Assembly: GCF_003075525.1 (NCBI RefSeq)
Contig: NZ_QDDR01000002.1
Location: forward strand, 186,001 to 250,000
Source of the DNA: Pararhodobacter aggregans
GTDB taxonomy: Bacteria; Pseudomonadota; Alphaproteobacteria; Rhodobacterales; Rhodobacteraceae
Length of the DNA: 64,000 nucleotides
Direction of reading: 5' to 3'
The position numbers and the translations under genes were made by a program. A model generated the notes under the pieces. That model made no database searches. It had not been told where the DNA came from and worked only from the letters and a program-made list of their open reading frames with translations. This document shows, in pieces, positions 1 to 64,000 of this stretch (positions are counted from its first letter, which is position 1; each line of letters starts with the position of its first letter).

Positions 1-1977
<1,977 letters not shown>

Positions 1978-2165
1978 TCATGCCGGCTGGTTTCCGGACT
2001 TGGAACGTGTGGCTTGCGCCGCGACCCTGACGCCTTCCCGGGAACTCCTCCCCAGTGGCCCTTGTCGAGGTCCTCGTTCCTTACCGTTGCGGGGGCAGTG
2101 CCGGAATTACACCGGCTTCCCAATTATCGAACGCTGAAAGTCCCCAGCGCCCGCACCTTGCATGT
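1978..2165 (-). ncRNA. Cobalamin riboswitch in the leader of the Rieske oxygenase operon
   Basis: On the minus strand the conserved cores appear in canonical order: AGGTGC (2159-2153), GGGAAGCCGGTG (2121-2110), CTGCCCCCGCAACGGTAAGG (2098-2079), the B12-box GGCCACTGG (2060-2052), GGGAAGGCG (2039-2031) and the 3' core AGTCCGGAAACCAGCCGGCA (2000-1981). Order and spacing match the adenosylcobalamin aptamer class. About 125 bases separate its 3' end from the oxygenase ATG and contain several GC-rich hairpins that could act as an expression platform by sequestering the GGAG ribosome site or terminating. The outer boundaries are estimates. Confidence 0.93.
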
Positions 2166-2255
2166 GTCCCTAGATTAGCTCGGCGCGAGGGCTTCGATCG
2201 GTTGTTTGCGACGCCCCTTGACCTGAAAAAGACCAATGAACGTCGGCGGGTACAG

Positions 2256-2452
2256 CTAATTTGTGTCGGGTGCGAAACCGAAGCTCGACACCCCGCGCGA
2301 GCGTTCGGAAAAGCTGAACAGCCGGTTAATCGGCGGATAGGCACGCGACGGACAATCGGGCCGCTCGCAAAGATAGCAGTTCACCCCGATCGGCACGGGC
2401 TGCACCGCGTCCAGCTTCAGATCCTGCGCATAGATGAGCCGGGGCGCATACC
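2256..2452 (-). pseudogene. C-terminal remnant of an ScfR/RamB-family regulator
   Basis: The last ~65 codons read on the minus strand match, almost position for position, the end of the full-length ScfR regulator at 4940-6337: RLIYAQDLKLD corresponds to RLVYARGLDLK, and the cysteine cluster CYLCERPDCPSRAYP corresponds to CKICDRPACPQRAFP. The helix-turn-helix and the ligand-sensing middle are gone. Homology stops abruptly near 2452, where malate synthase coding sequence starts on the other strand. Because RamB-type members of this family control the glyoxylate bypass, the original neighbour gene fits. It is non-functional. Confidence 0.8.
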
Positions 2453-2460
2453 CGGAGTTC

Positions 2461-3201
2461 GTGTTGCCCGACCGCGCGCAGGTGACGATGGACGGCGCCT
2501 TTCTGGCGGCGTGTTCTGCCCGGCTGGTCGAGGTCTGCCATCGTCGGGGCCTCCACGCCATGGGCGGTATGGCGGCGCAGATCCCGGTCAAGGGCGACGC
2601 GGCGGCGACCGAGGCCGCCTTTGCCACGCTGCGCGCGGCTACGCTGCGCGCGGTCAGCGCGGGGCATGACGGAACCTGCGTGGCGCATCCCGATCTGGTG
2701 CCGGTGGCGATGGCAGTGTTCGACGCCCATAGGCCGCGCGCCCACCAGATAAGGCAGCCGAGACAGCCTGTCCGTGTCGATGCCGACGCGCTCCTCAAAC
2801 CGCATTCCGGCAAGGTGACCGAGGCGGGCCTGCGCGGGAACGCCTCGGTCGCGATCGAATATCTGGCCGCCTGGCTGTCGGGGCGTGGCGCGGTGCCGAT
2901 CCACAACCTGATGGAAGATGCGGCGACGGCAGAGGTCGCGCGCAGCCAGATCTGGCAATGGATCCGCCATGGCGTCGATGTCGACCTGAAGGACGGCGGG
3001 ACCCGGCGGATGGACGCGGACTGGCTGGCCGAACTGGTCCAGCAAGAGATCGAGACGATCCTCGCCCGCCTCGGCACCACCGGATTCCACCGGGGCCATT
3101 ATGCCTCTGCGGCCCGGATTTTCCAGGACGTGGCCTGCGCCGATATCCTGCCCGACTTCATCACCACCCCCGCGTATGCGGTGCTGAACGCGCTCGACTG
3201 A
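2461..3201 (+). pseudogene. C-terminal fragment of malate synthase A (N-terminal half deleted)
   Basis: About 246 codons match the second half of malate synthase A (full length about 530-540 residues). They start at the VLPDR segment, continue through RGLHAMGGMAAQIPVK and GHDGTCVAHPDLVPVA, and end in the helical C-terminal domain (ATAEVARSQIWQWI). The N-terminal half, including the conserved ETLPA-type metal-binding region of the barrel, is absent, so no catalysis is expected. An open frame begins at an ATG at 2434 but has no ribosome site and its first codons belong to the regulator remnant read backwards. The fragment lies 83 bases upstream of aceA in the same orientation, so it was probably the first gene of an aceB-aceA operon. 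Confidence 0.85.
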
Positions 3202-3284
3202 TGCAGCCGCTCCGCATCGCTTCCCCCTACGGCGGCCCTGAGATACCGGGCGCCGCCTTTCATCTGCCACACAGGAGACAGACC

Positions 3285-4880
3285 ATGGCACAACGCAGGA
3301 CCTATGCCGACTTGCACGCGGAAGCGCTGGCCCGCTACCCGGAAGGGCGCACATCCGGCGGCGTTTCCGTCGATGACATCGTGCAGCTCAAGCGGCAGAA
3401 TACCGGGGACACGCATCTCGACATCGCCCGCGAGATGGCCCGTGTGATGCGCGCCGACATGGCCGCCTATGATGCCGACGCGTCGAAATTCACCCAATCG
3501 CTGGGCTGCTGGTCGGGTTTCCACGCCCAGCAGATGATCAAGTCCGTCAAGCGGCTGCGCGGCACCGCCAAGGGGACCTATGTCTACCTCTCCGGCTGGA
3601 TGGTTGCCGGGCTGCGCAATCGCTGGGGCCATCTGCCCGACCAGTCGATGCATGAAAAGACCGCCGTCGCTGATCTGATCGAGGAAATCTACACCTCGCT
3701 GCGGCAGGCCGACGAGGTGGCGCTGAACGATCTGTTCAAGGACCTGCGCGCGGCCACCACCGAGGCGATCGCCGCGATCGACGGGTTCGAAACCCATGTG
3801 GTGCCGATCATCGCCGATATCGACGCGGGCTTCGGCAACGAACATGCGACCTATCTGCTGGCGAAGGAACTCATCAAGGCCGGGGCCTGCGCGCTCCAGA
3901 TCGAGAACCAGGTGTCCGATGCCAAGCAATGCGGCCATCAGGATGGCAAGGTCACGGTCCCGCGCGAGGATTTCATCGAGACGCTGCGCGCCTGCCGTCT
4001 GGCCTTCGAGGAGCTGGGTGTGGATGACGGCGTGATCGTTGCCCGCACCGACAGCCTCGGCGCCGGTCTCACCCAGAAAGTGCCGGTCTCGGCCCGGCCG
4101 GGCGATCTGGCCTCCGACTATGTCAAATGGCTCGATACCGAGCAGATCACCGAGGCCAATCCGATCCGCGAAGGCGAGATGGCGCTCTATCAGGGCGGCG
4201 AATTCGTGAAGCCGCGCCGCCTGCCCAACGGGCTGTTTCCCTTCAAGGCAGGCACTGGCCGCGCCCGCGTGATCGAGGATTGCATCGCCTCCCTGAACGA
4301 AGGCGGCGCTGATCTGCTGTGGATCGAGACCGACACGCCCAATGTCGACGAGATCGCCGGCATGGTGGCGGAGATCCGCGAAAAGGCACCGGGCGCCAAG
4401 CTCACCTATAGCAACTCGCCCAGCTTCAACTGGACATTGAACCTGCGCAAGCAGGTCCGCGCCCAGTGGATCGCCGAGGGCAGGATCGCCGAAGGCGACT
4501 ATCCCGCCGGAAGCGCGTTGATGAAACCCGATTTCGACGCCACCGACCTGGGCCTTGAGGCGGAAGCGCGGCTGCGGGCGTTCCAGACCGATATCGCGGC
4601 GCGGGCCGGGGTGTTCCACAACCTCATCACCTTGCCGACCTTCCACCTCACCGCCAAGTCGATGGACGACCTCAGCCGCGGCTATTTCGGCGAGGACAAG
4701 ATGCTGGCCTATGTTGCCACCGTCCAGCGCGAGGAGATCCGCCGCGGCATCTCGGCGGTGAAGCACCAGCGCGAGGTCGGCTCGGATCTGGGCGACAGCT
4801 TCAAGGAAATGGTCGGCGGCGCACGCGCGCTCAAGGCAGGCGGTTCGGCCAACACGATGAATCAGTTCGCGGCCGAGTGA
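3285..4880 (+). CDS. aceA: Isocitrate lyase
   Basis: A 531-residue isocitrate lyase of the longer Pseudomonas/Rhodobacter type. It cleaves isocitrate to succinate and glyoxylate in the glyoxylate bypass. The catalytic loop reads KQCGHQDGK near residue 218, the form of this subfamily (Escherichia coli has KKCGH). The metal-binding stretch DIDAGFGNEHATYLLAKE and the C-terminal YSNSPSFNW are present. The start at 3285 follows AGGAG by 7 bases; longer in-frame starts run into the malate synthase remnant. The gene looks intact, but the divergent promoter that would have served an aceBA operon has been lost upstream, so its present expression is uncertain. Confidence 0.95.
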   Translation: MAQRRTYADLHAEALARYPEGRTSGGVSVDDIVQLKRQNTGDTHLDIAREMARVMRADMAAYDADASKFTQSLGCWSGFHAQQMIKSVKRLRGTAKGTYVYLSGWMVAGLRNRWGHLPDQSMHEKTAVADLIEEIYTSLRQADEVALNDLFKDLRAATTEAIAAIDGFETHVVPIIADIDAGFGNEHATYLLAKELIKAGACALQIENQVSDAKQCGHQDGKVTVPREDFIETLRACRLAFEELGVDDGVIVARTDSLGAGLTQKVPVSARPGDLASDYVKWLDTEQITEANPIREGEMALYQGGEFVKPRRLPNGLFPFKAGTGRARVIEDCIASLNEGGADLLWIETDTPNVDEIAGMVAEIREKAPGAKLTYSNSPSFNWTLNLRKQVRAQWIAEGRIAEGDYPAGSALMKPDFDATDLGLEAEARLRAFQTDIAARAGVFHNLITLPTFHLTAKSMDDLSRGYFGEDKMLAYVATVQREEIRRGISAVKHQREVGSDLGDSFKEMVGGARALKAGGSANTMNQFAAE

Positions 4881-4906
4881 GCGGTAACAGATAGATCGGG
4901 TCCGAT

Positions 4907-4932
4907 TGCCGCCGCCCCACCGGGCGGCGGCA
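4907..4932. terminator. Bidirectional hairpin terminator between aceA and the ScfR regulator
   Basis: A perfect 11-bp stem, TGCCGCCGCCC (4907-4917) with GGGCGGCGGCA (4922-4932) and a 4-base loop, sits between two convergent genes. On the plus strand it is followed by ATTT, only a short T tract, so termination strength is uncertain. Confidence 0.6.
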
Positions 4933-4939
4933 TTTGCCG

Positions 4940-6337
4940 TCAGCCTTTGGCGTCGGAGCTGGAATAGGGCGCAAAGCGCGAGCGGTTGGGGTCAGGGCGC
5001 AGGGGGCGTCCTGCCATCGGAAAGGCGCGCTGCGGACAGGCGGGTCGGTCGCAGATCTTGCACCCGGCGCCGATCGGCGTGGCGAGGCCGGGATTCTTCA
5101 GATCGAGCCCGCGCGCATAGACCAGCCGCTCGGCATGGGCCAGATCGCAGCCGAGCGCCACGGCGAAACGCTTGACCGGCGCGCCGTATCCGCCCGCGCC
5201 GTGGCTCACCGTGCGCGCAACCCAGAGATAGCTGCGACCGTCCGGCATCTGGGCGACCTGCGTCAGCACCTCGCCGGGGCGCGAGAAGGCCTCATAGACA
5301 TTCCACAGCGGGCAGGAGCCGCCGATCCGGCTGAAATGGAAATCCGTGGCCGATTGCCGTTTCGAGATGTTCCCCGCCCGGTCCACCCGGATGAAGAAGA
5401 ACGGCACGCCCCGCGCCTGCGGCCGCTGCAAGGTCGAGAGCCGGTGACAGGTCGTCTCGAACCCCACGCCGAAACGTCGGGCGAGCAATTCGATGTCGTA
5501 GCGTTCGGCTTCCGCCGCCTCGAGGAAGGCGCCATAGGGCAGGATCAGCGCCCCGGCATGGTAGTTGGCCAAGCCGATCCGCAGCAGGTCGCGGGCTTCG
5601 TCGGTTTCCATGCCGGCTTCGGCTGTCAGGCGGTCGATCTCGTCTCCGGATTCCAAGAGCGCGATCTGTGTTGCCATCTGGAAGGCGCGCTGACCGGGGG
5701 TCAGCCGCGCCGACAGATGCAGCAGGGATGCGGCGGCGTCGAAGCGGCGCAAGGCACCGGGACCGTCCTCCAATGCCACGCGAATGCCATGGCGTCCGGC
5801 GAGGCGGTCGGTCAGCCCCTCGGCCATCCGGCCCGGGCGCAAGCCGCGCCCGATGCTCTCGGCCGCTTCGTCCAGGGTCGGCACATAATTGCGCTGTTCA
5901 TAGAACCAGTCGCGCACCGCCTCGAAAGGGGCAGGCCCGGCTCCGACTTCGCCGGTGATGCGCCCGTTCATCAGGTCCATGCGCTCGGTGCTCTCACGCA
6001 GTCGCGCGTGCGTGGCGATGATGGCGCGGGCGACACCGGGCATGTTGGCGGCGATCTCGCGCACCTCGGCCAGCGATGCGCCCGCCCCCTGATCGGCCAG
6101 TGCCGCCCGCAGATCAGGGATCAGCCGCGCCTCCTCGGCTTCGGAGAAGAGCTGCACATCCAGCCCGAAGACGGCGTTCAGCTTCAACAGCACCGGCACG
6201 GTCAGCGGACGCTGGTTACGCTCCAGCTGGTTGAGATAGCTCGCCGAAATCTCCAGCGCGCGGGCAAGCGCGGCCTGGGTCATGCCGCGCTCTTCGCGCA
6301 GGCGGCGCAAGCGGACGCCCATGAATGGCTTTTTCAT
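4940..6337 (-). CDS. Short-chain fatty acyl-CoA regulator (ScfR family, MccR/PccR/RamB type)
   Basis: A 465-residue regulator. Residues 7-62 form an XRE helix-turn-helix (LREERGMTQAALARALEISA, then YLNQLERNQRPLT). The centre is the IrrE-like/DUF2083 region of ScfR proteins, which bind short-chain acyl-CoAs, and the C-terminus carries the cysteine cluster CKICDRPACPQRAF. It diverges from the methylcitrate-cycle operon, so it is most like the MccR branch. I chose the start at 6337 (GGGGA upstream) because the HTH begins directly after it; the 16-residue upstream extension overlaps operator repeats. Likely autoregulated and an activator or repressor of the prp operon in response to propionyl-CoA. 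Confidence 0.88.
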   Translation of the reverse strand: MKKPFMGVRLRRLREERGMTQAALARALEISASYLNQLERNQRPLTVPVLLKLNAVFGLDVQLFSEAEEARLIPDLRAALADQGAGASLAEVREIAANMPGVARAIIATHARLRESTERMDLMNGRITGEVGAGPAPFEAVRDWFYEQRNYVPTLDEAAESIGRGLRPGRMAEGLTDRLAGRHGIRVALEDGPGALRRFDAAASLLHLSARLTPGQRAFQMATQIALLESGDEIDRLTAEAGMETDEARDLLRIGLANYHAGALILPYGAFLEAAEAERYDIELLARRFGVGFETTCHRLSTLQRPQARGVPFFFIRVDRAGNISKRQSATDFHFSRIGGSCPLWNVYEAFSRPGEVLTQVAQMPDGRSYLWVARTVSHGAGGYGAPVKRFAVALGCDLAHAERLVYARGLDLKNPGLATPIGAGCKICDRPACPQRAFPMAGRPLRPDPNRSRFAPYSSSDAKG

Positions 6338-6347
6338 TCCCCGACCC

Positions 6348-6370
6348 TTCGCAACATTCGCAATTCGCAG
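6348..6370. promoter_or_regulatory. Candidate ScfR operator, regulator-proximal
   Basis: TTCGCAA occurs at 6348-6354 and again at 6357-6363, a 9-base period, followed by TTCGCAG at 6364-6370. TTTGC/TTCGC-type repeats are the recognition elements of RamB and PccR regulators. The site lies 11 bases upstream of the regulator start, which suggests autorepression. Confidence 0.6.
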
Positions 6371-6386
6371 AGCAAACATCCGCAAT

Positions 6387-6405
6387 ACTACGCTATTTCA
6401 GTAGT
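6387..6405. promoter_or_regulatory. Inverted repeat in the regulator-prp intergenic region
   Basis: ACTAC (6387-6391) and GTAGT (6401-6405) form a dyad with a 9-base spacer, centrally placed between the divergent regulator and the prp operon. It could be a second protein-binding site or part of the core promoters. Weak evidence. Confidence 0.3.
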
Positions 6406-6437
6406 TTATCGCGAGACATCCATAGTGGAAAGCTCCC

Positions 6438-6454
6438 TTTGCCAAGTTTGCGAA
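6438..6454 (+). promoter_or_regulatory. Candidate ScfR operator, prp-proximal
   Basis: TTTGCCAA (6438-6445) and TTTGCGAA (6447-6454) are direct repeats with the same 9-base period as the site at 6348-6363. The site lies 34 bases upstream of the first gene of the methylcitrate operon. It resembles the TTTGC-type elements of the ScfR family. Confidence 0.6.
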
Positions 6455-6488
6455 GTCCGGTTCCCCAAGGCCGGCAGAGGGAGCCCGG

Positions 6489-6893
6489 ATGTCTCAGCAA
6501 CCAGTCGATCAGACCGTGATGGTCGAAATGATCTTTCCCGAACAGGCGAACCATTATGGCACGCTGTTCGGCGGCACTGCGCTGTCGCTGATGGCGCGGG
6601 CCGCCTTTGTCGCCGCGACCCGCAGGGTGCGGGGGGCGGTGGTCATGGCCCGGTCCGAGCAGGTGAATTTCACCACGCCCGTCCGGGTGGGCGAGCTTCT
6701 GGAACTCCGGGCCGAGATCACCCGCCTAGGCCGCAGCTCTCTGAGCGTGGCCGTCACCGGCGTTGTCGAGGAGGCGAGCACCGGCACCCGTCGCGACGCC
6801 CTGAACGGCCAGTTCGAAATGGTGGCGGTGGATGCATCCGGGCGCCCACGCGCCCTCACTGACAATCCCTCAAGGAAGGAAGAGACGGCATGA
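6489..6893 (+). CDS. Hot-dog fold acyl-CoA thioesterase-like protein, first gene of the methylcitrate operon
   Basis: A 134-residue single hot-dog domain protein of the YciA/ACOT type: the helix starts [12 protein letters not shown] near residue 21 and the strand [11 protein letters not shown] follows near residue 60. Such enzymes hydrolyse acyl-CoAs; in this operon it could relieve propionyl-CoA or methylcitryl-CoA build-up. GAGGGAG lies 7 bases before the ATG, and the stop overlaps prpD as ATGA. Odd point: the aspartate that follows the GGxxLxxM helix in active YciA-type enzymes is replaced by alanine here (LSLMARAA), so it may act differently or be a binding protein. Confidence 0.75.
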
Positions 6894-8407
6894 AGACGCA
6901 TGAGCTGCGGACGTATAGATCCGCCGAACATCTGGCCCGTGAAGACCAGCTGGCCTGGAAGATCGCCGAGGTTGCCGCCGATCCGGTCGCGGTCGAGCCC
7001 GACGTGGCGGAGATGATCGTCAACCGGGTGATCGACAACGCCGCGGTCGCGGCCGCCTCGGTCGCGCGCCGTCCGGTGGCCTCGGCCCGGGCGCAGGCTT
7101 TGTGCCACCCCTATGCGCCCGGCGCGACTGTCTTCGGGATGCCGGCCGAGAGCCGGGTCAGCCCGGAATGGGCGGCCTGGGCCAATGGCACGGCGGTGCG
7201 GGAACTGGATTTTCACGACACGTTCCTGGCCGCCGATTACTCGCACCCGGGCGACAACATCCCGCCGATCCTCGCGGTCGCGCAGCATTGCGGGTTGTCG
7301 GGCGCCGACCTGATCCGCGGGCTGGCGACCGGCTATGAGATCCAGGTCGATCTGGTCAAGGGCATCTGCCTGCACGAGCACAAGATCGACCATATCGCCC
7401 ATCTCGGGCCGTCAGCCGCCGCCGGGATCGGCACGGCGCTGAAGCTGCCGGTGGCGATGATCTATCAGGCGATCCAGCAGGCCTTGCATGTCACCGCCAC
7501 CACGCGGCAAAGCCGCAAGGGCGAGATTTCCAGCTGGAAAGCCTACGCCCCCGCTTTCGCGGGCAAAATGGCGATCGAGGCGGTGGACCGCGTGATGCGG
7601 GGCGAAGGTGCGCCCAACCCCGCCTGGGAGGGGGAGGACGGCTTCATCGCCTGGCTGCTCTCTGGGCCGGAAGCGGTTTACCACGTTCCCCTGCCCGAAC
7701 CGGGCGAGGCCAAGCGCGCCATCCTCGACACCTATACCAAGGAGCATTCAGCCGAGTACCAATCCCAGGCGCTGATCGACCTTGCGCGCCGGATGGGGCC
7801 GAAGATCGGCGATCTGTCACAGGTGCAGTCGATCCTGATCGAAACCTCGCACCACACCCATTACGTGATCGGCACCGGCGCCAAGAATCCGCAGAAGATG
7901 GATCCGGGCGCCAGCCGCGAGACGCTGGACCATTCGATCATGTATATCTTCGCGGTGGCGCTGGAGGATGGTGGCTGGCACCACGAGAAAAGCTATGCCC
8001 CCGAGCGCGCGCAGCGGCCCTCGACCGTGGCGCTCTGGCACAAGATCTCGACCGCCGAGGATCCCGAATGGACGCGCCGCTATCACGCCCGTGATCCGAA
8101 GGAAAAGGCCTTCGGCGGGCGGGTCACGGTCACGCTTGATGACGGCTCCCGGATCGTCGACGAACTGGCGCTCGCCGATGCGCATCCCGACGGCGCGCGC
8201 CCCTTCGTGCGCGCGAATTACGTGCGCAAGTTCCTGACCCTTTCGGAAGGCGTGCTGAGCGCGTCCGAGCAGCAGCGTTTCCTCGATGTGGCCGAGGGTC
8301 TGGCCGACCTCAAGGCGGGCGATCTGGGGCAGCTCACCTTCGCCGTCGATGCCGACAGGCTCGGCGCCCCGCGTCCCCGTGGCATCTTTGACTGGAGGGC
8401 ACAATGA
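6890..8407 (+). CDS. prpD: 2-methylcitrate dehydratase
   Basis: A 505-residue MmgE/PrpD-family protein, full length for the methylcitrate dehydratase. It converts 2-methylcitrate to 2-methyl-cis-aconitate in propionate oxidation. Family hallmarks include [19 protein letters not shown] near residue 105 and the segment around [16 protein letters not shown] near residue 201. It overlaps both neighbours by ATGA, so the four-gene unit is a tightly coupled operon. No separate AcnD/PrpF pair is present, consistent with the PrpD-only version of the pathway. Confidence 0.95.
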
Positions 8408-9573
8408 GCGGTGATGTCAGAAAACCGAAGAAATCCGTGGCGCTTTCGGGCGTCACGGCGGGCAATACCGCGCTCTGCTCGGTCGGGCAGAGCGGCAATG
8501 ACCTGCATTATCGCGGCTATGATATCCTCGATCTGGCCGAGGCCTGCGATTATGAGGAGGTGGCGCATCTGCTGATCCACGGGCACCTGCCCGATGCGGC
8601 CGAGCTGACGGCCTATCGCGGCAAACTCCGGGGCCTGCGCGGCCTGCCCAAGGTGGTCCGCGAGACGCTGGAAGCGATCCCGGCCGCGGCCCATCCGATG
8701 GATGTGCTGCGCTCGGGCGTCTCGGCGATGGGCTGCGCGCTGCCCGAAGCGGCGGATCACAACACGCCGGGGGCGCGCGACATCACCGACCGGCTCATCG
8801 CCGTGCAGGGCTCCATGCTGCTCTACTGGTATCACTACGCCCAGAACGGCCGGCGGATCGCGGTGGAAACCGAAGACGACAGCATCGCCGGGCATTTCCT
8901 GCACCTGCTGCACGGCAAGGCGCCCTCGGCCGAGCACGTGCGGGCGCTGCAGACCACGCTGAACCTCTATGCCGAGCATGAATTCAACGCCTCGACCTTC
9001 ACCGCGCGTTCGATCGCCGGGACCGGATCGGATGTCTATTCGGCGGTGACGGGGGCCATTGGCGCGTTGCGGGGACCGAAGCACGGCGGGGCAAACGAGG
9101 CCGCTTTCGAGACCCAGAAGCGCTATGCCACGCCCGATGAGGCCGAAGCGGACATCCGGGCGAGGATGGAGCGCAGGGAGGTCGTGATCGGTTTCGGGCA
9201 CCCGGTCTATACCGTCTCGGACCCGCGCAATGTGGTCATCAAGCGCGTCGCCCGCGCGCTGTCGGAGCAGGCGCGCGCGACGAAGATGTTCGCCATCGCC
9301 GAGCGGATCGAAGCGGTGATGATGGATGCCAAGAAGATGTTCCCGAACCTCGACTGGTATTCCGCCGTTTCCTACCACCTGCTCGGGGTGCCGACGGCGA
9401 TGTTCACGCCGGTCTTCGTCATCTCGCGCACTGCCGGTTGGGGGGCCCACGTGATCGAGCAGCGCGAGGATAACAAGATCATCCGCCCCTCGGCCAATTA
9501 CACCGGCCCTGACAACCGGGCCTTCCTACCGCTCGACAAGCGCGGCCTGTCCCTGTCAGCCGCTGCGGAGTGA
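8404..9573 (+). CDS. prpC: 2-methylcitrate synthase
   Basis: A 389-residue citrate-synthase-family enzyme that condenses propionyl-CoA with oxaloacetate. The catalytic histidines lie in [12 protein letters not shown] near residue 221 and [14 protein letters not shown] near residue 262; the C-terminal aspartate region [15 protein letters not shown] lies near residue 317. The [11 protein letters not shown] segment near the N-terminus is typical of PrpC and short type II citrate synthases. Its place between prpD and prpB decides for methylcitrate rather than citrate synthase. Confidence 0.95.
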
Positions 9574-9577
9574 TGCC

Positions 9578-10492
9578 ATGACCTATCTGATTGCCGATGA
9601 CCTGCCGGTGGAAAGCGCCGGGAAGCGGTTCCGCCGCGCGCTGAACGAGCCGGGGATCCTGCGGCTCCCCGGCGCCCATAATGGTCAGGCCGCCTTGCAG
9701 GCCAGGGCCGCAGGCTTCGAGGCGCTCTACCTGTCGGGGGCGGCGATGTCCGCGTCGATGGGGCTGCCCGATCTGGGCATCATCACCATCGACGAGGTCT
9801 CGTTCTTCATCCGTCAGATCGCCCGCGCCTCGGGTCTGCCGCTGCTGGTCGACGGCGATACCGGCTATGGCGAGGCGCTGAACGTCATGCATATGGTGCG
9901 CGCCTTCGAAGAGGCGGGGGCCGGTGCGGTGCATCTGGAGGACCAGCTTCTGCCGAAGAAATGCGGGCACCTGAACGACAAGAAACTGGCCTCGGCGGCG
10001 GATATGGCGGCCAAGGTCGCGGCTGCGGCGAAAGCCGCGCGGGATCTGGTGGTGATCGCCCGCACCGATGCGGCGGCGTCCGAGGGGGTCGAGGGGGCCG
10101 TGGCCCGCGCCAAGCTCTACATCGAGGCCGGAGCCGATGCGATCTTTCCCGAGGCCCTGACCTCGGTCGAGATGTTCAGGGAAGTCCGCGCCGCGCTGCC
10201 CGGGGTCAACCTTCTGGCCAACATGACCGAGTTCGGCCGCACCCCGGCGCTGACCGCGCAGGAGTTCGAGGAACTGGGCTATGACATGGTGATCTGGCCG
10301 GTCTCGTCGCTGCGCGTGGCCAACAAGGCGCAGGAGCGGCTCTACGCGGCGCTTGCCCGCGACGGGGCGACCACCGCGATGATCCCCGAGATGCAGACCC
10401 GAAAGGAGCTGTACGACACCATCGGCCTCAATGACTTCGAGGCGCTGGACCAGAGTATCGCCGCATCGGTTGCGCCGGATTGGACCGCCTGA
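9578..10492 (+). CDS. prpB: 2-methylisocitrate lyase
   Basis: A 304-residue member of the isocitrate lyase/PEP mutase family that splits 2-methylisocitrate into pyruvate and succinate. It carries the catalytic motif KKCGHLNDK near residue 127 and the metal-binding DGDTGYGE near residue 90. It starts 4 bases after prpC and closes the operon. It ends only 6 bases from the convergent ankyrin-repeat gene; no terminator is visible between them. Confidence 0.95.
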   Translation: MTYLIADDLPVESAGKRFRRALNEPGILRLPGAHNGQAALQARAAGFEALYLSGAAMSASMGLPDLGIITIDEVSFFIRQIARASGLPLLVDGDTGYGEALNVMHMVRAFEEAGAGAVHLEDQLLPKKCGHLNDKKLASAADMAAKVAAAAKAARDLVVIARTDAAASEGVEGAVARAKLYIEAGADAIFPEALTSVEMFREVRAALPGVNLLANMTEFGRTPALTAQEFEELGYDMVIWPVSSLRVANKAQERLYAALARDGATTAMIPEMQTRKELYDTIGLNDFEALDQSIAASVAPDWTA

Positions 10493-10498
10493 GAGGCG

Positions 10499-12130
10499 CT
10501 ACTGCAACGTCTCCTCTTCCCCCGACAGGCAGGCCGCGACGTCCTCGGAAAACCGTCGCGGCCGCCCTTCAAGCAACATCGTTGTCGGGTCGCCGGGGTC
10601 TCGCTGAACTGCGGGCATGCCATGAGCGCGCAGGGCCTCGGCGCAGCCCACCCAGTCGCCGTCCGGTTCCGGGCGGTTCAGCGAGGCCCAGCCCAGCGTG
10701 CCCGAGACATCGTCGCCGAACCCGTGCTGCGCCCGCCAGGATGCCCCGTGTGTCAGCAGGAATTCCTTCATCGCACGGTCTCCTCGGAAAACCGCGTGGT
10801 TCAGTGCGCTCGCGTTCCAGTCGCCGCCGCATGTCTCGACGGGCCAGCCAAGGGATACCATGACCTGCACGGCATCCGAGGCTCCGGCGGCGGCAAGTTC
10901 CGGCAGCAGGCGCAGATCTGCCTGATCCAGCCGGGACAGCAGGTCCGGCTCCGCCGCGAGGATGCGCCGGGCCGCGTCGGCGTCGGCCCCTGCGCAGGCG
11001 GCGATGAATTGCTCGTCGCGCGGGGACGACACCTGCGCCCCATGGTCGCCCAGCAGCGCCGCAACGGCTGGCAGCCCGTAGCGCAGTGCCAGCTGCGCGG
11101 CCGAAAGACCTGCCTCTGTTCGCGCCAATGCCGAAACGCCTGCGTCGAGCAGGGCCTGGATATGCGCGGGCGAGCGCCGCCGGCGTATCGCCCAGAACAG
11201 CAGCCGTCCGTCATCCAGTTCCGGCGCCTCTCTGGCATGGTCGAGCAGCAGCCGGAGCGTGGCAACGTCGTCCATGTCCAGAACCCGGAAAAGGGCATTC
11301 GTCCCGGTCACCGTGGCGCCCGCTTCGAGCAGCAGCCTCGTGCAGGCCGGACCGTCGAGCGAATGATAGAGCGACTCGCCGTCATCGGGATCGGCACCGG
11401 CCTCGAGCAGAAGCGCCGTCAACGCCGCATCATGGTTGCGCCCCGCAGCGCCGTAGAGCGCGGAGAGCGGCGTGCGCTCGTCTGGTGCCGCGAGTGAGGC
11501 GGGCGGCCAGCGGCTGCCGACCCGCTGGTTCGGATCAGCGCCGGAGGCGAGCAGGAGGCGCACGGTTTCCACGATCCGGGGGCGGAAGGCTTCATTCCCG
11601 ATCAGGCTCGAATGGGTCGCCGCCAGAAGCGGTGGCAAGGCCAGCGGCCCGGCCGGGCGATTGATCCATGTGCTGTCCTCGGCAATCGCCTGCCGCACCT
11701 GCGCGATATCGCCGGTGGCGCAGGCGGTGACCGCGCAGCCCTGCGCGACATCCGGGTATGTTTCGAGAAGCCGGGCGGCATGTGACGGGCGGGGGTTGTC
11801 CATGCCGCCGCAGATGTCGCCCGCATGAAGGGCCCGCAGAAACGCGGTTCGGCGCGTGGTCGCATCCTCATCCCGCAGCCGGGCGGTGTCGACGAAAGCC
11901 GCCATCGCGCTCCAGGAGGGGAAGCCGTATTCGCGGGCGAGGCAGGATTGCGCGTCGTGCAGCCGGAATCCGGCGTTGCGGATGGCGTCATCCGGCTGGC
12001 CCGCAGCGGCCGGAAGCGAGGCCCGGAACCGATTGATCGCGGCGGCATCGCCGGAACGGAAGGCGGCGAGAAGCTCCTTTGCCTGCCGCTTCAGCTGGTC
12101 GGGATTCGGTCTGTCGGGAAGGGTGTGCAT
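10499..12130 (-). CDS. Ankyrin-repeat protein
   Basis: A 543-residue protein. The N-terminal ~80 residues (QAKELLAAFRSGD, LAREYGFPSWSAM) are the domain often found before ankyrin repeats in proteobacterial proteins. Many degenerate ankyrin units follow, for example RTPLSALYGAAGRNHDAALT, LLEAGADPDDGESLYHSL and SALNHAVFRGDRAMKEFLLT. No signal peptide or membrane segment is seen, so it should be cytoplasmic and act in protein binding. I chose the start at 12130 because a full GGAGG lies 6 bases upstream. It converges on prpB and has no obvious functional link to it. Confidence 0.85.
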   Translation of the reverse strand: MHTLPDRPNPDQLKRQAKELLAAFRSGDAAAINRFRASLPAAAGQPDDAIRNAGFRLHDAQSCLAREYGFPSWSAMAAFVDTARLRDEDATTRRTAFLRALHAGDICGGMDNPRPSHAARLLETYPDVAQGCAVTACATGDIAQVRQAIAEDSTWINRPAGPLALPPLLAATHSSLIGNEAFRPRIVETVRLLLASGADPNQRVGSRWPPASLAAPDERTPLSALYGAAGRNHDAALTALLLEAGADPDDGESLYHSLDGPACTRLLLEAGATVTGTNALFRVLDMDDVATLRLLLDHAREAPELDDGRLLFWAIRRRRSPAHIQALLDAGVSALARTEAGLSAAQLALRYGLPAVAALLGDHGAQVSSPRDEQFIAACAGADADAARRILAAEPDLLSRLDQADLRLLPELAAAGASDAVQVMVSLGWPVETCGGDWNASALNHAVFRGDRAMKEFLLTHGASWRAQHGFGDDVSGTLGWASLNRPEPDGDWVGCAEALRAHGMPAVQRDPGDPTTMLLEGRPRRFSEDVAACLSGEEETLQ

Positions 12131-12687
12131 GCAAACCTCCGTGCGATGGAACGCCGACGACCCGCAAACCGGCAGCACAAAGGTCTGGAAACCTGACAGG
12201 CTTCGATCAAGGGGGCTCTGCCCTTCCCGCGGGTCCGGAGGCGGCTTGAACCGCAAGACGAGAATTAGCGGTGGAGACGTGCCCTGTCAAACGGGTGCGC
12301 CTCTGGCCGGTCAGAGCGGTTCGCCGACATCGTTCCCCGTTGCCATCCGGATCGGCAAGGATGAAGGGCCGCAGGCCCTGAGCAACGCAGCGGTCATCAC
12401 GGACCGGGCATCCGGCACCGGCCCATGCGCCACGTTGAAGCGCGGTGCGCGAGTGCCCTTTTTTGGTGTCAGGGGCAATTCTCGGTCGTCACCGCGCAAC
12501 ATCGCGTCTCCCCAGGGATCGCCGTTGTCGAACATTGTTTCGAGGCCGGGAAAAGTGGACCGGAAAGCTCCCGCGTCAAACGGGGGAATTTCCCCGGATC
12601 AAAGCGCCCTGAGGTCGAAGGCGCCCCGCCCGGCAAGCAGCCGGTCCGCGCCGGAAGATCCACGCGACCGAGCCCCTCGGGAGCCTG
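12131..12687. other. Intergenic region, no supported gene
   Basis: About 560 bases between the ankyrin gene start and the TRAP large-permease stop. Short open frames on both strands (a 74-codon minus-strand frame at 12311-12535 is the best) show no recognised motif and no good ribosome site. The part next to 12130 must contain the ankyrin gene promoter. A weak CCGAG-CCC-CTCGG hairpin at 12668-12680 could end the TRAP operon. Confidence 0.4.
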
Positions 12688-14151
12688 TTAGCCGCCCAGA
12701 CTGGCGCCCGGCAGCCAGGTCACAAGCCCCGGCATCAGGATCAGCGCGACCAGCACGACCAAGGCGGTGGCAGCGAAGGGCGCCACGCCCTGAAACACGG
12801 TCGTCAGGCTGATCGGCCGGCCGAGATTGGTCTCTGGGTCGTCGGCGATGCGATGCACGATGAAGGCCAGGATCCCCAGGGGCGGGGTCAGCAGGCCGAC
12901 CTCGGCCATCACCACCAGGAAGACGCCGAACCACAGCGGATCGACGCCCACCGCCTGCAGGGGCACCAGCAGGACCGGGATCGTCAGCAGCATCATGGCC
13001 AGGGTATCCATGAACATCCCCAGCACCATGTAGACCAGGATCAGGATCAGCAGCAGCTCGATCCTGCCCAGCTCGGACCCGACGATCAGCCCGGCCAGTG
13101 CATTGGGCACCTGGCTGAGGGCCATGACCCGCGACAGCACCGCAACGCCGATAATCAGCAGGAAGATGGCGGCGGTCCCGGTCAGCGTGCCCACCGCCGA
13201 GTCGCGGAGCAACCGGCCGATGGCGCGCCAGCCCGTCCCCTGTCGCCGCTGGTGCAGGACACCGAAGATCAGCGCCGCCAGCATGCCGAACACCCCGGCC
13301 TCGGTCGCGGTGGCCACGCCCAGAAACAGCCCGCCCACCACGATCAGCACGATCAGCGCCACCGGCGCGACCGCCGCCAACGAGCGCAACCGCGCGGGCC
13401 AGCCGCCCGGCTCGCCCCTCTGGCGGGGGGCCGAGGCGGGGAACAGGATCGCCCAGCCGATGATGGTCGTGGCAAAGGCGATTGCCAGCAGGATGCCCGG
13501 CACGATCCCCGCCAGCAATTGCGGCCCGATCGGGACCGACGCGGCCCCGGCGTAGATCACCAGCAGCAGCGAGGGCGGGATGATCTGTCCCAGCGTGCCG
13601 GCGGCAGCGACCGAGCCGACGGCGAGGCGCGGATGGTAGCCCGATTTCAGCATCTCGGGGATCGAGACGCGCCCCAGCGCATAGGTGATGCCGATGGTGC
13701 TGCCGCTCGACGCGGCCAGAATCGCCCCGGCGAAATTCGTGGCCACCGCCAGACCGCCGGGCAACCAGCCCAGCCAGCGCCGCGCCGTGTCATAGGCGGC
13801 CGAGGTGAGGCCGGTCTTCCACAGGATCATGCCCATCAGGATGAACATCGGGATCACGCTGTAGGACCACGACGCCGTGCTGTCATAGGCGACGGATTTC
13901 ATGGTCGAGATCGCCACCCGCGGCCCGTTCATCGCGTAAAGGCCCAGAAGGCCCGCGCCCAGCATGGCGATGCCGACCGGCAGGCCCAGAAGCAGCAGCA
14001 GGATGCTGAGCGCGATCACCAGAATGCCGATGGTCTGCCGCGACAGCGACAGGCCCAGCATGGCGGCGCCGACCAAGACCGAGGCCAGAAGTACGCCGGC
14101 AAAGATCCACAGGCCGATGCGGCCCCGGGCGGCGGGTGGAGAGCCCGTCAT
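12688..14151 (-). CDS. TRAP transporter large membrane subunit (DctM family)
   Basis: A 487-residue polytopic membrane protein with about 13 hydrophobic segments and the DctM signature regions, such as GLPVGIAMLGAG in the first third, LAASSGSTIGITYALGR in the middle and GLLTPPLGILAF near the C-terminus. It forms the Na+-driven channel of a tripartite ATP-independent periplasmic transporter. It is the last gene of the dctP-dctQ-dctM unit and starts 4 bases after the dctQ stop. The solute is likely a carboxylate, perhaps the acid activated by the ligase at 24648-26186. Confidence 0.92.
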   Translation of the reverse strand: MTGSPPAARGRIGLWIFAGVLLASVLVGAAMLGLSLSRQTIGILVIALSILLLLLGLPVGIAMLGAGLLGLYAMNGPRVAISTMKSVAYDSTASWSYSVIPMFILMGMILWKTGLTSAAYDTARRWLGWLPGGLAVATNFAGAILAASSGSTIGITYALGRVSIPEMLKSGYHPRLAVGSVAAAGTLGQIIPPSLLLVIYAGAASVPIGPQLLAGIVPGILLAIAFATTIIGWAILFPASAPRQRGEPGGWPARLRSLAAVAPVALIVLIVVGGLFLGVATATEAGVFGMLAALIFGVLHQRRQGTGWRAIGRLLRDSAVGTLTGTAAIFLLIIGVAVLSRVMALSQVPNALAGLIVGSELGRIELLLILILVYMVLGMFMDTLAMMLLTIPVLLVPLQAVGVDPLWFGVFLVVMAEVGLLTPPLGILAFIVHRIADDPETNLGRPISLTTVFQGVAPFAATALVVLVALILMPGLVTWLPGASLGG

Positions 14152-14155
14152 CCGC

Positions 14156-14674
14156 TCACGCCCGCGCCGCAGAATGGAAACCGCGCCAGGCCGTGGCGAG
14201 ATATTGCAGCGCCAGCATCGTCAGACCGGCGACGGCGACGAAGGCGAAGGGCCAGATCGGCACCGGCGGTTGCGAGGCGGTGGTGCGGCGCAGCTGGGCG
14301 CCGTGCAGCGCCTCTTGCAGCGAATACCAGGCCAGCAGGACCAGCAAGGCGGCGGCGACCAGCGCGAAGATCGCCTCGGCCGCGCCCCGCATCCGGGGCG
14401 AGAGACTGTCGAGCAGCATGGTGACGCGGATCTGCTCGCCCATCCGCTCGGCATGCCCCAGCGCCAGCAGCGTCAGCATCGGCATCCACCATTGCGCCGT
14501 CATCTCCAGCGCGCCGGGTTGCGGGCGGTTGAACAGGGTCCGCCCGATGACATCGACGGCGACGGTGGCCACCATCAACCCCATGGCCAGCCCCGCCAGC
14601 AGCAGAAAGAACGCGCTGAGCCGGTCGATCATCCGGATCGGCCAGGGGCTGGGCGGGTCGGCAAGGGTCATCAT
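14156..14674 (-). CDS. TRAP transporter small membrane subunit (DctQ family)
   Basis: A protein of about 172 residues with four membrane helices and the DctQ pattern VAVDVIGRTLFNRP after helix 1. It bridges the binding protein and the large subunit. The start is uncertain: an ATG at 14674 (used here) or 14671, or a GTG at 14695; none has a strong ribosome site. A strong hairpin lies between dctP and this gene. Confidence 0.88.
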   Translation of the reverse strand: MMTLADPPSPWPIRMIDRLSAFFLLLAGLAMGLMVATVAVDVIGRTLFNRPQPGALEMTAQWWMPMLTLLALGHAERMGEQIRVTMLLDSLSPRMRGAAEAIFALVAAALLVLLAWYSLQEALHGAQLRRTTASQPPVPIWPFAFVAVAGLTMLALQYLATAWRGFHSAARA

Positions 14675-14705
14675 GCGGCCTATCGGAGCGGACACGGGGG
14701 TAACG

Positions 14706-14739
14706 GCGCCGCCGCCCGCGCCGGAAGGCGGGCGGCGGC
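14706..14739 (-). terminator. Intercistronic hairpin between dctP and dctQ
   Basis: GCCGCCGCCCGC and GGCGGGCGGCGGC form a near-perfect GC stem of about 12 bp around a short loop. It sits in the gap between the binding-protein stop and the small-permease start. Such hairpins usually protect the upstream message or attenuate, so that the periplasmic binding protein is made in excess over the permeases. Confidence 0.5.
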
Positions 14740-14747
14740 GCAGGATG

Positions 14748-15953
14748 TCACTGGATCATCAGGCCGGGAAGGACCTCATCGTTGAACCGGGCGATGAAGG
14801 GTTCGAGGTCGACATCGCCCAGAACCCGGAAGGCCTCGACAATCGCTTCGGGGGTGCGTTCGGCCACCGGGATGCCCTGTTCCTCCAGCACGCCGGTCCA
14901 ATAGGCGATCCGCGCCAGATAGGCGTCGATCACCGCCTGCGCGTCGCCGACCGCGGCCGGGGCGTTGCCCGCCATCGCCGCCACGTATTCCGCGCGCTGC
15001 GCGGCGGCGACCGGCTCCAGCTCGGACACGTCGTTGGTATGGACCCCGCCCGAGGCGATCAGTTCACCCGCCGCGGCCTCGATCCGCATGTAGCCTTGCC
15101 AGATGGCCTGCGCAGCCCTTGCGTTGGCGCCGATGATGAAGTTCTGCAACTCGACCGGGAAGCTGTTCCAGGTGTCGAGGTTCATCACCCAGGTCGAGGC
15201 CTGCAATTGCGCGAAGGTCACCGGCACATATTCGGGCGCCACGTCGCGCAGCGTCAGCCCGTCGACGTATTGGTTCGGGTTGATGACCATGCAGTCGAAG
15301 ACGCCGCGTTGCAGCCCCTCATAGGCCTCGTTGAAGGCGATGGAGACCGGGGTCATGCCCAAAGCCTCGGCGGTCGAGGACCAGACCGAGCCGATGGCCC
15401 GCGCGCGGATTCCCTGCGCCGTGGCCAGCGAGTTGACCGGCTTGTTGCACAACAGGTTATAGGCCGGGGTCGAGGTGCCCTGCAGCACCACCAGATTATG
15501 TCCCGCGTATTCCTCGGTCACGGCGGGCAGGGTCAGCAGGGTTTCCAGCGCCGTGGCGCCGCCCGCGGCAACGTCATGCACGGTCGAGCCGGACAGCGCC
15601 GCCCCCATGCCGAAGAGCCAGGCGGCGACCGGCAGATCCTGCGGGTAATAGGTGGGGATAATCAGCCCGATATCCGCCACCCCGTCGCTGACCCCGCTCA
15701 GCGTTCCGGTCGCGTTCAGCAATGACGAGGACCAGTAATTCTCGAATGTGATGCGGCCTTGGGTGAACTCGGTGATCTCCTGCTCCCAGGCGACCATGGC
15801 GCGGCCGAAATTGGCCGTCTCGTTGCCCGAGAAATCGGCCAGCCGCAGCACCCGCGGCTCCAGCCCCTCGAGCCAATCCTGCGCCAGTCCCGGCGTGGCC
15901 GACAGAACCAGCCCCAGAACCGCCACGCAGACCTTCCCTGTTGAACGCGTCAT
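14748..15953 (-). CDS. TRAP transporter substrate-binding protein (DctP family)
   Basis: A 401-residue periplasmic protein. Residues 1-24 form a classic signal peptide ending GLAQ. The DctP fold is recognisable from residues about 60 to 330, including QGRITFENYWSSSLLNATG, VADIGLIIPTYYPQDLP and the carboxylate-binding arginine region QGIRARAIGSVWSS near residue 178. GGAGGA lies 5 bases before the ATG. It is the first gene of the TRAP unit, and the message likely begins in the 270-base leader upstream. The ligand is not evident. Confidence 0.92.
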   Translation of the reverse strand: MTRSTGKVCVAVLGLVLSATPGLAQDWLEGLEPRVLRLADFSGNETANFGRAMVAWEQEITEFTQGRITFENYWSSSLLNATGTLSGVSDGVADIGLIIPTYYPQDLPVAAWLFGMGAALSGSTVHDVAAGGATALETLLTLPAVTEEYAGHNLVVLQGTSTPAYNLLCNKPVNSLATAQGIRARAIGSVWSSTAEALGMTPVSIAFNEAYEGLQRGVFDCMVINPNQYVDGLTLRDVAPEYVPVTFAQLQASTWVMNLDTWNSFPVELQNFIIGANARAAQAIWQGYMRIEAAAGELIASGGVHTNDVSELEPVAAAQRAEYVAAMAGNAPAAVGDAQAVIDAYLARIAYWTGVLEEQGIPVAERTPEAIVEAFRVLGDVDLEPFIARFNDEVLPGLMIQ

Positions 15954-16198
15954 GTCTTCCTCCCAACCCGAAAATAGATCCCGATGCAGCTCTCCCTGCT
16001 GCGTTCGACGACGCTAGCATATCCTACGATGTGAACAAACAGAAACACGTCTTGGCGATGGATTTGGCGTGGTTTGGCCGAGGCGGGCACGATAATTCCC
16101 GGAAATTGCCTGATTCTGGGGTTTTCGGTGCGAAAACTACCCATCCGCCCCCTCACATGCTGAACGCCGAGGGCAAAAGTGTTCCGTATAGTGGGATA

Positions 16199-16223
16199 AT
16201 TGGTCCCGCATGTTGGGACCGAT
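16199..16223 (-). terminator. Hairpin downstream of the TPP-enzyme operon
   Basis: GGTCCC (16202-16207) and GGGACC (16215-16220) with a 7-base loop, extended to about 9 bp with one G-T pair, lie just past the stop of the leftward operon 16227-21610. On the minus strand it is followed by AATTAT only, so it is a weak candidate terminator. The rest of 15954-16198 presumably holds the dctP promoter. Confidence 0.4.
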
Positions 16224-16226
16224 CCC

Positions 16227-17840
16227 CTACCACATGGCGACCTGATCGGGATTGAGGCGGACGTCGATCAGGAACGGCCGGCTCCGGTCGCGCGCCTCCA
16301 GCGTCGCGGGCAGCGCCGCCAGTGATTCGGGGGACGAGACCCGCAAAGCCTCGGCCCCGAAGGCCCGGGCGACGGTGCAGAAATCGGGCCAGTCGAAGAG
16401 CGCGATGGCCGGGTCGCGCTGCTTTTCCACGAACTGGATATGCTCGGCGCCATAGGCGCCATCGTTGAAGACCACGACGATCAGGTCCAGCGTCTCGCGC
16501 GTGGCGGTGTGGAATTCGGTCAGGTTCCCCAGCATGAAGCCGCCGTCGCCGCAGACCAGCACCGCCGTCCGGTCGCGCCGGGTGGCGGCGGCGCCGATGG
16601 CGGCCCCCATGCCCAGACCGATCGACCCGAAGCTGGCGGTGGTGACATGATCCAGCGGGCCCGGGACGCTCAACTGCGCATAGCTGCGCACCATCCAGCG
16701 CCCGGCATCGGTAATCAGCGTGCGCTCGGCTGGCAGGATCCGGTCGAGTTGTTGCAAAGTGGTCAGGAAATCCACCGCGCCCGGACCGGGATCGCGCGCA
16801 ACCGCCGGGGGCGGCCTGTCGAGGCCCTGCGCGGGCAGGGTCTGCGTGAAGCCCGAGCCCGGGATCTCGGCCTCGTCCAGCCAGTGCAGGAACGTCGTCG
16901 CCACATCCTCGGACCGGCCCAGAATCGCGACATCGGCGGTGGCGTTGCGGCCCAGATCCTCGGCCCGGTCGGCGATCTGGATGATGCGCCGGTCGCGCAG
17001 GAACGCGCCCTGCGCGGTGGTGTGGAAGTTCAGGCTGGCGCCAAAGGCGATCAGGCAATCGCAGCGCGCCAGGGCCTCGGCGGCGGCGGGGGTGCTGACG
17101 GTGCCGTGGATGCCCAGCACATGATCCGCGCCCGCGAACAGCGATTTCGCCCGCATCGTTGTGGCCAGCGGCGCGTCGATCCGCTGCGCCAGCCGGATCA
17201 GCGCCTCGCGCGCGCCAATCGCGCCGCGTCCGGCCAGCACCACCGGCGCGCGGGCGGCGGCGATGATGCCGATGGCATGGTCCAGCGCCTCGCCGGTCAG
17301 CTCGCCCGGCGGCAGCTCAGGCACATGGGCGCTGGCCGGGCGCCAGTCCGCAGCCTCCCACAGCAGATCGGCGGGCATGTCCAGCACGACCGGCCGACGC
17401 TCGGCCCGCGCGCGGCGGGTGGCGCGGGCCAGATCGGCCAGGGCGGTGGCGGGCGCATGCAGGCGCTCGTACCCGGCGCCGCTGGACAGGACCACCGCGC
17501 GCTGGTCGATGGCCTGCAGGTTCTCGCGGTCCGCGGCCTTGACCGCGCCGCTGAGCAGCACCAGCGGCGTGTTGGACTTCACGGCCTCGGCCAGCGCGGT
17601 GACGCAATTGGTCAGGGCAGGGCCGTGGGTGACGGTGGCAAAGCCCGTCCCGCCCGAGACCATCGCCGCGCCCATCGCCATCAGCACCGCGCCATTCTCG
17701 CTGGCGGCGGCGACATAGGCGCCGCCGAAGCGGTGCTTGAAGTCGTCCACCAGATAGGCGTTGGCATCGCCCACCACGCCGAAGAGCGGCGTCTCGGCGG
17801 TTTCGGCCAGCCAGCGCGCCAGCGCCTCGAAGACCTTCAT
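16227..17840 (-). CDS. Thiamine-diphosphate-dependent enzyme (acetolactate synthase / benzoylformate decarboxylase superfamily)
   Basis: A 537-residue ThDP enzyme. The three-domain order is visible: the N-terminal PYR domain with the catalytic glutamate in AASENGAVLMA near residue 50, a central nucleotide-fold domain, and the C-terminal PP domain with the ThDP motif CGDGGFMLGN...VVFND near residue 433. It could decarboxylate a 2-oxoacid or ligate/cleave a 2-hydroxyacyl-CoA. The start at 17840 overlaps the upstream stop as ATGA. It is the last gene of a five-gene leftward operon with acyl-CoA dehydrogenases, an SDR and a nitronate-monooxygenase-like enzyme. Substrate unknown. Confidence 0.85.
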   Translation of the reverse strand: MKVFEALARWLAETAETPLFGVVGDANAYLVDDFKHRFGGAYVAAASENGAVLMAMGAAMVSGGTGFATVTHGPALTNCVTALAEAVKSNTPLVLLSGAVKAADRENLQAIDQRAVVLSSGAGYERLHAPATALADLARATRRARAERRPVVLDMPADLLWEAADWRPASAHVPELPPGELTGEALDHAIGIIAAARAPVVLAGRGAIGAREALIRLAQRIDAPLATTMRAKSLFAGADHVLGIHGTVSTPAAAEALARCDCLIAFGASLNFHTTAQGAFLRDRRIIQIADRAEDLGRNATADVAILGRSEDVATTFLHWLDEAEIPGSGFTQTLPAQGLDRPPPAVARDPGPGAVDFLTTLQQLDRILPAERTLITDAGRWMVRSYAQLSVPGPLDHVTTASFGSIGLGMGAAIGAAATRRDRTAVLVCGDGGFMLGNLTEFHTATRETLDLIVVVFNDGAYGAEHIQFVEKQRDPAIALFDWPDFCTVARAFGAEALRVSSPESLAALPATLEARDRSRPFLIDVRLNPDQVAMW

Positions 17841-18772
17841 GCGCCCCCTCCGAACGGGTTGGCCGCGGCCTGCGCCATGGCCGCGCGGTATTCCTGCGCC
17901 AGCCGGTCGCACAGCGCCCGCGCCCCCGGAATGTCGTGAATGCCGCCGACGCCATGCCCGGCCGACCAGACCCGGCTCCAGGCCTTCGCCTCGGTCTGCA
18001 TGTCCAGCGTGCCATGCGGCGGCAGCGCCTCGGGGTCCAGCCCGGCCGCGACGATGGAGGGGCGCAGGAAATTGGCGTTCACGCCCGAGATGTTGGGGGT
18101 ATAGAGGATGTCCTCGGCCCGGCTGTCCACGACCATCTGCTTGTAGCCCTCGGCCACCATCGCCTCGCGCGTGGCCAGAAACCGCGTGCCCAGATAGGCC
18201 AGATCCGCGCCCATCAGCCGGGCGGCGGCGATCTGCGCGCCGGTGTTGATCGCGCCCGAAAGCACCAGACAGCCGTCGAACACCGCGCGAAGCTCGGCCA
18301 GCAGGGCGAAGGGGCTGAGCGTCCCGGCGTGACCACCCGCCCCGGCGGCGACGGCGATCAGCCCGTCAACCCCGGCTGCGGCGGCCTTCTCGGCGTGGCG
18401 GCGGCCGATCACGTCGTGAAACACCAGCCCGCCATAGGATTGCACCGCCTGAACCACCTCGACCACCGCGCCCAGCGAGGTGATGACCAGCGGCACCTTG
18501 TGGCGCACCACGACCTCCAGATCGGCCTGAAGGCGGGGGTTCGAGCGATGGACGATCAGGTTGACACCGTAGGGCGCATCGCCCGGCGCCCGGCGTTCCG
18601 CGATCTGGTCGAGCCAGTCGGAAAAGCCCTGCGTGCTGCGCTGGTTCAGGGCGGGAAAGCTGCCGACCACCCCGCCGCGGCAGGTCTCGACCACCAGATC
18701 GGGGCCCGAGGTCAAAAACATCGGCGCGGCAATCGCGGGCAGGCGCAGGGGGCTGAGCGCGGCGGGGATCAT
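17837..18772 (-). CDS. Nitronate monooxygenase / NAD(P)H-dependent flavin oxidoreductase family protein
   Basis: A 311-residue TIM-barrel flavoprotein. It begins LSPLRLPAIAAPMFLTSGP and contains the flavin/phosphate segment VAAGAGGHAGTLSPFALL with the conserved GGHAG histidine near residue 143, and GAQIAAARLMGADLAYLGTR near residue 186. This family includes nitronate monooxygenases, enoyl-ACP reductase FabK and unsaturated acyl-CoA reductases. In an acyl-CoA operon, a role as an enoyl-CoA reductase or a detoxifying oxygenase is possible. Both ends overlap neighbours by ATGA. Confidence 0.82.
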   Translation of the reverse strand: MIPAALSPLRLPAIAAPMFLTSGPDLVVETCRGGVVGSFPALNQRSTQGFSDWLDQIAERRAPGDAPYGVNLIVHRSNPRLQADLEVVVRHKVPLVITSLGAVVEVVQAVQSYGGLVFHDVIGRRHAEKAAAAGVDGLIAVAAGAGGHAGTLSPFALLAELRAVFDGCLVLSGAINTGAQIAAARLMGADLAYLGTRFLATREAMVAEGYKQMVVDSRAEDILYTPNISGVNANFLRPSIVAAGLDPEALPPHGTLDMQTEAKAWSRVWSAGHGVGGIHDIPGARALCDRLAQEYRAAMAQAAANPFGGGA

Positions 18773-19542
18773 TCGACGCGCACCGCGCTGAGGGCGGCCT
18801 CGGACAGGTATTTCGTGCTGCTCCAGCCGCCGTCCACCGCCAGCACCTGCCCGTTGATCCAGCCCGAGGCCGGTTGCGACAGCCACAGGATCGCCTGCGC
18901 CACGTCCTCGGCCGTGCCGGCGCGGTGGCTGGGGGTCATCTCGGTGTTCATCCGGCGAAAGGCCTCGTTCTGCAGGCGGTGTTCGGTCATCGGCGTCGGC
19001 ACCACGCCCGGCGCCACGGCATTCGCGCGGATCCTCGAGGCGCCGTATTGCGCCGCCAGATGCAGCGTCAGCGCGTTCAGCCCGCCCTTGGCCGCGGAAT
19101 AGGCCCCGCCCCGCAACCCGCCGACCAGCGCGAAGGTCGAGGACACGTTGACGATGCTGGCCGGGGTCGAAAAGGCGGGCAGGGCGGCGCGGATCATGCG
19201 GAAGGGCGCGCGCAGCATCAGGTCCAGAAACTGGTCCAACATCGCGTCGTCGGTTTCATGCACGGGTTTTGGGCTGCCGACGCCCGCGTTGTTCACCAGA
19301 TGATCCAGCCGCCCGAACCGCTCCAGCGCCAGTGCGACCGCGCGGTCGGGCGTGTCCTCGGCGGTGACATCCGCGACCAGCGTGGCCAGCGGCGCGGGCA
19401 GGTCGGCGCAGGCGGCCTCGGCCCTTGCCATCTTGTCGGGATCGCGGGCGACGCCGACCACGGCGATGCCCGCGCGCAGAAAGGCCTGCGCCGTGACCAG
19501 GCCGATGCCGCTGGACATCCCGGTAATGAGAGCGACGCGCAT
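18769..19542 (-). CDS. Short-chain dehydrogenase/reductase
   Basis: A 257-residue classical SDR. TGMSSGIG at residue 8 binds the nucleotide, NNAG is near residue 86, the catalytic serine is in NVSSTFAL near residue 136, and YSAAK near residue 150 supplies Tyr and Lys. It probably oxidises a hydroxyacyl-CoA or alcohol intermediate. The start at 19542 follows AGGAG-like sequence and shares one base with the preceding stop (TGATG). An earlier in-frame ATG would extend deep into the acyl-CoA dehydrogenase gene and is not family-like. Confidence 0.9.
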   Translation of the reverse strand: MRVALITGMSSGIGLVTAQAFLRAGIAVVGVARDPDKMARAEAACADLPAPLATLVADVTAEDTPDRAVALALERFGRLDHLVNNAGVGSPKPVHETDDAMLDQFLDLMLRAPFRMIRAALPAFSTPASIVNVSSTFALVGGLRGGAYSAAKGGLNALTLHLAAQYGASRIRANAVAPGVVPTPMTEHRLQNEAFRRMNTEMTPSHRAGTAEDVAQAILWLSQPASGWINGQVLAVDGGWSSTKYLSEAALSAVRVE

Positions 19543-20483
19543 CAGGAACTCCTGTTCAGGGGGGTGAGGGGGGCGTCCAGCGCCATCAGATCGGCGGGCA
19601 GGAGCAGCTGACCCAGCCGATGCGCCTGCTTGAGGATCAGATGCGCGTCGGCTTCGTCGGAAAACCCGATCCCGCCATGGATCTGGATCGCCATCCGCGC
19701 GTTGCGCAGCGCGATGCGGGGGGCGAGCCTGGCGAGGGCGGCGATCTGGAAATCGGCATCCTCCTGCCCGGCCTCCAGCGCCAGCGCGGCGAAGTCGAGC
19801 TGCGCCGAGACCATCGCCACCCCCAGCGCCATATCGGCGCAATGGTGCTTGATCGCCTGAAACGCGCCGATGGGGCGGCCGAATTGCTCGCGCGTCCTTG
19901 CATAGGCGACCGACAGGTCGAGCGCGGCCTCGGCCGTGCCGAGGAGTTGCGCGGCGACCAGCAGTTGCCAGGGCGCCGAGGGGGCCGTCGCGGCCCCGGC
20001 CGGGCGGGGGGTGCGGGTCAGCGGCAGGCCGCCGCCGGCCGGGGGTGCCGCCGCGCCACTGTCGCAGGGGCCCCAGCGCAGTGTGTCGCCCTCGCGCCAG
20101 ACCGCCATCGTGGCCCCCGGCGCGTCGCAGAGCAGCAGGTCGCCGCCCGTCGCCACGCCGGCTGAGACGGGCAGGGCTCCGTCGGCGATCCGGCTGGCCA
20201 AGGCATCGTCCCCGGCCTGCGCGGCCAGCCGCGCGGCAACGGCTGCCGCCAGCGTCGAGGGGGTCAGCAGGTGCCGCCCCAGCCGCGCATGCAGCAGCGC
20301 CTCGGTCAGCAGGTCGGAGCCGTCCTCACCGGCCAGTCCCAGCCCGAAGAGGCCGAATTCCACCAGCCGGGTCAGATCCTCCGCCGCGCCCGACCGCAGC
20401 CGCGACAGCGGGTATTCGGCCTGCAGCAGGGCCTCGGCGGCATCGAGGATCTGGCTCTGCTCGTCACTCAGGTCGAGGTTCAT
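19542..20483 (-). CDS. Acyl-CoA dehydrogenase, small (beta) subunit type, pair 1
   Basis: A 313-residue acyl-CoA-dehydrogenase-family protein, shorter than the usual 380-400. The C-terminal helical domain is clear, with the FAD contact RTREQFGRPIGAFQAIKHH near residue 197 and IQIHGGIGFSDEADAHLILK near residue 268. The middle beta domain is reduced and rich in Gly/Ala/Pro. Short members encoded next to a larger one form alpha2-beta2 heteromers in steroid and pimelate degradation (FadE28/29- and PimC/PimD-type). Start and stop overlap the neighbours. Confidence 0.85.
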   Translation of the reverse strand: MNLDLSDEQSQILDAAEALLQAEYPLSRLRSGAAEDLTRLVEFGLFGLGLAGEDGSDLLTEALLHARLGRHLLTPSTLAAAVAARLAAQAGDDALASRIADGALPVSAGVATGGDLLLCDAPGATMAVWREGDTLRWGPCDSGAAAPPAGGGLPLTRTPRPAGAATAPSAPWQLLVAAQLLGTAEAALDLSVAYARTREQFGRPIGAFQAIKHHCADMALGVAMVSAQLDFAALALEAGQEDADFQIAALARLAPRIALRNARMAIQIHGGIGFSDEADAHLILKQAHRLGQLLLPADLMALDAPLTPLNRSS

Positions 20484-21610
20484 GCCCGCCCCTCGCGCGG
20501 CAGGCCGAGGATGCGCTCGGCGATGATGTTGCGCTGGATCTCGGCGGTGCCGCCAGCGATGGTTTCCGAATAGGACTCGAAATAATCGGTCATCACCGGC
20601 CCCTGCAGCAGGCTCTCCGGCCCCAGCAGTTCAGCCGCCAGCCGGTGCACGCGCTGCGCGAGCTCAGCAAAGGTCAGCCGCACCAGCGAGCCGTCAAAGG
20701 GCGTGCCCCCCTCGCGCAGCACGCTGCGCCAGGTCATCGCCCTGAGGCCCGCCGCCTCGGCGCGCAGATCGGCCAGCGTCTCGGCCAAGGCCGAACCGGG
20801 CGCCGCGCCGGCTTCGGCGATCAGCCGCTCCACCCGTACCGAAAGGTCCAGTTGCAGCGCCATGGCGGCAGTCTTGCGCTCGAACCCCAGCGTGGTCATC
20901 GCCGTGGCCCAGCCGTTGTGCAGCCCGCCCACGACATTGGACAGGGGGATGCGCACATCGTCGTAGAACACTTCGGCGAAATGCGTCTCGCCCGCCATGT
21001 TGGCGATCGGGCGCACGGTGATGCCGGGCGCGCGCATGTCGCAGATGACCCAGCTGAGCCCGCGATGCCGCGCGGAGCCGGGCTCGGTACGGATCAGGAG
21101 TTCCTGATAATCCGCATCCTCGGCATAGCTGGACCAGATCTTCTGGCCATTCACCACCAGTATGTCGCCCTCGACCCGGCCCGAGGTCCTGAGGCTGGCC
21201 AGATCCGACCCGGCGCCGGGCTCGGAAAAGCCCTGACACCAGATCGACTGGCCCTGCAGGATGCGCGGCAGGTGGAAGGCCTTCTGCGCCTCGCTGCCCA
21301 AGGCGATCAGCGTCGGCCCCGCGTGATGCAGGCCGACGAAGGTGCAATCCAGCGGCGAGGGGGCGCCGGTGCGGGCGTATTCCTCGTACCAGATCAGCAG
21401 CCGGTCGGCAGAGAGGCCCTGCCCACCCCAGTCGCGCGGCCAGGCCAGCCCCGACCAACCCGCCGCGTGACAGCGGGCCAGCCAGGCCGTCGCGGCCTGC
21501 CGCGCGCCCGCGCCCCCGGCCGGGGCGCGGTGGCGGGGCGCATTGGCGCCCAGCCAGTCGCGCGCCCTCTGGCGAAAGCGGTGATCGTCGGGGGAAGGGG
21601 TCAGGTCCAT
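20480..21610 (-). CDS. Acyl-CoA dehydrogenase, large (alpha) subunit type, pair 1
   Basis: A 376-residue acyl-CoA dehydrogenase, first gene of the leftward operon. The FAD/substrate segment WCQGFSEPGAGSDLASLRT is near residue 126 and NGQKIWSSYAE near residue 155. The C-terminus reads ETIAGGTAEIQRNIIAERIL. The glutamate found in the YEGT motif of medium-chain enzymes is replaced by glycine, as in large subunits of heteromeric enzymes. It oxidises an unknown acyl-CoA and passes electrons to ETF. Its closest match in the window is the divergent gene at 21806-22951. Confidence 0.88.
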   Translation of the reverse strand: MDLTPSPDDHRFRQRARDWLGANAPRHRAPAGGAGARQAATAWLARCHAAGWSGLAWPRDWGGQGLSADRLLIWYEEYARTGAPSPLDCTFVGLHHAGPTLIALGSEAQKAFHLPRILQGQSIWCQGFSEPGAGSDLASLRTSGRVEGDILVVNGQKIWSSYAEDADYQELLIRTEPGSARHRGLSWVICDMRAPGITVRPIANMAGETHFAEVFYDDVRIPLSNVVGGLHNGWATAMTTLGFERKTAAMALQLDLSVRVERLIAEAGAAPGSALAETLADLRAEAAGLRAMTWRSVLREGGTPFDGSLVRLTFAELAQRVHRLAAELLGPESLLQGPVMTDYFESYSETIAGGTAEIQRNIIAERILGLPREGRA

Positions 21611-21805
21611 GCGGCTTGGCTATCCCATTTGTCTCATATTGTGGACATTCAAACTCTGTGTGGATCGGGCAAGATTGGCCGATCCCGCGCGGTCACCCTA
21701 GCTTTTTGCCCATACACGGGTCAATATCTTTCGGATTGACAGCTTGCGCCTGACAATTCAGATATGTTCCTCACGAAAATCGTCTCAGAATACGGGAAAG
21801 TACCA
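21611..21805. promoter_or_regulatory. Divergent promoter region between the two acyl-CoA dehydrogenase operons
   Basis: A 195-base gap separates the start codons of two paralogous acyl-CoA dehydrogenase genes. It is locally A/T-richer than the coding DNA and contains the segment TTGTGGACATTC near 21638. A similar GGACA element, TTTGGACAATG, lies just ahead of the IclR gene (26227-26237). A shared IclR operator is possible but the match is short. Confidence 0.4.
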
Positions 21806-22951
21806 ATGGAGTTTGCCTGGACGGAACAGGATCGCACCCATCGGGCCCGGATACGGGCGCTGCTGGCCTCCGCGCTGCCCGCCGACTGGCAGGTGATCGC
21901 GCGGCACGGGCCGGGGTCGCGCGAGCAGACGCTCTTCAGCCTGTCCTTCTGCCCGCAACTGGCCGAGGCCGGCCTGCTGGTGCCGCATTGGCCGCGCGAA
22001 TGGGGCGGGCAGGGCGGCACGGTCTGGGAGCATTTCATCCTCGGCGAAGAAATGTGGGCGGCGGGCGAGCCGCGCGGGCCGCAATACATGAACGTCAACT
22101 GGATCGGGCCGGTCCTGATGCAATTCGGCAGCGAGGCGCAGAAGGCGCGCTATCTGCCGCCGATGGCGCAGGGGCGGGCGATCTGGTGCCAGGGGTTCTC
22201 GGAGCCCGGCGCGGGGTCGGACCTTGGCAGCCTGCGCACGCGCGCGGACCGCGACGGTGACACCTATGTGCTGAACGGGCAGAAGATCTGGACCTCGTAT
22301 GCCGGGATGGCCGAAACCTGCTTCCTGCTGGTGCGGATCGGCGGCGAGAAGGCGGGCAAGGCGGGGATCGCGGTCTTCCTCGTGCCGATGGACAGCCCCG
22401 GGATCGAGGTGCGGGCCATCCCCAGCCTGATCGGCCACGGCGACATCCATGAGGTGTTCTTCACCGATGTCCGGGTCCCGGCCAGCGCCCGGCTGGGCGA
22501 GCCGGGGCAGGGCTGGACCATCATCTCGGCCGCGCTGGCCAACGAGCGGGTGGGCATCCCGCGTTATGCGCTGGCCCGGCAGGTGCTGGACGACATGGTG
22601 GGCCTGCTGCAAGCGCGTGCCGGTTTTGCCGATCCGGTGGTGCGGCTGCGCGCGGCCGAAGCCGCCGCGGCCTGCGATGCCGCCCGGCTGCTGGTCTATG
22701 CGGTGATCGACGCCCGCGCCCGCGGGATCGCCGCCGAGGCCAGCACCGCGCGGCTGGCGGTGATCGCGGCCGACAACGCCGTCAACGATTTCGGGATGGA
22801 ATTCCTGCCTGAGTGCTATCACGGCGATGGCCATCCCGCCCTGCTGGCGCATCACGAGCGCGCCATCGTCACCGGCATCGCCGCCGGGGCCGCCGAGATC
22901 CAGCTCAATCTGGTGGCGCAGCGCCGGCTCGCGCTGCCCAAGGGGGCCTGA
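21806..22951 (+). CDS. Acyl-CoA dehydrogenase, large (alpha) subunit type, pair 2
   Basis: A 381-residue acyl-CoA dehydrogenase and paralogue of the gene at 20480-21610: WCQGFSEPGAGSDLGSLRT near residue 127 and NGQKIWTSYAGM near residue 157. The C-terminus reads AAGAAEIQLNLVAQRRLALP, again without the YEGT glutamate. I chose the start at 21806 because GGGAAAG precedes it at a suitable distance and MEFAWTEQDRTHRARI is the normal N-terminus; an ATG at 21764 would add 14 atypical residues. First gene of a rightward operon with its small subunit, enoyl-CoA hydratase and acyl-CoA ligase. Confidence 0.88.
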   Translation: MEFAWTEQDRTHRARIRALLASALPADWQVIARHGPGSREQTLFSLSFCPQLAEAGLLVPHWPREWGGQGGTVWEHFILGEEMWAAGEPRGPQYMNVNWIGPVLMQFGSEAQKARYLPPMAQGRAIWCQGFSEPGAGSDLGSLRTRADRDGDTYVLNGQKIWTSYAGMAETCFLLVRIGGEKAGKAGIAVFLVPMDSPGIEVRAIPSLIGHGDIHEVFFTDVRVPASARLGEPGQGWTIISAALANERVGIPRYALARQVLDDMVGLLQARAGFADPVVRLRAAEAAAACDAARLLVYAVIDARARGIAAEASTARLAVIAADNAVNDFGMEFLPECYHGDGHPALLAHHERAIVTGIAAGAAEIQLNLVAQRRLALPKGA

Positions 22952-22954
22952 CCG

Positions 22955-23869
22955 ATGCGCCTTGCCTTCAACGACGACCAGCAGATGTTCAACGCGGCGC
23001 TCGACCAGATGCTGGGGGCTGAGGCCAGCGAGTTCCGCACCGTTGCCGAGTGGGGCCGATGGGACTATGGCACCGCGCTGGATGCCACGTTGACGGAGAA
23101 CGGCTTCTTCGACGCCGCGCGGGAGGAGACCCTGGGCCCGGTCGCGGCGGCCGAGCTGGTGATGCGGATCGCCGCGCGGCCGGTGGTGGTAGAATGCGCG
23201 GCCTCGGCCCTGCTGCTGCCGCTTCTGGACATGGACCTGCCGCGCCCCTGTGCGGTGATCGACGGGGAAGCGCGCGTGGTGCGCTTCGCCCCGGAGGCGC
23301 GCTCGGTGATCTGGCTGGGCGACAGGCCGCGCGCGGCGTTGTTGCCCGACAGCGCGGTCACGCCGGGCGAGACGATCTTTGCCTTTCCGGTCGGCGCGAT
23401 CGACACGGGCGCGCTGGACTGGCGCGATCTGGCGCCGGACCCGGCGATGGTGCGGGCGCGCTGGCAGGTCGCGCTGGCGGCCGAGCTGGTCGGCGCCCTG
23501 ACCGGCGGCCTCGAATCGGTCCTGACCCATGTCCGCGACCGCCAGCAGTTCGGCCGTCCGCTGGGCAGCTTCCAGGCGGTGCAGCACCGGTTGGCGGCAG
23601 ATGCGGTGCAGCTCGATTCCGCGCGCTGGATGGTGCTCAGGGCCGCGCAGACCGGCGGCACCGGCGATGCGGCGCTGGCGCTGGGACATGCGCAGAACGC
23701 GGCCCTGCGCATGATCTACGACCTGCATCAGTTCATGGGCGCCATGGGCCTGACGCTGGAGCATCCGTTGCACCGTTTCACCTATCGCGCAAAGATGCTG
23801 CGGACCGCATTGGGCGGGCCGTCGGCGGCCTTGCGCGCCTTTGCCGATAACTATTGGGGGGTGTCATGA
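22955..23869 (+). CDS. Acyl-CoA dehydrogenase, small (beta) subunit type, pair 2
   Basis: A 304-residue acyl-CoA-dehydrogenase-family protein. The C-terminal segment RDRQQFGRPLGSFQAVQHR near residue 190 is the FAD/dimer contact. The part equivalent to HGGIGF is altered to HQFMGAMGLTLEHPLHRF. The centre is shortened as in the pair-1 small subunit. It starts 3 bases after its large partner and overlaps the hydratase as ATGA. Likely forms a heteromer with the 21806 product rather than acting alone. Confidence 0.85.
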   Translation: MRLAFNDDQQMFNAALDQMLGAEASEFRTVAEWGRWDYGTALDATLTENGFFDAAREETLGPVAAAELVMRIAARPVVVECAASALLLPLLDMDLPRPCAVIDGEARVVRFAPEARSVIWLGDRPRAALLPDSAVTPGETIFAFPVGAIDTGALDWRDLAPDPAMVRARWQVALAAELVGALTGGLESVLTHVRDRQQFGRPLGSFQAVQHRLAADAVQLDSARWMVLRAAQTGGTGDAALALGHAQNAALRMIYDLHQFMGAMGLTLEHPLHRFTYRAKMLRTALGGPSAALRAFADNYWGVS

Positions 23870-24651
23870 CCGACCTGCCAGCGCTGCAGACCCTGCGGCT
23901 GACCCGCGCCGGTCGGCTGCTGACCATCGCGTTCAACCGGCCTGACGTCTTGAACGCGGTCAACACGCAGCTGCATCGCGAGCTGATCGACGCCTTCGCC
24001 TTTGCCGCGCGCGATGCGGGATCGGATGTGATCGTCCTGACCGGCGAGGGGCGGGCCTTTTCCGCCGGCGGCGATCTGGAGCAGATGGAGCGGATGATCG
24101 CCGAGCCCGCGCTCTTCGAGGCCGAGGTGCGCGACGCCAAGCTCTTGGTCTTCGCGCTGCTCGACATCGAAAAGCCGGTGATCGCGCGGGTGAATGGCCA
24201 TGCAGTCGGTCTGGGGGCGACGCTGGCCCTGCTGTGCGATGTGACTTTCGTCGCCGAAAGCGCGAAGATCGGCGATCCGCATGTCGGCGTCGGGCTGGTG
24301 GCCGGGGATGGCGGGGCGGTGATCTGGCCGCAGCTGGTGGGCTTCAACCGCGCCAAGGAATTCCTGATGACCGGCGATCTGCTGACCGCCCGCCGCGCCG
24401 CCGAGATCGGCCTCATCAACCACGTCGTCCCCGATGCGGAACTGGACGCTGAGGTCGAGGCCTTCTGCAACCGGCTGCTCTCGGGCGCGACCGAGGCGAT
24501 CCGCTGGACCAAGGTCACGATCAACCTTGAACTCAAGCGCCTGGCCCATGCGCTGCTGGACCCCGGGCTAGCCTATGAGGCACTGAGCCTGCGCACCCAA
24601 GCGCATCGCGCCCGCGTCGCGGCGCTCAGGGCCCGGAGGGAGCGCACGTGA
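23866..24651 (+). CDS. Enoyl-CoA hydratase/isomerase family protein
   Basis: A 261-residue crotonase-fold protein. The oxyanion-hole segments are GRAFSAGGDLEQM near residue 60 and VNGHAVGLGATLALLCDV near residue 109; KIGDPHVGVGLVAGDGG follows near residue 137, with an aspartate where many hydratases have the second catalytic glutamate. It would hydrate the product of the dehydrogenase pair. The start at 23866 overlaps the upstream stop (ATGA) and the stop overlaps the ligase start (GTGA). Confidence 0.88.
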   Translation: MTDLPALQTLRLTRAGRLLTIAFNRPDVLNAVNTQLHRELIDAFAFAARDAGSDVIVLTGEGRAFSAGGDLEQMERMIAEPALFEAEVRDAKLLVFALLDIEKPVIARVNGHAVGLGATLALLCDVTFVAESAKIGDPHVGVGLVAGDGGAVIWPQLVGFNRAKEFLMTGDLLTARRAAEIGLINHVVPDAELDAEVEAFCNRLLSGATEAIRWTKVTINLELKRLAHALLDPGLAYEALSLRTQAHRARVAALRARRERT

Positions 24652-26186
24652 CACCGCTCGACTTTCGCCTGAAGGCGCTGGCCGGCCTGCGCCCCGCCCC
24701 GCCCGCCGGCCCCGGTCTGGCCCGCGTCGCGCTGGAGGCGACGGCGGCCGAGCCCGAGCGGATCATCGTGACCGACGGCAGCCGCTCCTTCACCCGGCGC
24801 CAGATGCTCGACATGGCGCTGTCCTTGGGTGGTGCGATGCAGGCGCGGGGGCTGCGCCGGGGCGCGGTGGTGGCGTTCCAGCTGCCGAACTGGTGGGAAG
24901 CCTGCGTCATCAACCTGGCCGCCGCGCTCTTCGGCTGGCGGGTGGTGCCGCTGCTGACCATCTTCCGCCGGGCCGAGCTGGACCACATCCTGCACGCCTG
25001 TCAGGTCGAGGCGCTGTTCATCCCCGGGGAGTGGCGGGGCACCGATCACCGCGCGCTGGTCGCGACGCTGACCTATCGCCCGCCGCATGTCGTGACCCTG
25101 CGCGCCGAGGGGGCGTTCGAGGCGCTGCTGTCCCACGCGCCCGGCACGCCTGACCCCGCGCCCGGCACCGACGCCAAGCTGGTGATCTTCACCTCGGGCA
25201 GCACCGGCTCGCCGAAGGGCGTGATCCACACCCTTGACGCGATGGATGCGCTGATCCGCCACGCGGCGGGGTTCTGGGGCATCACCGAGCAGGACCGGCT
25301 GCATGTGCCCTCGCCGGTCGGGCATATCGGCGGGATGCTCTATGCCTTCGAGTTTCCCTGGGCTACGGGCTGTATCGCCCGGCTGGACGATGCCTGGGAC
25401 CCCGACCGCGCGGTGCGCCTGATCGACGCCGAGGGGCTGACCTTCATCGCCGGGGCCACGCCGTTCCTGTCCGGGCTGATCGACGCGGCCCGGCGGGCGG
25501 ACAGCAGCCTGCCCTCGCTCACCCGGTTCATCTGCGGCGGCGCCAGCGTACCGCCCGAACTGGTGCGGCGCGGGCTCGCGCAATTTCCCAACGCGGTGGT
25601 CTCGCGCGCCTTCGGCTCGTCCGAGGTGCCGCTGATCTGCCCCGGCCTGCGCACCCGGGCCGAGGCCGAGGCCCATGCTGATACCGACGGCGAGGCGACC
25701 TGCGAGGTGACGCTGGTCGAGGGCGAGATCACCGTGCGCGCGCCGCAGATGCTGGCGGGCTATCTGGACCCCGCCGACGACGAAGGCGCCTTCACCGGGG
25801 ACGGTTTCTTCCGCATGGGCGATCTGGGGGCGTGGGTCGAGGGGCGCTATCTGGTCATCACCGGGCGCAAGAAGGACATCATCATCCGCAAGGGCGAGAA
25901 TATAGCGCCCCTGGAAATCGAGAACGCGCTGATGCGTCACCCGGATGTGGCGGCCTGCGCCGTTGTCGGCCGCCCCGACCCCGAGCGCGGCGAGATGGTC
26001 GTGGCCTTCGTGGTGCCCGCGCCCGGCGCTGCCTTCGACATGGCGGCGATGACGGCGCATCTGGAAGGGCAGGGGCTGGCGCGGCAGAAATTCCCCGAGG
26101 AGCTGCGGCTGATGGCCAGCCTGCCGATGAATGCCGTCGGCAAGGTGCAGAAGCCGGATCTGCGCCGCCTCGCCGCCGGGGGGTGA
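24648..26186 (+). CDS. AMP-forming acyl-CoA synthetase (carboxylate-CoA ligase)
   Basis: A 512-residue ANL-superfamily ligase. The P-loop FTSGSTGSPKGVIHT is near residue 179, the adenine/aromatic segment RAFGSSEVPLICPG near residue 321, the hinge GRKKDIIIRKGENIAP near residue 406, and the catalytic lysine is in NAVGKVQKPDLRR near the end. Overall it resembles cyclohexanecarboxylate-CoA ligase AliA and short-to-medium-chain ligases. It starts with GTG and is the last enzyme of the rightward operon. It would activate the acid imported by the TRAP system; the acid is unknown. Confidence 0.88.
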   Translation: MTPLDFRLKALAGLRPAPPAGPGLARVALEATAAEPERIIVTDGSRSFTRRQMLDMALSLGGAMQARGLRRGAVVAFQLPNWWEACVINLAAALFGWRVVPLLTIFRRAELDHILHACQVEALFIPGEWRGTDHRALVATLTYRPPHVVTLRAEGAFEALLSHAPGTPDPAPGTDAKLVIFTSGSTGSPKGVIHTLDAMDALIRHAAGFWGITEQDRLHVPSPVGHIGGMLYAFEFPWATGCIARLDDAWDPDRAVRLIDAEGLTFIAGATPFLSGLIDAARRADSSLPSLTRFICGGASVPPELVRRGLAQFPNAVVSRAFGSSEVPLICPGLRTRAEAEAHADTDGEATCEVTLVEGEITVRAPQMLAGYLDPADDEGAFTGDGFFRMGDLGAWVEGRYLVITGRKKDIIIRKGENIAPLEIENALMRHPDVAACAVVGRPDPERGEMVVAFVVPAPGAAFDMAAMTAHLEGQGLARQKFPEELRLMASLPMNAVGKVQKPDLRRLAAGG

Positions 26187-26213
26187 TTGCCCGCCCCCGG
26201 TCCGCGTGCGACA

Positions 26214-26237
26214 AGGTTCGGACAGTTTGGACAATGG
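26214..26237. promoter_or_regulatory. Candidate IclR operator upstream of the IclR gene
   Basis: Two GGACA units (CGGACAGTTTGGACAA, spaced 9 bases) lie directly upstream of the regulator start. A related GGACA element occurs in the divergent promoter near 21638. Short motif, low certainty. Confidence 0.3.
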
Positions 26238-26244
26238 GGATGCG

Positions 26245-27003
26245 GTGACTCAGGATGGAACCCAGGCGATCCGCCGCGCAGCCGAGATGCTGCGCTGCAT
26301 CGCGCGCGCCAGCGACGCCGGGGCCTCGACCCTGCGGGAGATCTCGGAAACCGTGGGCCTGTCGCGGTCGACGGCGCACCGGATCCTCAAATGCCTGACG
26401 GACGAGGGGCTGGTCGCCTATGACAGCGCGACGCGCCGCTACGAGATCGGGATGCTGAGCTACGAGCTGGGCCTTGCCGTGACCGACCGCGCGCTCGGCA
26501 TGGTGCCGCTGACCGCCGCCGCCGATCGCATCGCGCTGCGGGCGAATGTCACCACCTATCTCATGCGGCGTTCGGGGATCGAGGCGGTCTGCGTCCACAA
26601 GGCCGAGGGCCGGGCGCTGATCCGGGCGATCCCGGTCGAGGTGGGGCAACGCCGCCTGCTGGGTGTCGGCGCGGGCGCGACCGCGCTGCTGGCCGCGATG
26701 GGCGATGAGGCGGTGGAACGGGTGCTGTCCAGCGTCGAGCCGCAGCTTCACCGCTACAACGACCTCACGACCGAGAGCATCCGCACCGCCGTGACGCAGG
26801 CCAATCTCGACGGTTTCGCCGAAAGCCACGGTCGGGCCTATGCCTCGGTCTATGGCCTGGGCATGGCGGTGCGCAGCGGCACGGACATACCCAGCTTCGC
26901 CCTCTCCATCGCCGTGCACGCCCCGGAGGCGACGCCGGAGCGCATCGCCGACTGGAAGGCGATCATCGCCGAGGAGGCCGCCACCGCCTTGCGTGATCGC
27001 TGA
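26245..27003 (+). CDS. IclR-family transcriptional regulator
   Basis: A 252-residue regulator with an N-terminal winged helix (LREISETVGLSRSTAHRILK near residue 31) and a C-terminal IclR effector domain containing GVGAGATALLAAM near residue 142. I chose GTG 26245 because GGGGA precedes it by 5 bases; an upstream ATG would extend 38 residues into the ligase gene. It follows the ligase by 58 bases and is the natural regulator of the two divergent acyl-CoA operons and perhaps the TRAP genes. Confidence 0.88.
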   Translation: MTQDGTQAIRRAAEMLRCIARASDAGASTLREISETVGLSRSTAHRILKCLTDEGLVAYDSATRRYEIGMLSYELGLAVTDRALGMVPLTAAADRIALRANVTTYLMRRSGIEAVCVHKAEGRALIRAIPVEVGQRRLLGVGAGATALLAAMGDEAVERVLSSVEPQLHRYNDLTTESIRTAVTQANLDGFAESHGRAYASVYGLGMAVRSGTDIPSFALSIAVHAPEATPERIADWKAIIAEEAATALRDR

Positions 27004-27419
27004 AGGCGGCGGATTACGGGGTCCGTTGCGATGCGGGTCATGCGGCAGACGGCACAAGGCGTGGCCTCTGATCGGGCGCGGGCATGGACCCGGGCGGGGT
27101 CGCGGTCCTTCTCGCGCGGGGTCTCGTCCGGCATCGGCACCCCGATCCGAGCCAGGCTGTCCGACGTCAGCCTCTTGACGCCTCCCGGGGCGACGGCCAC
27201 GGTGCAGTCGATGCGCGTATCCACCCGGGCGCCAGCGCCGAGGCCGAGGGGATGACGGCCGGATCCGGGACGCCCGATTGCGCCGGGCAAGGCGATTTCT
27301 TCCACCGATGACGAGGTGGCCCTTGACCCGCTCGGGTGCCGGTGGTGCCCGGCACGGCTGCGCCTCCGGCGCTGGCTGAGCCCCCGTGCCACCGGGGTCA
27401 CCGCGCCAGCGGCCATCAC
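27004..27419. other. Intergenic region, no supported gene
   Basis: About 415 very GC-rich bases between the IclR stop and the sensor-kinase stop. A minus-strand open frame of 189 codons overlaps the IclR gene and shows no recognised motif; it may be chance or decayed coding sequence. No clear terminator with a T tract was seen. Confidence 0.4.
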
Positions 27420-28691
27420 CTAGTTCAGCGGGGCCTCCGCGACGATCGCCTTCAGTTCGACATGCTGTCGCAGCCCACCGTTGGGCCGGTTCTGGATGCT
27501 CACCGTCCCGCCTGACCTTTCGAGGATGCTCTGGGCGATCGAGAGACCGAGCCCCGCGCCCGGCACCGTCCGCCGCCGGGCCGGATCGGCGCTGAAGAAG
27601 GGCTCGAAGACCTGCTCCAGCAGCGCCTCGGGGATGCCGGGGCCGTTGTCGACGATATCGACTGCCGCCGTGCCGTCCTGAAGCGTCAGGCTGACCTCGG
27701 CGCCGCCGCCATGCGTCGCGGCGTTGACGATCAGGTTGCTCAGCGCGCGGCGCAGCGCAATCGGCCCGGCCCGCACCGTCACCGGGGACCGGATGTCGAG
27801 CGACACGGAATGCCCGGCCGAGCGCAGGTCGCGGACGATGACCCGCAGGTGATCGTCCAGCCGGAAGGTCGCGGGCTCTTCGCCGCCGGTCTCTTCGCGC
27901 ACCAGCCGGATGGCGCTGTTGGCGATCCCCTCCAGCTCGGCCAGATCCGCCAGCCATTTCTCGCGCTCGGCCTCGTCGCGGATGAATTCGGCGCGCAGCC
28001 GCAGCCGGGTCAGCGGGGTGCGCAGGTCATGACCGGCGGCGGCGACGACCCGCATCCGGCTGGCGATGGATTTGCGCAGCCGCGCCGACAGCCGGTTGAT
28101 GGCCATCGCCGTCTGCTTGACCTCGATGGGGCCGGCCTCGGGCAGGGGGGCGGGCACGCCATCCGTGCCGAAGGTCAGCATCGTGTCGTGCAGCAGCTGC
28201 AACGGCACCGTCACCCGCCAGGCGGCGTAGAACGAGACGATGCCGGTGCCGGTGGTCAGCACGATGAGCCAGATCAGCAACGCGTCGAAACCGCTGCTTT
28301 GCGGGCTCAGATCGGGGATCACCACGCTCAGCCAGCGACCGCCCTGCAACCCGACCAGGGCCGTGGCGCCGACCACGCCGGGGCGGAAGAAGACGCGCAG
28401 GTCGCGCTCGATGCCGCGCTCGGCCAGGATGTCGCGCAGCATTCCCGCGGCCAAGTCGTCCTCGGGGCCGTCCAGCGGCTGGTCCTCGACCACCGCGCCC
28501 AGCAGGGCAATACTGGCCGGATCGCGCTCGGCCGCCTCGGCCAGAAGGGCGAGCTGGTTGGCGACGGGCGTCATGGTCGCCGCGGTCAGCCGGGGCTCGA
28601 TGATCGCCAGTATCAGTGCGACGGCCAGCATGTTGAGGATCAGGACCGAGACCACCAACAGGCCGGCGATGCGGAAGCGGATCGAGTTCAT
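27420..28691 (-). CDS. Two-component sensor histidine kinase
   Basis: A 423-residue EnvZ/QseC-type kinase. Transmembrane segments at about 7-31 and 137-158 flank a ~105-residue periplasmic sensor domain; a HAMP linker follows. The phospho-acceptor is His221 in AAGHDLRTPLTRL, the N box is LSNLIVNAATHGG near residue 327, and the ATP lid has DNGPGIP and GAGLGLSIAQSI. It overlaps its response regulator by ATGA and diverges from the RND pump, which it probably controls. The inducing signal cannot be read from sequence. Confidence 0.92.
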   Translation of the reverse strand: MNSIRFRIAGLLVVSVLILNMLAVALILAIIEPRLTAATMTPVANQLALLAEAAERDPASIALLGAVVEDQPLDGPEDDLAAGMLRDILAERGIERDLRVFFRPGVVGATALVGLQGGRWLSVVIPDLSPQSSGFDALLIWLIVLTTGTGIVSFYAAWRVTVPLQLLHDTMLTFGTDGVPAPLPEAGPIEVKQTAMAINRLSARLRKSIASRMRVVAAAGHDLRTPLTRLRLRAEFIRDEAEREKWLADLAELEGIANSAIRLVREETGGEEPATFRLDDHLRVIVRDLRSAGHSVSLDIRSPVTVRAGPIALRRALSNLIVNAATHGGGAEVSLTLQDGTAAVDIVDNGPGIPEALLEQVFEPFFSADPARRRTVPGAGLGLSIAQSILERSGGTVSIQNRPNGGLRQHVELKAIVAEAPLN

Positions 28692-29419
28692 GGCGCGGAG
28701 GGCAGGTCGTCGGCGGTCCAGGACGAGGGGCTGAGCACCAGCTGGTAGCCGCCGTTGCGCACGGTCTTGAACACCGGCTCCGCCACCGCGGCGGACAATT
28801 TGCGCCGCAGGCGGCTCATCAGGACATCAATCGAGCGGTCGAGCGGGTCATGGTCGCGCCCGCGGGTCAGATCGAGCAGCAGCTCGCGTGACAGAACCCG
28901 GCCCGGGCGTTCGAGGAAGACGTGGAACAGGTCGAACTCGGCCGAGGTCAGCTCGATCTCGGCGCCGTGGCCGTCGGTGACGCGACGCTGGGCCACGGCC
29001 ACGGTGATGTCGCCCAGCCGGTATTCCTCGGCTTCGGGCGCGGTGCCCGCATCGGGCGCGCTGCGGCGCAGGACCGCCTTGATCCGCGCCACCAGCTCGC
29101 GCGGGTTGAAGGGTTTGCCGAGGTAATCGTCAGCGCCCAGTTCCAGCCCGACGATGCGGTCGATCTCTTCGCGCAGCGCGGTCAGCAGGATGACCGGGAT
29201 CTTCGGCGTCTGGTCGCTGAGCGCGCGGCAGATCTCCAGCCCCGAGCCATCGGGCAGCATCACGTCGAGGACAATGAGGTCGGGACGCGCGCGGGCGAGT
29301 TCGGCCCGGCACTCGGCCTTGTCCTGCGCGATGCGGACGCGGAAGCCCTGCTCGCGCAGATAGCGCTGCAACAGCGTGCGGATCTCGGCGTCGTCGTCAA
29401 CGACAAGGATCGAAGCCAT
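28688..29419 (-). CDS. OmpR-family response regulator
   Basis: A 243-residue protein with a receiver domain (acidic pocket VVDDD at residue 6, phospho-acceptor Asp52 in LIVLDVMLPD, Lys in GKPF near 102) and a C-terminal winged-helix DNA-binding domain (RSIDVLMSRLRRKL and TVRNGGYQL). I chose the ATG at 29419 (GAGGGTGG upstream) over a frame opening 63 codons earlier, because the receiver domain starts at once. It probably binds the dyad at 29577-29627 in the divergent promoter of the RND operon. Confidence 0.92.
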   Translation of the reverse strand: MASILVVDDDAEIRTLLQRYLREQGFRVRIAQDKAECRAELARARPDLIVLDVMLPDGSGLEICRALSDQTPKIPVILLTALREEIDRIVGLELGADDYLGKPFNPRELVARIKAVLRRSAPDAGTAPEAEEYRLGDITVAVAQRRVTDGHGAEIELTSAEFDLFHVFLERPGRVLSRELLLDLTRGRDHDPLDRSIDVLMSRLRRKLSAAVAEPVFKTVRNGGYQLVLSPSSWTADDLPSAP

Positions 29420-29576
29420 GCCACCCTCTCGGTCCGGGTCCAGCGCCCCGGTTGTTCCCCTGCCCGGCAGCCGAGGCCCTGCGGTGCGGGTCGATACCGG
29501 GACCGGGGCCAGTCTTGCGCCGGGACCTGTCTTACACCAAGCCGCCCGCGGGCGAGAGGAGTTTTGCATCCGAATG

Positions 29577-29627
29577 TTGCTGCCCGGGCCCGGGAAATGT
29601 TCAGACACAAATTTCCTTCCGCAGCAA
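29577..29627. promoter_or_regulatory. Nested dyad in the response regulator / RND pump promoter region
   Basis: TTGCTGC (29577-29583) pairs with GCAGCAA (29621-29627), and inside it GGAAAT (29593-29598) pairs with ATTTCC (29611-29616). The element lies in the 388-base divergent gap between the two-component system and the efflux operon, well placed for control of both. The rest of the gap (29420-29576, 29628-29807) is GC-rich with no supported gene. Confidence 0.45.
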
Positions 29628-29807
29628 TGTTTCGCAACAAAAGAGACCTAAACCGGAAACGCTGCCCGCCTATCTGTGACCGACAGGATCTGGCGCCCGG
29701 CGCCCGGCCCCTGCTTTTCCCTGCCCGGCGCCATCGCGGCGACGGGCGCGCGGGCGGGCAGGCCGGGTCGCGCCCGCGCCCAAGAACACGTCGGAACAGA
29801 GGTAATC

Positions 29808-31025
29808 ATGACCGATCTTCTCGCTCACCCGGCCGGGACCCGGGCAGGTCTCGCGCTCGCGCTCGGGGCCGCTCTGGTATTTGCCGCGCCCGCCGCCCAT
29901 GCGCAGGGGGCACCGGGGCAGATGCCGCCCACGCCGGTCGGAGTGGTGACGCTTCAGCCCGAAACGGTGCCGCAGCTGGCCATCATCCCCGGGCGCGCGG
30001 TCGCCGCCGAGGCGACGGACATCCGTCCGCGTGTCAGCGGCATGGTGACCGAGTTGCTCTACACCGCCGGTCAGCAGATCGAGGCCGGCACGCCCATGTT
30101 CCGTATCGAATCCGCCACCTACGAGGCGGCGCTGGCGCAGGCGCATTCGCAGGTGACCTCGGCCGAGGCGTCCCAGCGCGAGGCGCAATCGGCCTTCGAC
30201 CGGGCCTCGCGGCTGGTCGGCACCGGCACGACGCAGGCCAACGTCGACACGGCGCGCGCGGCGCTGGATCAGGCGGCGGCGGCGCTGGCCGCGGCCGAGG
30301 CCGGGCAGCGGGTGGCCGAGATGGAGCTGGGCTGGACCACCGTGACCAGCCCGATCGCCGGCATGGCCGGGGTGGCACAGGTCTCGGTCGGGGATCTGGT
30401 CACCGCCGGGCAGGCGCAGGCCATGGCCCGCGTCACCGCGCTCGACCCTATCGAGGTCGATCTCTTCGGTCCGGTGGCGCGGCTGCAACAGCTGGTCGAC
30501 ACGCTGGGCGCGGGCAATGCGGCCGAGGTGCTGAACATGCGCGCCACGCTGATCCTGAACGACGGCACCCCCTATGCCACGCAGGGCGAACTGGTCTCGC
30601 CGGGCTTCGAGGTGTCGATGTCCACCGGCGCCATCGACACGCGCTTTCGCTTCGACAACCCCGAGTTCCGCATCCTGCCGGGCATGTTCCTGCGCGGCCA
30701 GATCGAGATCGGCCGCACCGAGGGTTTCCTGGTCAGCCAGCACGCGGCGTTCCGTGACCGGCAGGGCAACCTCAGCGTCTGGCTGTTCGAGGACGGCGCG
30801 GCGCAGCAGGTGAGCGTGACCGATGCGGGCAGCTACAACCACCATTGGATCATCACCGGGGGGCTCGAACCCGGGGCGCAGCTGATCGTCGACAATTTTG
30901 GCCGTCTGGCGCCCGGCGCCCCGGTGCAGCCGGTGCCCGCCCGCGTCGACGAGAACGGCATCGTGCACACGCTGCCGCCCGAGGGCGATGCCCCCGCCGA
31001 TACCCCCTCGGCCGCGACGGAGTAA
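29808..31025 (+). CDS. RND efflux periplasmic adaptor (membrane fusion protein)
   Basis: A 405-residue adaptor protein. An N-terminal signal peptide runs to about residue 31 (FAAPAAHAQG). The lipoyl/barrel-sandwich halves (VSGMVTELLYTAGQQIEAGT near residue 73, and GVAQVSVGDLVTAGQAQ near 188) flank an alanine-rich helical hairpin. It links the inner-membrane pump to the outer-membrane channel. The start at 29808 follows AGAGGT; the 44-codon extension upstream is not signal-like. First gene of a three-gene tripartite pump operon. Confidence 0.93.
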   Translation: MTDLLAHPAGTRAGLALALGAALVFAAPAAHAQGAPGQMPPTPVGVVTLQPETVPQLAIIPGRAVAAEATDIRPRVSGMVTELLYTAGQQIEAGTPMFRIESATYEAALAQAHSQVTSAEASQREAQSAFDRASRLVGTGTTQANVDTARAALDQAAAALAAAEAGQRVAEMELGWTTVTSPIAGMAGVAQVSVGDLVTAGQAQAMARVTALDPIEVDLFGPVARLQQLVDTLGAGNAAEVLNMRATLILNDGTPYATQGELVSPGFEVSMSTGAIDTRFRFDNPEFRILPGMFLRGQIEIGRTEGFLVSQHAAFRDRQGNLSVWLFEDGAAQQVSVTDAGSYNHHWIITGGLEPGAQLIVDNFGRLAPGAPVQPVPARVDENGIVHTLPPEGDAPADTPSAATE

Positions 31026-31031
31026 GACCGC

Positions 31032-34000
31032 ATGGCGCAATTCTTCATTCACAGGCCGGTCTTCGCCTGGGTGCTGGCCATCGTGACCATGGTGCTGGGC
31101 GCCATGGGCCTGATGCGTCTGCCGATCGCCCAATATCCGGAAATCGCGCCGACCACGGTGCAGATCCGCGCGGTCTATACCGGCGCCTCGGCCGAGATCG
31201 TGGCCGATTCGGTGACCACGGTCGTCGAGGATGCGATGACCGGCATCGACGGCATGATCTACATGACCTCCAGCTCGGGGCCGGGCTCGGCCTCGGTCTC
31301 GCTGACCTTCGATGACAGCGTCGATCCCGACATCGCCCAGGTGCAGGTGCAAAACCGTCTGCAACTGGCGCAGGCGCAGCTGCCCACCGTGGTGCAGCAG
31401 AACGGGCTTTCCGTGGCGCGCTCTACCTCGTCGATCCTGATGGTCGCCTCGATGACCAGCCGGGACGGGGACATCTCCTCGGTGGAACTGGGCGATATCG
31501 CCGCGCAGATGGTCGAAGACCCGATCCTGCGCACCCCCGGCGTCGGCTCCATCCAGTCCTTCGGCGCCGGCTACGCGATGCGCATCTGGCTCGATCCGAT
31601 GCGCATGGTGCAATACCAGATCGTGCCCTCGGACGTGATCGCGGCGGTGGGCGAACAGAATACCAATGTCACGGTCGGCACGCTGGGCAGCCAGCCCACG
31701 CGGGAGGGCCAGCGCCTGACGATCCCGATCTCGGCCCAGTCGCAGCTGTCGACGGTCGAGGAATTCGAAGGGATCCTCCTGCGCGTGCAGGAAGACGGCT
31801 CGACCGTGTTCCTCGGCGACGTGGCCGACATCTCGATCGGGCAGGACAGCTACGATTTCGCCACCCGCTACAACGGCAATCCGGCGACCGGCTTCGCGAT
31901 CAACCTCGCCACCGGCGCCAATGCGGTCAGCACGGCGGATGCGGTGCGCGCGACGCTGGAGCGGATCGAACCCTCGCTGCCCGAGGGGGTCGAGATCGTC
32001 ATCCCCTATGACACCTCGCCCTTTGTCGAGAAATCCATCGGTCAGGTCTACAAGACCCTGCTGGAGGCCGTGGCGCTGGTCTTCGTGGTGATCCTCGTCT
32101 TCCTGCAGAACTGGCGGGCGACGCTGATCCCGGTGATCGCCATTCCGGTCGTGCTGCTGGGCACGTTCGGCGTGCTGTCGCTGTTCGGCTTCTCGATCAA
32201 CACGCTGACCATGTTCGCGCTGGTGCTGGCCATCGGCCTTCTGGTCGATGACGCCATCGTCGTGGTCGAAAACGTCGAGCGGGTGATGGAGGAAACCGGC
32301 CTCGGCCCGGTCGAGGCCACCGAACGCAGCATGAAAGAGATCACCTCGGCGCTGGTGGGCATCGTGACGGTGCTGTCGGCGGTGTTCCTGCCGATGGCCT
32401 TCATGACCGGCTCCACGGGCGTGATCTACCGCCAGTTCTCGGTCACGATCATCAGCGCCATGGTGCTGTCCTTGGGCGTCGCGGTCATCCTGACCCCCGC
32501 CATGTGCGCCACCCTGCTCAAGCCGCGCAAGCACGGCGACGGCTTCTTCCTCGCGCGGTGGTTCAACAGCGGGCTGGACCGGCTGACCCGGGGCTATGGC
32601 AAGACCGTCGGCACCGTGGTCAAACGGCCGATCTTCATGATCCTGATCCTTCTGGGCATCAGCTATGTCACGCTGGACCGCTTCCAGGCGCTGCCCTCGT
32701 CCTTCATCCCGCAAGAGGATCAGGGCGTGCTCATGGCCATGGTCGAAGCCCCGCGCGGGGCGACGATGGCGATCACCGAGGCGCTGCTCGCCGATGTCGA
32801 GCAACACCTGCTCACCGCCGAGGCCGAGAGCGTCGAGGCCGTGTTCGGCATCGTCGGCTTCTCGATGTCGGGGGCCGGACAGAACGGCGCCATGCTGTTC
32901 GTCAAGCTCAGGGACTACGAGGAGCGCACCGCGCTGTCGGCCGCCGATCTGGTGAACCGGCTGAACGGGCATTTCTTCATGAACAACCGCGGCGGCATGG
33001 TCTATTTCCTGCAGCCGCCGGCGATCCAGGGACTGGGTGCTTCGGCCGGCTTCTCCATGTATCTCGTCGATCAGGCGAACCGGGGCCCCGAGGCCCTGTC
33101 CGAGGCCGCCGACCGGCTGGTCGCGGCGGGCATGGCCGACGGGCGCGTCACCAATCTGCGCGGCAACAGCGCACCGTTCCAGAGCGCGCTGAGGCTCGAC
33201 ATCGACCAGCAGCAGGCCCGCGCCTACGGGCTGTCGATCACCGAGATCAACGCCATGCTGTCGGTGATCTTCTCGGGGCGCGAGGTCAACGACTTCACCC
33301 TGGGCAACGATCTGCGCCCGGTGATCGTGCAGGGCATGACTGAGGCGCGGTCCGCGCCCGAGGACATCGACCGCTGGTACGCGCGCAACACCAGTGGCGA
33401 GATGGTCCCCTTCTCGGCCTTCTCGCAGCGGGCCTGGGACGATCAGGCGCAGGGCATCTCGCGCTTCGGCGGCACCGGCGCCATCGAGATCAGCGGCGAG
33501 GCCACGCAGGGCTTGTCCTCGGGCGAGGCGATGCTGGCGATGGAGGAACTGGTCGCGGATCTGGGCGGCGGCTATGCCGTGTCCTGGACCGGCCTGTCCT
33601 ATCAGGAGCGGCTCTCGGGCAATCAGGCGCCGATGCTGTTCGCGCTGGCCGCGCTGGTGGTCTTTCTGGCGCTGGCCGCGCTTTATGAAAGCTGGTCGGT
33701 GCCGCTCTCGGTCATGCTGGCGGTGCCGATCGGCATCCTTGGGGCGGTGCTGGCGGCGGGCACGTTCGACCAGTCGAACGATGTCTATTTCAAGGTGGGG
33801 CTGCTCACGACCATCGGTCTGGCGGCGCGAAACGCCATCCTGATCGTGGAATTCGCGCAACAGCTCTACCATCAGGGCAAACCCCTGCGCGAGGCCGCGA
33901 CCCAGGCGGCGATGATGCGCCTGCGCCCGATCCTGATGACCACCTTCGCCTTCATGCTGGGCGTGCTGCCCCTGGCCATCGCCAGCGGGGCAGGGGCCGC

Positions 34001-34148
34001 GGCCCAGCATTCGATCGGGATCGGGGTTCTGGGCGGCATGACCTCGTCGGGGGCGATCGGCATCTTCATGGTGCCCGCCTTCTATGTCGCGATCCTCGCC
34101 CTCGTCGAACGCCTCGGCCGCAAGAACCGGAAGGAAATCTCCCGATGA
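31032..34148 (+). CDS. RND multidrug efflux permease (AcrB/HAE1 family)
   Basis: A 1038-residue proton-driven pump, full length for the HAE1 family. The N-terminus MAQFFIHRPVFAWVLAIVTM is typical, and the proton-relay aspartates lie in GLLVDDAIVVVENVERVME in TM4. Two repeats of six helices with large periplasmic loops are visible, and the second half has the TM10 lysine region. It starts 6 bases after the adaptor gene and overlaps the outer-membrane factor by ATGA. Substrates are not predictable, but the family exports drugs, detergents and hydrophobic compounds. Confidence 0.95.
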   Translation: MAQFFIHRPVFAWVLAIVTMVLGAMGLMRLPIAQYPEIAPTTVQIRAVYTGASAEIVADSVTTVVEDAMTGIDGMIYMTSSSGPGSASVSLTFDDSVDPDIAQVQVQNRLQLAQAQLPTVVQQNGLSVARSTSSILMVASMTSRDGDISSVELGDIAAQMVEDPILRTPGVGSIQSFGAGYAMRIWLDPMRMVQYQIVPSDVIAAVGEQNTNVTVGTLGSQPTREGQRLTIPISAQSQLSTVEEFEGILLRVQEDGSTVFLGDVADISIGQDSYDFATRYNGNPATGFAINLATGANAVSTADAVRATLERIEPSLPEGVEIVIPYDTSPFVEKSIGQVYKTLLEAVALVFVVILVFLQNWRATLIPVIAIPVVLLGTFGVLSLFGFSINTLTMFALVLAIGLLVDDAIVVVENVERVMEETGLGPVEATERSMKEITSALVGIVTVLSAVFLPMAFMTGSTGVIYRQFSVTIISAMVLSLGVAVILTPAMCATLLKPRKHGDGFFLARWFNSGLDRLTRGYGKTVGTVVKRPIFMILILLGISYVTLDRFQALPSSFIPQEDQGVLMAMVEAPRGATMAITEALLADVEQHLLTAEAESVEAVFGIVGFSMSGAGQNGAMLFVKLRDYEERTALSAADLVNRLNGHFFMNNRGGMVYFLQPPAIQGLGASAGFSMYLVDQANRGPEALSEAADRLVAAGMADGRVTNLRGNSAPFQSALRLDIDQQQARAYGLSITEINAMLSVIFSGREVNDFTLGNDLRPVIVQGMTEARSAPEDIDRWYARNTSGEMVPFSAFSQRAWDDQAQGISRFGGTGAIEISGEATQGLSSGEAMLAMEELVADLGGGYAVSWTGLSYQERLSGNQAPMLFALAALVVFLALAALYESWSVPLSVMLAVPIGILGAVLAAGTFDQSNDVYFKVGLLTTIGLAARNAILIVEFAQQLYHQGKPLREAATQAAMMRLRPILMTTFAFMLGVLPLAIASGAGAAAQHSIGIGVLGGMTSSGAIGIFMVPAFYVAILALVERLGRKNRKEISR

Positions 34149-35512
34149 TCGCCTCGATCACCCGTCCCCTGGGCGCGCTGGCCGCGCTCTCGCTGCTCGC
34201 CGGCTGCGCGCTGGGGCCCGATCCCTCGGCGCGGCCCGAACTGTCGCTGCCCGTCACCTATGTCGAGGGGGACGCGATCCCCGTTGGCGAGGTGGCGGCC
34301 CGCGCCTTCTGGAGCGACTACAACGACCCGATGCTGAGCGCGCTCATCGCCCAGGGTCTGAACGCCAACCTTTCGGTGCAGGCGGCGGACGAGCGGATCC
34401 GCGCCGCCCGGGCCGGGCTCCGCGGCACCGGCGTGCTGGCCAGCCAGCTGGCGGGCGAAAGCTCCGTGGCCACGTTGCGCAGCGATCCCGGCACCGGCGC
34501 GATCTCGCGGCTGGAGAGCGGTACGCTGAGCGCGGGCTTCGTCCTCGATCTGTTCGGTGGCGCGCAACGCACCCGTCAGGCGGCGGGGGCGGCCCTGCTG
34601 TCGGCCGAGGCCGGGGCCCAGACCGCGCGGCTGGCCTGGATCGCCGAGGTCATCGCCGCCTATGGCAACGCCCGCTTCTATCAGGAGAGCATGGCGCTGA
34701 CCCGCCAGACCCTCGCCTCGCGCGAGCGCACGGTCGAGATCACCCGCGGCATCATCGCCGCCGGCGGCGCCACGCAATTCGAGCTGTCGCAGGCGCAGGC
34801 CGAGCTGGATCTGGCCCGCGCCGATCTGCCCAGCCTTCAGGCCGCGTTCAATGCGCAGGTCTTCGGGCTGGCGCTGCTGCTGGATCGTCCGGCGGCGCCC
34901 CTGGTGGCCGAAATGCAGCGCGGATCCGCCATGCTACGCGTGCCGGCCACGCCCCGCGCCGGGGTCCCGGCCGAGCTGCTGCGCAACCGGCCCGATGTGC
35001 GCGAGGCCGAGCATCAGCTGCAGGCCGCAGTGGCGCGGGTGGGCGTGGCGGAGGCAGATCTCTATCCCTCGCTCTCGCTCATCGGCAGCGTGGCCAGCAG
35101 CAATCCGGGTACGGACAGCTGGCGGTTCGGCCCGCAGCTGTCGCTGCCCCTGCTGAACCAGACGGCCCTGCGCTCGGTCCGCGACACCCGCGTCTCCGAG
35201 GCGGCGCAGGCCGAGATCGCCTGGCGTGCCGCGGTGTCGCGCGCTGTCAACGATGTGCAGACGGCACAATCGAACCTGCGCAACTTCCGACAGCGCACCG
35301 ATCTGATGCGTCAGGCGGATCAGTCGTTGCGGCAGGCCTATGGTCTGGCGGAGCAAAGCTTCGCGGACGGCTCGCTGCTGTTGCTGGACCTGCTGCAGGT
35401 CGAGCGTTCGCGCGCCCAGGCCCGGCTCGGCGTCGCCAGCGCCCAGAACGACGCGGCGCAGGCCTGGGCCCAGTTGCAGATCGCTCTGGGCGCCGGTTCC
35501 GCGATCCGCTGA
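34145..35512 (+). CDS. RND outer-membrane channel lipoprotein (TolC/NodT family)
   Basis: A 455-residue outer-membrane factor. A lipoprotein signal with lipobox LLAGC places the lipid-modified cysteine near residue 21. Two outer-membrane-efflux repeats follow, with the NodT-type GVPAELLRNRPDVREAEHQL near residue 276. It completes the tripartite pump. A strong hairpin follows the stop. Confidence 0.93.
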   Translation: MIASITRPLGALAALSLLAGCALGPDPSARPELSLPVTYVEGDAIPVGEVAARAFWSDYNDPMLSALIAQGLNANLSVQAADERIRAARAGLRGTGVLASQLAGESSVATLRSDPGTGAISRLESGTLSAGFVLDLFGGAQRTRQAAGAALLSAEAGAQTARLAWIAEVIAAYGNARFYQESMALTRQTLASRERTVEITRGIIAAGGATQFELSQAQAELDLARADLPSLQAAFNAQVFGLALLLDRPAAPLVAEMQRGSAMLRVPATPRAGVPAELLRNRPDVREAEHQLQAAVARVGVAEADLYPSLSLIGSVASSNPGTDSWRFGPQLSLPLLNQTALRSVRDTRVSEAAQAEIAWRAAVSRAVNDVQTAQSNLRNFRQRTDLMRQADQSLRQAYGLAEQSFADGSLLLLDLLQVERSRAQARLGVASAQNDAAQAWAQLQIALGAGSAIR

Positions 35513-35541
35513 GCGGCAGCGACCCAGGGTCAGAAGATCAT

Positions 35542-35570
35542 GGCCGGCAGCGCAGACAGCGCTGCCGGCC
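35542..35570 (+). terminator. Strong hairpin after the RND operon
   Basis: A perfect 12-bp stem, GGCCGGCAGCGC (35542-35553) with GCGCTGCCGGCC (35559-35570) and a 5-base loop, lies 30 bases past the operon stop. It has no T tract, so it may stabilise the message end or rely on Rho. Confidence 0.5.
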
Positions 35571-35890
35571 ACCGCCACCGCCCGCCAAACGCCTGATCGC
35601 GTGCGGTCCAAGGACCGGTGGAGGCGGATCAAGTCCAAACCGGGCTCGGGTCGCGGTTGGATGAAAGTTCAGTGGCAGGTCACCGATGCCATCCATTTGT
35701 CCCCTCTCGGCAGATTTGCCTCGCAATTTGCCTGCCGGGCACTGGCTGCGACGGGGCTTCCTCGACTTCGGCCCGAGCGTGGACTGGTTCACCTGCAAGG
35801 TCTTGGCGTGAACCATCGCGAACACGCCGGAGGCAGACTGCCGCGGTAAGGCCCCGAACGAGGCGGTCCGCAGCTTCGGACCGTCGGGAA
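35571..35890. other. Intergenic region, no supported gene
   Basis: About 320 bases between the RND operon hairpin and the lyase remnant. Base composition is less GC-biased than the flanks. A minus-strand open frame at 35538-35894 has no recognised motif and is probably decayed or chance sequence. Confidence 0.35.
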
Positions 35891-36265
35891 TCATGACCCG
35901 CGCTCAAGGGTCGCGCGGACATGTGGCGACAGCACAGCCCCAGAGTGCCACCTGCAAAGTCTGGGAAAGCCGCCTATGGTCAGCCGCCGGATGATGTTGT
36001 CGATGTGGCGGAGCGAGGCGATATCGACCAGCTGGCCTTTGTACCGCACCGCGCCCAGCCCCTGTTCCAGCGCCTCATGGAAGGCTGCCCGCATCGCCCG
36101 TGCCTCGTCCACCCGGGATTGCTGCGGCGAAAACCCCTCCTGCGCGATGGCCACCTGCAACGGGTGGATCGCCCATTTTCCGACCATGCCGATGATGGCG
36201 GCGCGCTCAGCCTCGCGCCGATAGGCCTCGGGGCTCGAAAAATCGCCGAACGGTCCGCCTGTCAT
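35891..36265 (-). pseudogene. C-terminal remnant of an Mcl1/CitE-type malyl-CoA lyase
   Basis: About 95 of the 124 codons match the C-terminal third of L-malyl-CoA/beta-methylmalyl-CoA lyase (full length about 318 residues). GPFGDFSSPEAYRREAERAA is followed by GMVGKWAIHPLQVAIA, then YKGQLVDIASLRHID. The CoA-binding and catalytic N-terminal two thirds are missing; homology stops where TRAP dctQ sequence begins on the other strand (about 36262-36268). The terminal ~25 codons before the stop at 35891 are not family-like. No start signal is seen, so it is non-functional. A (3S)-malyl-CoA thioesterase or other CitE homologue is an alternative origin. Confidence 0.8.
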
Positions 36266-36720
36266 GCGGGTTTGCCGCCCTGCTGGCCCTGCTGCTGTCC
36301 TCGGCGCATATCCTGGCCAGGTTCGCCGGCAACGACGCCTGGATCGCGCGATACCATGAGGTGATGATCTACCTACTGGTCTGGGCGGTCCTGCTGTCGG
36401 GCGCCCTGTTGGTGGCCGAGGGCCGGCACATCGGTGTCGATCTGGTCGTGGCAAATTGCAGCGAGCCGGTGCGCCGCAAGCTCGAAATCGCCACCACGTT
36501 GATAAGCCTGATCTTCTCGGGCACGCTTGTCTGGTACGGCGGCCTCATCACCTGTGAAGCCCGGGACATCGGCGAGCGCTCGCTCATCGCGCTGCGCTTC
36601 CCGATGTGGATGTATTTCGCCGCACAGACCACGAGTTGCGCCCTGATGTCGGTTCTGTTTCTGTTCCGCCTTGTCGCGCTGATTACCGGCGCCGGGGGCC
36701 CGGGAAGCGAGGGGCTCTGA
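36266..36720 (+). pseudogene. TRAP transporter small subunit (dctQ) remnant lacking its start
   Basis: The frame encodes most of a DctQ protein: a first hydrophobic segment FAALLALLLSSAHILARF, then HEVMIYLLVWAVLLSGALLV with the following GRHIGVDLVV, and two more helices. The first codons and ribosome site are missing because the sequence is joined to the lyase remnant at about 36265. A GTG at 36361 could start a 119-residue piece that lacks helix 1. Its stop overlaps the dctM start (TGATG), the normal operon arrangement, so the downstream decay is secondary. Confidence 0.75.
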
Positions 36721-37100
36721 TGTCGGTCGCCTTGCTTGTCCTCCTGCTGCCGGGGCTCCTGCTTCTGGGCACGCCGCTGTTCGTGGTGATGGGGGGGCGG
36801 TCTGCCTGCTCATTGTCTCCGAGGGCTATGCCGCGATGACGCTGGTCGCGCAGAAGATGATCGACGGGTTGAAAAACGATCTTCTGAGGTCGCTGCCGGT
36901 TTTGGGCATGGCAACGGCGATCCTGGGCTGGATGCGGGGCGGGCTGGGGCCGGTCGCGGTCGGCGCCTGCACCATCGTCGCCTCGATCTCGGGGTCCGGC
37001 GTCACCACCGCGCTGGCCATGTCCGCGCATGGCGACGTGTTCTTCGGGATTTCCGGCCTGACAGCGGGCACCGGAAACGCCGCATTTCCTGCGGCTCGCT
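36720..37100 (+). pseudogene. TRAP transporter large subunit (dctM) remnant, frameshifted and truncated
   Basis: The N-terminal DctM sequence (LLVLLLPGLLLLGTPLFVVM) runs into a seven-G run at 36791-36797. The family-like continuation (VCLLIVSEGYAAMTLVAQ, then MIDGL) is in another frame, as expected from loss of one G. Later segments RGGLGPVAVGACTIVASISG and GSGVTTALAMSAHGD are recognisable, but the stretch before them is about 20 residues short and nothing DctM-like remains past about 37090, out of ~430 residues. Clearly non-functional. Confidence 0.8.
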
Positions 37101-37248
37101 CTCAATCGTCGACCGCGGATGATCGGGGCCATGGCCCGAGCTGTCATCGTCCCTGCCGAACCGGGGGCCGATCTCGATGGAATTTCTGTCATGGCCATGA
37201 CAAGACGGCCTGGAGATTTGGGCGCGACGTGACAGGGAGTCATTTCCA

Positions 37249-38121
37249 GTGATCGATATTCAACCTCTGGCCATTCTGCGCGAGATCGACCGGACAGGCA
37301 GCCTGACCCTTGCCGCCGACCGCTTGAACCTGACCCAATCGGCGGTCAGCCATGCGATCCGGCGGTTCGAGGAGCGTCATGGCGTGAAGCTCTGGGAGCG
37401 CGAGGGGCACAAACTCCGACTCACGCAGACGGGAGACTATCTGCTGGGGCTGGCGCTGCGGGTGCTGCCACAGCTTGAACACGGCGCGACGGTGCTTGAC
37501 GACTATGCGCGCGGGCGGCGCGGCGCGATCCGCGTGGGAATGGAATGCCATCCCTGCCAGGACTGGCTGATGCGGGTCGTGGACCCGTTTCTGGCGCAAT
37601 GGCCCGATGTCGATCTGGACGTGACCACGGCCTTCCAGTTCGGCGGGCTGGCGGCGCTGCTGGGCCATGAGATCGACGTTCTGGTCACGCCCGACCCGGT
37701 TGAGCGTCCGGGGCTCGAATACACGCCCGTCTTCGATTACGAACTGGTCCTGGCGGTGGCCGAGACACATCCTCTGGCAGGCAAACAGCGGGCCGCGCCC
37801 GAAGATCTGGCAGGCGAGACCCTGATTACCTATCCCGTCTCGCGCGAGAGGCTGGATATCTACACCCGCTTCCTTGTCCCGGCCCATGCCTTGCCGCGCC
37901 GCCATCGCACGGTGGAGACGACCGATCTGATGCTGCGACTGGTGGCCTCGGGCCGCGCCGTCAGTGCGACCCCCGACTGGCTTTTGCGCGGGGCCAAAGG
38001 GGTGACGGGTGTGCGGCTTGGCGACGGCATCGCGAAATCCATCCACCTGGGTCGTCGCTCGGGCAAGACGGCCGGCTATCTGGACGGGTTCATCCATCTG
38101 GCCAAGGCCGTCCAGATCTGA
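37249..38121 (+). CDS. LysR-family regulator, MetR-like
   Basis: A 290-residue LysR regulator with an N-terminal winged helix (AADRLNLTQSAVSHAIRRFE near residue 24) and a C-terminal effector-binding domain starting IRVGMECHPCQDWLM near residue 93. The CHPC segment and overall pattern are those of MetR, which senses homocysteine and activates met genes. It lies directly upstream of and co-oriented with mesX-mesD, supporting that role. It follows the dctM remnant by about 150 bases and looks intact. Confidence 0.85.
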   Translation: MIDIQPLAILREIDRTGSLTLAADRLNLTQSAVSHAIRRFEERHGVKLWEREGHKLRLTQTGDYLLGLALRVLPQLEHGATVLDDYARGRRGAIRVGMECHPCQDWLMRVVDPFLAQWPDVDLDVTTAFQFGGLAALLGHEIDVLVTPDPVERPGLEYTPVFDYELVLAVAETHPLAGKQRAAPEDLAGETLITYPVSRERLDIYTRFLVPAHALPRRHRTVETTDLMLRLVASGRAVSATPDWLLRGAKGVTGVRLGDGIAKSIHLGRRSGKTAGYLDGFIHLAKAVQI

Positions 38122-38423
38122 AACGCCGCCGACTTTGTCGCGGATGGTCTTCGGCTTCGCCCCGGGCTTCGGTGCGGAAGGGGGCCGGGTTTGCAGACCG
38201 AGCGGTTCCAGGCGTGAGTCGCACTGGACATGTCAGGCTGTCATGTTTCTCTGAAATATCATCATTTTTCTTCATGGTCCTGCTCGGGCATACCTCCGCT
38301 GGCCGGCCGGCTGACACCGGTCGACCACCGATTGAGCCCGCCTGAAACCAAGAGTCAGGCACCATCTGAACGAGAAAGAAGCGGCCTCGGGCTTTGTCTC
38401 GGCAGCCAGGAGACCAGATCACC
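38122..38423 (+). promoter_or_regulatory. Leader/promoter region of mesXD
   Basis: A 302-base gap between the MetR-like gene and mesX. The A/T-rich part 38240-38275 contains TTTCTCTGAAA and a GAAA...TTTC dyad that could be LysR/MetR contacts. I looked for cobalamin, SAM-I, SAM-II and SAH riboswitch cores and found none. The ribosome site AGGAG is at 38409-38413. Confidence 0.4.
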
Positions 38424-39401
38424 ATGACCAGAGACGTCACCTTCACGATCAGGAGCCTTCGTTTCGACGAGGAGTATGCGCCAGCCGACAGCACCCGGCT
38501 CACCACCAATTTCGCGAACCTCGCGAGAGGGGAGAACCGGCAGCAGAACCTGCGGGGGGCGCTGCGGATGATCGACAACCGCTTCAACGCCCTCGCGCCA
38601 TGGGACAATCCCGAGGGCAACCGCTACGGCGTCGCGCTGGATATCGTCTCGGTCGATCTGGATATTGACGGCAGTGGCAGCGCCTTTCCGGCCATCGAGG
38701 TCCTGAAGACGACGATCCTGGACCACAAGGCAGGCGCGCGGATCGACGGGCTGGTCGGCAACAACTTCTCCTCCTATGTGCGGGACTATGACTTCAGCGT
38801 GCGGCTGCCCGCGTACAACAAGGATCGGTCAGGCTTCGTCATTCCGGACGACTTCGGCGATCTGCACGGCAAGCTGTTCAGGAGCTTCGTGTCTTCCGAC
38901 ACCTACAGCGCCCGTTTCCGCAAGCCGCCGGTGATCTGCCTGAGCGTCTCGCACAACAAGGTCTATCGGCGGACGGCCAATCACCACCCCGTCATGGGCT
39001 TTGAATACCTCGCGAACGAACCATCGCTCACCGAGGAATATTTCCGGAAGATGGGGATGCAGGTCCGCTACTTCATGCCCCCGGAGAGCGCGGCGCCGCT
39101 GGCCTTCTATTTCTTCGGCGATCTGCTCAACGATCACACCAATCTGGAACTGATCGGCACCATCGCCACGATGGAGACCTTCCAGCGCATCTACCGGCCC
39201 GAGATCTACAACGCCAATTCTGCCGCCGGTGCGGTCTATCGGCCGAGCCTCGAACAGCCGGATCATTCGCTGACCCGCATCGTCTATGACCGCGAGGAAC
39301 GCAGCCGACTGGCCGCCGAGCAGGGCAAATTCGCCGAAGACCACTTCATCAAGCCGCATCGGGCCGTTCTGGACGCATGGTCCGCCCGGTTCGCCGCCTG
39401 A
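38424..39401 (+). CDS. mesX: MesX (DUF1852), partner of the folate-independent methionine synthase MesD
   Basis: A 325-residue DUF1852 protein. The opening FTIRSLRFDEEYAPADSTRL, then TTNFANLARGENRQQNLR, and the conserved LDIVSVDLDIDGSGSAFPAI near residue 77 are the family pattern. In described systems MesX is required, together with oxygen, for MesD to make methionine from homocysteine without folate or cobalamin; its chemistry is unresolved. AGGAG lies 10 bases before ATG 38424; an upstream frame adds 10 unlikely residues. It is followed 29 bases later by mesD. Confidence 0.88.
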   Translation: MTRDVTFTIRSLRFDEEYAPADSTRLTTNFANLARGENRQQNLRGALRMIDNRFNALAPWDNPEGNRYGVALDIVSVDLDIDGSGSAFPAIEVLKTTILDHKAGARIDGLVGNNFSSYVRDYDFSVRLPAYNKDRSGFVIPDDFGDLHGKLFRSFVSSDTYSARFRKPPVICLSVSHNKVYRRTANHHPVMGFEYLANEPSLTEEYFRKMGMQVRYFMPPESAAPLAFYFFGDLLNDHTNLELIGTIATMETFQRIYRPEIYNANSAAGAVYRPSLEQPDHSLTRIVYDREERSRLAAEQGKFAEDHFIKPHRAVLDAWSARFAA

Positions 39402-39430
39402 CCCACCGCGAGACATACGAGGTAAATTCA

Positions 39431-40459
39431 ATGACCAAGCTGCTCCCGACATCGACTGCCGGAAGTCTCCCCAAACCCTCCTGGCTGGCCGAGCCCGAAA
39501 AGCTCTGGTCCCCTTGGAAACTCGAAGGCCCGGCGCTTGTCGAAGCCAAACGGGATGCCTTGCGTGTGACCCTCGCCGAACAGGAAGGCGCGGGCATCGA
39601 CATCGTCTCGGACGGTGAACAGACGCGCCAGCATTTCGTCACCACCTTCATCGAGCATCTGACCGGTGTCGATTTCGAAAAGCGCGAGACGGTGAAGATC
39701 CGCGACCGCTATGAGGCGAGCGTGCCCACCGTCGTGGGGGCGGTCTCCCGCGACAAGCCGGTCTTCGTCGAGGATGCGAAATTCCTGCGCGCGCAGACCG
39801 ACAGCCCGATCAAATGGGCGCTGCCGGGGCCGATGACGATGATCGACACGCTCTACGACGCCCATTACCGCAGCCGTGAGAAACTCGCCTGGGAATTCGC
39901 CACCATTCTCAATCAGGAAGCCCGCGAGCTTGAGGCTGCCGGGGTCGATATCATCCAGTTCGACGAACCCGCCTTCAACGTGTTCTTCGACGAGGTGAAC
40001 GACTGGGGCATCGCCACGCTCGAGCGGGCGATCGAAGGGCTGCAATGCGAGACGGCCGTCCATATCTGCTACGGCTACGGCATCAAGGCCAATACCGACT
40101 GGAAGAAGACCCTTGGCTCGGAATGGCGCCAATATGAGCGGACCTTCCCCAGGTTGCAGGCCTCCTCCATCGATCTGGTTTCGCTGGAATGCCACAACTC
40201 CCGGGTTCCGATGGACCTGATCGAGCTGCTGCGCGGCAAGAAGGTGATGGTCGGGGCCATCGACGTGGCGACCAATACCATCGAAACCCCGGAAGAGGTG
40301 GCCCGGACCCTGCGCAAGGCGCTGCAATTCGTGGATGCCGACAAGCTCTATCCCTGCACCAATTGCGGCATGGCGCCGCTTTCCCGCGATGTCGCGCGGG
40401 GCAAGCTCAAGGCGCTCGGCGCGGGGGCTGCTATCGTCCGGCGGGAGCTTTCGGCCTGA
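39431..40459 (+). CDS. mesD: Folate-independent methionine synthase MesD (core MetE domain)
   Basis: A 342-residue protein equal to the C-terminal catalytic half of cobalamin-independent methionine synthase MetE, without the folate-binding N-terminal half. It begins LLPTSTAGSLPKPSWL. The zinc-site regions are VHICYGYG near residue 212 and YPCTNCGMAPLSRDVA near residue 309, and QFDEPAFN near residue 176 binds homocysteine. Pairing with MesX marks it as MesD rather than MesA-C. GAGG lies 8 bases before the ATG. The methyl donor is not known from sequence. Confidence 0.88.
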   Translation: MTKLLPTSTAGSLPKPSWLAEPEKLWSPWKLEGPALVEAKRDALRVTLAEQEGAGIDIVSDGEQTRQHFVTTFIEHLTGVDFEKRETVKIRDRYEASVPTVVGAVSRDKPVFVEDAKFLRAQTDSPIKWALPGPMTMIDTLYDAHYRSREKLAWEFATILNQEARELEAAGVDIIQFDEPAFNVFFDEVNDWGIATLERAIEGLQCETAVHICYGYGIKANTDWKKTLGSEWRQYERTFPRLQASSIDLVSLECHNSRVPMDLIELLRGKKVMVGAIDVATNTIETPEEVARTLRKALQFVDADKLYPCTNCGMAPLSRDVARGKLKALGAGAAIVRRELSA

Positions 40460-40474
40460 AGGCAGACCCGGACC

Positions 40475-40497
40475 GGGGCGGCCGGGGCCGCCCCTTT
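40475..40497. terminator. Bidirectional terminator between mesD and pdxY
   Basis: A perfect 8-bp stem, GGGGCGGC (40475-40482) with GCCGCCCC (40487-40494) and a 4-base loop, is followed by TTT and then GGTTT. It lies between convergent operons. Confidence 0.65.
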
Positions 40498-40510
40498 GGT
40501 TTGCGTCCCG

Positions 40511-41383
40511 CTACCCCTGTCCGGCTGCGGCCGGGGCCCCCCCTGCCAGCGTCAGCAGCGCGCGGCGGAACCCGGGCTCGGTCAGCACCACCTCGCCGGC
40601 GCCCAGCGCATCCGCGTGGCAAAGCGCCCGGGCGGTGAGGGTTTGGGCGCCTTCGATGGCGCGGGGCAGGGTCAGGCCCTGGCCGATGCCCGCGACCACC
40701 AGCCCGGTGAACAGATCGCCGGTGCCGGGCAGGGCGATGGGCAGGCGCTTGGTCCGGTGGCGGCTGGCCGGACCGGGGCCGAGGAGGACGGTCTCCAGCA
40801 GACCCTCGCCGGTGTCCTCCAGCTCGCAGCCGGTGGCGATCACCTGCGCCTCGGGCCCGAGGGGGAGGGCGGCGCGGGCGGCCTCCAGATCACCGAGCGA
40901 GCGGATCTGCTGTCCGGTAAGCCAGGCCAGTTCGAACGGGTTCGGCGTGGCGATATCGGCCATCGGCAGTAGCCGGTCGCGCATCACCCCGGCGATGGCT
41001 TCGGGCACATAGAGGCCCGGGCCGGTGTCGCCCATCACCGGATCGCAGACATAGCGCAGGCGCGGGTTCGCGGCCTTCGCCTCGGCCACGAAATCCGCCA
41101 CCATCCCGGCCACGTCGGGCGAGCCGATATAGCCGGTGAGAAGATAATCGGCGCGCTCTGCCAGCCCGCGGTCGCGGGCGCCTTGCAGCAGGTCGGCGAA
41201 AAAGTCGGGCGGCAGGGGGCGGCCGCGCAGGGTCGGGTAATGGGGGGTGTTCGAGAAAAGCACCGTGGGGATCGCCGCCACCTCCAGCCCCGCCGCCTGC
41301 ATCGGGAAGAGCGCGGCGGAATTGCCGACATGGCCGAAGACCACCTGGCTCTGGATCGAAATGACGAAAGGGGGGCGTTTCAT
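40511..41383 (-). CDS. pdxY: Pyridoxal kinase
   Basis: A 290-residue ribokinase-fold kinase of the PdxK/PdxY type, close to the usual 287. ISIQSQVVFGHVGNSAALFP at the N-terminus is the substrate lobe, CDPVMGDTGPGLYV is near residue 116, and the catalytic aspartate lies in LPGTGDLFTGLVVAG near residue 226. It phosphorylates pyridoxal to PLP in vitamin B6 salvage. The start overlaps the MOSC gene stop (ATGA). It is third in an operon that diverges from a PdxR-like regulator. Confidence 0.93.
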   Translation of the reverse strand: MKRPPFVISIQSQVVFGHVGNSAALFPMQAAGLEVAAIPTVLFSNTPHYPTLRGRPLPPDFFADLLQGARDRGLAERADYLLTGYIGSPDVAGMVADFVAEAKAANPRLRYVCDPVMGDTGPGLYVPEAIAGVMRDRLLPMADIATPNPFELAWLTGQQIRSLGDLEAARAALPLGPEAQVIATGCELEDTGEGLLETVLLGPGPASRHRTKRLPIALPGTGDLFTGLVVAGIGQGLTLPRAIEGAQTLTARALCHADALGAGEVVLTEPGFRRALLTLAGGAPAAAGQG

Positions 41384-42060
41384 GCGGTGCCGTCCAGTCT
41401 GGCGCTCCAATCCTCGACCCGGCGGCTTTCCAGCCGCCGGACCGCGTATTTCCGCCAGCCCTCGGCCAGCACATCGAGCGCGGCGATGCCTTCGAGTTCG
41501 GCCAGGTTCATCCGGTCGATATAGAGCGCGTGCCAGAGCCGTCGCAACGTCCAGCCCGGCGCCAGACGGTCGATCAACTCCAGCCGGTCGCCGGGGGCGA
41601 CCATGCCGGGTTGCAGCACGCGGTAATACCAGCCGCTGCGCCCGGTCTGCTGTACCCGCCGCGCCATGTCGGGCACGCCGAAGCGGTGGTTGAGCTTCCA
41701 GCAGGGCTGGCGCCCCTGCGAGACCTGCAGCAAGGCGCCACCAAGCAGGAAGACATCGCCCACGGCGACCTCCGCTTCCGTGAGCCCCGTGGTCGAGAGG
41801 TTCTCGCCGAACCCGCCGGGGGTGGCGAGGGTCGGCAAGTCGCCAAGCTCGGCCCGCCAGGTCGGGTAATGGTCGCGCGGATAGTGATGCACCGCCTTCT
41901 CGATCCCGCCATGCACCCGCCGGTCGGCCTGTTCGTCGCCCTCGAACCCCTCGGGGCCAAGCATCAGCGGGCGGGTGACCGGCGTCTTGCCGATCCCGCT
42001 CAGCGTGTCGCATCCGGGCAGGGGAGCGGCGCGACCTGTCAGGAGTGTGACGGACCTCAT
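41380..42060 (-). CDS. MOSC domain protein (YiiM-like)
   Basis: A 226-residue MOSC-domain protein. The fold shows EGDEQADRRVHGGIEKAVHH near residue 47 and the conserved cysteine in GRQPCWKLNHR near residue 122. MOSC proteins are sulfur- or molybdopterin-linked; YiiM-type members act in reduction of N-hydroxylated compounds. The start at 42060 overlaps the upstream amidotransferase stop (ATGA). Its place in a B6 operon is not explained by known function. Confidence 0.88.
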   Translation of the reverse strand: MRSVTLLTGRAAPLPGCDTLSGIGKTPVTRPLMLGPEGFEGDEQADRRVHGGIEKAVHHYPRDHYPTWRAELGDLPTLATPGGFGENLSTTGLTEAEVAVGDVFLLGGALLQVSQGRQPCWKLNHRFGVPDMARRVQQTGRSGWYYRVLQPGMVAPGDRLELIDRLAPGWTLRRLWHALYIDRMNLAELEGIAALDVLAEGWRKYAVRRLESRRVEDWSARLDGTA

Positions 42061-42755
42061 CCATCCAACTCCCGCAGCCATTGCTTCAGCATGGCCTGAC
42101 CGGCGGTCCGCAGGGCCGGGCCATGGGCCCTGGCATCCTGCCGGAGGGCCTTGGGGGCAATCCCCGCCTGCGCCAACTCTGTGCTATGGCCGATCAGCCA
42201 GCGTTCGAAATCGGGCAGCGTCCCGGCCTCGGGGTGACATTGCAGGCCGAGGAGGGTCCGGCCCCGGGCGAAGGCCTGCGTGGCACAGGCCGGGGTCGAG
42301 GCGAGGAGATCCGCGCCTTGGGGGATCTCGAAGGCCTCGCCATGCCAGTGCAGCACCGGCACGTCGGCAAGGTGCTTGAGCGGCCCCGCCCGGCCCGCTT
42401 CGGTCAGCGTGAGCGGAGAGAAGCCGATCTCCTTCGCGGGCAGCGGCGCGACCCGGGCGCCCAGCGCTGCCGCCATCAGCTGCGCGCCGAGGCAGAGGCC
42501 CAGGGTCGGCCGGTCGTGCGCCAGCCTCACGGCCAGCCAGTCGCGCTCCTGATCCATGCAGGGATAGGCGGCGCCCTCGTTCACGCCGATCGGCCCGCCC
42601 AGCACGACGACCAGATCCGCGGCCAGCGGGTCGGGCAACGGGTCGATCCCGGCGTCGATCCCCTGCAGGTCATAGCCCGCATCCGTCAGCACCGGGGCGA
42701 AGCTGCCCAGGTCTTCGAAGGCCACATGGCGCAGGATCAGGGCGGTCTTGGTCAT
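42057..42755 (-). CDS. Class I glutamine amidotransferase-like protein
   Basis: A 232-residue GATase1 protein of the GuaA-like stand-alone type. The catalytic cysteine is in TLGLCLGAQLMAAALG near residue 92 and the His-Glu pair in LQCHPEAGTLPDFERW near residue 175. It would release ammonia from glutamine for, or hydrolyse, an unknown substrate. ATG 42755 has AGAGG 6 bases upstream; it is the first gene of the leftward operon controlled across the palindrome at 42792-42815. Confidence 0.88.
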   Translation of the reverse strand: MTKTALILRHVAFEDLGSFAPVLTDAGYDLQGIDAGIDPLPDPLAADLVVVLGGPIGVNEGAAYPCMDQERDWLAVRLAHDRPTLGLCLGAQLMAAALGARVAPLPAKEIGFSPLTLTEAGRAGPLKHLADVPVLHWHGEAFEIPQGADLLASTPACATQAFARGRTLLGLQCHPEAGTLPDFERWLIGHSTELAQAGIAPKALRQDARAHGPALRTAGQAMLKQWLRELDG

Positions 42756-42791
42756 CGGAACCTCTTGTCTTTCGCCCCTCTTTGGCAAATC

Positions 42792-42815
42792 ACTGGCCCA
42801 GCCAGAAGGGCCAGT
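42792..42815. promoter_or_regulatory. Palindromic operator between the pdxY operon and the PdxR-like gene
   Basis: ACTGGCCC (42792-42799) and GGGCCAGT (42808-42815) form a perfect 8-bp dyad with an 8-base spacer. It lies in the 60-base divergent gap and abuts the regulator ATG at 42816, so binding would block the regulator's own translation start region and the pdxY-operon promoter. Confidence 0.7.
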
Positions 42816-44258
42816 ATGGAAGATTGGGATAGGCCGGTTTCAACGATGCGCGACCCTCTTGCCCTTGAGATCGACCCAGGCCTTGGCGGCCCGCTGTTCC
42901 TCGCCATCGCCGAGGCGATCACCCGCGACATCACCCGCGGGCGGCTGAAGCCAGGGGCGCGGCTGCCCGGCACGCGGGCGCTTGCGCGCGAGCTGGGGGT
43001 GAACCGCAATACGGTCGATGCCGCCTATCAGGAGTTGCTGACCCAGGGCTGGCTGCAGGCCGAACCGGCGCGGGGGACATTCGTGGCGCAGGATCTGCCG
43101 CAGGGGATGCTGGCGCGCTCGGCGGCGCCGGTGCCGGTCGAGCCGGTGGCGCCGCGCGCGGGGCTCGCGTTCACCGACGGGGCGCCGGACCCCAAGCTGG
43201 TGCCCGACAAGGCGCTGGCCCGGGCCTTTCGCCGGGCGCTGCTGTCGCCCGCCTTCCGCGCCGGGGCGGATTACGGCGATGCGCGGGGCACATTGTCGCT
43301 GCGGCAGGCGCTGGCCGGGTATCTGGCCACGGACCGCGGCGTGGTGGCGGATCCGGCGCGGCTGCTGATCGCGCGGGGCAGCCAGATGGCGCTGTTTCTG
43401 GCCGCGCGGGCGGTCTTGTCCCCGGGCGAAGTGATCGCGGTCGAGGAGCCGGGCTATCCGCTGGCCTGGGCGGCGTTCCGCGCCGCGGGGGCCGGGGTGC
43501 GGGGTCTGCCGGTGGATGGCGGGGGCCTCAGGATCGACGCGCTGGAGGCGGCGCTGGTTCAGGACCCGCGCATCCGGGCGGTCTATGTCACGCCGCATCA
43601 CCAATACCCGACCACGGTGAGCATGGGCGCGGCGCGGCGGTTGCAGCTTCTGGAGGTGGCGCAGCGCCACGGGGTCGCGCTGATCGAGGATGATTACGAC
43701 CACGAATACCGCTTCGAGGGCCGTCCGGTGCTGCCGCTGGCCGCCCGCGCGCCCGAGGGGCTGCCGCTGATCTATGTGGGGTCGCTGTCGAAACTGCTCT
43801 CGCCCGGGATCCGGCTGGGCTATGCGCTGGCGCCCGAGCCCTTGCTGCGGCGGATGGCCGAGGCGCGGGCCGCCATCGACCGGCAGGGCGACGCGCCGCT
43901 GGAGGCGGCGCTGGCGGACCTGATCCGCGAGGGCGATCTGGGCCGTCACGCCCGCAAGGCTCGGCGGGTCTACCGGGCGCGGCGGGATCTGCTGGCGGGG
44001 CTGCTGGAGGCGCATCTGGCGGGGCGGGCCACGTTCGACCTGCCTGCCGGGGGGCTGGCGCTGTGGCTGCGCTGCGCCGGTGTGTCGGCCGAGGCCTGGG
44101 CCGAAGCCGCCGGTCAGGCGGGGCTGGCGCTGCTGCCGGGCAGGCGCTTTGCGCTGGAGGGTCCGGCGCCGCAGGCCTTCCGTCTGGGCTATGCGGCGCT
44201 GGACGAGGGGCAGATCGCCAAGGCGGTGGCGATCCTGTCCCGCAGCTTCCCGGGCTGA
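42816..44258 (+). CDS. PdxR-like MocR regulator (GntR helix-turn-helix fused to aminotransferase domain)
   Basis: A 480-residue MocR protein. Residues about 20-90 form a GntR winged helix (ARLPGTRALARELGVNRNTV) and residues about 110-480 a fold-type I aminotransferase domain that binds PLP, with DDYDHEYRFEGRP near residue 293 and the PLP lysine in VGSLSKLLSPGIRLGY near residue 324. Divergent from pdxY, it fits PdxR, the PLP-sensing regulator. Start at 42816 (AGAAGGG upstream); ATG 42846 is an alternative. It ends 2 bases from the convergent bioB stop. Confidence 0.88.
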   Translation: MEDWDRPVSTMRDPLALEIDPGLGGPLFLAIAEAITRDITRGRLKPGARLPGTRALARELGVNRNTVDAAYQELLTQGWLQAEPARGTFVAQDLPQGMLARSAAPVPVEPVAPRAGLAFTDGAPDPKLVPDKALARAFRRALLSPAFRAGADYGDARGTLSLRQALAGYLATDRGVVADPARLLIARGSQMALFLAARAVLSPGEVIAVEEPGYPLAWAAFRAAGAGVRGLPVDGGGLRIDALEAALVQDPRIRAVYVTPHHQYPTTVSMGAARRLQLLEVAQRHGVALIEDDYDHEYRFEGRPVLPLAARAPEGLPLIYVGSLSKLLSPGIRLGYALAPEPLLRRMAEARAAIDRQGDAPLEAALADLIREGDLGRHARKARRVYRARRDLLAGLLEAHLAGRATFDLPAGGLALWLRCAGVSAEAWAEAAGQAGLALLPGRRFALEGPAPQAFRLGYAALDEGQIAKAVAILSRSFPG

Positions 44259-44260
44259 GC

Positions 44261-45235
44261 CTATTCCGCCGCGACCCGGGGGCGGGCCCGCGCGGGGGCA
44301 ATGTGCATGCCGAGCCGCGCCAGCAGCTCCTGATCCTTCCAGGCTGCCGGGTTGCCCGTGGTCAGCAACTGGTCGCCGACAAAGATCGAATTCGCCCCGG
44401 CAAGAAAGCACAGCGCCTGCAGCTCGTCGCTCATCCCTGTGCGCCCGGCCGACAAGCGCACGACCGAGGCGGGCATCAGGATGCGGGCCAGCGCCACGAT
44501 GCGCAGCAGCGCGAAGGGATCGACGGCCTGGGCCCGCGCCTGCACCGGCACGCCCTCGATCTCGTTCCACAGGTTCACCGGCACGCTGTCGGGATGCGAA
44601 GGCAGCGTCGCCAGCGTCACCAGCAGGGCGATGCGATCCTCCTCGGCCTCGCCCATGCCGAGGATGCCGCCGCAGCAAACCTTGATGCCGCCCTTGCGCA
44701 CCTGTTCGACCGTGTCGAGCCGGTCCTCCATCGTCCGGGTGCTGGCGATCTGGGCGTAATACTCGGGCGAGGTGTCGATGTTGTGGTTGTAGAAATCGAG
44801 CCCCGCCGCCTTCAGCCGCGCGACCTGTTCGGGCGACAGCATCCCCAGCGTCATGCAGGTTTCCAGCCCCAGCTCGGACACACCCCGCACCATGTCGCAA
44901 AGCCTGTCCATGTCGCGGTCCTTGGGGCTGCGCCAGGCGGCCCCCATGCAGAAGCGCTGCGCGCCCGAGGCCTTGGCGCGCCGGGCAGCGGCCAGAACCT
45001 CGTCCGTTCCCATCAGCTTGGTGGCCTTCACCCCGGTGTCGTGATGGGCCGATTGCGAGCAATAGCCGCAATCCTCGGGGCAGCCGCCGGTCTTGATGCT
45101 GAGCAGGCTCGCGGTTTCGATCGCATTGGGGTCGAAATGCGCGCGGTGCAGGCTTTGGGCGCGATGCATCAGGTCGGCGAAGGGCAGGGCGTGGATCGCC
45201 CTGGCCTCTGCCATGGTCCAGTCGGTCCGGATCAT
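44261..45235 (-). CDS. bioB: Biotin synthase
   Basis: A 324-residue radical SAM enzyme that inserts sulfur into dethiobiotin. The SAM cluster motif [14 protein letters not shown] is near residue 49; the second-cluster and substrate residues lie in [25 protein letters not shown] and [11 protein letters not shown]. The start overlaps the bioY stop (ATGA). It is unusual in being paired only with the transporter gene; bioF, bioA and bioD are not in the window. Confidence 0.95.
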
Positions 45236-45789
45236 TGCGCGCGGGTCCGCAGGCGGGCGATGGCCGCGATGAGGCCCGAGGCCAGCGCCAGCTTGACCAG
45301 ATCGCCCAGCAGGAAAGGCGTGAGGCCCGCGGCCAGCAGCCCCTGCGCCGGGACATAGAGCGCCAGCCAGGCAAGGCCGAGGGCATAGACCACGGCGAGG
45401 CCCGCCAGCATCGCCAGGAAGCGCCCGATCAGCCCGCGCCCCTGCGCCAGCCAGCCGGTCAGGCCCGCGCCCAGCAGGTAGCCCGCGAGGTAGCCGCCGG
45501 TCGGCCCGGCCATATAGGCCAGCCCGATGCCGCGTTCGGGAGAGCCCGAGAAGACCGGCATCCCCATGGCCCCGGCGGCGAGATAGGCCGCCACGGCCGC
45601 CAGCCCCAGCCGCGGCCCGAGCGTCGCGGCCAGGAAGAACACCGCCAGCGTGTGCAGCGTCATCGGCACCGGCCAGAACGGGATCTGGATCTTGGCGCCC
45701 AGCGTGACAAGGGCCGCGCCGAACAGCGCGAGCCCGAGGCCGCGCCAGAGGGCGGCGGGGCGGGTCTGCGAGGGGTCGAGAAATGCCAT
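45232..45789 (-). CDS. bioY: Biotin ECF transporter S component BioY
   Basis: A 185-residue membrane protein with about six helices and the BioY signature region [12 protein letters not shown]-like ([10 protein letters not shown]) and [20 protein letters not shown] near residue 88. It binds and imports biotin, alone or with an ECF module. GGAGG precedes the ATG by about 8 bases. First gene of bioY-bioB, and preceded by two BioR boxes. Confidence 0.95.
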
Positions 45790-45819
45790 GGGTCTGTCCT
45801 CCGAAGATAGGCATCGAAT

Positions 45820-45829
45820 CTATCTATAA
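45820..45829. promoter_or_regulatory. BioR box upstream of bioY (proximal)
   Basis: CTATCTATAA differs by one base from TTATCTATAA, the reverse complement of the BioR box TTATAGATAA. It lies 31 bases before the bioY start codon. Confidence 0.75.
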
Positions 45830-45863
45830 TTACGGAGGTTGCTTGGCAGTTGGGCAATCTTAT

Positions 45864-45873
45864 TTATAGATAA
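45864..45873. promoter_or_regulatory. BioR box upstream of bioY (distal)
   Basis: TTATAGATAA is a perfect match to the BioR consensus TTATMKATAA. It lies directly after the bioR stop codon and 44 bases from the proximal box, about four helical turns. Confidence 0.88.
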
Positions 45874-46542
45874 TCAGCCGGGAATCTCGTAAGTCTCTCT
45901 GACATCGGCGTTTTTTACCGCGGTCTTGCGCTTGCCGATCCAGCCGACATGCCGCGCGAGCGTGGTGCAGGCGAGGTCGGTCTGCCCCTTGCGCAGCGCG
46001 TCCAGAATGGCGCGGTGGTCGTGATCGGTGCGCGCCTCCCAGTCGCGCCGCCATGCGGCAAACAGGAACCGCGCGCTGGCCGCCTGCAGGTCGTCGATGG
46101 TCCGCAGCAGGCGCGGCATCCGGCAGGGGGCCAGGATGAGCCGGTGAAAATGGCGGTTCGCCGCCTCCCAGTCGCGGACCGTGCTGGCACTGTCGCCGTG
46201 GCGCGTAACCTCTTCTGCTTCCATCAGAATGGCGCGGGTCATATTGGGCGCGGCGTGGCGCAGGGCGAGGGATTCGAGGCTGGAACGCATCTCGGCCACC
46301 TCGCGCAATTCGGCCACGTCGAATTCGGTGACACGGAAGCCGCGCCTTGGTTCGCTCTCGGCCAGGCCCTGGGTCTGCAACTCGCGAAAGGCCTCGCGCA
46401 CCGGGACGTGGCTGGCGCCGAATTCGGCGGCGATGTGGTCCTGCCGCAGCCGCGCGCCGGGCGGGATCTCGCCGGCGATGATGCGGTCGGCGAGGACGCG
46501 GGCGATGCGGGCGGATTGGGTCTCATCAGGAGCGTGCTTCAT
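45874..46542 (-). CDS. bioR: GntR-family biotin regulator BioR
   Basis: A 222-residue GntR/FadR-type repressor: winged helix with RLRQDHIAAEFGASHVPVRE near residue 32, then an all-helical FCD effector domain with metal-type residues (ANRHFHRLIL, DHDHRAILDAL). It sits directly upstream of bioY-bioB and is flanked by BioR boxes, so it is BioR, which represses biotin genes in alphaproteobacteria. No Shine-Dalgarno precedes ATG 46542; instead a BioR box ends 4 bases upstream, so the message may be leaderless. Confidence 0.92.
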   Translation of the reverse strand: MKHAPDETQSARIARVLADRIIAGEIPPGARLRQDHIAAEFGASHVPVREAFRELQTQGLAESEPRRGFRVTEFDVAELREVAEMRSSLESLALRHAAPNMTRAILMEAEEVTRHGDSASTVRDWEAANRHFHRLILAPCRMPRLLRTIDDLQAASARFLFAAWRRDWEARTDHDHRAILDALRKGQTDLACTTLARHVGWIGKRKTAVKNADVRETYEIPG

Positions 46543-46545
46543 GAA

Positions 46546-46555
46546 TTATAGATAA
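46546..46555. promoter_or_regulatory. BioR box at the bioR start (autoregulation)
   Basis: TTATAGATAA, a perfect consensus match, ends 4 bases upstream of the bioR ATG, where a ribosome site would normally be. It suggests autorepression. Confidence 0.88.
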
Positions 46556-46592
46556 TTCATTCCCATCCGGCTGTCGATGGCGTTCCGGCCCG

Positions 46593-47807
46593 TCACGGCG
46601 GTGGCACGCGCTCCGCCCGCGGCCCGCCGCCCCAGAATTGCAGAACCGCCGCCGCCATGCCGACCGCGATCAGCGCCAGCCAGCCGGTCGTGTAGCTGCC
46701 GCTCATCTGATAGCTCAGCCCGCCCAGCCACGCGCCCAGGAAGGCGCCGATCTGGTGGCTGAGGAACATCACCCCGAAGAGCGTGCCGAAATTCGCCGGA
46801 CCGAAAAGGCCGTCGATCATGCCGCTGACCGGGGGCACCACGCTGAGCCACAGGAACCCCATCGCCGCGGCGAAGATCAGCGTGGATTCGACGCTGACCG
46901 GCAGGGTAAAGAAGGCCGCGATGGCCAGCGTGCGCAGCAGGTAGATCAGGGCCAGAACCGCCTCGTTCCCCCAGCGCTGACAGAGGTAGCCCGCCACCAG
47001 CGTGCCCAGCGCGTTGCACAGGCCGATCAGGGCCAGCGCCGTGGCGCCGACCGAGGGCGGCAGGCCGCAGAGCACGATGAAATTGGGCAGATGGGTGGCG
47101 ATGAAGATCAGCTGGAACCCGCAGGCGAAGAAGGCGAGCGTGGCGATGACGAACGGGCGGCTCGTCAGGGCGGCCATGATCGCGCGGCGGGCGTCGGGGC
47201 GGGGGGCGGCCCCCGGGGCCCCGGCCGGGGGGCGGCGAAAGAGCAGGGCCATGCCGGTCATCAGCGCCGCGAGCAGCGCGAGGCCCGCAAGCGCGCCCTG
47301 CCAGTTCCAGCGGTCGATCATGAACTGCGTCGCGGGGGCGACGGCGAAGGTGCCGAGCGAGCCCGCCGCGGCAAGGATCGAGACGGCGGTGGCGCGGATC
47401 GCGGGAGAGGCGAGGCGCGACACGATCCCGACCAGCACGCCATGCGAGGTGGCGGCGACCGCCAGCCCGATCAGCAGCCCGCCGCCAAGGTAGAAGCCCG
47501 GCGTCCCGCCGCTGGCCATCAGCGCCAGCCCCGCGCCATAGAGGACCGCTGCCCCGGCCACGACCAGCCGCCCGCCGAAGCGGTCGCAGATCGCGCCCAT
47601 GAAGGGTTGCCCGATCCCCCAGGCCAGATTCTGCAGCGCCATGGCGAAGCCGAAGGTTGCGACACTCACCGCGCCCGCCCGCGCCATCGGCTCCATGAAG
47701 AGGCCAAGGCTCTGGCGCAGTCCCATTGACAGCGACAGGATGGTGCCCGCCGCGATCAGGGCGGTCAGAAGAGCCGGGGTCCAGCGCCCCGTGGCTGACG
47801 TCGACAT
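46593..47807 (-). CDS. MFS transporter
   Basis: A 404-residue major facilitator with about 12 membrane helices. The loop 2-3 region reads GQPFMGAICDRFGGRLVVAG near residue 67, the MFS signature. It resembles the oxalate/formate- and monocarboxylate-type antiporter branch. The gene is transcribed alone, toward bioR, and diverges from nothing (the TetR gene upstream is co-oriented). Substrate unknown. Confidence 0.88.
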   Translation of the reverse strand: MSTSATGRWTPALLTALIAAGTILSLSMGLRQSLGLFMEPMARAGAVSVATFGFAMALQNLAWGIGQPFMGAICDRFGGRLVVAGAAVLYGAGLALMASGGTPGFYLGGGLLIGLAVAATSHGVLVGIVSRLASPAIRATAVSILAAAGSLGTFAVAPATQFMIDRWNWQGALAGLALLAALMTGMALLFRRPPAGAPGAAPRPDARRAIMAALTSRPFVIATLAFFACGFQLIFIATHLPNFIVLCGLPPSVGATALALIGLCNALGTLVAGYLCQRWGNEAVLALIYLLRTLAIAAFFTLPVSVESTLIFAAAMGFLWLSVVPPVSGMIDGLFGPANFGTLFGVMFLSHQIGAFLGAWLGGLSYQMSGSYTTGWLALIAVGMAAAVLQFWGGGPRAERVPPP

Positions 47808-47863
47808 GGTGGCTTCCCGTTCCAGGACGGGCCGAGCCTAGCCATCTGGCGGGCGGGGGCCAT

Positions 47864-48472
47864 TCACTCTTCGGTATACTCGGGCGCGCGGGCCTCCCGC
47901 CGCGGGGCCGCGGTGCGGTCGGCGATGACCAGCGTCACGGCGGCCTCTGCGGCCGAGAGGGCACAGGCGGTGTCGCCGTGGATCAGCATCCGGGCGATCG
48001 CCCCCTCGACCAGCAGGGCGATATGGGCGGCGAGGCGCGCCGGATCGCTGGCCCCGGCGGTGCGGAATTCCTGCTCCAGCCAGTCCACGAACCGCGTCTT
48101 GTGCCGCGCGGCCATCTGCACGGCCGGGTGCCCCGGCTGTCCGGCCAGTTCCACCGCCGCCCGGGTGAAGCCGCATCCGCGCCAGCGGGGACGGGCGGCG
48201 TGATCGGCCAGGGCGGCGAAAAGGTGGGTGATGCGCTCGGTCAGGGGCAGGGCAGGGTCGCCCAGCCAGCTGCGATACCGGTCCAGGGTGGCGCTGTCGC
48301 GGGCCTGAAGATAGGCGGCGATCAGCGCGTCCTTGCTGTCGAAATGGTTGTAGAGCGTGCGTTTGGTGACGCCTGCGCGTTCGGCAATCGCCTCGACCCC
48401 GACGCTGCGCAGGCCGTGTTCGTAAAACAGCGCCTCGGCCGCGGTGATGATCCTGTCTGCTGTGCTGTCCAT
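47864..48472 (-). CDS. TetR-family transcriptional regulator
   Basis: A 202-residue TetR regulator. The helix-turn-helix is VEAIAERAGVTKRTLYNHFD near residue 26, followed by SKDALIAAYL; the C-terminal ligand domain is unremarkable. ATG 48472 has GACAGG upstream and gives the standard N-terminus; a longer frame is a read-through of the divergent promoter. It diverges from a LysE-family exporter (154-base gap) and precedes the MFS gene, so it may control either. Confidence 0.88.
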   Translation of the reverse strand: MDSTADRIITAAEALFYEHGLRSVGVEAIAERAGVTKRTLYNHFDSKDALIAAYLQARDSATLDRYRSWLGDPALPLTERITHLFAALADHAARPRWRGCGFTRAAVELAGQPGHPAVQMAARHKTRFVDWLEQEFRTAGASDPARLAAHIALLVEGAIARMLIHGDTACALSAAEAAVTLVIADRTAAPRREARAPEYTEE

Positions 48473-48625
48473 CCTGTCGATCCGCCTGCTGCCTTGATGA
48501 GGGGGCCATCGGGCCCAGAGTGGCGCGTCCGGCCCGGTCTTTTCAACCCGCACGGCTTGCCACCGGCGTGGGGCGGCGCTTACCATGGCGTCCGTGGTGT
48601 CGGTTGACCGGGGGGAGGGGCGTTC

Positions 48626-49240
48626 ATGTCCATCGCGGAGGCTCTGTCGCTGTTTCTGGCCATGGTGGCGCTGGCGGCCCTGCCCAGTTCCAGCGTGGCG
48701 CTGGTGGTGGTGCGCTCGGCCACGCAGGGGATGCGGCACGGGATCGCCGCCGCGCTGGGGATCGCGCTGGGCGATCTGATCTTCGTGGCGCTGGCCATCG
48801 CCGGACTGGCGGCGATGGCCGAGGTTCTGGGGACCTTCTTCACCCTGCTGCGTTACGCCGCCGCCGCCTATCTGGTCTGGTTCGGCCTCAGCCTGATCCG
48901 CAGCGCCGGGGTGGCGTCGACGGGGGCGGGCGCCGGGCGGGGCGGGCTTTGGATCAGCTTTGCCGCCGGGGTCGGGCTGACGCTGGGCGACGTCAAGGCG
49001 ATCCTCTTCTACGCGGCGCTGTTCCCGGTGTTTGTCGATCCGCTCGGCGTCACGGCGGGCGATGTGGCGCTGATCGCCACGATCACGGTGGTCGCGGTGG
49101 CGGGGGTCAAGATCGCCTATGCCGTGGCCGCCCGGCGGATCGCCGCCGCCTCGCAGGGCTGGCGGTATCGGCGGGCGGCGCGGCGCACCGCAGGGGGCGC
49201 GATGATCCTGGCGGGCGGTGCGCTGGCGCTCAAGGCCTGA
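48626..49240 (+). CDS. LysE/RhtB-family exporter
   Basis: A 204-residue membrane protein with six helices and the LysE pattern ALPSSSVALVVVRSATQGMR, then GIALGDLIFVALAIAGL. It exports an amino acid or similar metabolite. A strong GGGGGAGGGG lies before ATG 48626. Divergent from the TetR gene. Confidence 0.88.
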   Translation: MSIAEALSLFLAMVALAALPSSSVALVVVRSATQGMRHGIAAALGIALGDLIFVALAIAGLAAMAEVLGTFFTLLRYAAAAYLVWFGLSLIRSAGVASTGAGAGRGGLWISFAAGVGLTLGDVKAILFYAALFPVFVDPLGVTAGDVALIATITVVAVAGVKIAYAVAARRIAAASQGWRYRRAARRTAGGAMILAGGALALKA

Positions 49241-49250
49241 GGGGCGGCCC

Positions 49251-49691
49251 TCAGACCGGGTGCTGAAGGCGCGAACTGACGGCGATACGGTTCCACAGGT
49301 TGATGGTGCCGATGGCGATGGTCAGCCGGGCGATCTCGGCCTCCGTGAAGACCTCGCGCAGCTGGGCATGGACGGCGTCGGGCACGCCACTGGTGGCGAC
49401 CAGGGTCACGCTTTCGGTCCAGTCCAGCGCCGCCCGGTCGCGGGCGTCGAAGAAAGGCGATTCCCGCCAGACCGAGACCAGATGCAGAAGCTGCGGGTCC
49501 AGCCCATCGGCAAGCGCCTCTTTCACATGCAGATCAACGCAATAGGCGCAGCCGTTGATCTGCGAGGCCCGCAGTTTCACCAGATGCAGCAGGCGGCTGT
49601 CGAGCCCCGATTGCGTGACGGCCAGGTCCAGCGCGCTGACTGCCTTGTAAAGATCGGGGGCGAGGCGGGGGATGCTCATCCGGGCTGACAC
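49251..49691 (-). CDS. AhpD-family alkylhydroperoxidase / carboxymuconolactone decarboxylase domain protein
   Basis: A 146-residue single-domain AhpD-like protein with the redox motif NGCAYCVDLHVKEA near residue 47 (CxxC plus His). Such proteins reduce peroxides or act as thiol oxidoreductases. AAGGAG lies 7 bases before GTG 49691, which decides for that start over ATG 49679 (19 bases). It diverges from an Rrf2 regulator over a perfect palindrome. Confidence 0.88.
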   Translation of the reverse strand: MSARMSIPRLAPDLYKAVSALDLAVTQSGLDSRLLHLVKLRASQINGCAYCVDLHVKEALADGLDPQLLHLVSVWRESPFFDARDRAALDWTESVTLVATSGVPDAVHAQLREVFTEAEIARLTIAIGTINLWNRIAVSSRLQHPV

Positions 49692-49715
49692 GCGGTTTCT
49701 CCTTGGGTTGCGTCG

Positions 49716-49742
49716 AATCATGGATAATATATATCCATGATT
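49716..49742. promoter_or_regulatory. Perfect 27-base palindrome between the ahpD-like and Rrf2 genes
   Basis: AATCATGGATA (49716-49726) and TATCCATGATT (49732-49742) are exact inverted repeats with a 5-base ATATA spacer. The element lies in the 73-base divergent gap and is very likely the operator of the Rrf2 regulator. Confidence 0.85.
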
Positions 49743-49764
49743 TGGGGCCGCAAGCGAGGGTCGG

Positions 49765-50259
49765 ATGCGCAAGATGAGCGACGGGGTCGAGGCGGCGCTG
49801 CATTCGGCGCTGGTGCTGACTGCGGTGCCGGACGGGAAGGTGCTGACCGGGCGCAGCCTTGCCACGCTGCATGGCGTCTCGGAATCCTATCTGCTGAAGC
49901 ATCTGCGGGCGCTGGCGGCGGCGGGCGTGATCGAGGCGGTGCCCGGCCCCCGGGGTGGCTATCGGCTGGCGCGGGAGCCGGGGCAGATCACGCTTCTCGA
50001 TATCGTCGAGGCGATCGACGGAACCGAACCCGCCTTCCATTGCCGCGAGATCCGTCGCCGTGGTCCCGGCAAGGCGCGGGATCCCTGCGTCTACACATCC
50101 GATTGTTTCATCAAGACCCGGATGCTGGCCGCTGAACAGGCTTGGCGCGCGGCGCTGCGGGCGCAGAGCCTTGCGGACCTTGTGGCGGATGGCGAGCGCT
50201 TGATCGACCCGGGCAACAAGGCGGCGGTGGCGGGCTTCATCGCCGACGAACAGCGCTGA
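49765..50259 (+). CDS. Rrf2-family transcriptional regulator
   Basis: A 164-residue Rrf2 protein with helix-turn-helix (TGRSLATLHGVSESYLLKHL near residue 28) and wing GPRGGYRLAREP near residue 61. Three cysteines in the C-terminal third (FHCREI, DPCVY, SDCFI near 93-113) are in the region that binds an Fe-S cluster in IscR/NsrR-type members or acts as a thiol switch. GAGGG precedes the ATG. It should repress the divergent ahpD-like gene and itself in response to redox state. Confidence 0.9.
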   Translation: MRKMSDGVEAALHSALVLTAVPDGKVLTGRSLATLHGVSESYLLKHLRALAAAGVIEAVPGPRGGYRLAREPGQITLLDIVEAIDGTEPAFHCREIRRRGPGKARDPCVYTSDCFIKTRMLAAEQAWRAALRAQSLADLVADGERLIDPGNKAAVAGFIADEQR

Positions 50260-50271
50260 GCCGGGCGCTAG

Positions 50272-50727
50272 TCAGCCCAGCAGCGCCTTGCCCAGCGGCT
50301 TTACGGGTTCCGAGCGCAGGACCAGCGAGGTGGTGACCGCGCCGAAACGGGCGATGGTGTCGACGATGCTTTCCAGCTGCCCCGGGGTCGGGACCAGCAG
50401 CTTGAGCAGGAAGCAATCCTCGCCGGTCAGGCGGTGAACCTCGATCACATGCGGCATCTGGGCGAAGGCGCGCAGCGCGGGCTGGATATGCTCATGGGTG
50501 GTCTTCAGGCGGATGATCGCCATCATGCCGAGCCCCAGCGCCGCCGGATCGAGCCGCGCGGCATAGCCTGCGATGATGCCGCGTTCCTCCAGCCGTTTCA
50601 CGCGTTCGGAGATGGCCGGTTGCGACAGGCCGATGCGGCGCCCGATCTCGGACAACGGGGTGCGGGCGTTGTCCTGCAGCGCCTCCAGAATGGCGATATC
50701 CAGGCGGTCGAGGTCATGGGGTGGCAT
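50272..50727 (-). CDS. Lrp/AsnC-family transcriptional regulator
   Basis: A 151-residue regulator with an N-terminal helix-turn-helix (LSEIGRRIGLSQPAISERVK near residue 25) and a C-terminal RAM/AsnC ligand domain (HRLTGEDCFLLKLLV near residue 98). GGAGG precedes ATG 50727. It diverges from a small hydrolase and a LysE-family exporter, a usual arrangement in which an Lrp regulator controls amino-acid export. Confidence 0.9.
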   Translation of the reverse strand: MPPHDLDRLDIAILEALQDNARTPLSEIGRRIGLSQPAISERVKRLEERGIIAGYAARLDPAALGLGMMAIIRLKTTHEHIQPALRAFAQMPHVIEVHRLTGEDCFLLKLLVPTPGQLESIVDTIARFGAVTTSLVLRSEPVKPLGKALLG

Positions 50728-50845
50728 GAACTGCCTCCAGATCCGTTAAATCATCGGCAGATTGGCGCAAATTCCGATGAGTCGCCATTCCCTGCGTGGC
50801 CCGGGGCGGCGAGGCTGCGGGGCAGGGGATGGTCAGGAGCGACTC

Positions 50846-51391
50846 ATGCAGCGATGGTTCGTCATGGTGCCGGGGATCGGCGGCTCGGGGCCGGATCACT
50901 GGCAAAGCCTTTGGCAGGGGCGCTGGCCCCGGACCCACCGTTTCGCGCCGGACTCCTGGGACCGGCCGGAGCCTGGCGACTGGATCGCGGCGCTGGAGCG
51001 GGCAATTGCCGCCGCGCCCCGGCCGCCGGTGCTGATCTGCCATTCGCTGGGCTGCCTGCTCTTCGCGCAATGGCGCGCGGCCTCGGTGCTGCCCGTCGCG
51101 GCGGCCTTTCTGGTGGCGGTGCCCGATCCCGAAGGCCCCGCCTTTCCGGCCGCGGCCCGGGCCTTTGGCCAGTTGCCCGGGGCGGGCTTCGGCGCGCAGC
51201 CGGTTCTGGCGGTGGCCAGCGCGGATGATCCCTATGATCCGGCGGGCAAGGCGATAGGCTGGGCCGAGGCGCAGGGTGCCCGGGCGCTGCGGCTTGGCGC
51301 GCGGGGTCACCTGAACGGCGCGGCGATGCTGGGCGACTGGCCCGAGGGGCAGGCGATCCTCGCGGCCTTCCTGCACGAGATCGGAGCGTAA
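50846..51391 (+). CDS. RBBP9/YdeN-family alpha/beta serine hydrolase
   Basis: A 181-residue compact hydrolase. VPGIGGSGPDHWQSLWQ opens the family pattern, the nucleophile serine is in ICHSLGCLLF near residue 67, and the catalytic histidine is in RGHLNGAAMLGDWP near residue 157. AGGAG lies 6 bases before ATG 50846; an upstream frame lacks a site. Three bases separate it from the exporter, so they form an operon. Confidence 0.88.
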   Translation: MQRWFVMVPGIGGSGPDHWQSLWQGRWPRTHRFAPDSWDRPEPGDWIAALERAIAAAPRPPVLICHSLGCLLFAQWRAASVLPVAAAFLVAVPDPEGPAFPAAARAFGQLPGAGFGAQPVLAVASADDPYDPAGKAIGWAEAQGARALRLGARGHLNGAAMLGDWPEGQAILAAFLHEIGA

Positions 51392-51394
51392 GGC

Positions 51395-52027
51395 ATGGAG
51401 ATCACCACGGCATTGCTGGGCTTTTCGCTGGCGGCGGCGCTTCTGACCGTCACCCCGGGGCTGGACACCGCGCTGGTTCTGCGCACCGCGGCGGTCGAGG
51501 GGCCGCGCCGGGCGATGCTGGCCGGGGCGGGTGTGGTGACCGGGGTTCTGGCCTGGGGCCTGATCGCGGCGCTGGGGCTGGGGGCGGTGCTGGCCGTCTC
51601 GGAACTCGCCTACCGGGTGCTGCAACTGGCGGGCGCTGCCTATCTGGTCTGGCTGGGGCTGGGCATGGTGCGCTCGGCGGCACGGCCGCAAACACCGGGC
51701 CTGCCGAAGGTCGCGGCCCCGGCGGCGCCCAACTGGTTCCTGCGGGGCGTGATGACCAATCTGCTCAACCCCAAGGTCGGGGTCTTCTACCTCAGCTTCC
51801 TGCCGCAATTCCTGCCCGCAGGCGTGCCGGTGGTGCCGTTCAGCGTGCTCTTGGCGGGGATCCATGCGGCGATGGGGCTGGTGTTCTTCGCCGCGATCAC
51901 CGCCGCGACCATCCCGTTCCAGCGGGCGCTGGGCGGGCCGCGTCTGCCGCGGATCCTCGATGCGGTGACCGGCGGGGTGCTGATCGCCTTCGCGCTGCGC
52001 TTGCTGCTGGAGCGGCGGGCGGGCTGA
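51395..52027 (+). CDS. LysE/RhtB-family exporter
   Basis: A 210-residue six-helix exporter of the RhtB type: LLTVTPGLDTALVLRTAAVE near residue 16 and NLLNPKVGVFYLSFLPQFLP near residue 123. It likely exports an amino acid or homoserine-lactone-like compound under control of the Lrp gene at 50272-50727. Confidence 0.9.
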   Translation: MEITTALLGFSLAAALLTVTPGLDTALVLRTAAVEGPRRAMLAGAGVVTGVLAWGLIAALGLGAVLAVSELAYRVLQLAGAAYLVWLGLGMVRSAARPQTPGLPKVAAPAAPNWFLRGVMTNLLNPKVGVFYLSFLPQFLPAGVPVVPFSVLLAGIHAAMGLVFFAAITAATIPFQRALGGPRLPRILDAVTGGVLIAFALRLLLERRAG

Positions 52028-52029
52028 GG

Positions 52030-52794
52030 TCAGGCCCCCAGGCGGCGCTGCACCTGCCCCGGCGTGATCCCGTGCGCGGCGCGAAAGGCGGCGACGAAGC
52101 CGCTGGCGGTGGCATAGCCCGCGGCATGGGCGGCATTCTGGACGCTATCGCCCGCCATCAGCGGGGCGATGGCCCGCGAGAGCCGCAGATCGCGCATCCA
52201 TGTCGCCCAGTTCTGCCCGGTCTCGCGCGTGACGAGCCGTTGCAGGCTGCGGCGGGACAGCGCCAGCGCCTCGGCCCAGGCATCGAGCGGGCGGTCGTCA
52301 CCCTCCAGATGCGCCAGCGCGATGCGGCGCAGCCGGGGATCGGCGGGCAGGGGCAGGGCGGTCGCGCCAGAGGGACGGTCGAGCCGGTCCCAGAGCACCG
52401 CCGCCATCCGCGCAAAGGCGGGCTCGCGCCGTTCAGCACGCGAGGCGGCGGCAAGGCTGCGAAAGAGTTCGCGCTCCAGCGCTGCCAGCCGGAAGGGGGC
52501 GGGTCGCGCGGGCAGCGGTGCCGCGTCCGGCAGGGTGTAGAGGTTGACCGATTGCCGCGGCCCCGCGGCCCGGATCCGGTGGCGATGCCCGGGCGGCAAC
52601 CAGATCGCCGTCCCGGGCGAGACCAGATGCAGCGCCTGCCCGGTCTCGACCGTCACCGGCCGGTCGGGGCACCAGGCCAGCTGGCCGCGCTGATGGGCAT
52701 GGGCCTCGGGCATGGTGGCGGGCGTGAAGCGGGTGACGATGCCGATCACCGGGCTTGCGTCCTCGACATAGCCTCCGATTGCGTCCTGCTGCAT
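52030..52794 (-). CDS. AraC-family transcriptional regulator
   Basis: A 254-residue regulator: N-terminal cupin-like effector domain (HAHQRGQLAWCPDRPVTV near residue 32, WLPPGHRHRI) and a C-terminal double helix-turn-helix (WAEALALSRRSLQRLV, then AAHAAGYATASGFVAAFR). It is divergent from the TSUP permease gene, its probable target. Confidence 0.9.
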   Translation of the reverse strand: MQQDAIGGYVEDASPVIGIVTRFTPATMPEAHAHQRGQLAWCPDRPVTVETGQALHLVSPGTAIWLPPGHRHRIRAAGPRQSVNLYTLPDAAPLPARPAPFRLAALERELFRSLAAASRAERREPAFARMAAVLWDRLDRPSGATALPLPADPRLRRIALAHLEGDDRPLDAWAEALALSRRSLQRLVTRETGQNWATWMRDLRLSRAIAPLMAGDSVQNAAHAAGYATASGFVAAFRAAHGITPGQVQRRLGA

Positions 52795-52885
52795 GCTGGC
52801 ACCTCCAAGACATCACCCGACACCGCCGCGATACATTTTTCCAGCCCCCGTGTCAGGATCGCGCGACAGAGTGGCGGAGGAAGGC

Positions 52886-53626
52886 ATGCAGATCACGGAC
52901 ATGGCGCTGCTGGCGGGGGCGGGGCTGCTGGGCGGCCTGTGCAACGCGATTGCGGGCGGGGGCACCTTCTTCACCTTTCCGGCGCTGCTGGCGGTGGGGC
53001 TGCCGCCGGTCTCGGCCGGGGCGACCAGCGCGCTGGCGATCTGGCCCGGCCATGCCGCCAGCCTGATCGGCGAGGGCGGGCTGCTCAGGCAGGAACTGGG
53101 CGCCCGGCCGGGGCGGGTGGCGGTCTTCACGCTGGCTTCGGCTCTGGGCGCGGGGCTGCTGCTGGTCTCGGGCGATGCGCTGTTCCGGCGGCTGATCCCG
53201 TGGCTGCTGCTGTTCGCGACGCTGCTCTTTGCCCTGGGGCCGGTGGTCAACCGCTGGCTGGCCCGGCGGCAGGCGCGGGTGCCGCCCCGCGTCGCCGGCA
53301 TCGCCGAGGCGGTTGTTGCGCTCTATGGCGGCTATTTCGGCGCCGGGCTGGGGGTGCTTCTGCTGGCCTTGCTGGCGGTGACCGGTGGCGGCGACCTGCG
53401 GCGGCAGAACGTGGTGAAGAACGCGCTGGCGACCCTCGCGACCAGCATCGCGGTGCTGATCTTCGCGCTGGGCGGCGCGGTGGCCTGGGGACCGGCGGCG
53501 CTGGTGTTTCTGGGCGCGGCGCTGGGCGGCGTCCTTGGCGGCAGGCTGGCGCGGCGGGTCAAGCCGCAGGTGCTGCGGGCGGTCGTGGTCTGTCTGGGGC
53601 TGGTGCTGGTCTGGCATTACGCCTGA
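52886..53626 (+). CDS. TSUP (TauE/SafE) family permease
   Basis: A 246-residue membrane protein with seven to eight helices and the two TSUP repeats GGLCNAIAGGGTFFTFPALL near residue 15 and GGYFGAGLGVLLLALLAV near residue 150. These carry sulfite, sulfoacetate or organic acids. GGAGGAAGG lies before ATG 52886; the frame opening at 52793 is the divergent promoter. Confidence 0.9.
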   Translation: MQITDMALLAGAGLLGGLCNAIAGGGTFFTFPALLAVGLPPVSAGATSALAIWPGHAASLIGEGGLLRQELGARPGRVAVFTLASALGAGLLLVSGDALFRRLIPWLLLFATLLFALGPVVNRWLARRQARVPPRVAGIAEAVVALYGGYFGAGLGVLLLALLAVTGGGDLRRQNVVKNALATLATSIAVLIFALGGAVAWGPAALVFLGAALGGVLGGRLARRVKPQVLRAVVVCLGLVLVWHYA

Positions 53627-54290
53627 GCCCGGAGCGAGGCGTCGCAGGCCCGGCCCTCCCTGTACCGGCAGGTCGAAGGTCGGGGCCCGCGCGAAGACAT
53701 GCCGTCTGGTCAGGCTGTCGCAGAAGGAGCCGGGTCGGGGGCGGCGCCGGTCCGACAGGACAAGGCGCGGCCCCTCGGCCCGCGGCGGGAGGTGGCACGC
53801 CGCAATGGCGGGATGCACGCGGCGTCCCCGGCCCGAAGGGCTGCGCCCCTCGTCGCCCCGCCGGGCAGAGGGACGCAGGGGGGCGTCGCGCAAGCCTCTG
53901 GCCCAGAGGACCGCAGCCGCGGCGGCCAGCAGATCCCCGACCCGCCATGGCAGCGTGCAGCCGGGCCGCCCGCGCCCCGCGAACAGGCGGCCGTCATGGG
54001 CGCGGATCCCCTTGGGGATCGCGCCACCCTGGTGCAGGGAACGGGTGGGCAGGGGCAGTTGCGCCTCCCCCGCGGCCCTCAGCACGCCGTCGATCCCGAC
54101 CGGGCCGCGGGCCCCGAACCGGAGGACGGTTGCGGCGTCGGTGGCCGTGCGGGCGCCTCCTCGATTGCGGGTCTGGCGCCAGTCTCGGGGCAGGGGCTGG
54201 GGCTGGCGAGTGAGCCTTTTTCACGCATGGATGAGAAAGCCCCGTTCGCTTCCCGCCCCGGATCGGCGATAGTGCTGGGCGCGAGGATGC
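53627..54290. other. Intergenic region with no supported gene; LysR-type operator at its right end
   Basis: About 660 very GC-rich bases. Open frames exist in most frames but overlap each other, carry unlikely compositions (Arg/Pro/Gly-rich) and match no family I know. A LysR gene normally has a divergent target here, and the operator-like dyad at 54216-54239 supports a former minus-strand gene that has decayed. Confidence 0.4.
54216..54239. promoter_or_regulatory. LysR-type dyad upstream of the LysR gene
   Basis: CTTTTTCA (54216-54223) and TGAGAAAG (54232-54239) form an inverted repeat with one mismatch, 52 bases before the LysR start, the usual position of an autoregulatory LysR site. Confidence 0.55.
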
Positions 54291-55226
54291 ATGGATAGAC
54301 CCGGACCCCAACGATTGACCGTCCCCTTGAACGCGCTGCGCGCCTTCGAGGCGGCGGCGCGTCACCTGTCGATCAAGGAGGCGGCGCTCGAACTGGGGGT
54401 GACGCCCTCGGCGGTCAGCCACCAGCTGCGGGGGCTGGAGGATGCGCTGGGCCTGACGCTGATGCGCCGGGTCGGCCCGGCGCTGGAACTGACCGAGGCG
54501 GGCGCCCGGCTGGCCCCCGACCTGAGCGACGGCTTCAACCGGATCATCGAGGCGGTGGGCGGGCTGAGGCAGGACCGCAACACCGGGCCGCTGCGGCTGT
54601 CGATGCTGCCCACATTCGCCGCGCATTGGTTCTCGCCCCGGCTGACCCGCTATCCGTTCGAGCGCACCGGCTTCGACCTGCTGATCTCGACCACGCAGGA
54701 GGCGGTGGATCTTGCCGCCGGGGTCGCCGATGCGGCGGTGCGCCACGGGCAGGGGCAATGGGAGGGGCTGCGCGCGGATCTGCTGTTTCCCGAAACCGTG
54801 GGCCTATTCGGCGCGCCGGCGCTGGGCGGCGCCGATCCCTCGGCGATGCGGGCGCGGATCACCGGCATGACGCTGTTCCTGTCCCAGCATCGCAAGGAGA
54901 ATTACGCCCGCTGGAACGCCACGCTGCCGGGCGGCCCGATCCGGCCCGCAGCGGTGATGATGGTCGACAGCGCGGGGCTGGCCCTGCGCGCGGCGATGGA
55001 CGGGGCAGGCGTGGCGCTGGCCGGGGCCGAAATCGCGGCTTTCGACGTGGGCGCCGGCAGGCTGACGCCGCTGTTCGCGCATCGGGCCGATACCGGGGGC
55101 GGCTATTACCTCGTCTACCCCGAGGCGCTGGCCCGCGACCGGCGGGTTCGCAACCTGAGCCGCTGGATGGTCGAGGCCTCGGCGGCCGAGCGGGTCTTGG
55201 CCGGCCAGCGGACAGGGGGGGCCTGA
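54291..55226 (+). CDS. LysR-family regulator (GcvA-like)
   Basis: A 311-residue LysR protein of the GcvA branch: PLNALRAFEAAARHLSIKEA, then ALELGVTPSAVSHQLRGLED form the winged helix, and LRLSMLPTFAAHWFSPRLTR near residue 102 opens the effector domain. The stop directly abuts the GNAT gene start (TGAATG). The divergent target is missing (see the empty region to the left), so its regulon is unclear. Confidence 0.9.
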   Translation: MDRPGPQRLTVPLNALRAFEAAARHLSIKEAALELGVTPSAVSHQLRGLEDALGLTLMRRVGPALELTEAGARLAPDLSDGFNRIIEAVGGLRQDRNTGPLRLSMLPTFAAHWFSPRLTRYPFERTGFDLLISTTQEAVDLAAGVADAAVRHGQGQWEGLRADLLFPETVGLFGAPALGGADPSAMRARITGMTLFLSQHRKENYARWNATLPGGPIRPAAVMMVDSAGLALRAAMDGAGVALAGAEIAAFDVGAGRLTPLFAHRADTGGGYYLVYPEALARDRRVRNLSRWMVEASAAERVLAGQRTGGA

Positions 55227-55685
55227 ATGGCCATGGATCGCATCGGGATCGCGCGCCTTGCCGCGGCGGATCGCGCCGATTGGGAACCGCTCTGGCAGGA
55301 CAATCTGCGGCATTTCCGGGCACCCGAGGGCGCCTTTGCCGACCTGCCGGTGATCTGGCAGCGGCTGCTGGACCCGGCGGCGCCGCTCTGGGGCTGGCTG
55401 ATCCGGGTCGGGGGGCGGCCTGCGGGTCTCGGCCATGTGGTGCTGCGTTGGCACACGTTCAGCGCGGGTCATGTGGCGCTTCTGGAAGACCTCTGGATCG
55501 CGCCCTTCGCCCGGCGTCAGGGTCTGGGCGAGAGGCTGATCGCCCATCTGGCGGTCGAGGGCCGGGCGGCGGGCTGGCGCCGCATCGAATGGGAGACCGA
55601 AGCCGACAACCACGCCGCGCAGCGGCTTTACGACCGGATCGCCGAGCCCGATCCCGCCCGTCGCTACCGGCTTCCGCTGGGCTGA
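55227..55685 (+). CDS. GNAT-family N-acetyltransferase
   Basis: A 152-residue single GNAT domain. The acetyl-CoA pyrophosphate loop is RRQGLGERLIAHLA near residue 96; LEDLWIAPFA precedes it and NHAAQRLYDRI follows. It is co-transcribed with the LysR gene. Substrate unknown. Confidence 0.9.
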   Translation: MAMDRIGIARLAAADRADWEPLWQDNLRHFRAPEGAFADLPVIWQRLLDPAAPLWGWLIRVGGRPAGLGHVVLRWHTFSAGHVALLEDLWIAPFARRQGLGERLIAHLAVEGRAAGWRRIEWETEADNHAAQRLYDRIAEPDPARRYRLPLG

Positions 55686-55763
55686 GTGCGTGTAAAGGGT
55701 GCCTGGCAGTGCGGCGGCGCGGCGACAGGGTGTCTGTAAAGGAGGCTTTACAGAAGGGCAGGC

Positions 55764-56148
55764 GATGCGCGGAATCGGGGCCATGATACTGGGGCACTAT
55801 ACTGGGGCTCTGCGCCTATGTCGGGATGCTGGTGTTGTCGCAACGGCTGCTGGCCGGGGGCACGGCGGGCGAGGGGATGCAGATCCTGCTATCACTGGCG
55901 CCGATGCTGCCGGCGATCTTCCTCTGTGTCGTCATCATCTGCATGATCCGCGGCATGGACGAGATGCAGCGCAAGTTGCAGGTCGAGGCGCTGGCCCGCG
56001 GGCACGGCGCTTCTGACCTTCGGCTACGGGTTTTGGGAGGGCGTCGGCCTGCCGCGGCTGTCGATGTTCGCGGTCTGGCCGGTCATGGCCGGTCATGGCC
56101 GGGCTCTGGCTGGTGGGCGTGCTGGTTGGCCGCGTCCGCCTCGGATGA
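55764..56148 (+). pseudogene. Decayed small membrane protein with frameshifts
   Basis: Three frames must be joined to recover a ~130-residue membrane protein: GLCAYVGMLVLSQRLLAGG and the hydrophobic MLPAIFLCVVIICMIRGMDE in one frame, then ALLTFGYGFWEGVGLPRL and FAVWPVMAGLWLVGVLVG in others. One frameshift lies near 56000-56012. Another is an exact 10-base tandem duplication, GGTCATGGCC at 56081-56090 and 56091-56100. The restored frame would end in TGA overlapping the ATG of the XRE pseudogene, the normal two-gene arrangement for this pair. Confidence 0.7.
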
Positions 56149-56348
56149 GAAACCGCATCACCGAACTGCGGCAGGCGCGGGGCTGGTCGCAATCGGATCT
56201 GGCCCAGCGGCTCGATGTCTCGCGCCAGACGGTCAACGCGCTGGAACGCGGGCGCTAGGACCCGAGCCTGCCGCTGGCCTTCCGGCTGGCCGGGCTATTC
56301 GCCCTGCCGATCGAGCAGATCTTTCAGCCGGACGAGGCGGCGGGCTGA
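56145..56348 (+). pseudogene. Small XRE (YozG/Cro-like) regulator with an internal stop codon
   Basis: A ~67-residue helix-turn-helix protein, MRNRITELRQARGWSQSDLA, then RLDVSRQTVNALERGR, interrupted by TAG at 56256-56258. The codons after it continue the family sequence (DPSLPLAFRLAGLFALPIEQ, then IFQPDEA) to a TGA at 56346-56348. In relatives the interrupted position is usually Tyr, so TAC/TAT to TAG is the likely change. The 3' end overlaps the convergent GNAT gene. Confidence 0.75.
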
Positions 56349-56809
56349 TCCCGCAGGGCAAGGCGGAAACTGTCCCAGGGTGCGGGCTCGGCGATGGCCT
56401 CGTAAAGCCGTTTGGCCCGCAGGTTGTCGCGCGGCACCAGCCAGCGCAGATGGCTCCAGCCGCGGGCCCCGCCGATCCCGGCGAGTTCCGCGATCAGGGC
56501 GCGGGCAAGGCCCTTGCCCCGGGCCCCGGGGGCGACGAAGAGGTCGTCGAGCTGTCCGGCGCGGCCTCCGGCGATGATCTCGGGCAGGTCGAAGGCGAGG
56601 GCGAAGGCGCAAACTCCGCCGTCCCACTCGGCGCCGAGGAGCAGGAGACCGGCATCCTCCCCGGCCCGGGCAATCAGCGCGCGGGCCTCGTCGCGGGTCA
56701 CCGGCAGGCCGGACCCGTCGGGCATCGCTGTGCGATAGGCGCTCATCAGCCGGGCCAGCGCCGCGGCATCCTCGGCTGTCAGCGCCCGCAGGGTGGCGGG
56801 CTCTACCAT
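56324..56809 (-). CDS. GNAT-family N-acetyltransferase
   Basis: A 161-residue GNAT protein: LDDLFVAPGARGKGLARALI near residue 86 holds the acetyl-CoA loop and NLRAKRLYEAIAE near residue 128 the C-terminal strand. The start is either ATG 56809 (one base from the upstream TAG, used here) or ATG 56827, inside the upstream gene with a GGAGG too close to it. Last gene of a small leftward unit with an isomerase-like and a cupin gene. Confidence 0.85.
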   Translation of the reverse strand: MVEPATLRALTAEDAAALARLMSAYRTAMPDGSGLPVTRDEARALIARAGEDAGLLLLGAEWDGGVCAFALAFDLPEIIAGGRAGQLDDLFVAPGARGKGLARALIAELAGIGGARGWSHLRWLVPRDNLRAKRLYEAIAEPAPWDSFRLALRDQPAASSG

Positions 56810-57402
56810 CCGCCGATCCGGCCCCATGCCTCCAGCATCGGCATGCGGTCCCAGCCCCAGAACGGCTCCCCGTCGAGGACGAAGAAGGGCGAGCCGAAGA
56901 TGCCGCGCGCCACCGCCTCCTCGCCGATCCGCCGCACGCGGTCTTTCAGCGCGGGATCGGCGATCCCCGCCAGCAGGGCCTCGGCCTCCAGCCCGAAATC
57001 CGGCGCCAGCGCGGCAATGGCCGCCGGTGAGGCGGTGTCGAGCCCCTCGCCATAATAGGCGGCAAACACGCGGCGGGCGAAGGCGGGGGCTTTTCCGGGT
57101 GCCTGCGCGTCAATCCAGTAGAAGGCGCGGGTGGCGGGCAGGGCGATCAGCGGGTGCCGGGCTGGCAGGGTGAAGCTCACGCCCTTCTGCCGGGCGATCC
57201 GCGCCCAGTCGCGTCGGGCATAGTCGCGTTTCAGCGGCGTGGCGGAGAGCCCGCGCGCGCCCGTGACCTTGTAGGCCGTGCCCAGCAGAAACGGTCGCCA
57301 CAGCAGCGGACGTCCCAGCCGCGCCGCCAACCCCTCGACCTCCTGCGCGGCGAAGAAGGCGTAGCCCGAGGAGAAATCGAACCAGAATTCAAGGGCGCTC
57401 AC
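56803..57402 (-). CDS. DsbA-family 2-hydroxychromene-2-carboxylate isomerase-like protein
   Basis: A 199-residue thioredoxin-fold protein: FWFDFSSGYAFFAAQEVEGL near the N-terminus has serine in the active-site position typical of HCCA isomerases (no CxxC), with GRPLLWRPFLLGTAYKVTGA near residue 30 and GIFGSPFFVLDGEPFWGWDR near the end. The family isomerises aromatic-ring cleavage products with glutathione. GTG start overlaps the cupin stop (GTGA). No naphthalene genes are near, so the true substrate is open. Confidence 0.85.
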   Translation of the reverse strand: MSALEFWFDFSSGYAFFAAQEVEGLAARLGRPLLWRPFLLGTAYKVTGARGLSATPLKRDYARRDWARIARQKGVSFTLPARHPLIALPATRAFYWIDAQAPGKAPAFARRVFAAYYGEGLDTASPAAIAALAPDFGLEAEALLAGIADPALKDRVRRIGEEAVARGIFGSPFFVLDGEPFWGWDRMPMLEAWGRIGGW

Positions 57403-57917
57403 GCCTCCTCGCCCTCCCAGTAATCCACCGCATCGCGCGTGCGAAACGAGGCCGACACCCGGCGCCGCGCCTTGTCACCCCCGGGGGCAGCGCCCGCGAA
57501 GACGGTGATCTTGCCGCTGTCGGGGTATTCCATCACATCGGGCTCGCGCATGGAACTGATGGCGAGATAGCGCAGCGGCTCGCTTGCGCCGGCGATCAGC
57601 TGATGCGCCGTCTCGGCCCCGCCTGCCGGGCAGACCGCGACGCTGCCCGGACCGACCGGATGCCGCCCGGTTCCGAAGCGCAGCGTGCCGGTGCCCGAGA
57701 GGATGACGAAGATCTCGTCATTGGCGTGATGGGCGTGGAAGGGCCAGGCGGCCATGCCCGGCGGCACCTCGACCAGCCGGGCGCCCAGATGCGTGGCGCC
57801 GAGCGGGGCGGCGATGGCGGCCGTTGCGGCGGCAAACTGGCTGCCGTGGGTTTGGGGCGAGAGCGGCAGAGCGTCCAGCCGGACGAGGGGGGCGAGGGAT
57901 AGCGGCGCGTGGGTCAT
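57399..57917 (-). CDS. Cupin domain protein
   Basis: A 172-residue protein with one cupin barrel: FHAHHANDEIFVILSGTGTL near residue 60 supplies His/Glu metal ligands and CPAGGAETAHQLIAG near residue 94 the second motif. AGGAGG precedes ATG 57917. It heads a leftward three-gene unit and diverges from an alpha/beta hydrolase. Confidence 0.88.
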   Translation of the reverse strand: MTHAPLSLAPLVRLDALPLSPQTHGSQFAAATAAIAAPLGATHLGARLVEVPPGMAAWPFHAHHANDEIFVILSGTGTLRFGTGRHPVGPGSVAVCPAGGAETAHQLIAGASEPLRYLAISSMREPDVMEYPDSGKITVFAGAAPGGDKARRRVSASFRTRDAVDYWEGEEA

Positions 57918-57961
57918 GGGGGCCTCCTGTCCGGCAGAAAGCACTGAAAGCCGCCCGCCCT

Positions 57962-57996
57962 GCAATTGAATTGCCCTCAACCGTCTTTTAGAAAAG
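57962..57996. promoter_or_regulatory. Inverted repeats in the cupin / hydrolase divergent gap
   Basis: A perfect dyad GCAATT-G-AATTGC (57962-57974) is followed by CTTTT-AG-AAAAG (57985-57996). Both lie in the 141-base gap between divergent genes. Candidate operators of an unidentified regulator. Confidence 0.4.
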
Positions 57997-58058
57997 GTCA
58001 CTTGGCCGCCCCCGGGATCCGCGCGACGGTCCGGGGGAAGCGTCGGAACCGAAGACCC

Positions 58059-58997
58059 ATGCGGACAGCAGCACACGAGACAAGGCCGGCGATCGCCGAA
58101 GAGCGGTTCGAGGTCCGGGCCGCGGATGGCTATCCGATCCGCGGCGGGATCTGGCAGGGCGACGGCGGGCCGGTGGTGGTGATCCATGCCGCGACCGCGG
58201 TGCGCGCAGGCTATTACGCGCGCTTCGCGGCCTGGCTGGCGGGGCAGGGCGCCACGGTCCTGACCTTCGATTACCGGGGCATCGGCGAGTCGCGTTCGAT
58301 CCCCTTGCGGCATTTGCCCGCGGGCTGGGTCGACTGGGGCGTCCTCGATGCCGAGGCGGTGCAGGCCTATGCCGCCGGGCGCTGGCCCGACCGGCCGCTG
58401 TCGGCGGTGGGGCATTCCATCGGCGGCTTCGCCCTGGGGCTGGCCGACAGCGCCGCGCGGCTGGAAAGGGTCGTCACGGTGGGCGCGCAATTCGCCTATT
58501 GGCGCGATTTCGCCCCCGACCAGCGGCGCGGCATGTATCTGAAATGGCACCTCTTCATGCCCGCCGTGACCCGGCTGATGGGCTATTTCCCCGGCGCCCG
58601 GCTGGGCTGGCTGGAGGATGTGCCGCGCGGCGTGGTCCGCGACTGGAGCGGGATGGGTCCGCGCTTCGAGCAGAGCGTGCTGACGAATCTGGACCGGGCC
58701 GCGCTGGCGCGGCGCCATGGTTCGACGCGGGCGCGGCTGCTGGCCATTGGCCTGACCGACGATCCCTTCTGCACCGAGGCCGCGGCCGAGCGCCTGCTGG
58801 GCTATTACACCGGCGCCGAGCGGAGCCATTGGCGCATCGCCCCGGCCGATATCGCCGTGCCCGAGATCGGCCATTTCGCCTTTTTCCACAACCGGTTCGA
58901 AGGCAGTCTCTGGCCCCTGGCCGCCGACTGGCTGCTGGCGGGCACGCTGCCGCCGGGCGCCCCGGGACGCATCGTCACCCCCGGCCCACGGACCTGA
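58059..58997 (+). CDS. Alpha/beta-hydrolase family protein
   Basis: A 312-residue serine hydrolase. The oxyanion region VIHAATAVRAGYYARFAAWL is near residue 42, FDYRGIGESRS near residue 70, nucleophile serine in AVGHSIGGFALGLA near residue 115, and the histidine in EIGHFAFFHNRF near residue 270. This is the YheT/YbfF-like group with an alanine in place of HG at the oxyanion strand. The start at 58059 has only a weak GGAA site; the frame opening at 57966 contains the operator dyads and is not used. Confidence 0.85.
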   Translation: MRTAAHETRPAIAEERFEVRAADGYPIRGGIWQGDGGPVVVIHAATAVRAGYYARFAAWLAGQGATVLTFDYRGIGESRSIPLRHLPAGWVDWGVLDAEAVQAYAAGRWPDRPLSAVGHSIGGFALGLADSAARLERVVTVGAQFAYWRDFAPDQRRGMYLKWHLFMPAVTRLMGYFPGARLGWLEDVPRGVVRDWSGMGPRFEQSVLTNLDRAALARRHGSTRARLLAIGLTDDPFCTEAAAERLLGYYTGAERSHWRIAPADIAVPEIGHFAFFHNRFEGSLWPLAADWLLAGTLPPGAPGRIVTPGPRT

Positions 58998-59007
58998 CAG
59001 GCAGACC

Positions 59008-59553
59008 ATGAACACACGGCTTTTCGTTCTCACCGGCGGGCCCGGCTCCGGCAAGACAACCCTTCTGGCGGCGCTGGCCGAAGCCGGTCTCGCCACCATG
59101 CCCGAGGCCGGGCGCGCCATCATCCGCGACCAGATCCGCATCGGCGGCCCGGGCTGGCACGGGCAGGACCGGCGCCTCTTTGCCGAGCTGATGCTGGGCT
59201 GGGAAATGCGGTCCTGGCATGCAGCGCAGGAGGTCGAGGGACCGGTGTTCTTCGACCGCGGCATCCCCGACGTGATCGGCTATCTCAGCCTCTATGAGGG
59301 CCATGTGCCCGCCCATGTCACCCGTGCGGCGCGGCTCTGCCGGTATCACCCGACGGTGCTGCTGGCCCCGCCCTGGCCCGAGATCTTTGAACAGGACGAG
59401 GACCGCGGGCAGGATTTCGCCGAGGCCGTCGCCACGGCGCAGGCGATGGAACGGGCCTATGCCGGGGCGGGATACGACCTGCTGCCCCTGCCGCTGGCCC
59501 CGGTCGCCGAGCGGGTGGATTTCGTGCTGGACCTGCTCGACCGTTCGGCCTGA
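59008..59553 (+). CDS. P-loop ATPase/kinase-like protein (AAA_28 type)
   Basis: A 181-residue P-loop NTPase with Walker A GGPGSGKTT at residue 10 and FFDRGIPDVIGYL near residue 80 as the Walker B/kinase region. It resembles bacterial ATP/GTP-binding proteins of the AAA_28 family with a deoxynucleoside-kinase-like fold. It starts 10 bases after the hydrolase and is probably co-transcribed. Function unknown. Confidence 0.85.
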   Translation: MNTRLFVLTGGPGSGKTTLLAALAEAGLATMPEAGRAIIRDQIRIGGPGWHGQDRRLFAELMLGWEMRSWHAAQEVEGPVFFDRGIPDVIGYLSLYEGHVPAHVTRAARLCRYHPTVLLAPPWPEIFEQDEDRGQDFAEAVATAQAMERAYAGAGYDLLPLPLAPVAERVDFVLDLLDRSA

Positions 59554-59570
59554 GCGGACCTGAGCGCCGG

Positions 59571-59948
59571 TCAGGGCAGGGCCGCGTCCACCGGGTAGCG
59601 GTCGCCGATCGTGTCGGGGGCCGACACCAGCAGGATCCGCAGATCCTGCGACCCGGCGTTGCGGACCAGATGCGGCAGGCCGGGCGGGATTTCCAGCGCC
59701 TCGCCCGCCCCGGCGCGCAGCAGCGTGCCGGGCACGGCGATGCTCAGCTCGCCCGCCAGCACATAAAAGATCTGCCGCGCGACCCGGTGCAGATGCGGCG
59801 CCTCGGCCCCGCCCGGCGGCAGCCGCTCCTCGCGCAGCGACAGGGCGCCATCCTCGACCAGTCGCCAGCCGTCGCAGCCATTGCCCCAGGGGTAATGGTT
59901 GTCCGGGCTGGCGTGCCGGGCGGTGAGGGGCTGATCGGGGGTGGTCAT
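59571..59948 (-). CDS. Cupin domain protein
   Basis: A 125-residue single-domain cupin: APHLHRVARQIFYVLAGELS near residue 49 and IPPGLPHLVRN near residue 87. GGAAG precedes ATG 59948. Two copies of a GAGGA-type palindrome lie 65 and 112 bases upstream. Confidence 0.85.
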   Translation of the reverse strand: MTTPDQPLTARHASPDNHYPWGNGCDGWRLVEDGALSLREERLPPGGAEAPHLHRVARQIFYVLAGELSIAVPGTLLRAGAGEALEIPPGLPHLVRNAGSQDLRILLVSAPDTIGDRYPVDAALP

Positions 59949-60012
59949 GGTCAGGGCTTCCTTGGCCGGTGTGTTGCGCGCGTTTTGCCCGCGACGCGTG
60001 GCCCTGCACAAT

Positions 60013-60072
60013 TGAGGAATCCTCGTGAGGGATTGAGGACTTCGCCCGCCCCCGTGGCCCGAGGATTTCTCA
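60013..60072. promoter_or_regulatory. Two copies of a 13-base palindrome upstream of the cupin and the small gene
   Basis: TGAGGAATCCTCG (60013-60025) and CGAGGATTTCTCA (60060-60072) are near-palindromes of one consensus, TGAGGAATTCTCA, with a partial copy TGAGGGATTGAGG between them (60026-60038). A perfect consensus copy lies at 60852-60864. Likely binding sites of one regulator. Confidence 0.55.
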
Positions 60073-60148
60073 ACCCCCGCTGAAGGATCGGAAATTCGCC
60101 CGCGCCTTGTGCCGGGGCATGCTGGCCCGGACGACAGCGGAGGCGCCG

Positions 60149-60337
60149 ATGCAGCGGCAGGACAGGGCACATGATGAGGAATGCAGGGCAGGGGCGCGGC
60201 ACCCCTCCCGCCTGCCGCCCCGCCATCGCGCCTTCTACCTGCGGGAGGATGCGGCGCTGCGGGCGCTGGGACTGGACCGGCAGGGCCTGCCGATCTTCAC
60301 CCCGATCCCGCCCCTGCGCCGCGAGGATCTGTTCTAA
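60149..60337 (+). CDS. Small hypothetical protein
   Basis: A 62-codon frame with GGAGG 6 bases before the ATG. The second half (HRAFYLREDAALRALGLDRQ, then GLPIFTPIPPLRREDLF) looks like coding sequence, without membrane segments or cysteine motifs (one Cys only). It lies between two GAGGA-type palindromes and the convergent thioesterase gene, whose stop it overlaps by 4 bases. I recognise no family. Confidence 0.5.
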   Translation: MQRQDRAHDEECRAGARHPSRLPPRHRAFYLREDAALRALGLDRQGLPIFTPIPPLRREDLF

Positions 60338-60795
60338 CCGGCCGCAGGGCTGTCGGGCCGGTCATGCAGGCAGATCAGGCTCTGCAACCCGGTCGCCACA
60401 TGCCGCCGCCGCGCGCCCTCCACCCCCCAGACATCGAGCTGGCAGATGGTCAGCGTGCGCCCGTGCCGGATCACCCGGCCGGTCGCCTCCAGAAAAGCGC
60501 CCTGCGCCGGGCTCAGAAGGTTCAGCTTGAATTCGACGGTCAGGACCGAACTCCCCTCGGGAAACAGGGTGAACCCGGCATAGCCCCCGGCGCTGTCGGC
60601 GATGGCCGAGGTGCCGCCGGCGTGGAAATAGCCATGCTGCTGGGTCAGTTCGGGCCGGAACGGCAGGCGCAGGGTCACGAGCCCTGCGCGGACCTCGGTG
60701 ATCTCGGCCCCCAGATGGGCCATCAGCCCCTGACGGGCAAAACTCTCGCGCGCCCGGGCGGCGATTTCCCCCGGCACGGCCTCTCCGATCTGCAT
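60334..60795 (-). CDS. PaaI-family hot-dog thioesterase
   Basis: A 153-residue hot-dog protein: LTQQHGYFHAGGTSAIADSA near residue 50 is the PaaI/YigI-type helix, followed by EGSSVLTVEFKLNLLSPAQG near residue 79. It hydrolyses aromatic or medium-chain acyl-CoAs. A consensus palindrome lies 57 bases upstream of its start. Confidence 0.88.
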   Translation of the reverse strand: MQIGEAVPGEIAARARESFARQGLMAHLGAEITEVRAGLVTLRLPFRPELTQQHGYFHAGGTSAIADSAGGYAGFTLFPEGSSVLTVEFKLNLLSPAQGAFLEATGRVIRHGRTLTICQLDVWGVEGARRRHVATGLQSLICLHDRPDSPAAG

Positions 60796-60851
60796 GACGA
60801 TCCTCCCTCTGGCATCGCCGCATCATGCCGCCAAGGCGGCCGCGGGCGGCG

Positions 60852-60864
60852 TGAGGAATTCTCA
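60852..60864. promoter_or_regulatory. Palindrome TGAGGAATTCTCA upstream of the hot-dog thioesterase gene
   Basis: A 13-base near-perfect palindrome, the third full copy of the motif seen at 60013-60025 and 60060-60072. It lies between the thioesterase start and the methyltransferase stop. Confidence 0.5.
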
Positions 60865-60884
60865 GGCGGGGATGAGGGAAGGCG

Positions 60885-62444
60885 TCAGAAATCGGTCGGC
60901 GCGCCGCCCTCTTCCTTGCGGCGGGCGACGAAGGCCGCCAACTCCTCGCGGATCGCCGGATCCATCGGCGGGGCCTCGAACCCGTCGATCAAGCCCCGGG
61001 CGATGCGATGGGCGCGCTCGGGGCTTTCGACGGCGCCATCCTGGGCCCAGGCCTCGTAATTGCGCCAGTCGCTGGCGATGGGGTTGTAGAAGGCGGTCTG
61101 ATAGCGCGCCTGGGTATGGGCGCAGCCGAAGTAATGCCCGCCCGCGCCCACCTCGCGCACCGCGTCGAAGGCAATGGCATCGGGATCGGTGGCGAAGGTC
61201 TCGGGCTCCATGTAGCGCTGGATCATCTGCAACACTTCGCAATCCATGACGAATTTCTCGGGACTGGCGATCAGCCCGCCCTCCAGCCAGCCCGCGGCGT
61301 GATAGACCATGTTGGTGCCGGACTGCACCGCGGCCCAGAGGGAATTCGACGTCTCCCACATCGCCTGACCGTCGGGGACGTTGGCCGTGCAGACGCCCGA
61401 AGATCTGAGCGGCAGCCCGTAGAACCGCGCCAGCTGCCCGGTGATCTGCGTCGCGCGCATGTATTCGGGCGTGCCGAAGGCGGGCGCGCCGGTCCGCATG
61501 TCCACGTTCGAGGTGAAGGTGCCGATCGCCACCGGACAGCCCGGCGCCACGTATTGCAAGAGTGCCACGGCGGCCAGCCCCTCGGCAATGCTCAGCGCCA
61601 CGGCGCCGGCCATGGTCACGGGCGCCATCGCCCCCGCCAAGGTGAAGGGCGTGACGACCACCGGCTGACCGCGGCGGGCGAGCCTGAGCGCGCCGTCGAT
61701 CATCGGGAAATCATGCTTCAGCGGGCTGACCGAGTTGATGTTGGTGTACATCCGCGGCGAGGCCTCGAATTCCGCATGGCTGAGCCCGCCGGCGATGCGC
61801 ACCATTTCCATCACGTCCTCGACCCGCTCGCGGCCCAGCGAATAGGCGTGGCAGACCTTGTCGGTGAGGGTCAGCTTTTCAAACAGGCAATCGAGATGGC
61901 GGACCGAGGGGTGGATGTCGATCGGCTCGACCGGATAGCCGCCGGCGATATGGATGCAGTTGAAGACCTGCGTCAGCTTCATGAAATCGCGGAAGGTTTC
62001 GAAATCGCCGGGCCGCTTGCCGCGCACGAGGTCCCAGGAATTCGGTGGACTCGAGACATTGACGAAAACCATGTGCCCGTCGCCGATCACCACCTGACGC
62101 TCGGGGTTGCGCGGGGTGATGGTGAAGGAGGCGGGCGCCCGGCGCACCATCTCCATGACGAAATCCTCACCCATCCTCACGTTCTGGTCGGCGACGCGGC
62201 ACCCGGCCTGACGGAAGATCGCCAAAGCCTCGTCGTTGAGGAATTCGATGCCGATCTCGGACAGGATCCGCATCGCGCCCTTGTGGATCGCCAGCACGCC
62301 TTCGGGATCGACGGGCTCGGTCGGCCGGTCGGGGTTCTTCGGGATCCGCCAGGGCATCTGCTCGAGGTGAAAGCCGCTCACCCTGCGCGCATTGCCCTCG
62401 CGCCCGCCGCTCCGCCGCCTGCGCCCCGCGCTCTCGTCGCCCAT
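60885..62444 (-). CDS. Trimethylamine methyltransferase (MttB) family protein, non-pyrrolysine type
   Basis: A 519-residue MttB-superfamily TIM-barrel protein. Family landmarks include HKGAMRILSEIGIEFLNDEA near residue 54, SVSPLKHDFPMIDGALRLAR near residue 237, and the C-terminal EVGAGGHYFGCAHTQARYQT near residue 432. There is no in-frame amber codon, so it belongs to the non-Pyl branch that includes glycine-betaine methyltransferase MtgB; those move a methyl group from a quaternary amine to a corrinoid protein. GGAG lies 6 bases before ATG 62444, favoured over 62459. No corrinoid protein gene is in the window. Confidence 0.9.
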   Translation of the reverse strand: MGDESAGRRRRSGGREGNARRVSGFHLEQMPWRIPKNPDRPTEPVDPEGVLAIHKGAMRILSEIGIEFLNDEALAIFRQAGCRVADQNVRMGEDFVMEMVRRAPASFTITPRNPERQVVIGDGHMVFVNVSSPPNSWDLVRGKRPGDFETFRDFMKLTQVFNCIHIAGGYPVEPIDIHPSVRHLDCLFEKLTLTDKVCHAYSLGRERVEDVMEMVRIAGGLSHAEFEASPRMYTNINSVSPLKHDFPMIDGALRLARRGQPVVVTPFTLAGAMAPVTMAGAVALSIAEGLAAVALLQYVAPGCPVAIGTFTSNVDMRTGAPAFGTPEYMRATQITGQLARFYGLPLRSSGVCTANVPDGQAMWETSNSLWAAVQSGTNMVYHAAGWLEGGLIASPEKFVMDCEVLQMIQRYMEPETFATDPDAIAFDAVREVGAGGHYFGCAHTQARYQTAFYNPIASDWRNYEAWAQDGAVESPERAHRIARGLIDGFEAPPMDPAIREELAAFVARRKEEGGAPTDF

Positions 62445-62568
62445 GATGCACTCCGCCATGACTGGATCGGAGCCTAGAGCCGCGCCCGGCGCCCCGGCAA
62501 GCGCAGTCTTGTCAGCGTCCCTGTGGTGTTCGGTCGCTCAGGGCGTCGCCGCCCGCGGGTTGCAAGGC

Positions 62569-62589
62569 CGGGGGGTTTTGCACCCCCCG
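62569..62589. repeat. GC hairpin CGGGGGG...CCCCCCG
   Basis: CGGGGGG and CCCCCCG flank TTTTGCA, giving a strong 7-bp hairpin. It forms the left edge of the repeat element that continues to 62675. Confidence 0.55.
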
Positions 62590-62591
62590 GA

Positions 62592-62675
62592 CCCCCCGCA
62601 GGATATTTGAAGAACAAAGATGAAGGTTAAGAAAACCCTAACGCCCCTCTTCGTTCGTCAAATATCCTCGGGGGG
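62592..62675. repeat. Long inverted repeat with GGATATTTGA core
   Basis: Left arm 62592-62610 (CCCCCCGCAGGATATTTGA) and right arm 62658-62675 (TCAAATATCCTCGGGGGG) pair over 18 bp with one bulge, enclosing 47 A/T-rich bases. Elements with this core recur between genes in Rhodobacteraceae genomes (from memory). It lies between the divergent MttB-like promoter side and the XRE stop. Confidence 0.75.
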
Positions 62676-62726
62676 TGAATTGGCCGCAGGCCAAGAGGGG
62701 GGCAGAAGGCCCCCCTCCCTTTGCCC

Positions 62727-63563
62727 TCAGCACACGCGCAGCGACCGGACATAGGCGGCGGCTTCATGGGCGTGGATCGCGGCGTGGCGGATATGGGCGT
62801 CGAAGCCCTGCGCCAGGTCGCGGATCAGCGCCTTCGAGCGGATCAGCAGGTAGGTCTCGCCGGTATAGACCGCGGCGCGCTGGTAGCCGAAGATGGTCAT
62901 CGGCGGGGCGAAGCGTTTGCGGCCATCGAACAGATACATGCGGAAGGCGGGGTAGAGTTCCTCGACCGTCGCCGCGATATGGGCCAGCTGCTCGCGCCGT
63001 GCCTCCACCGCGAGACCGCGCCAATTGCCGGCGCCCTCGGCGAAGATCTGCAAGGATTGCAGGGGCATGCACAACTCGATATCCGATTCCGGCATGCGCG
63101 AGACATGCAGCCGCCGGTCGGTCTGGCGTTGCAGGCGGCGGCGTTCCTGTTCGCTGGCCGAGGCCTGCCAGGCGATCACTGCCGGGGTCCGCATCAGGTC
63201 GGGCAGCCAGGCGGGCACGTAGCGCACCTTCTGGCCCGTCGCCTCGTGGTGCCAGCGTTCCATCGCCGTGCGGTTTTCCTCGTCCAGCGCCTGTTCCGTC
63301 TCGACCGCGTTCAGCACCTGCGTGGTCAGCCCCTTGTCCTCGGTCAGGCCGAGCAGCCAATCGGCCGAGACATTGAACCGCGCGGCCAGCGCGATCAGTG
63401 TTTCGGCCCGGGGCAGGCGCGGGTTCTGGCCCGAGGTCAGCTGCGACAGCGCCGAGCGGTCGATGCCGATCTCCTGCGCGAAGGCCGATTGGGTGAGGCC
63501 CGATCCCGCCTGCAATTGCTGGAGCCGGATCCGGAACAGCGAGGCGGTTTCGCGTTTGCCCAT
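62727..63563 (-). CDS. XRE-family transcriptional regulator
   Basis: A 278-residue regulator: N-terminal helix-turn-helix (LTQSAFAQEIGIDRSALSQL near residue 23, then PRAETLIALAARFNVSADWL) and a ~200-residue C-terminal domain without recognised family (EQALDEENRTAMERWHHEAT; MYLFDGRKRFAPPMTIFGYQ). GGAG lies 8 bases before ATG 63563. It diverges from the desaturase gene, with a palindrome directly upstream of its start. Confidence 0.85.
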   Translation of the reverse strand: MGKRETASLFRIRLQQLQAGSGLTQSAFAQEIGIDRSALSQLTSGQNPRLPRAETLIALAARFNVSADWLLGLTEDKGLTTQVLNAVETEQALDEENRTAMERWHHEATGQKVRYVPAWLPDLMRTPAVIAWQASASEQERRRLQRQTDRRLHVSRMPESDIELCMPLQSLQIFAEGAGNWRGLAVEARREQLAHIAATVEELYPAFRMYLFDGRKRFAPPMTIFGYQRAAVYTGETYLLIRSKALIRDLAQGFDAHIRHAAIHAHEAAAYVRSLRVC

Positions 63564-63579
63564 GGTCTGGCTCCTCATT

Positions 63580-63597
63580 TGTTGACTTCAGTAAACA
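63580..63597. promoter_or_regulatory. Palindrome upstream of the XRE regulator
   Basis: TGTTGAC (63580-63586) and GTAAACA (63591-63597) are inverted repeats with one mismatch and a TTCA spacer, 17 bases from the regulator ATG. Likely operator for autoregulation and for the divergent desaturase gene. Confidence 0.55.
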
Positions 63598-63707
63598 TGT
63601 GGGGGCAAAGGCGTCAATCTGCGATCATCGTGCCGTGCAAACGCGCCTTGTCGCAGCGCCGCTTTCAACGAGAATGCAAGGGACTGGCGGCATGATCGGG
63701 GAAGATG

Positions 63708-64000
63708 ATGCGTCTTGAATGGCCCACCCTGGGATTGATCGGATTGTGCTACGGGCTCTGGGCCGTGGCGGGGTTCGCGCTGTATCCCGTGGCGCCGCCG
63801 CTGGCGCTGGCGGTGATGGCGGTGATGGCGGCGCTGCATTCCTCCTTGGTGCACGAATGTCTGCACGGGCATCCGACCCGCAAGCGTCTGGTGAACGAGG
63901 CGCTGGTGACGCTGCCCCTGTCGCTCGCCTATCCCTACCGCCGCTACAAGGCCACACATCTGGCGCATCACCATGACGAGCGGCTGACCGATCCCTTCGA
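63708..64000 (+). CDS. Fatty acid desaturase family protein, partial (C-terminus outside window)
   Basis: The first 97 residues of a membrane di-iron desaturase/hydroxylase. Two hydrophobic helices are followed by histidine box 1 HECLHGH near residue 45 and box 2 HLAHHHD near residue 83. Start at 63708 (GGGGA 5 bases upstream) or 63705. The rest, including box 3, lies past the right edge. Desaturase-like enzymes of this kind also act on small molecules, so lipid desaturation is not certain. Confidence 0.85.
   Translation, partial: MRLEWPTLGLIGLCYGLWAVAGFALYPVAPPLALAVMAVMAALHSSLVHECLHGHPTRKRLVNEALVTLPLSLAYPYRRYKATHLAHHHDERLTDPF

Follow-up and report, generated by a model that had tools for sequence, protein, structure and literature searches.

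A cobalamin riboswitch precedes a two-gene operon for a Rieske oxygenase and its reductase in the 64-kb stretch of the Pararhodobacter aggregans genome analyzed here (hereafter the window; G000:C2:186001-250000), and genome comparison suggests that the oxygenase is a stand-in for occasions when its B12-dependent counterpart is unable to function. We consider it quite probable that the riboswitch lowers the production of this predicted O2-dependent N-demethylase when cobalamin is plentiful, and that the enzyme replaces the MtgB-MtgC-MtgD system when cobalamin is short. Direct results of the computation are the aptamer and the operon, the class of the enzyme, the preservation of the leader across many genomes and its strong association with MtgC.

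The cobalamin aptamer and its leader

An earlier note on this DNA placed a cobalamin aptamer at 1978-2165 on the minus strand and proposed a covariance search with the Rfam Cobalamin model. The search gave a highly significant match to RF00174 at 2176-1967 of the minus strand (cmscan; 105.7 bits, E 1.9e-25, gathering score 31.5), within which the span first read is contained and which is the only Rfam family to reach its gathering threshold in the 64-kb window. The match extends over model positions 1-189 of 189, that is, over the whole aptamer in both sequence and structure, and lies 115 nt from the oxygenase start codon. Our own model R1, which includes the window sequence itself, assigns 136.8 bits to the same aptamer (L007:15984-16157).

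In nature, cobalamin riboswitches generally act as OFF switches. Directly after the aptamer core, a hairpin (ACCGC-GGGTG-GCGGT; 1957-1971, minus strand) is kept at the same place in 22 aligned leaders and possibly represents P13 or the expression platform; its covariation in these leaders is modest (0.205 against 0.119 in shuffles, with none of the 500 shuffles as high), and its three two-sided pair changes are within chance (85 of 500 shuffles). Control by an intrinsic terminator was set aside because none was found in 1800-2450. The signal for control of the oxygenase by an anti-Shine-Dalgarno element is weak: 15 of the 25 leaders contain CCUCC-type 5-mers (7.5 expected), and pairing between anti-Shine-Dalgarno and Shine-Dalgarno sequences in the leaders is no stronger than in shuffles (mean z -0.4).

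The oxygenase and reductase genes

The oxygenase gene (619-1851, minus strand) begins, by our own choice of start codon, with the ATG at 1851, 8 nt downstream of a likely Shine-Dalgarno sequence (GGAG, 1860-1863, minus strand), and its stop codon ends at 619; the product of 410 aa contains the Pfam domains Rieske and Ring_hydroxyl_A. By 4 nt (ATGA, the stop and start codons) it overlaps the reductase gene (1-622, minus strand), which continues past the left edge of the window to G000:C2:185540 and encodes a GbcB/Stc4-like protein of 360 aa (L007:13540-14622) with FAD, NAD and 2Fe-2S domains (FAD_binding_6, NAD_binding_1 and Fer2 of Pfam). Domains and coordinates alike bear out the initial reading of a minus-strand aptamer upstream of a Rieske oxygenase and a reductase.

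The description of the two proteins as GbcA/GbcB-like stood only in part. GbcA (NF058607, 488 bits) and GbcB (NF058606, 381 bits) are indeed their best NCBIfam matches, but both fall below the equivalog cut-offs of 670 and 500 bits, respectively; we therefore set aside the name GbcA for the oxygenase, and glycine betaine stays a putative substrate. The enzyme resembles Stc2 and 3n0q instead: the closest solved structures are 3n0q, a putative dioxygenase (733 bits), and the stachydrine demethylase Stc2 (635 bits), with CntA at a distant 119 bits. We take 3n0q to be TM1040_3219; the megaplasmid of Ruegeria sp. TM1040 encodes a gene whose product is 73% identical to the window oxygenase. The genome of P. 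aggregans contains no second close copy, its two other matches being 29-30% identical over about 190 residues.

The Rieske ligands are C85, H87, C105 and H108, and the iron ligands H203, H208 and D358, accompanied by an asparagine, N198; the mapping onto window residue numbers, and the assignment of D358, are our own. The metal ligands and N198 are invariant in the 20+13+29+37 rows examined. According to the accessible part of PMC7948474, group Vb is recognized by an asparagine at the position where group Va has an aromatic residue. Judged by these sequence features, the window protein is an alpha subunit of group Vb, the betaine N-demethylases that include Stc2 and GbcA, and it most likely demethylates a betaine.

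Distribution of the leader

In a family-level sample of 120 genomes, that of P. aggregans included, the Rieske protein has a match in 96 genomes (22 at 56% identity or more), and the aptamer lies just upstream in 9 of the 30 best loci. We also scanned named genomes, with an aptamer model built from 16 leader aptamers; among the best 80 of 596 loci, 25 carry a strong aptamer, located 108-184 nt upstream of the match, and 2 a weak one. The carriers are Ruegeria, Sulfitobacter, Phaeobacter, Shimia, Marivivens, Loktanella, Pacificoceanicola, Marinibacterium, Rhodobacter, Gemmobacter, Roseibium, Hoeflea, Labrys and Rhizobium, as well as metagenome-assembled genomes (MAGs) of Rhodobacteraceae and Rhodospirillales. 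A survey of the leader in related genomes had been suggested in the earlier note, and its outcome is positive, as the leader recurs ahead of the orthologous oxygenase across three alphaproteobacterial orders. On a protein tree of 106 rows it needs 11 changes, compared with 28.1 in shuffles, none of 500 being as low; stretches L105, L111, L121, L146 and L161, which are the same as loci of the family sample, were used once in the trees. No aptamer was found ahead of the pSymA genes of S. meliloti and S. medicae or the plasmid gene of Salipiger abyssi.

The gene of Ruegeria sp. TM1040 also has an aptamer upstream (L178:7661-7829, plus strand, megaplasmid NC_008043; 124.7 bits with model R1). This gene, presumably the one that encodes the protein of PDB 3n0q, is annotated only as a ring-hydroxylating dioxygenase.

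Two kinds of oxygenase locus

Comparison of the neighborhoods of the 25 riboswitch loci and 51 other named loci, some of which stop at contig ends, reveals two kinds of surroundings. A StcD-like flavoprotein is encoded nearby in none of the riboswitch loci vs 20 of the others, a LysR gene in 1 vs 18, and a TetR gene in 0 vs 13. The surroundings of the window operon (stretch L007) hold neither a StcD-like flavoprotein nor a dedicated regulator and in this differ from a stachydrine catabolism locus.

The division extends to the enzyme itself. Residue 222 aligns with Ala223 of Stc2, which is drawn contacting the product in Fig. 1 of PMC10952381. Threonine occupies this position in 29 of 33 riboswitch enzymes, 1 of 29 StcD-linked enzymes (a group to which L179 and L180, annotated stc4 loci, were added by hand) and 22 of the remaining 37. 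We read this split as one between stachydrine enzymes and enzymes that act on a different betaine, in all likelihood glycine betaine. Threonine is found in 69 of 71 enzymes from the family of Rhizobium leucaenae, with and without the riboswitch.

These data bear on the proposal that the operon is controlled by B12 and acts on some other N-methyl substrate, for example, proline betaine, with another MttB paralogue as its corrinoid partner. Such an arrangement would fit the position of Stc2 as the nearest characterized enzyme by sequence, the presence of up to 16 MttB paralogues per genome and of more than one candidate partner in every eligible genome, and the status of the MttB in the window as a paralogue without an assigned substrate; it is nevertheless unlikely given the distribution of threonine at the Ala223 position and the lack of StcD near any of the 25 named riboswitch loci.

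Co-occurrence of the riboswitch with MtgC

The corrinoid-dependent route in aerobic Rhodobacterales was described by Mausz et al. 2025 (PMC12478193). According to the accessible part of that report, proteomics and mutants show that Ruegeria pomeroyi demethylates glycine betaine with the stand-alone cobalamin protein MtgC and with MtgD; MtgB (PF06253) is induced, and MtgC and MtgD also serve methionine synthesis. If the isozyme switch proposed in the earlier note is real, a riboswitch on the oxygenase should pay off only in genomes that also encode a B12-dependent enzyme for this job, and the leader is predicted only alongside MtgBCD. We scored MtgC with TIGR02370 and called it at 150 bits or more, a line drawn between stand-alone proteins (about 159-210 bits) and MetH (about 116-144 bits, in long frames); all calls lie below the curated cut-off of 215. 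Presence alone in the 120-genome family sample was set aside as evidence, since MttB (113/120) and MtgC (nearly all) are close to universal there and therefore not telling.

Among the named genomes, MtgC is present in 24 of 25 with the riboswitch vs 29 of 51 others (Fisher test, 3.8e-4, kinship ignored), and MetH is found in 10/25 vs 35/51 (0.025, kinship ignored); with the family sample added, the MtgC counts are 31/32 and 36/61. Within the Thr-222 type, a criterion picked after the riboswitch/StcD split was known and before MtgC was examined within it, MtgC is present in all 28 riboswitch genomes vs 6 of 22 without the riboswitch (Fisher test, 1.5e-8, kinship ignored), and MttB-family genes in 28/28 vs 7/22. 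Phylogenetically independent pairs run 2.2-2.3 in the predicted direction and 0.2-0.3 in the other over all 93 rows, and 2.1-2.7 and 0.0 within the Thr type. The exceptions are six Thr-type genomes with MtgC and no riboswitch (L106, L112, L118, L124, L148 and L149) and one riboswitch genome without an MtgC match (L161/G118), an 84% complete MAG. The contrasts exclude L110 and L154, which have weak aptamers (40 and 31 bits) and MtgC; the MtgC counts exclude L143 (a partial corrinoid match) and L177 (a second copy in the genome of L108), and the plasmid loci L178-L181 lie outside the scoring. A B12-dependent counterpart is thus encoded in the same genomes, and it would presumably do the same job.

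The R. leucaenae family was taken as a second test, the prediction having already been stated. A match was found in 147 of 297 genomes, and 700-1500 bases of upstream DNA were examined for the 120 close orthologues (at least 68% identity). An aptamer precedes 85 of these 120, four of them poor at 55-65 bits; two chance matches of 10-12 bits were disregarded. Scoring for MtgC covered 80 of these genomes, namely, all 35 without an aptamer and 45 of the 85 with one, chosen before MtgC was known; G165, included in this set, already had an earlier MtgC score. It is present in 41 of the 45 genomes with any aptamer match vs 2 of the 35 without (Fisher test, 1.0e-15, kinship ignored), and Rfam detected no aptamer in any of the 35 aptamer-less upstream regions. 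For good aptamers alone the count is 41 of 41 (Fisher test, 1.7e-19), the division into good and poor having been made after MtgC was seen; poor means under 65 bits (4 aptamers), and L195/G258, at 67.6 bits, was kept among the good despite its damaged core.

The four MtgC-less exceptions are precisely the poor aptamers and form one clade. They lack the GCCACUGG...CCGGGAAGG core (the B12-box core), with the remainder still readable, and look like decaying riboswitches in an MtgC-less lineage; they are L249, L261, L265 and L271 (genomes G479, G366, G291 and G426), each ahead of the orthologous oxygenase. In G258, MtgC is present and the aptamer core is damaged, and the close relatives G371 and G299 possess MtgC and have no aptamer ahead of the oxygenase. 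Each of the latter two carries a second oxygenase, 48-49% identical.

On a joint tree of 119 rows, in which G137 and G165 represent L156 and L157, supported independent pairs number 6.3 in the predicted direction and 0.0 in the other (sign test, median p 0.031); in four versions the median p is 0.031-0.0625, the independent pairs being few. The earlier note had proposed that the cell resorts to the corrinoid-independent oxygenase only when B12 is short, and the part of this proposal that genomes can speak to agrees with the data: the riboswitch is kept mainly where MtgC exists (28/28 vs 6/22; 41/45 vs 2/35). A B12-repressed, O2-dependent demethylase replacing a corrinoid-dependent one is a well-supported prediction from these comparisons.

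The tie to MtgC is not expected if the oxygenase is instead switched on along with B12 biosynthesis because betaine demethylation yields glycine and one-carbon units for the corrin. Betaine feeding raises B12 yields in industrial producers and is said to stimulate ALA, glycine and methionine (PMC8123684, accessible part), and cob and uptake genes carry the same kind of riboswitch; however, CobN does not track the leader, scoring over its cut-off in 23 of 28 riboswitch and 21 of 22 riboswitch-less Thr-type genomes. The five riboswitch genomes apparently devoid of CobN, which may use a different chelatase or have a gap in the assembly, keep the leader. We therefore set aside the capacity for B12 synthesis as the driver and regard such a supply of precursors as an improbable purpose of the operon.

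Other B12-related genes in the P. aggregans genome

The genome (G000; 5.08 Mb in 32 contigs) holds six cobalamin aptamers. Besides the one ahead of the oxygenase operon, there is one about 6.5 kb away that precedes genes for a class Ib ribonucleotide reductase, of which NrdE was identified by NCBIfam and the neighbors nrdI and nrdF were named by eye; the oxygenase operon converges with nrdF. The other four lie near apparent B12/cobalt uptake and cob genes, assigned by eye, with CobN confirmed at C21:16716. The nrd aptamer (G000:C2:181331-181521, plus strand, left of the window) is strong, at 147.3 bits.

Proximity to nrd genes raises the question of whether the leader was simply captured beside them and serves no purpose under selection where it now stands, ahead of the oxygenase. 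This is very unlikely: nrdE lies near 4 of 9 riboswitch loci vs 1 of 12 others in the family sample and G092 has two back-to-back riboswitches, but nrd genes are near only 3 of the 25 named riboswitch loci, the aptamer has persisted in three orders while decaying in the MtgC-less clade, and the signature found in 9 of 9 oxygenase aptamers (AAUUGGGAA, CAACGGU, CCGGAAACCAGCC) is missing from the nrd aptamers of G000 and G092. The two are of different types, and we set aside the idea that the leader is a copy of the nrd riboswitch.

In G092, three cobalamin riboswitches are packed into 4.2 kb, located ahead of the nrd genes, the oxygenase operon and a split metH. The last of them (L048:12066-12233, plus strand) lies about 540-550 nt ahead of the two-part metH, with a small ORF between; a riboswitch ahead of the B12-dependent metH is odd for an OFF switch, and G092 also has a stand-alone MtgC. 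In the G118 MAG (L051:5327-11867, minus strand), the riboswitch is followed on one strand by the oxygenase and reductase genes, a two-part metH, a further cobalamin riboswitch and then the nrd genes, possibly a joint operon for B12 shortage.

The components of the predicted corrinoid route all map outside the window. The earlier note had pointed to an MttB homologue in the window as a member of the family of MtgB; the homologue is real (60885-62459, minus strand; PF06253, 733 bits) and is probably not MtgB, an identification that we set aside. Its identity to the MtgC-adjacent MtgB of four genomes (two Rhizobium, Hoeflea and a Rhodovibrionaceae MAG) is 39-42%, vs 61-65% for a copy on contig 15 (C15:37912-39456), which is the better MtgB candidate of the genome. 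Candidates for MtgC (C1:799156-799860; 79-81% identical to those of the four comparison genomes) and MtgD (C2:44654-45820) are also present; the Mtg candidates have Pfam and NCBIfam support, with the models for MtgC below their own cut-offs. The MttB of the window is a solitary gene, one of four PF06253 genes in the genome, and among solved structures it scores best with the putative trimethylamine methyltransferase 4yyc (378 bits, vs 321 bits for glycine betaine methyltransferases).

Another pair of genes, outside the oxygenase operon, is related to the B12 theme. Behind a LysR gene (37249-38121) lie, on the plus strand (38424-40459), mesX (38424-39401; PF08908 MesX, 571.5 bits), encoding a putative oxygenase partner of B12-free methionine synthase, and a gene for a mesD-type core methionine synthase without the folate-binding domain (39431-40459; PF01717, 128.8 bits; NF006589, 688.8 bits, cut-off 392). 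In tests with Acinetobacter and E. coli, such a pair produced methionine without B12 but with O2 (PMC7857596, accessible part). With the nrd genes, mesXD and the oxygenase operon, the cell appears able to make deoxyribonucleotides and methionine and to demethylate betaine by O2-dependent routes that need no B12. The nrd genes and the oxygenase operon are behind cobalamin riboswitches and mesXD is not, since the Rfam scan of the 64-kb window detected no aptamer ahead of it.

Proposed mechanism and implications

We propose that, with cobalamin plentiful, the leader lowers the expression of the two-component N-demethylase, whereas under shortage the oxygenase and reductase would be made and would remove a methyl group from a quaternary amine, releasing it as formaldehyde. 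The substrate would most likely be glycine betaine, proline betaine being possible, and the oxygenase would stand in for the cell's own corrinoid-dependent MtgB-MtgC-MtgD methyltransferase. We infer the repression by cobalamin, the substrate and the switch of flux from the sequence comparisons above. The second cobalamin riboswitch next to the operon, ahead of nrdE and its neighbors for a B12-independent ribonucleotide reductase, provides supporting context.

Full-length MetE is rare (2 of 50 genomes), so many of these cells would still be impaired in methionine synthesis if B12 were lost completely, and those without mesXD or the like would still lack methionine. Partial shortage is therefore the condition in which the switch more likely matters, since it could then leave MtgC for methionine synthesis. 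An extension of this idea, which we regard as possible but somewhat short of probable, is a rationing circuit: MtgC would serve both methionine and betaine, and at low cobalamin the riboswitch would shift betaine to the O2 enzyme, sparing the cobalamin protein; this circuit might have spread in several alphaproteobacterial lineages and been dismantled upon loss of the corrinoid route, which would have left decayed riboswitches behind in one clade or more.

Glycine betaine is a major osmolyte, and MtgBCD has recently been proposed as a major oceanic route of its demethylation (PMC12478193, accessible part). If our proposal is correct, the route of betaine demethylation would depend on the B12 supply in the same cells, which would tie together betaine, methionine and the exchange of B12 between algae and bacteria and provide a genomic marker for cells able to change route. 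For the 3n0q gene family, the proposal also suggests a function and a mode of regulation, and it offers an explanation for the presence of two demethylation routes in one genome.

Comparison with known systems

In agreement with the earlier note, which knew of no description of an isozyme switch for betaine demethylation, we found no earlier account of a B12 riboswitch on a betaine demethylase in the open-access literature (few subscription journals and no preprints), and no report there of a riboswitch for GbcAB. In the accessible text of PMC12478193, GbcAB is treated as an alternative in bacteria without MtgBCDE, and the word riboswitch occurs only in a reference title on SAR11. The main text of an RNA-regulon survey (PMC3766115, accessible part), the supplements of which may contain the site, includes none of the words betaine, Rieske and dioxygenase.

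Compared with Stc2 and Stc4 of Sinorhizobium meliloti (PDB 3vca and 4qup), the system described here has an oxygenase about 60-68% identical, a similar reductase and the same metal ligands; however, Stc-type loci are accompanied by StcD or by a regulator of the LysR or TetR type and lack the riboswitch that the window locus has, and Stc2 has alanine at position 223 where the riboswitch enzymes mostly have threonine. The glycine betaine monooxygenase GbcAB is the best NCBIfam match for both subunits, below the curated cut-offs in both cases. MtgB/MtgC/MtgD of R. pomeroyi is the B12-dependent route for what is presumed to be the same reaction (PMC12478193, accessible part).

In regulation, the system differs from these enzymes and joins another class. 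Cobalamin riboswitches are known to precede B12-independent isozymes, such as metE and class I ribonucleotide reductase. The aptamer family is the same here, and so would be the logic, a B12-free enzyme made when B12 is short; the reaction under control is, in this case, the demethylation of a quaternary amine. A B12-independent isozyme under a B12 riboswitch is a known principle, of which the predicted betaine demethylase would be a new case.
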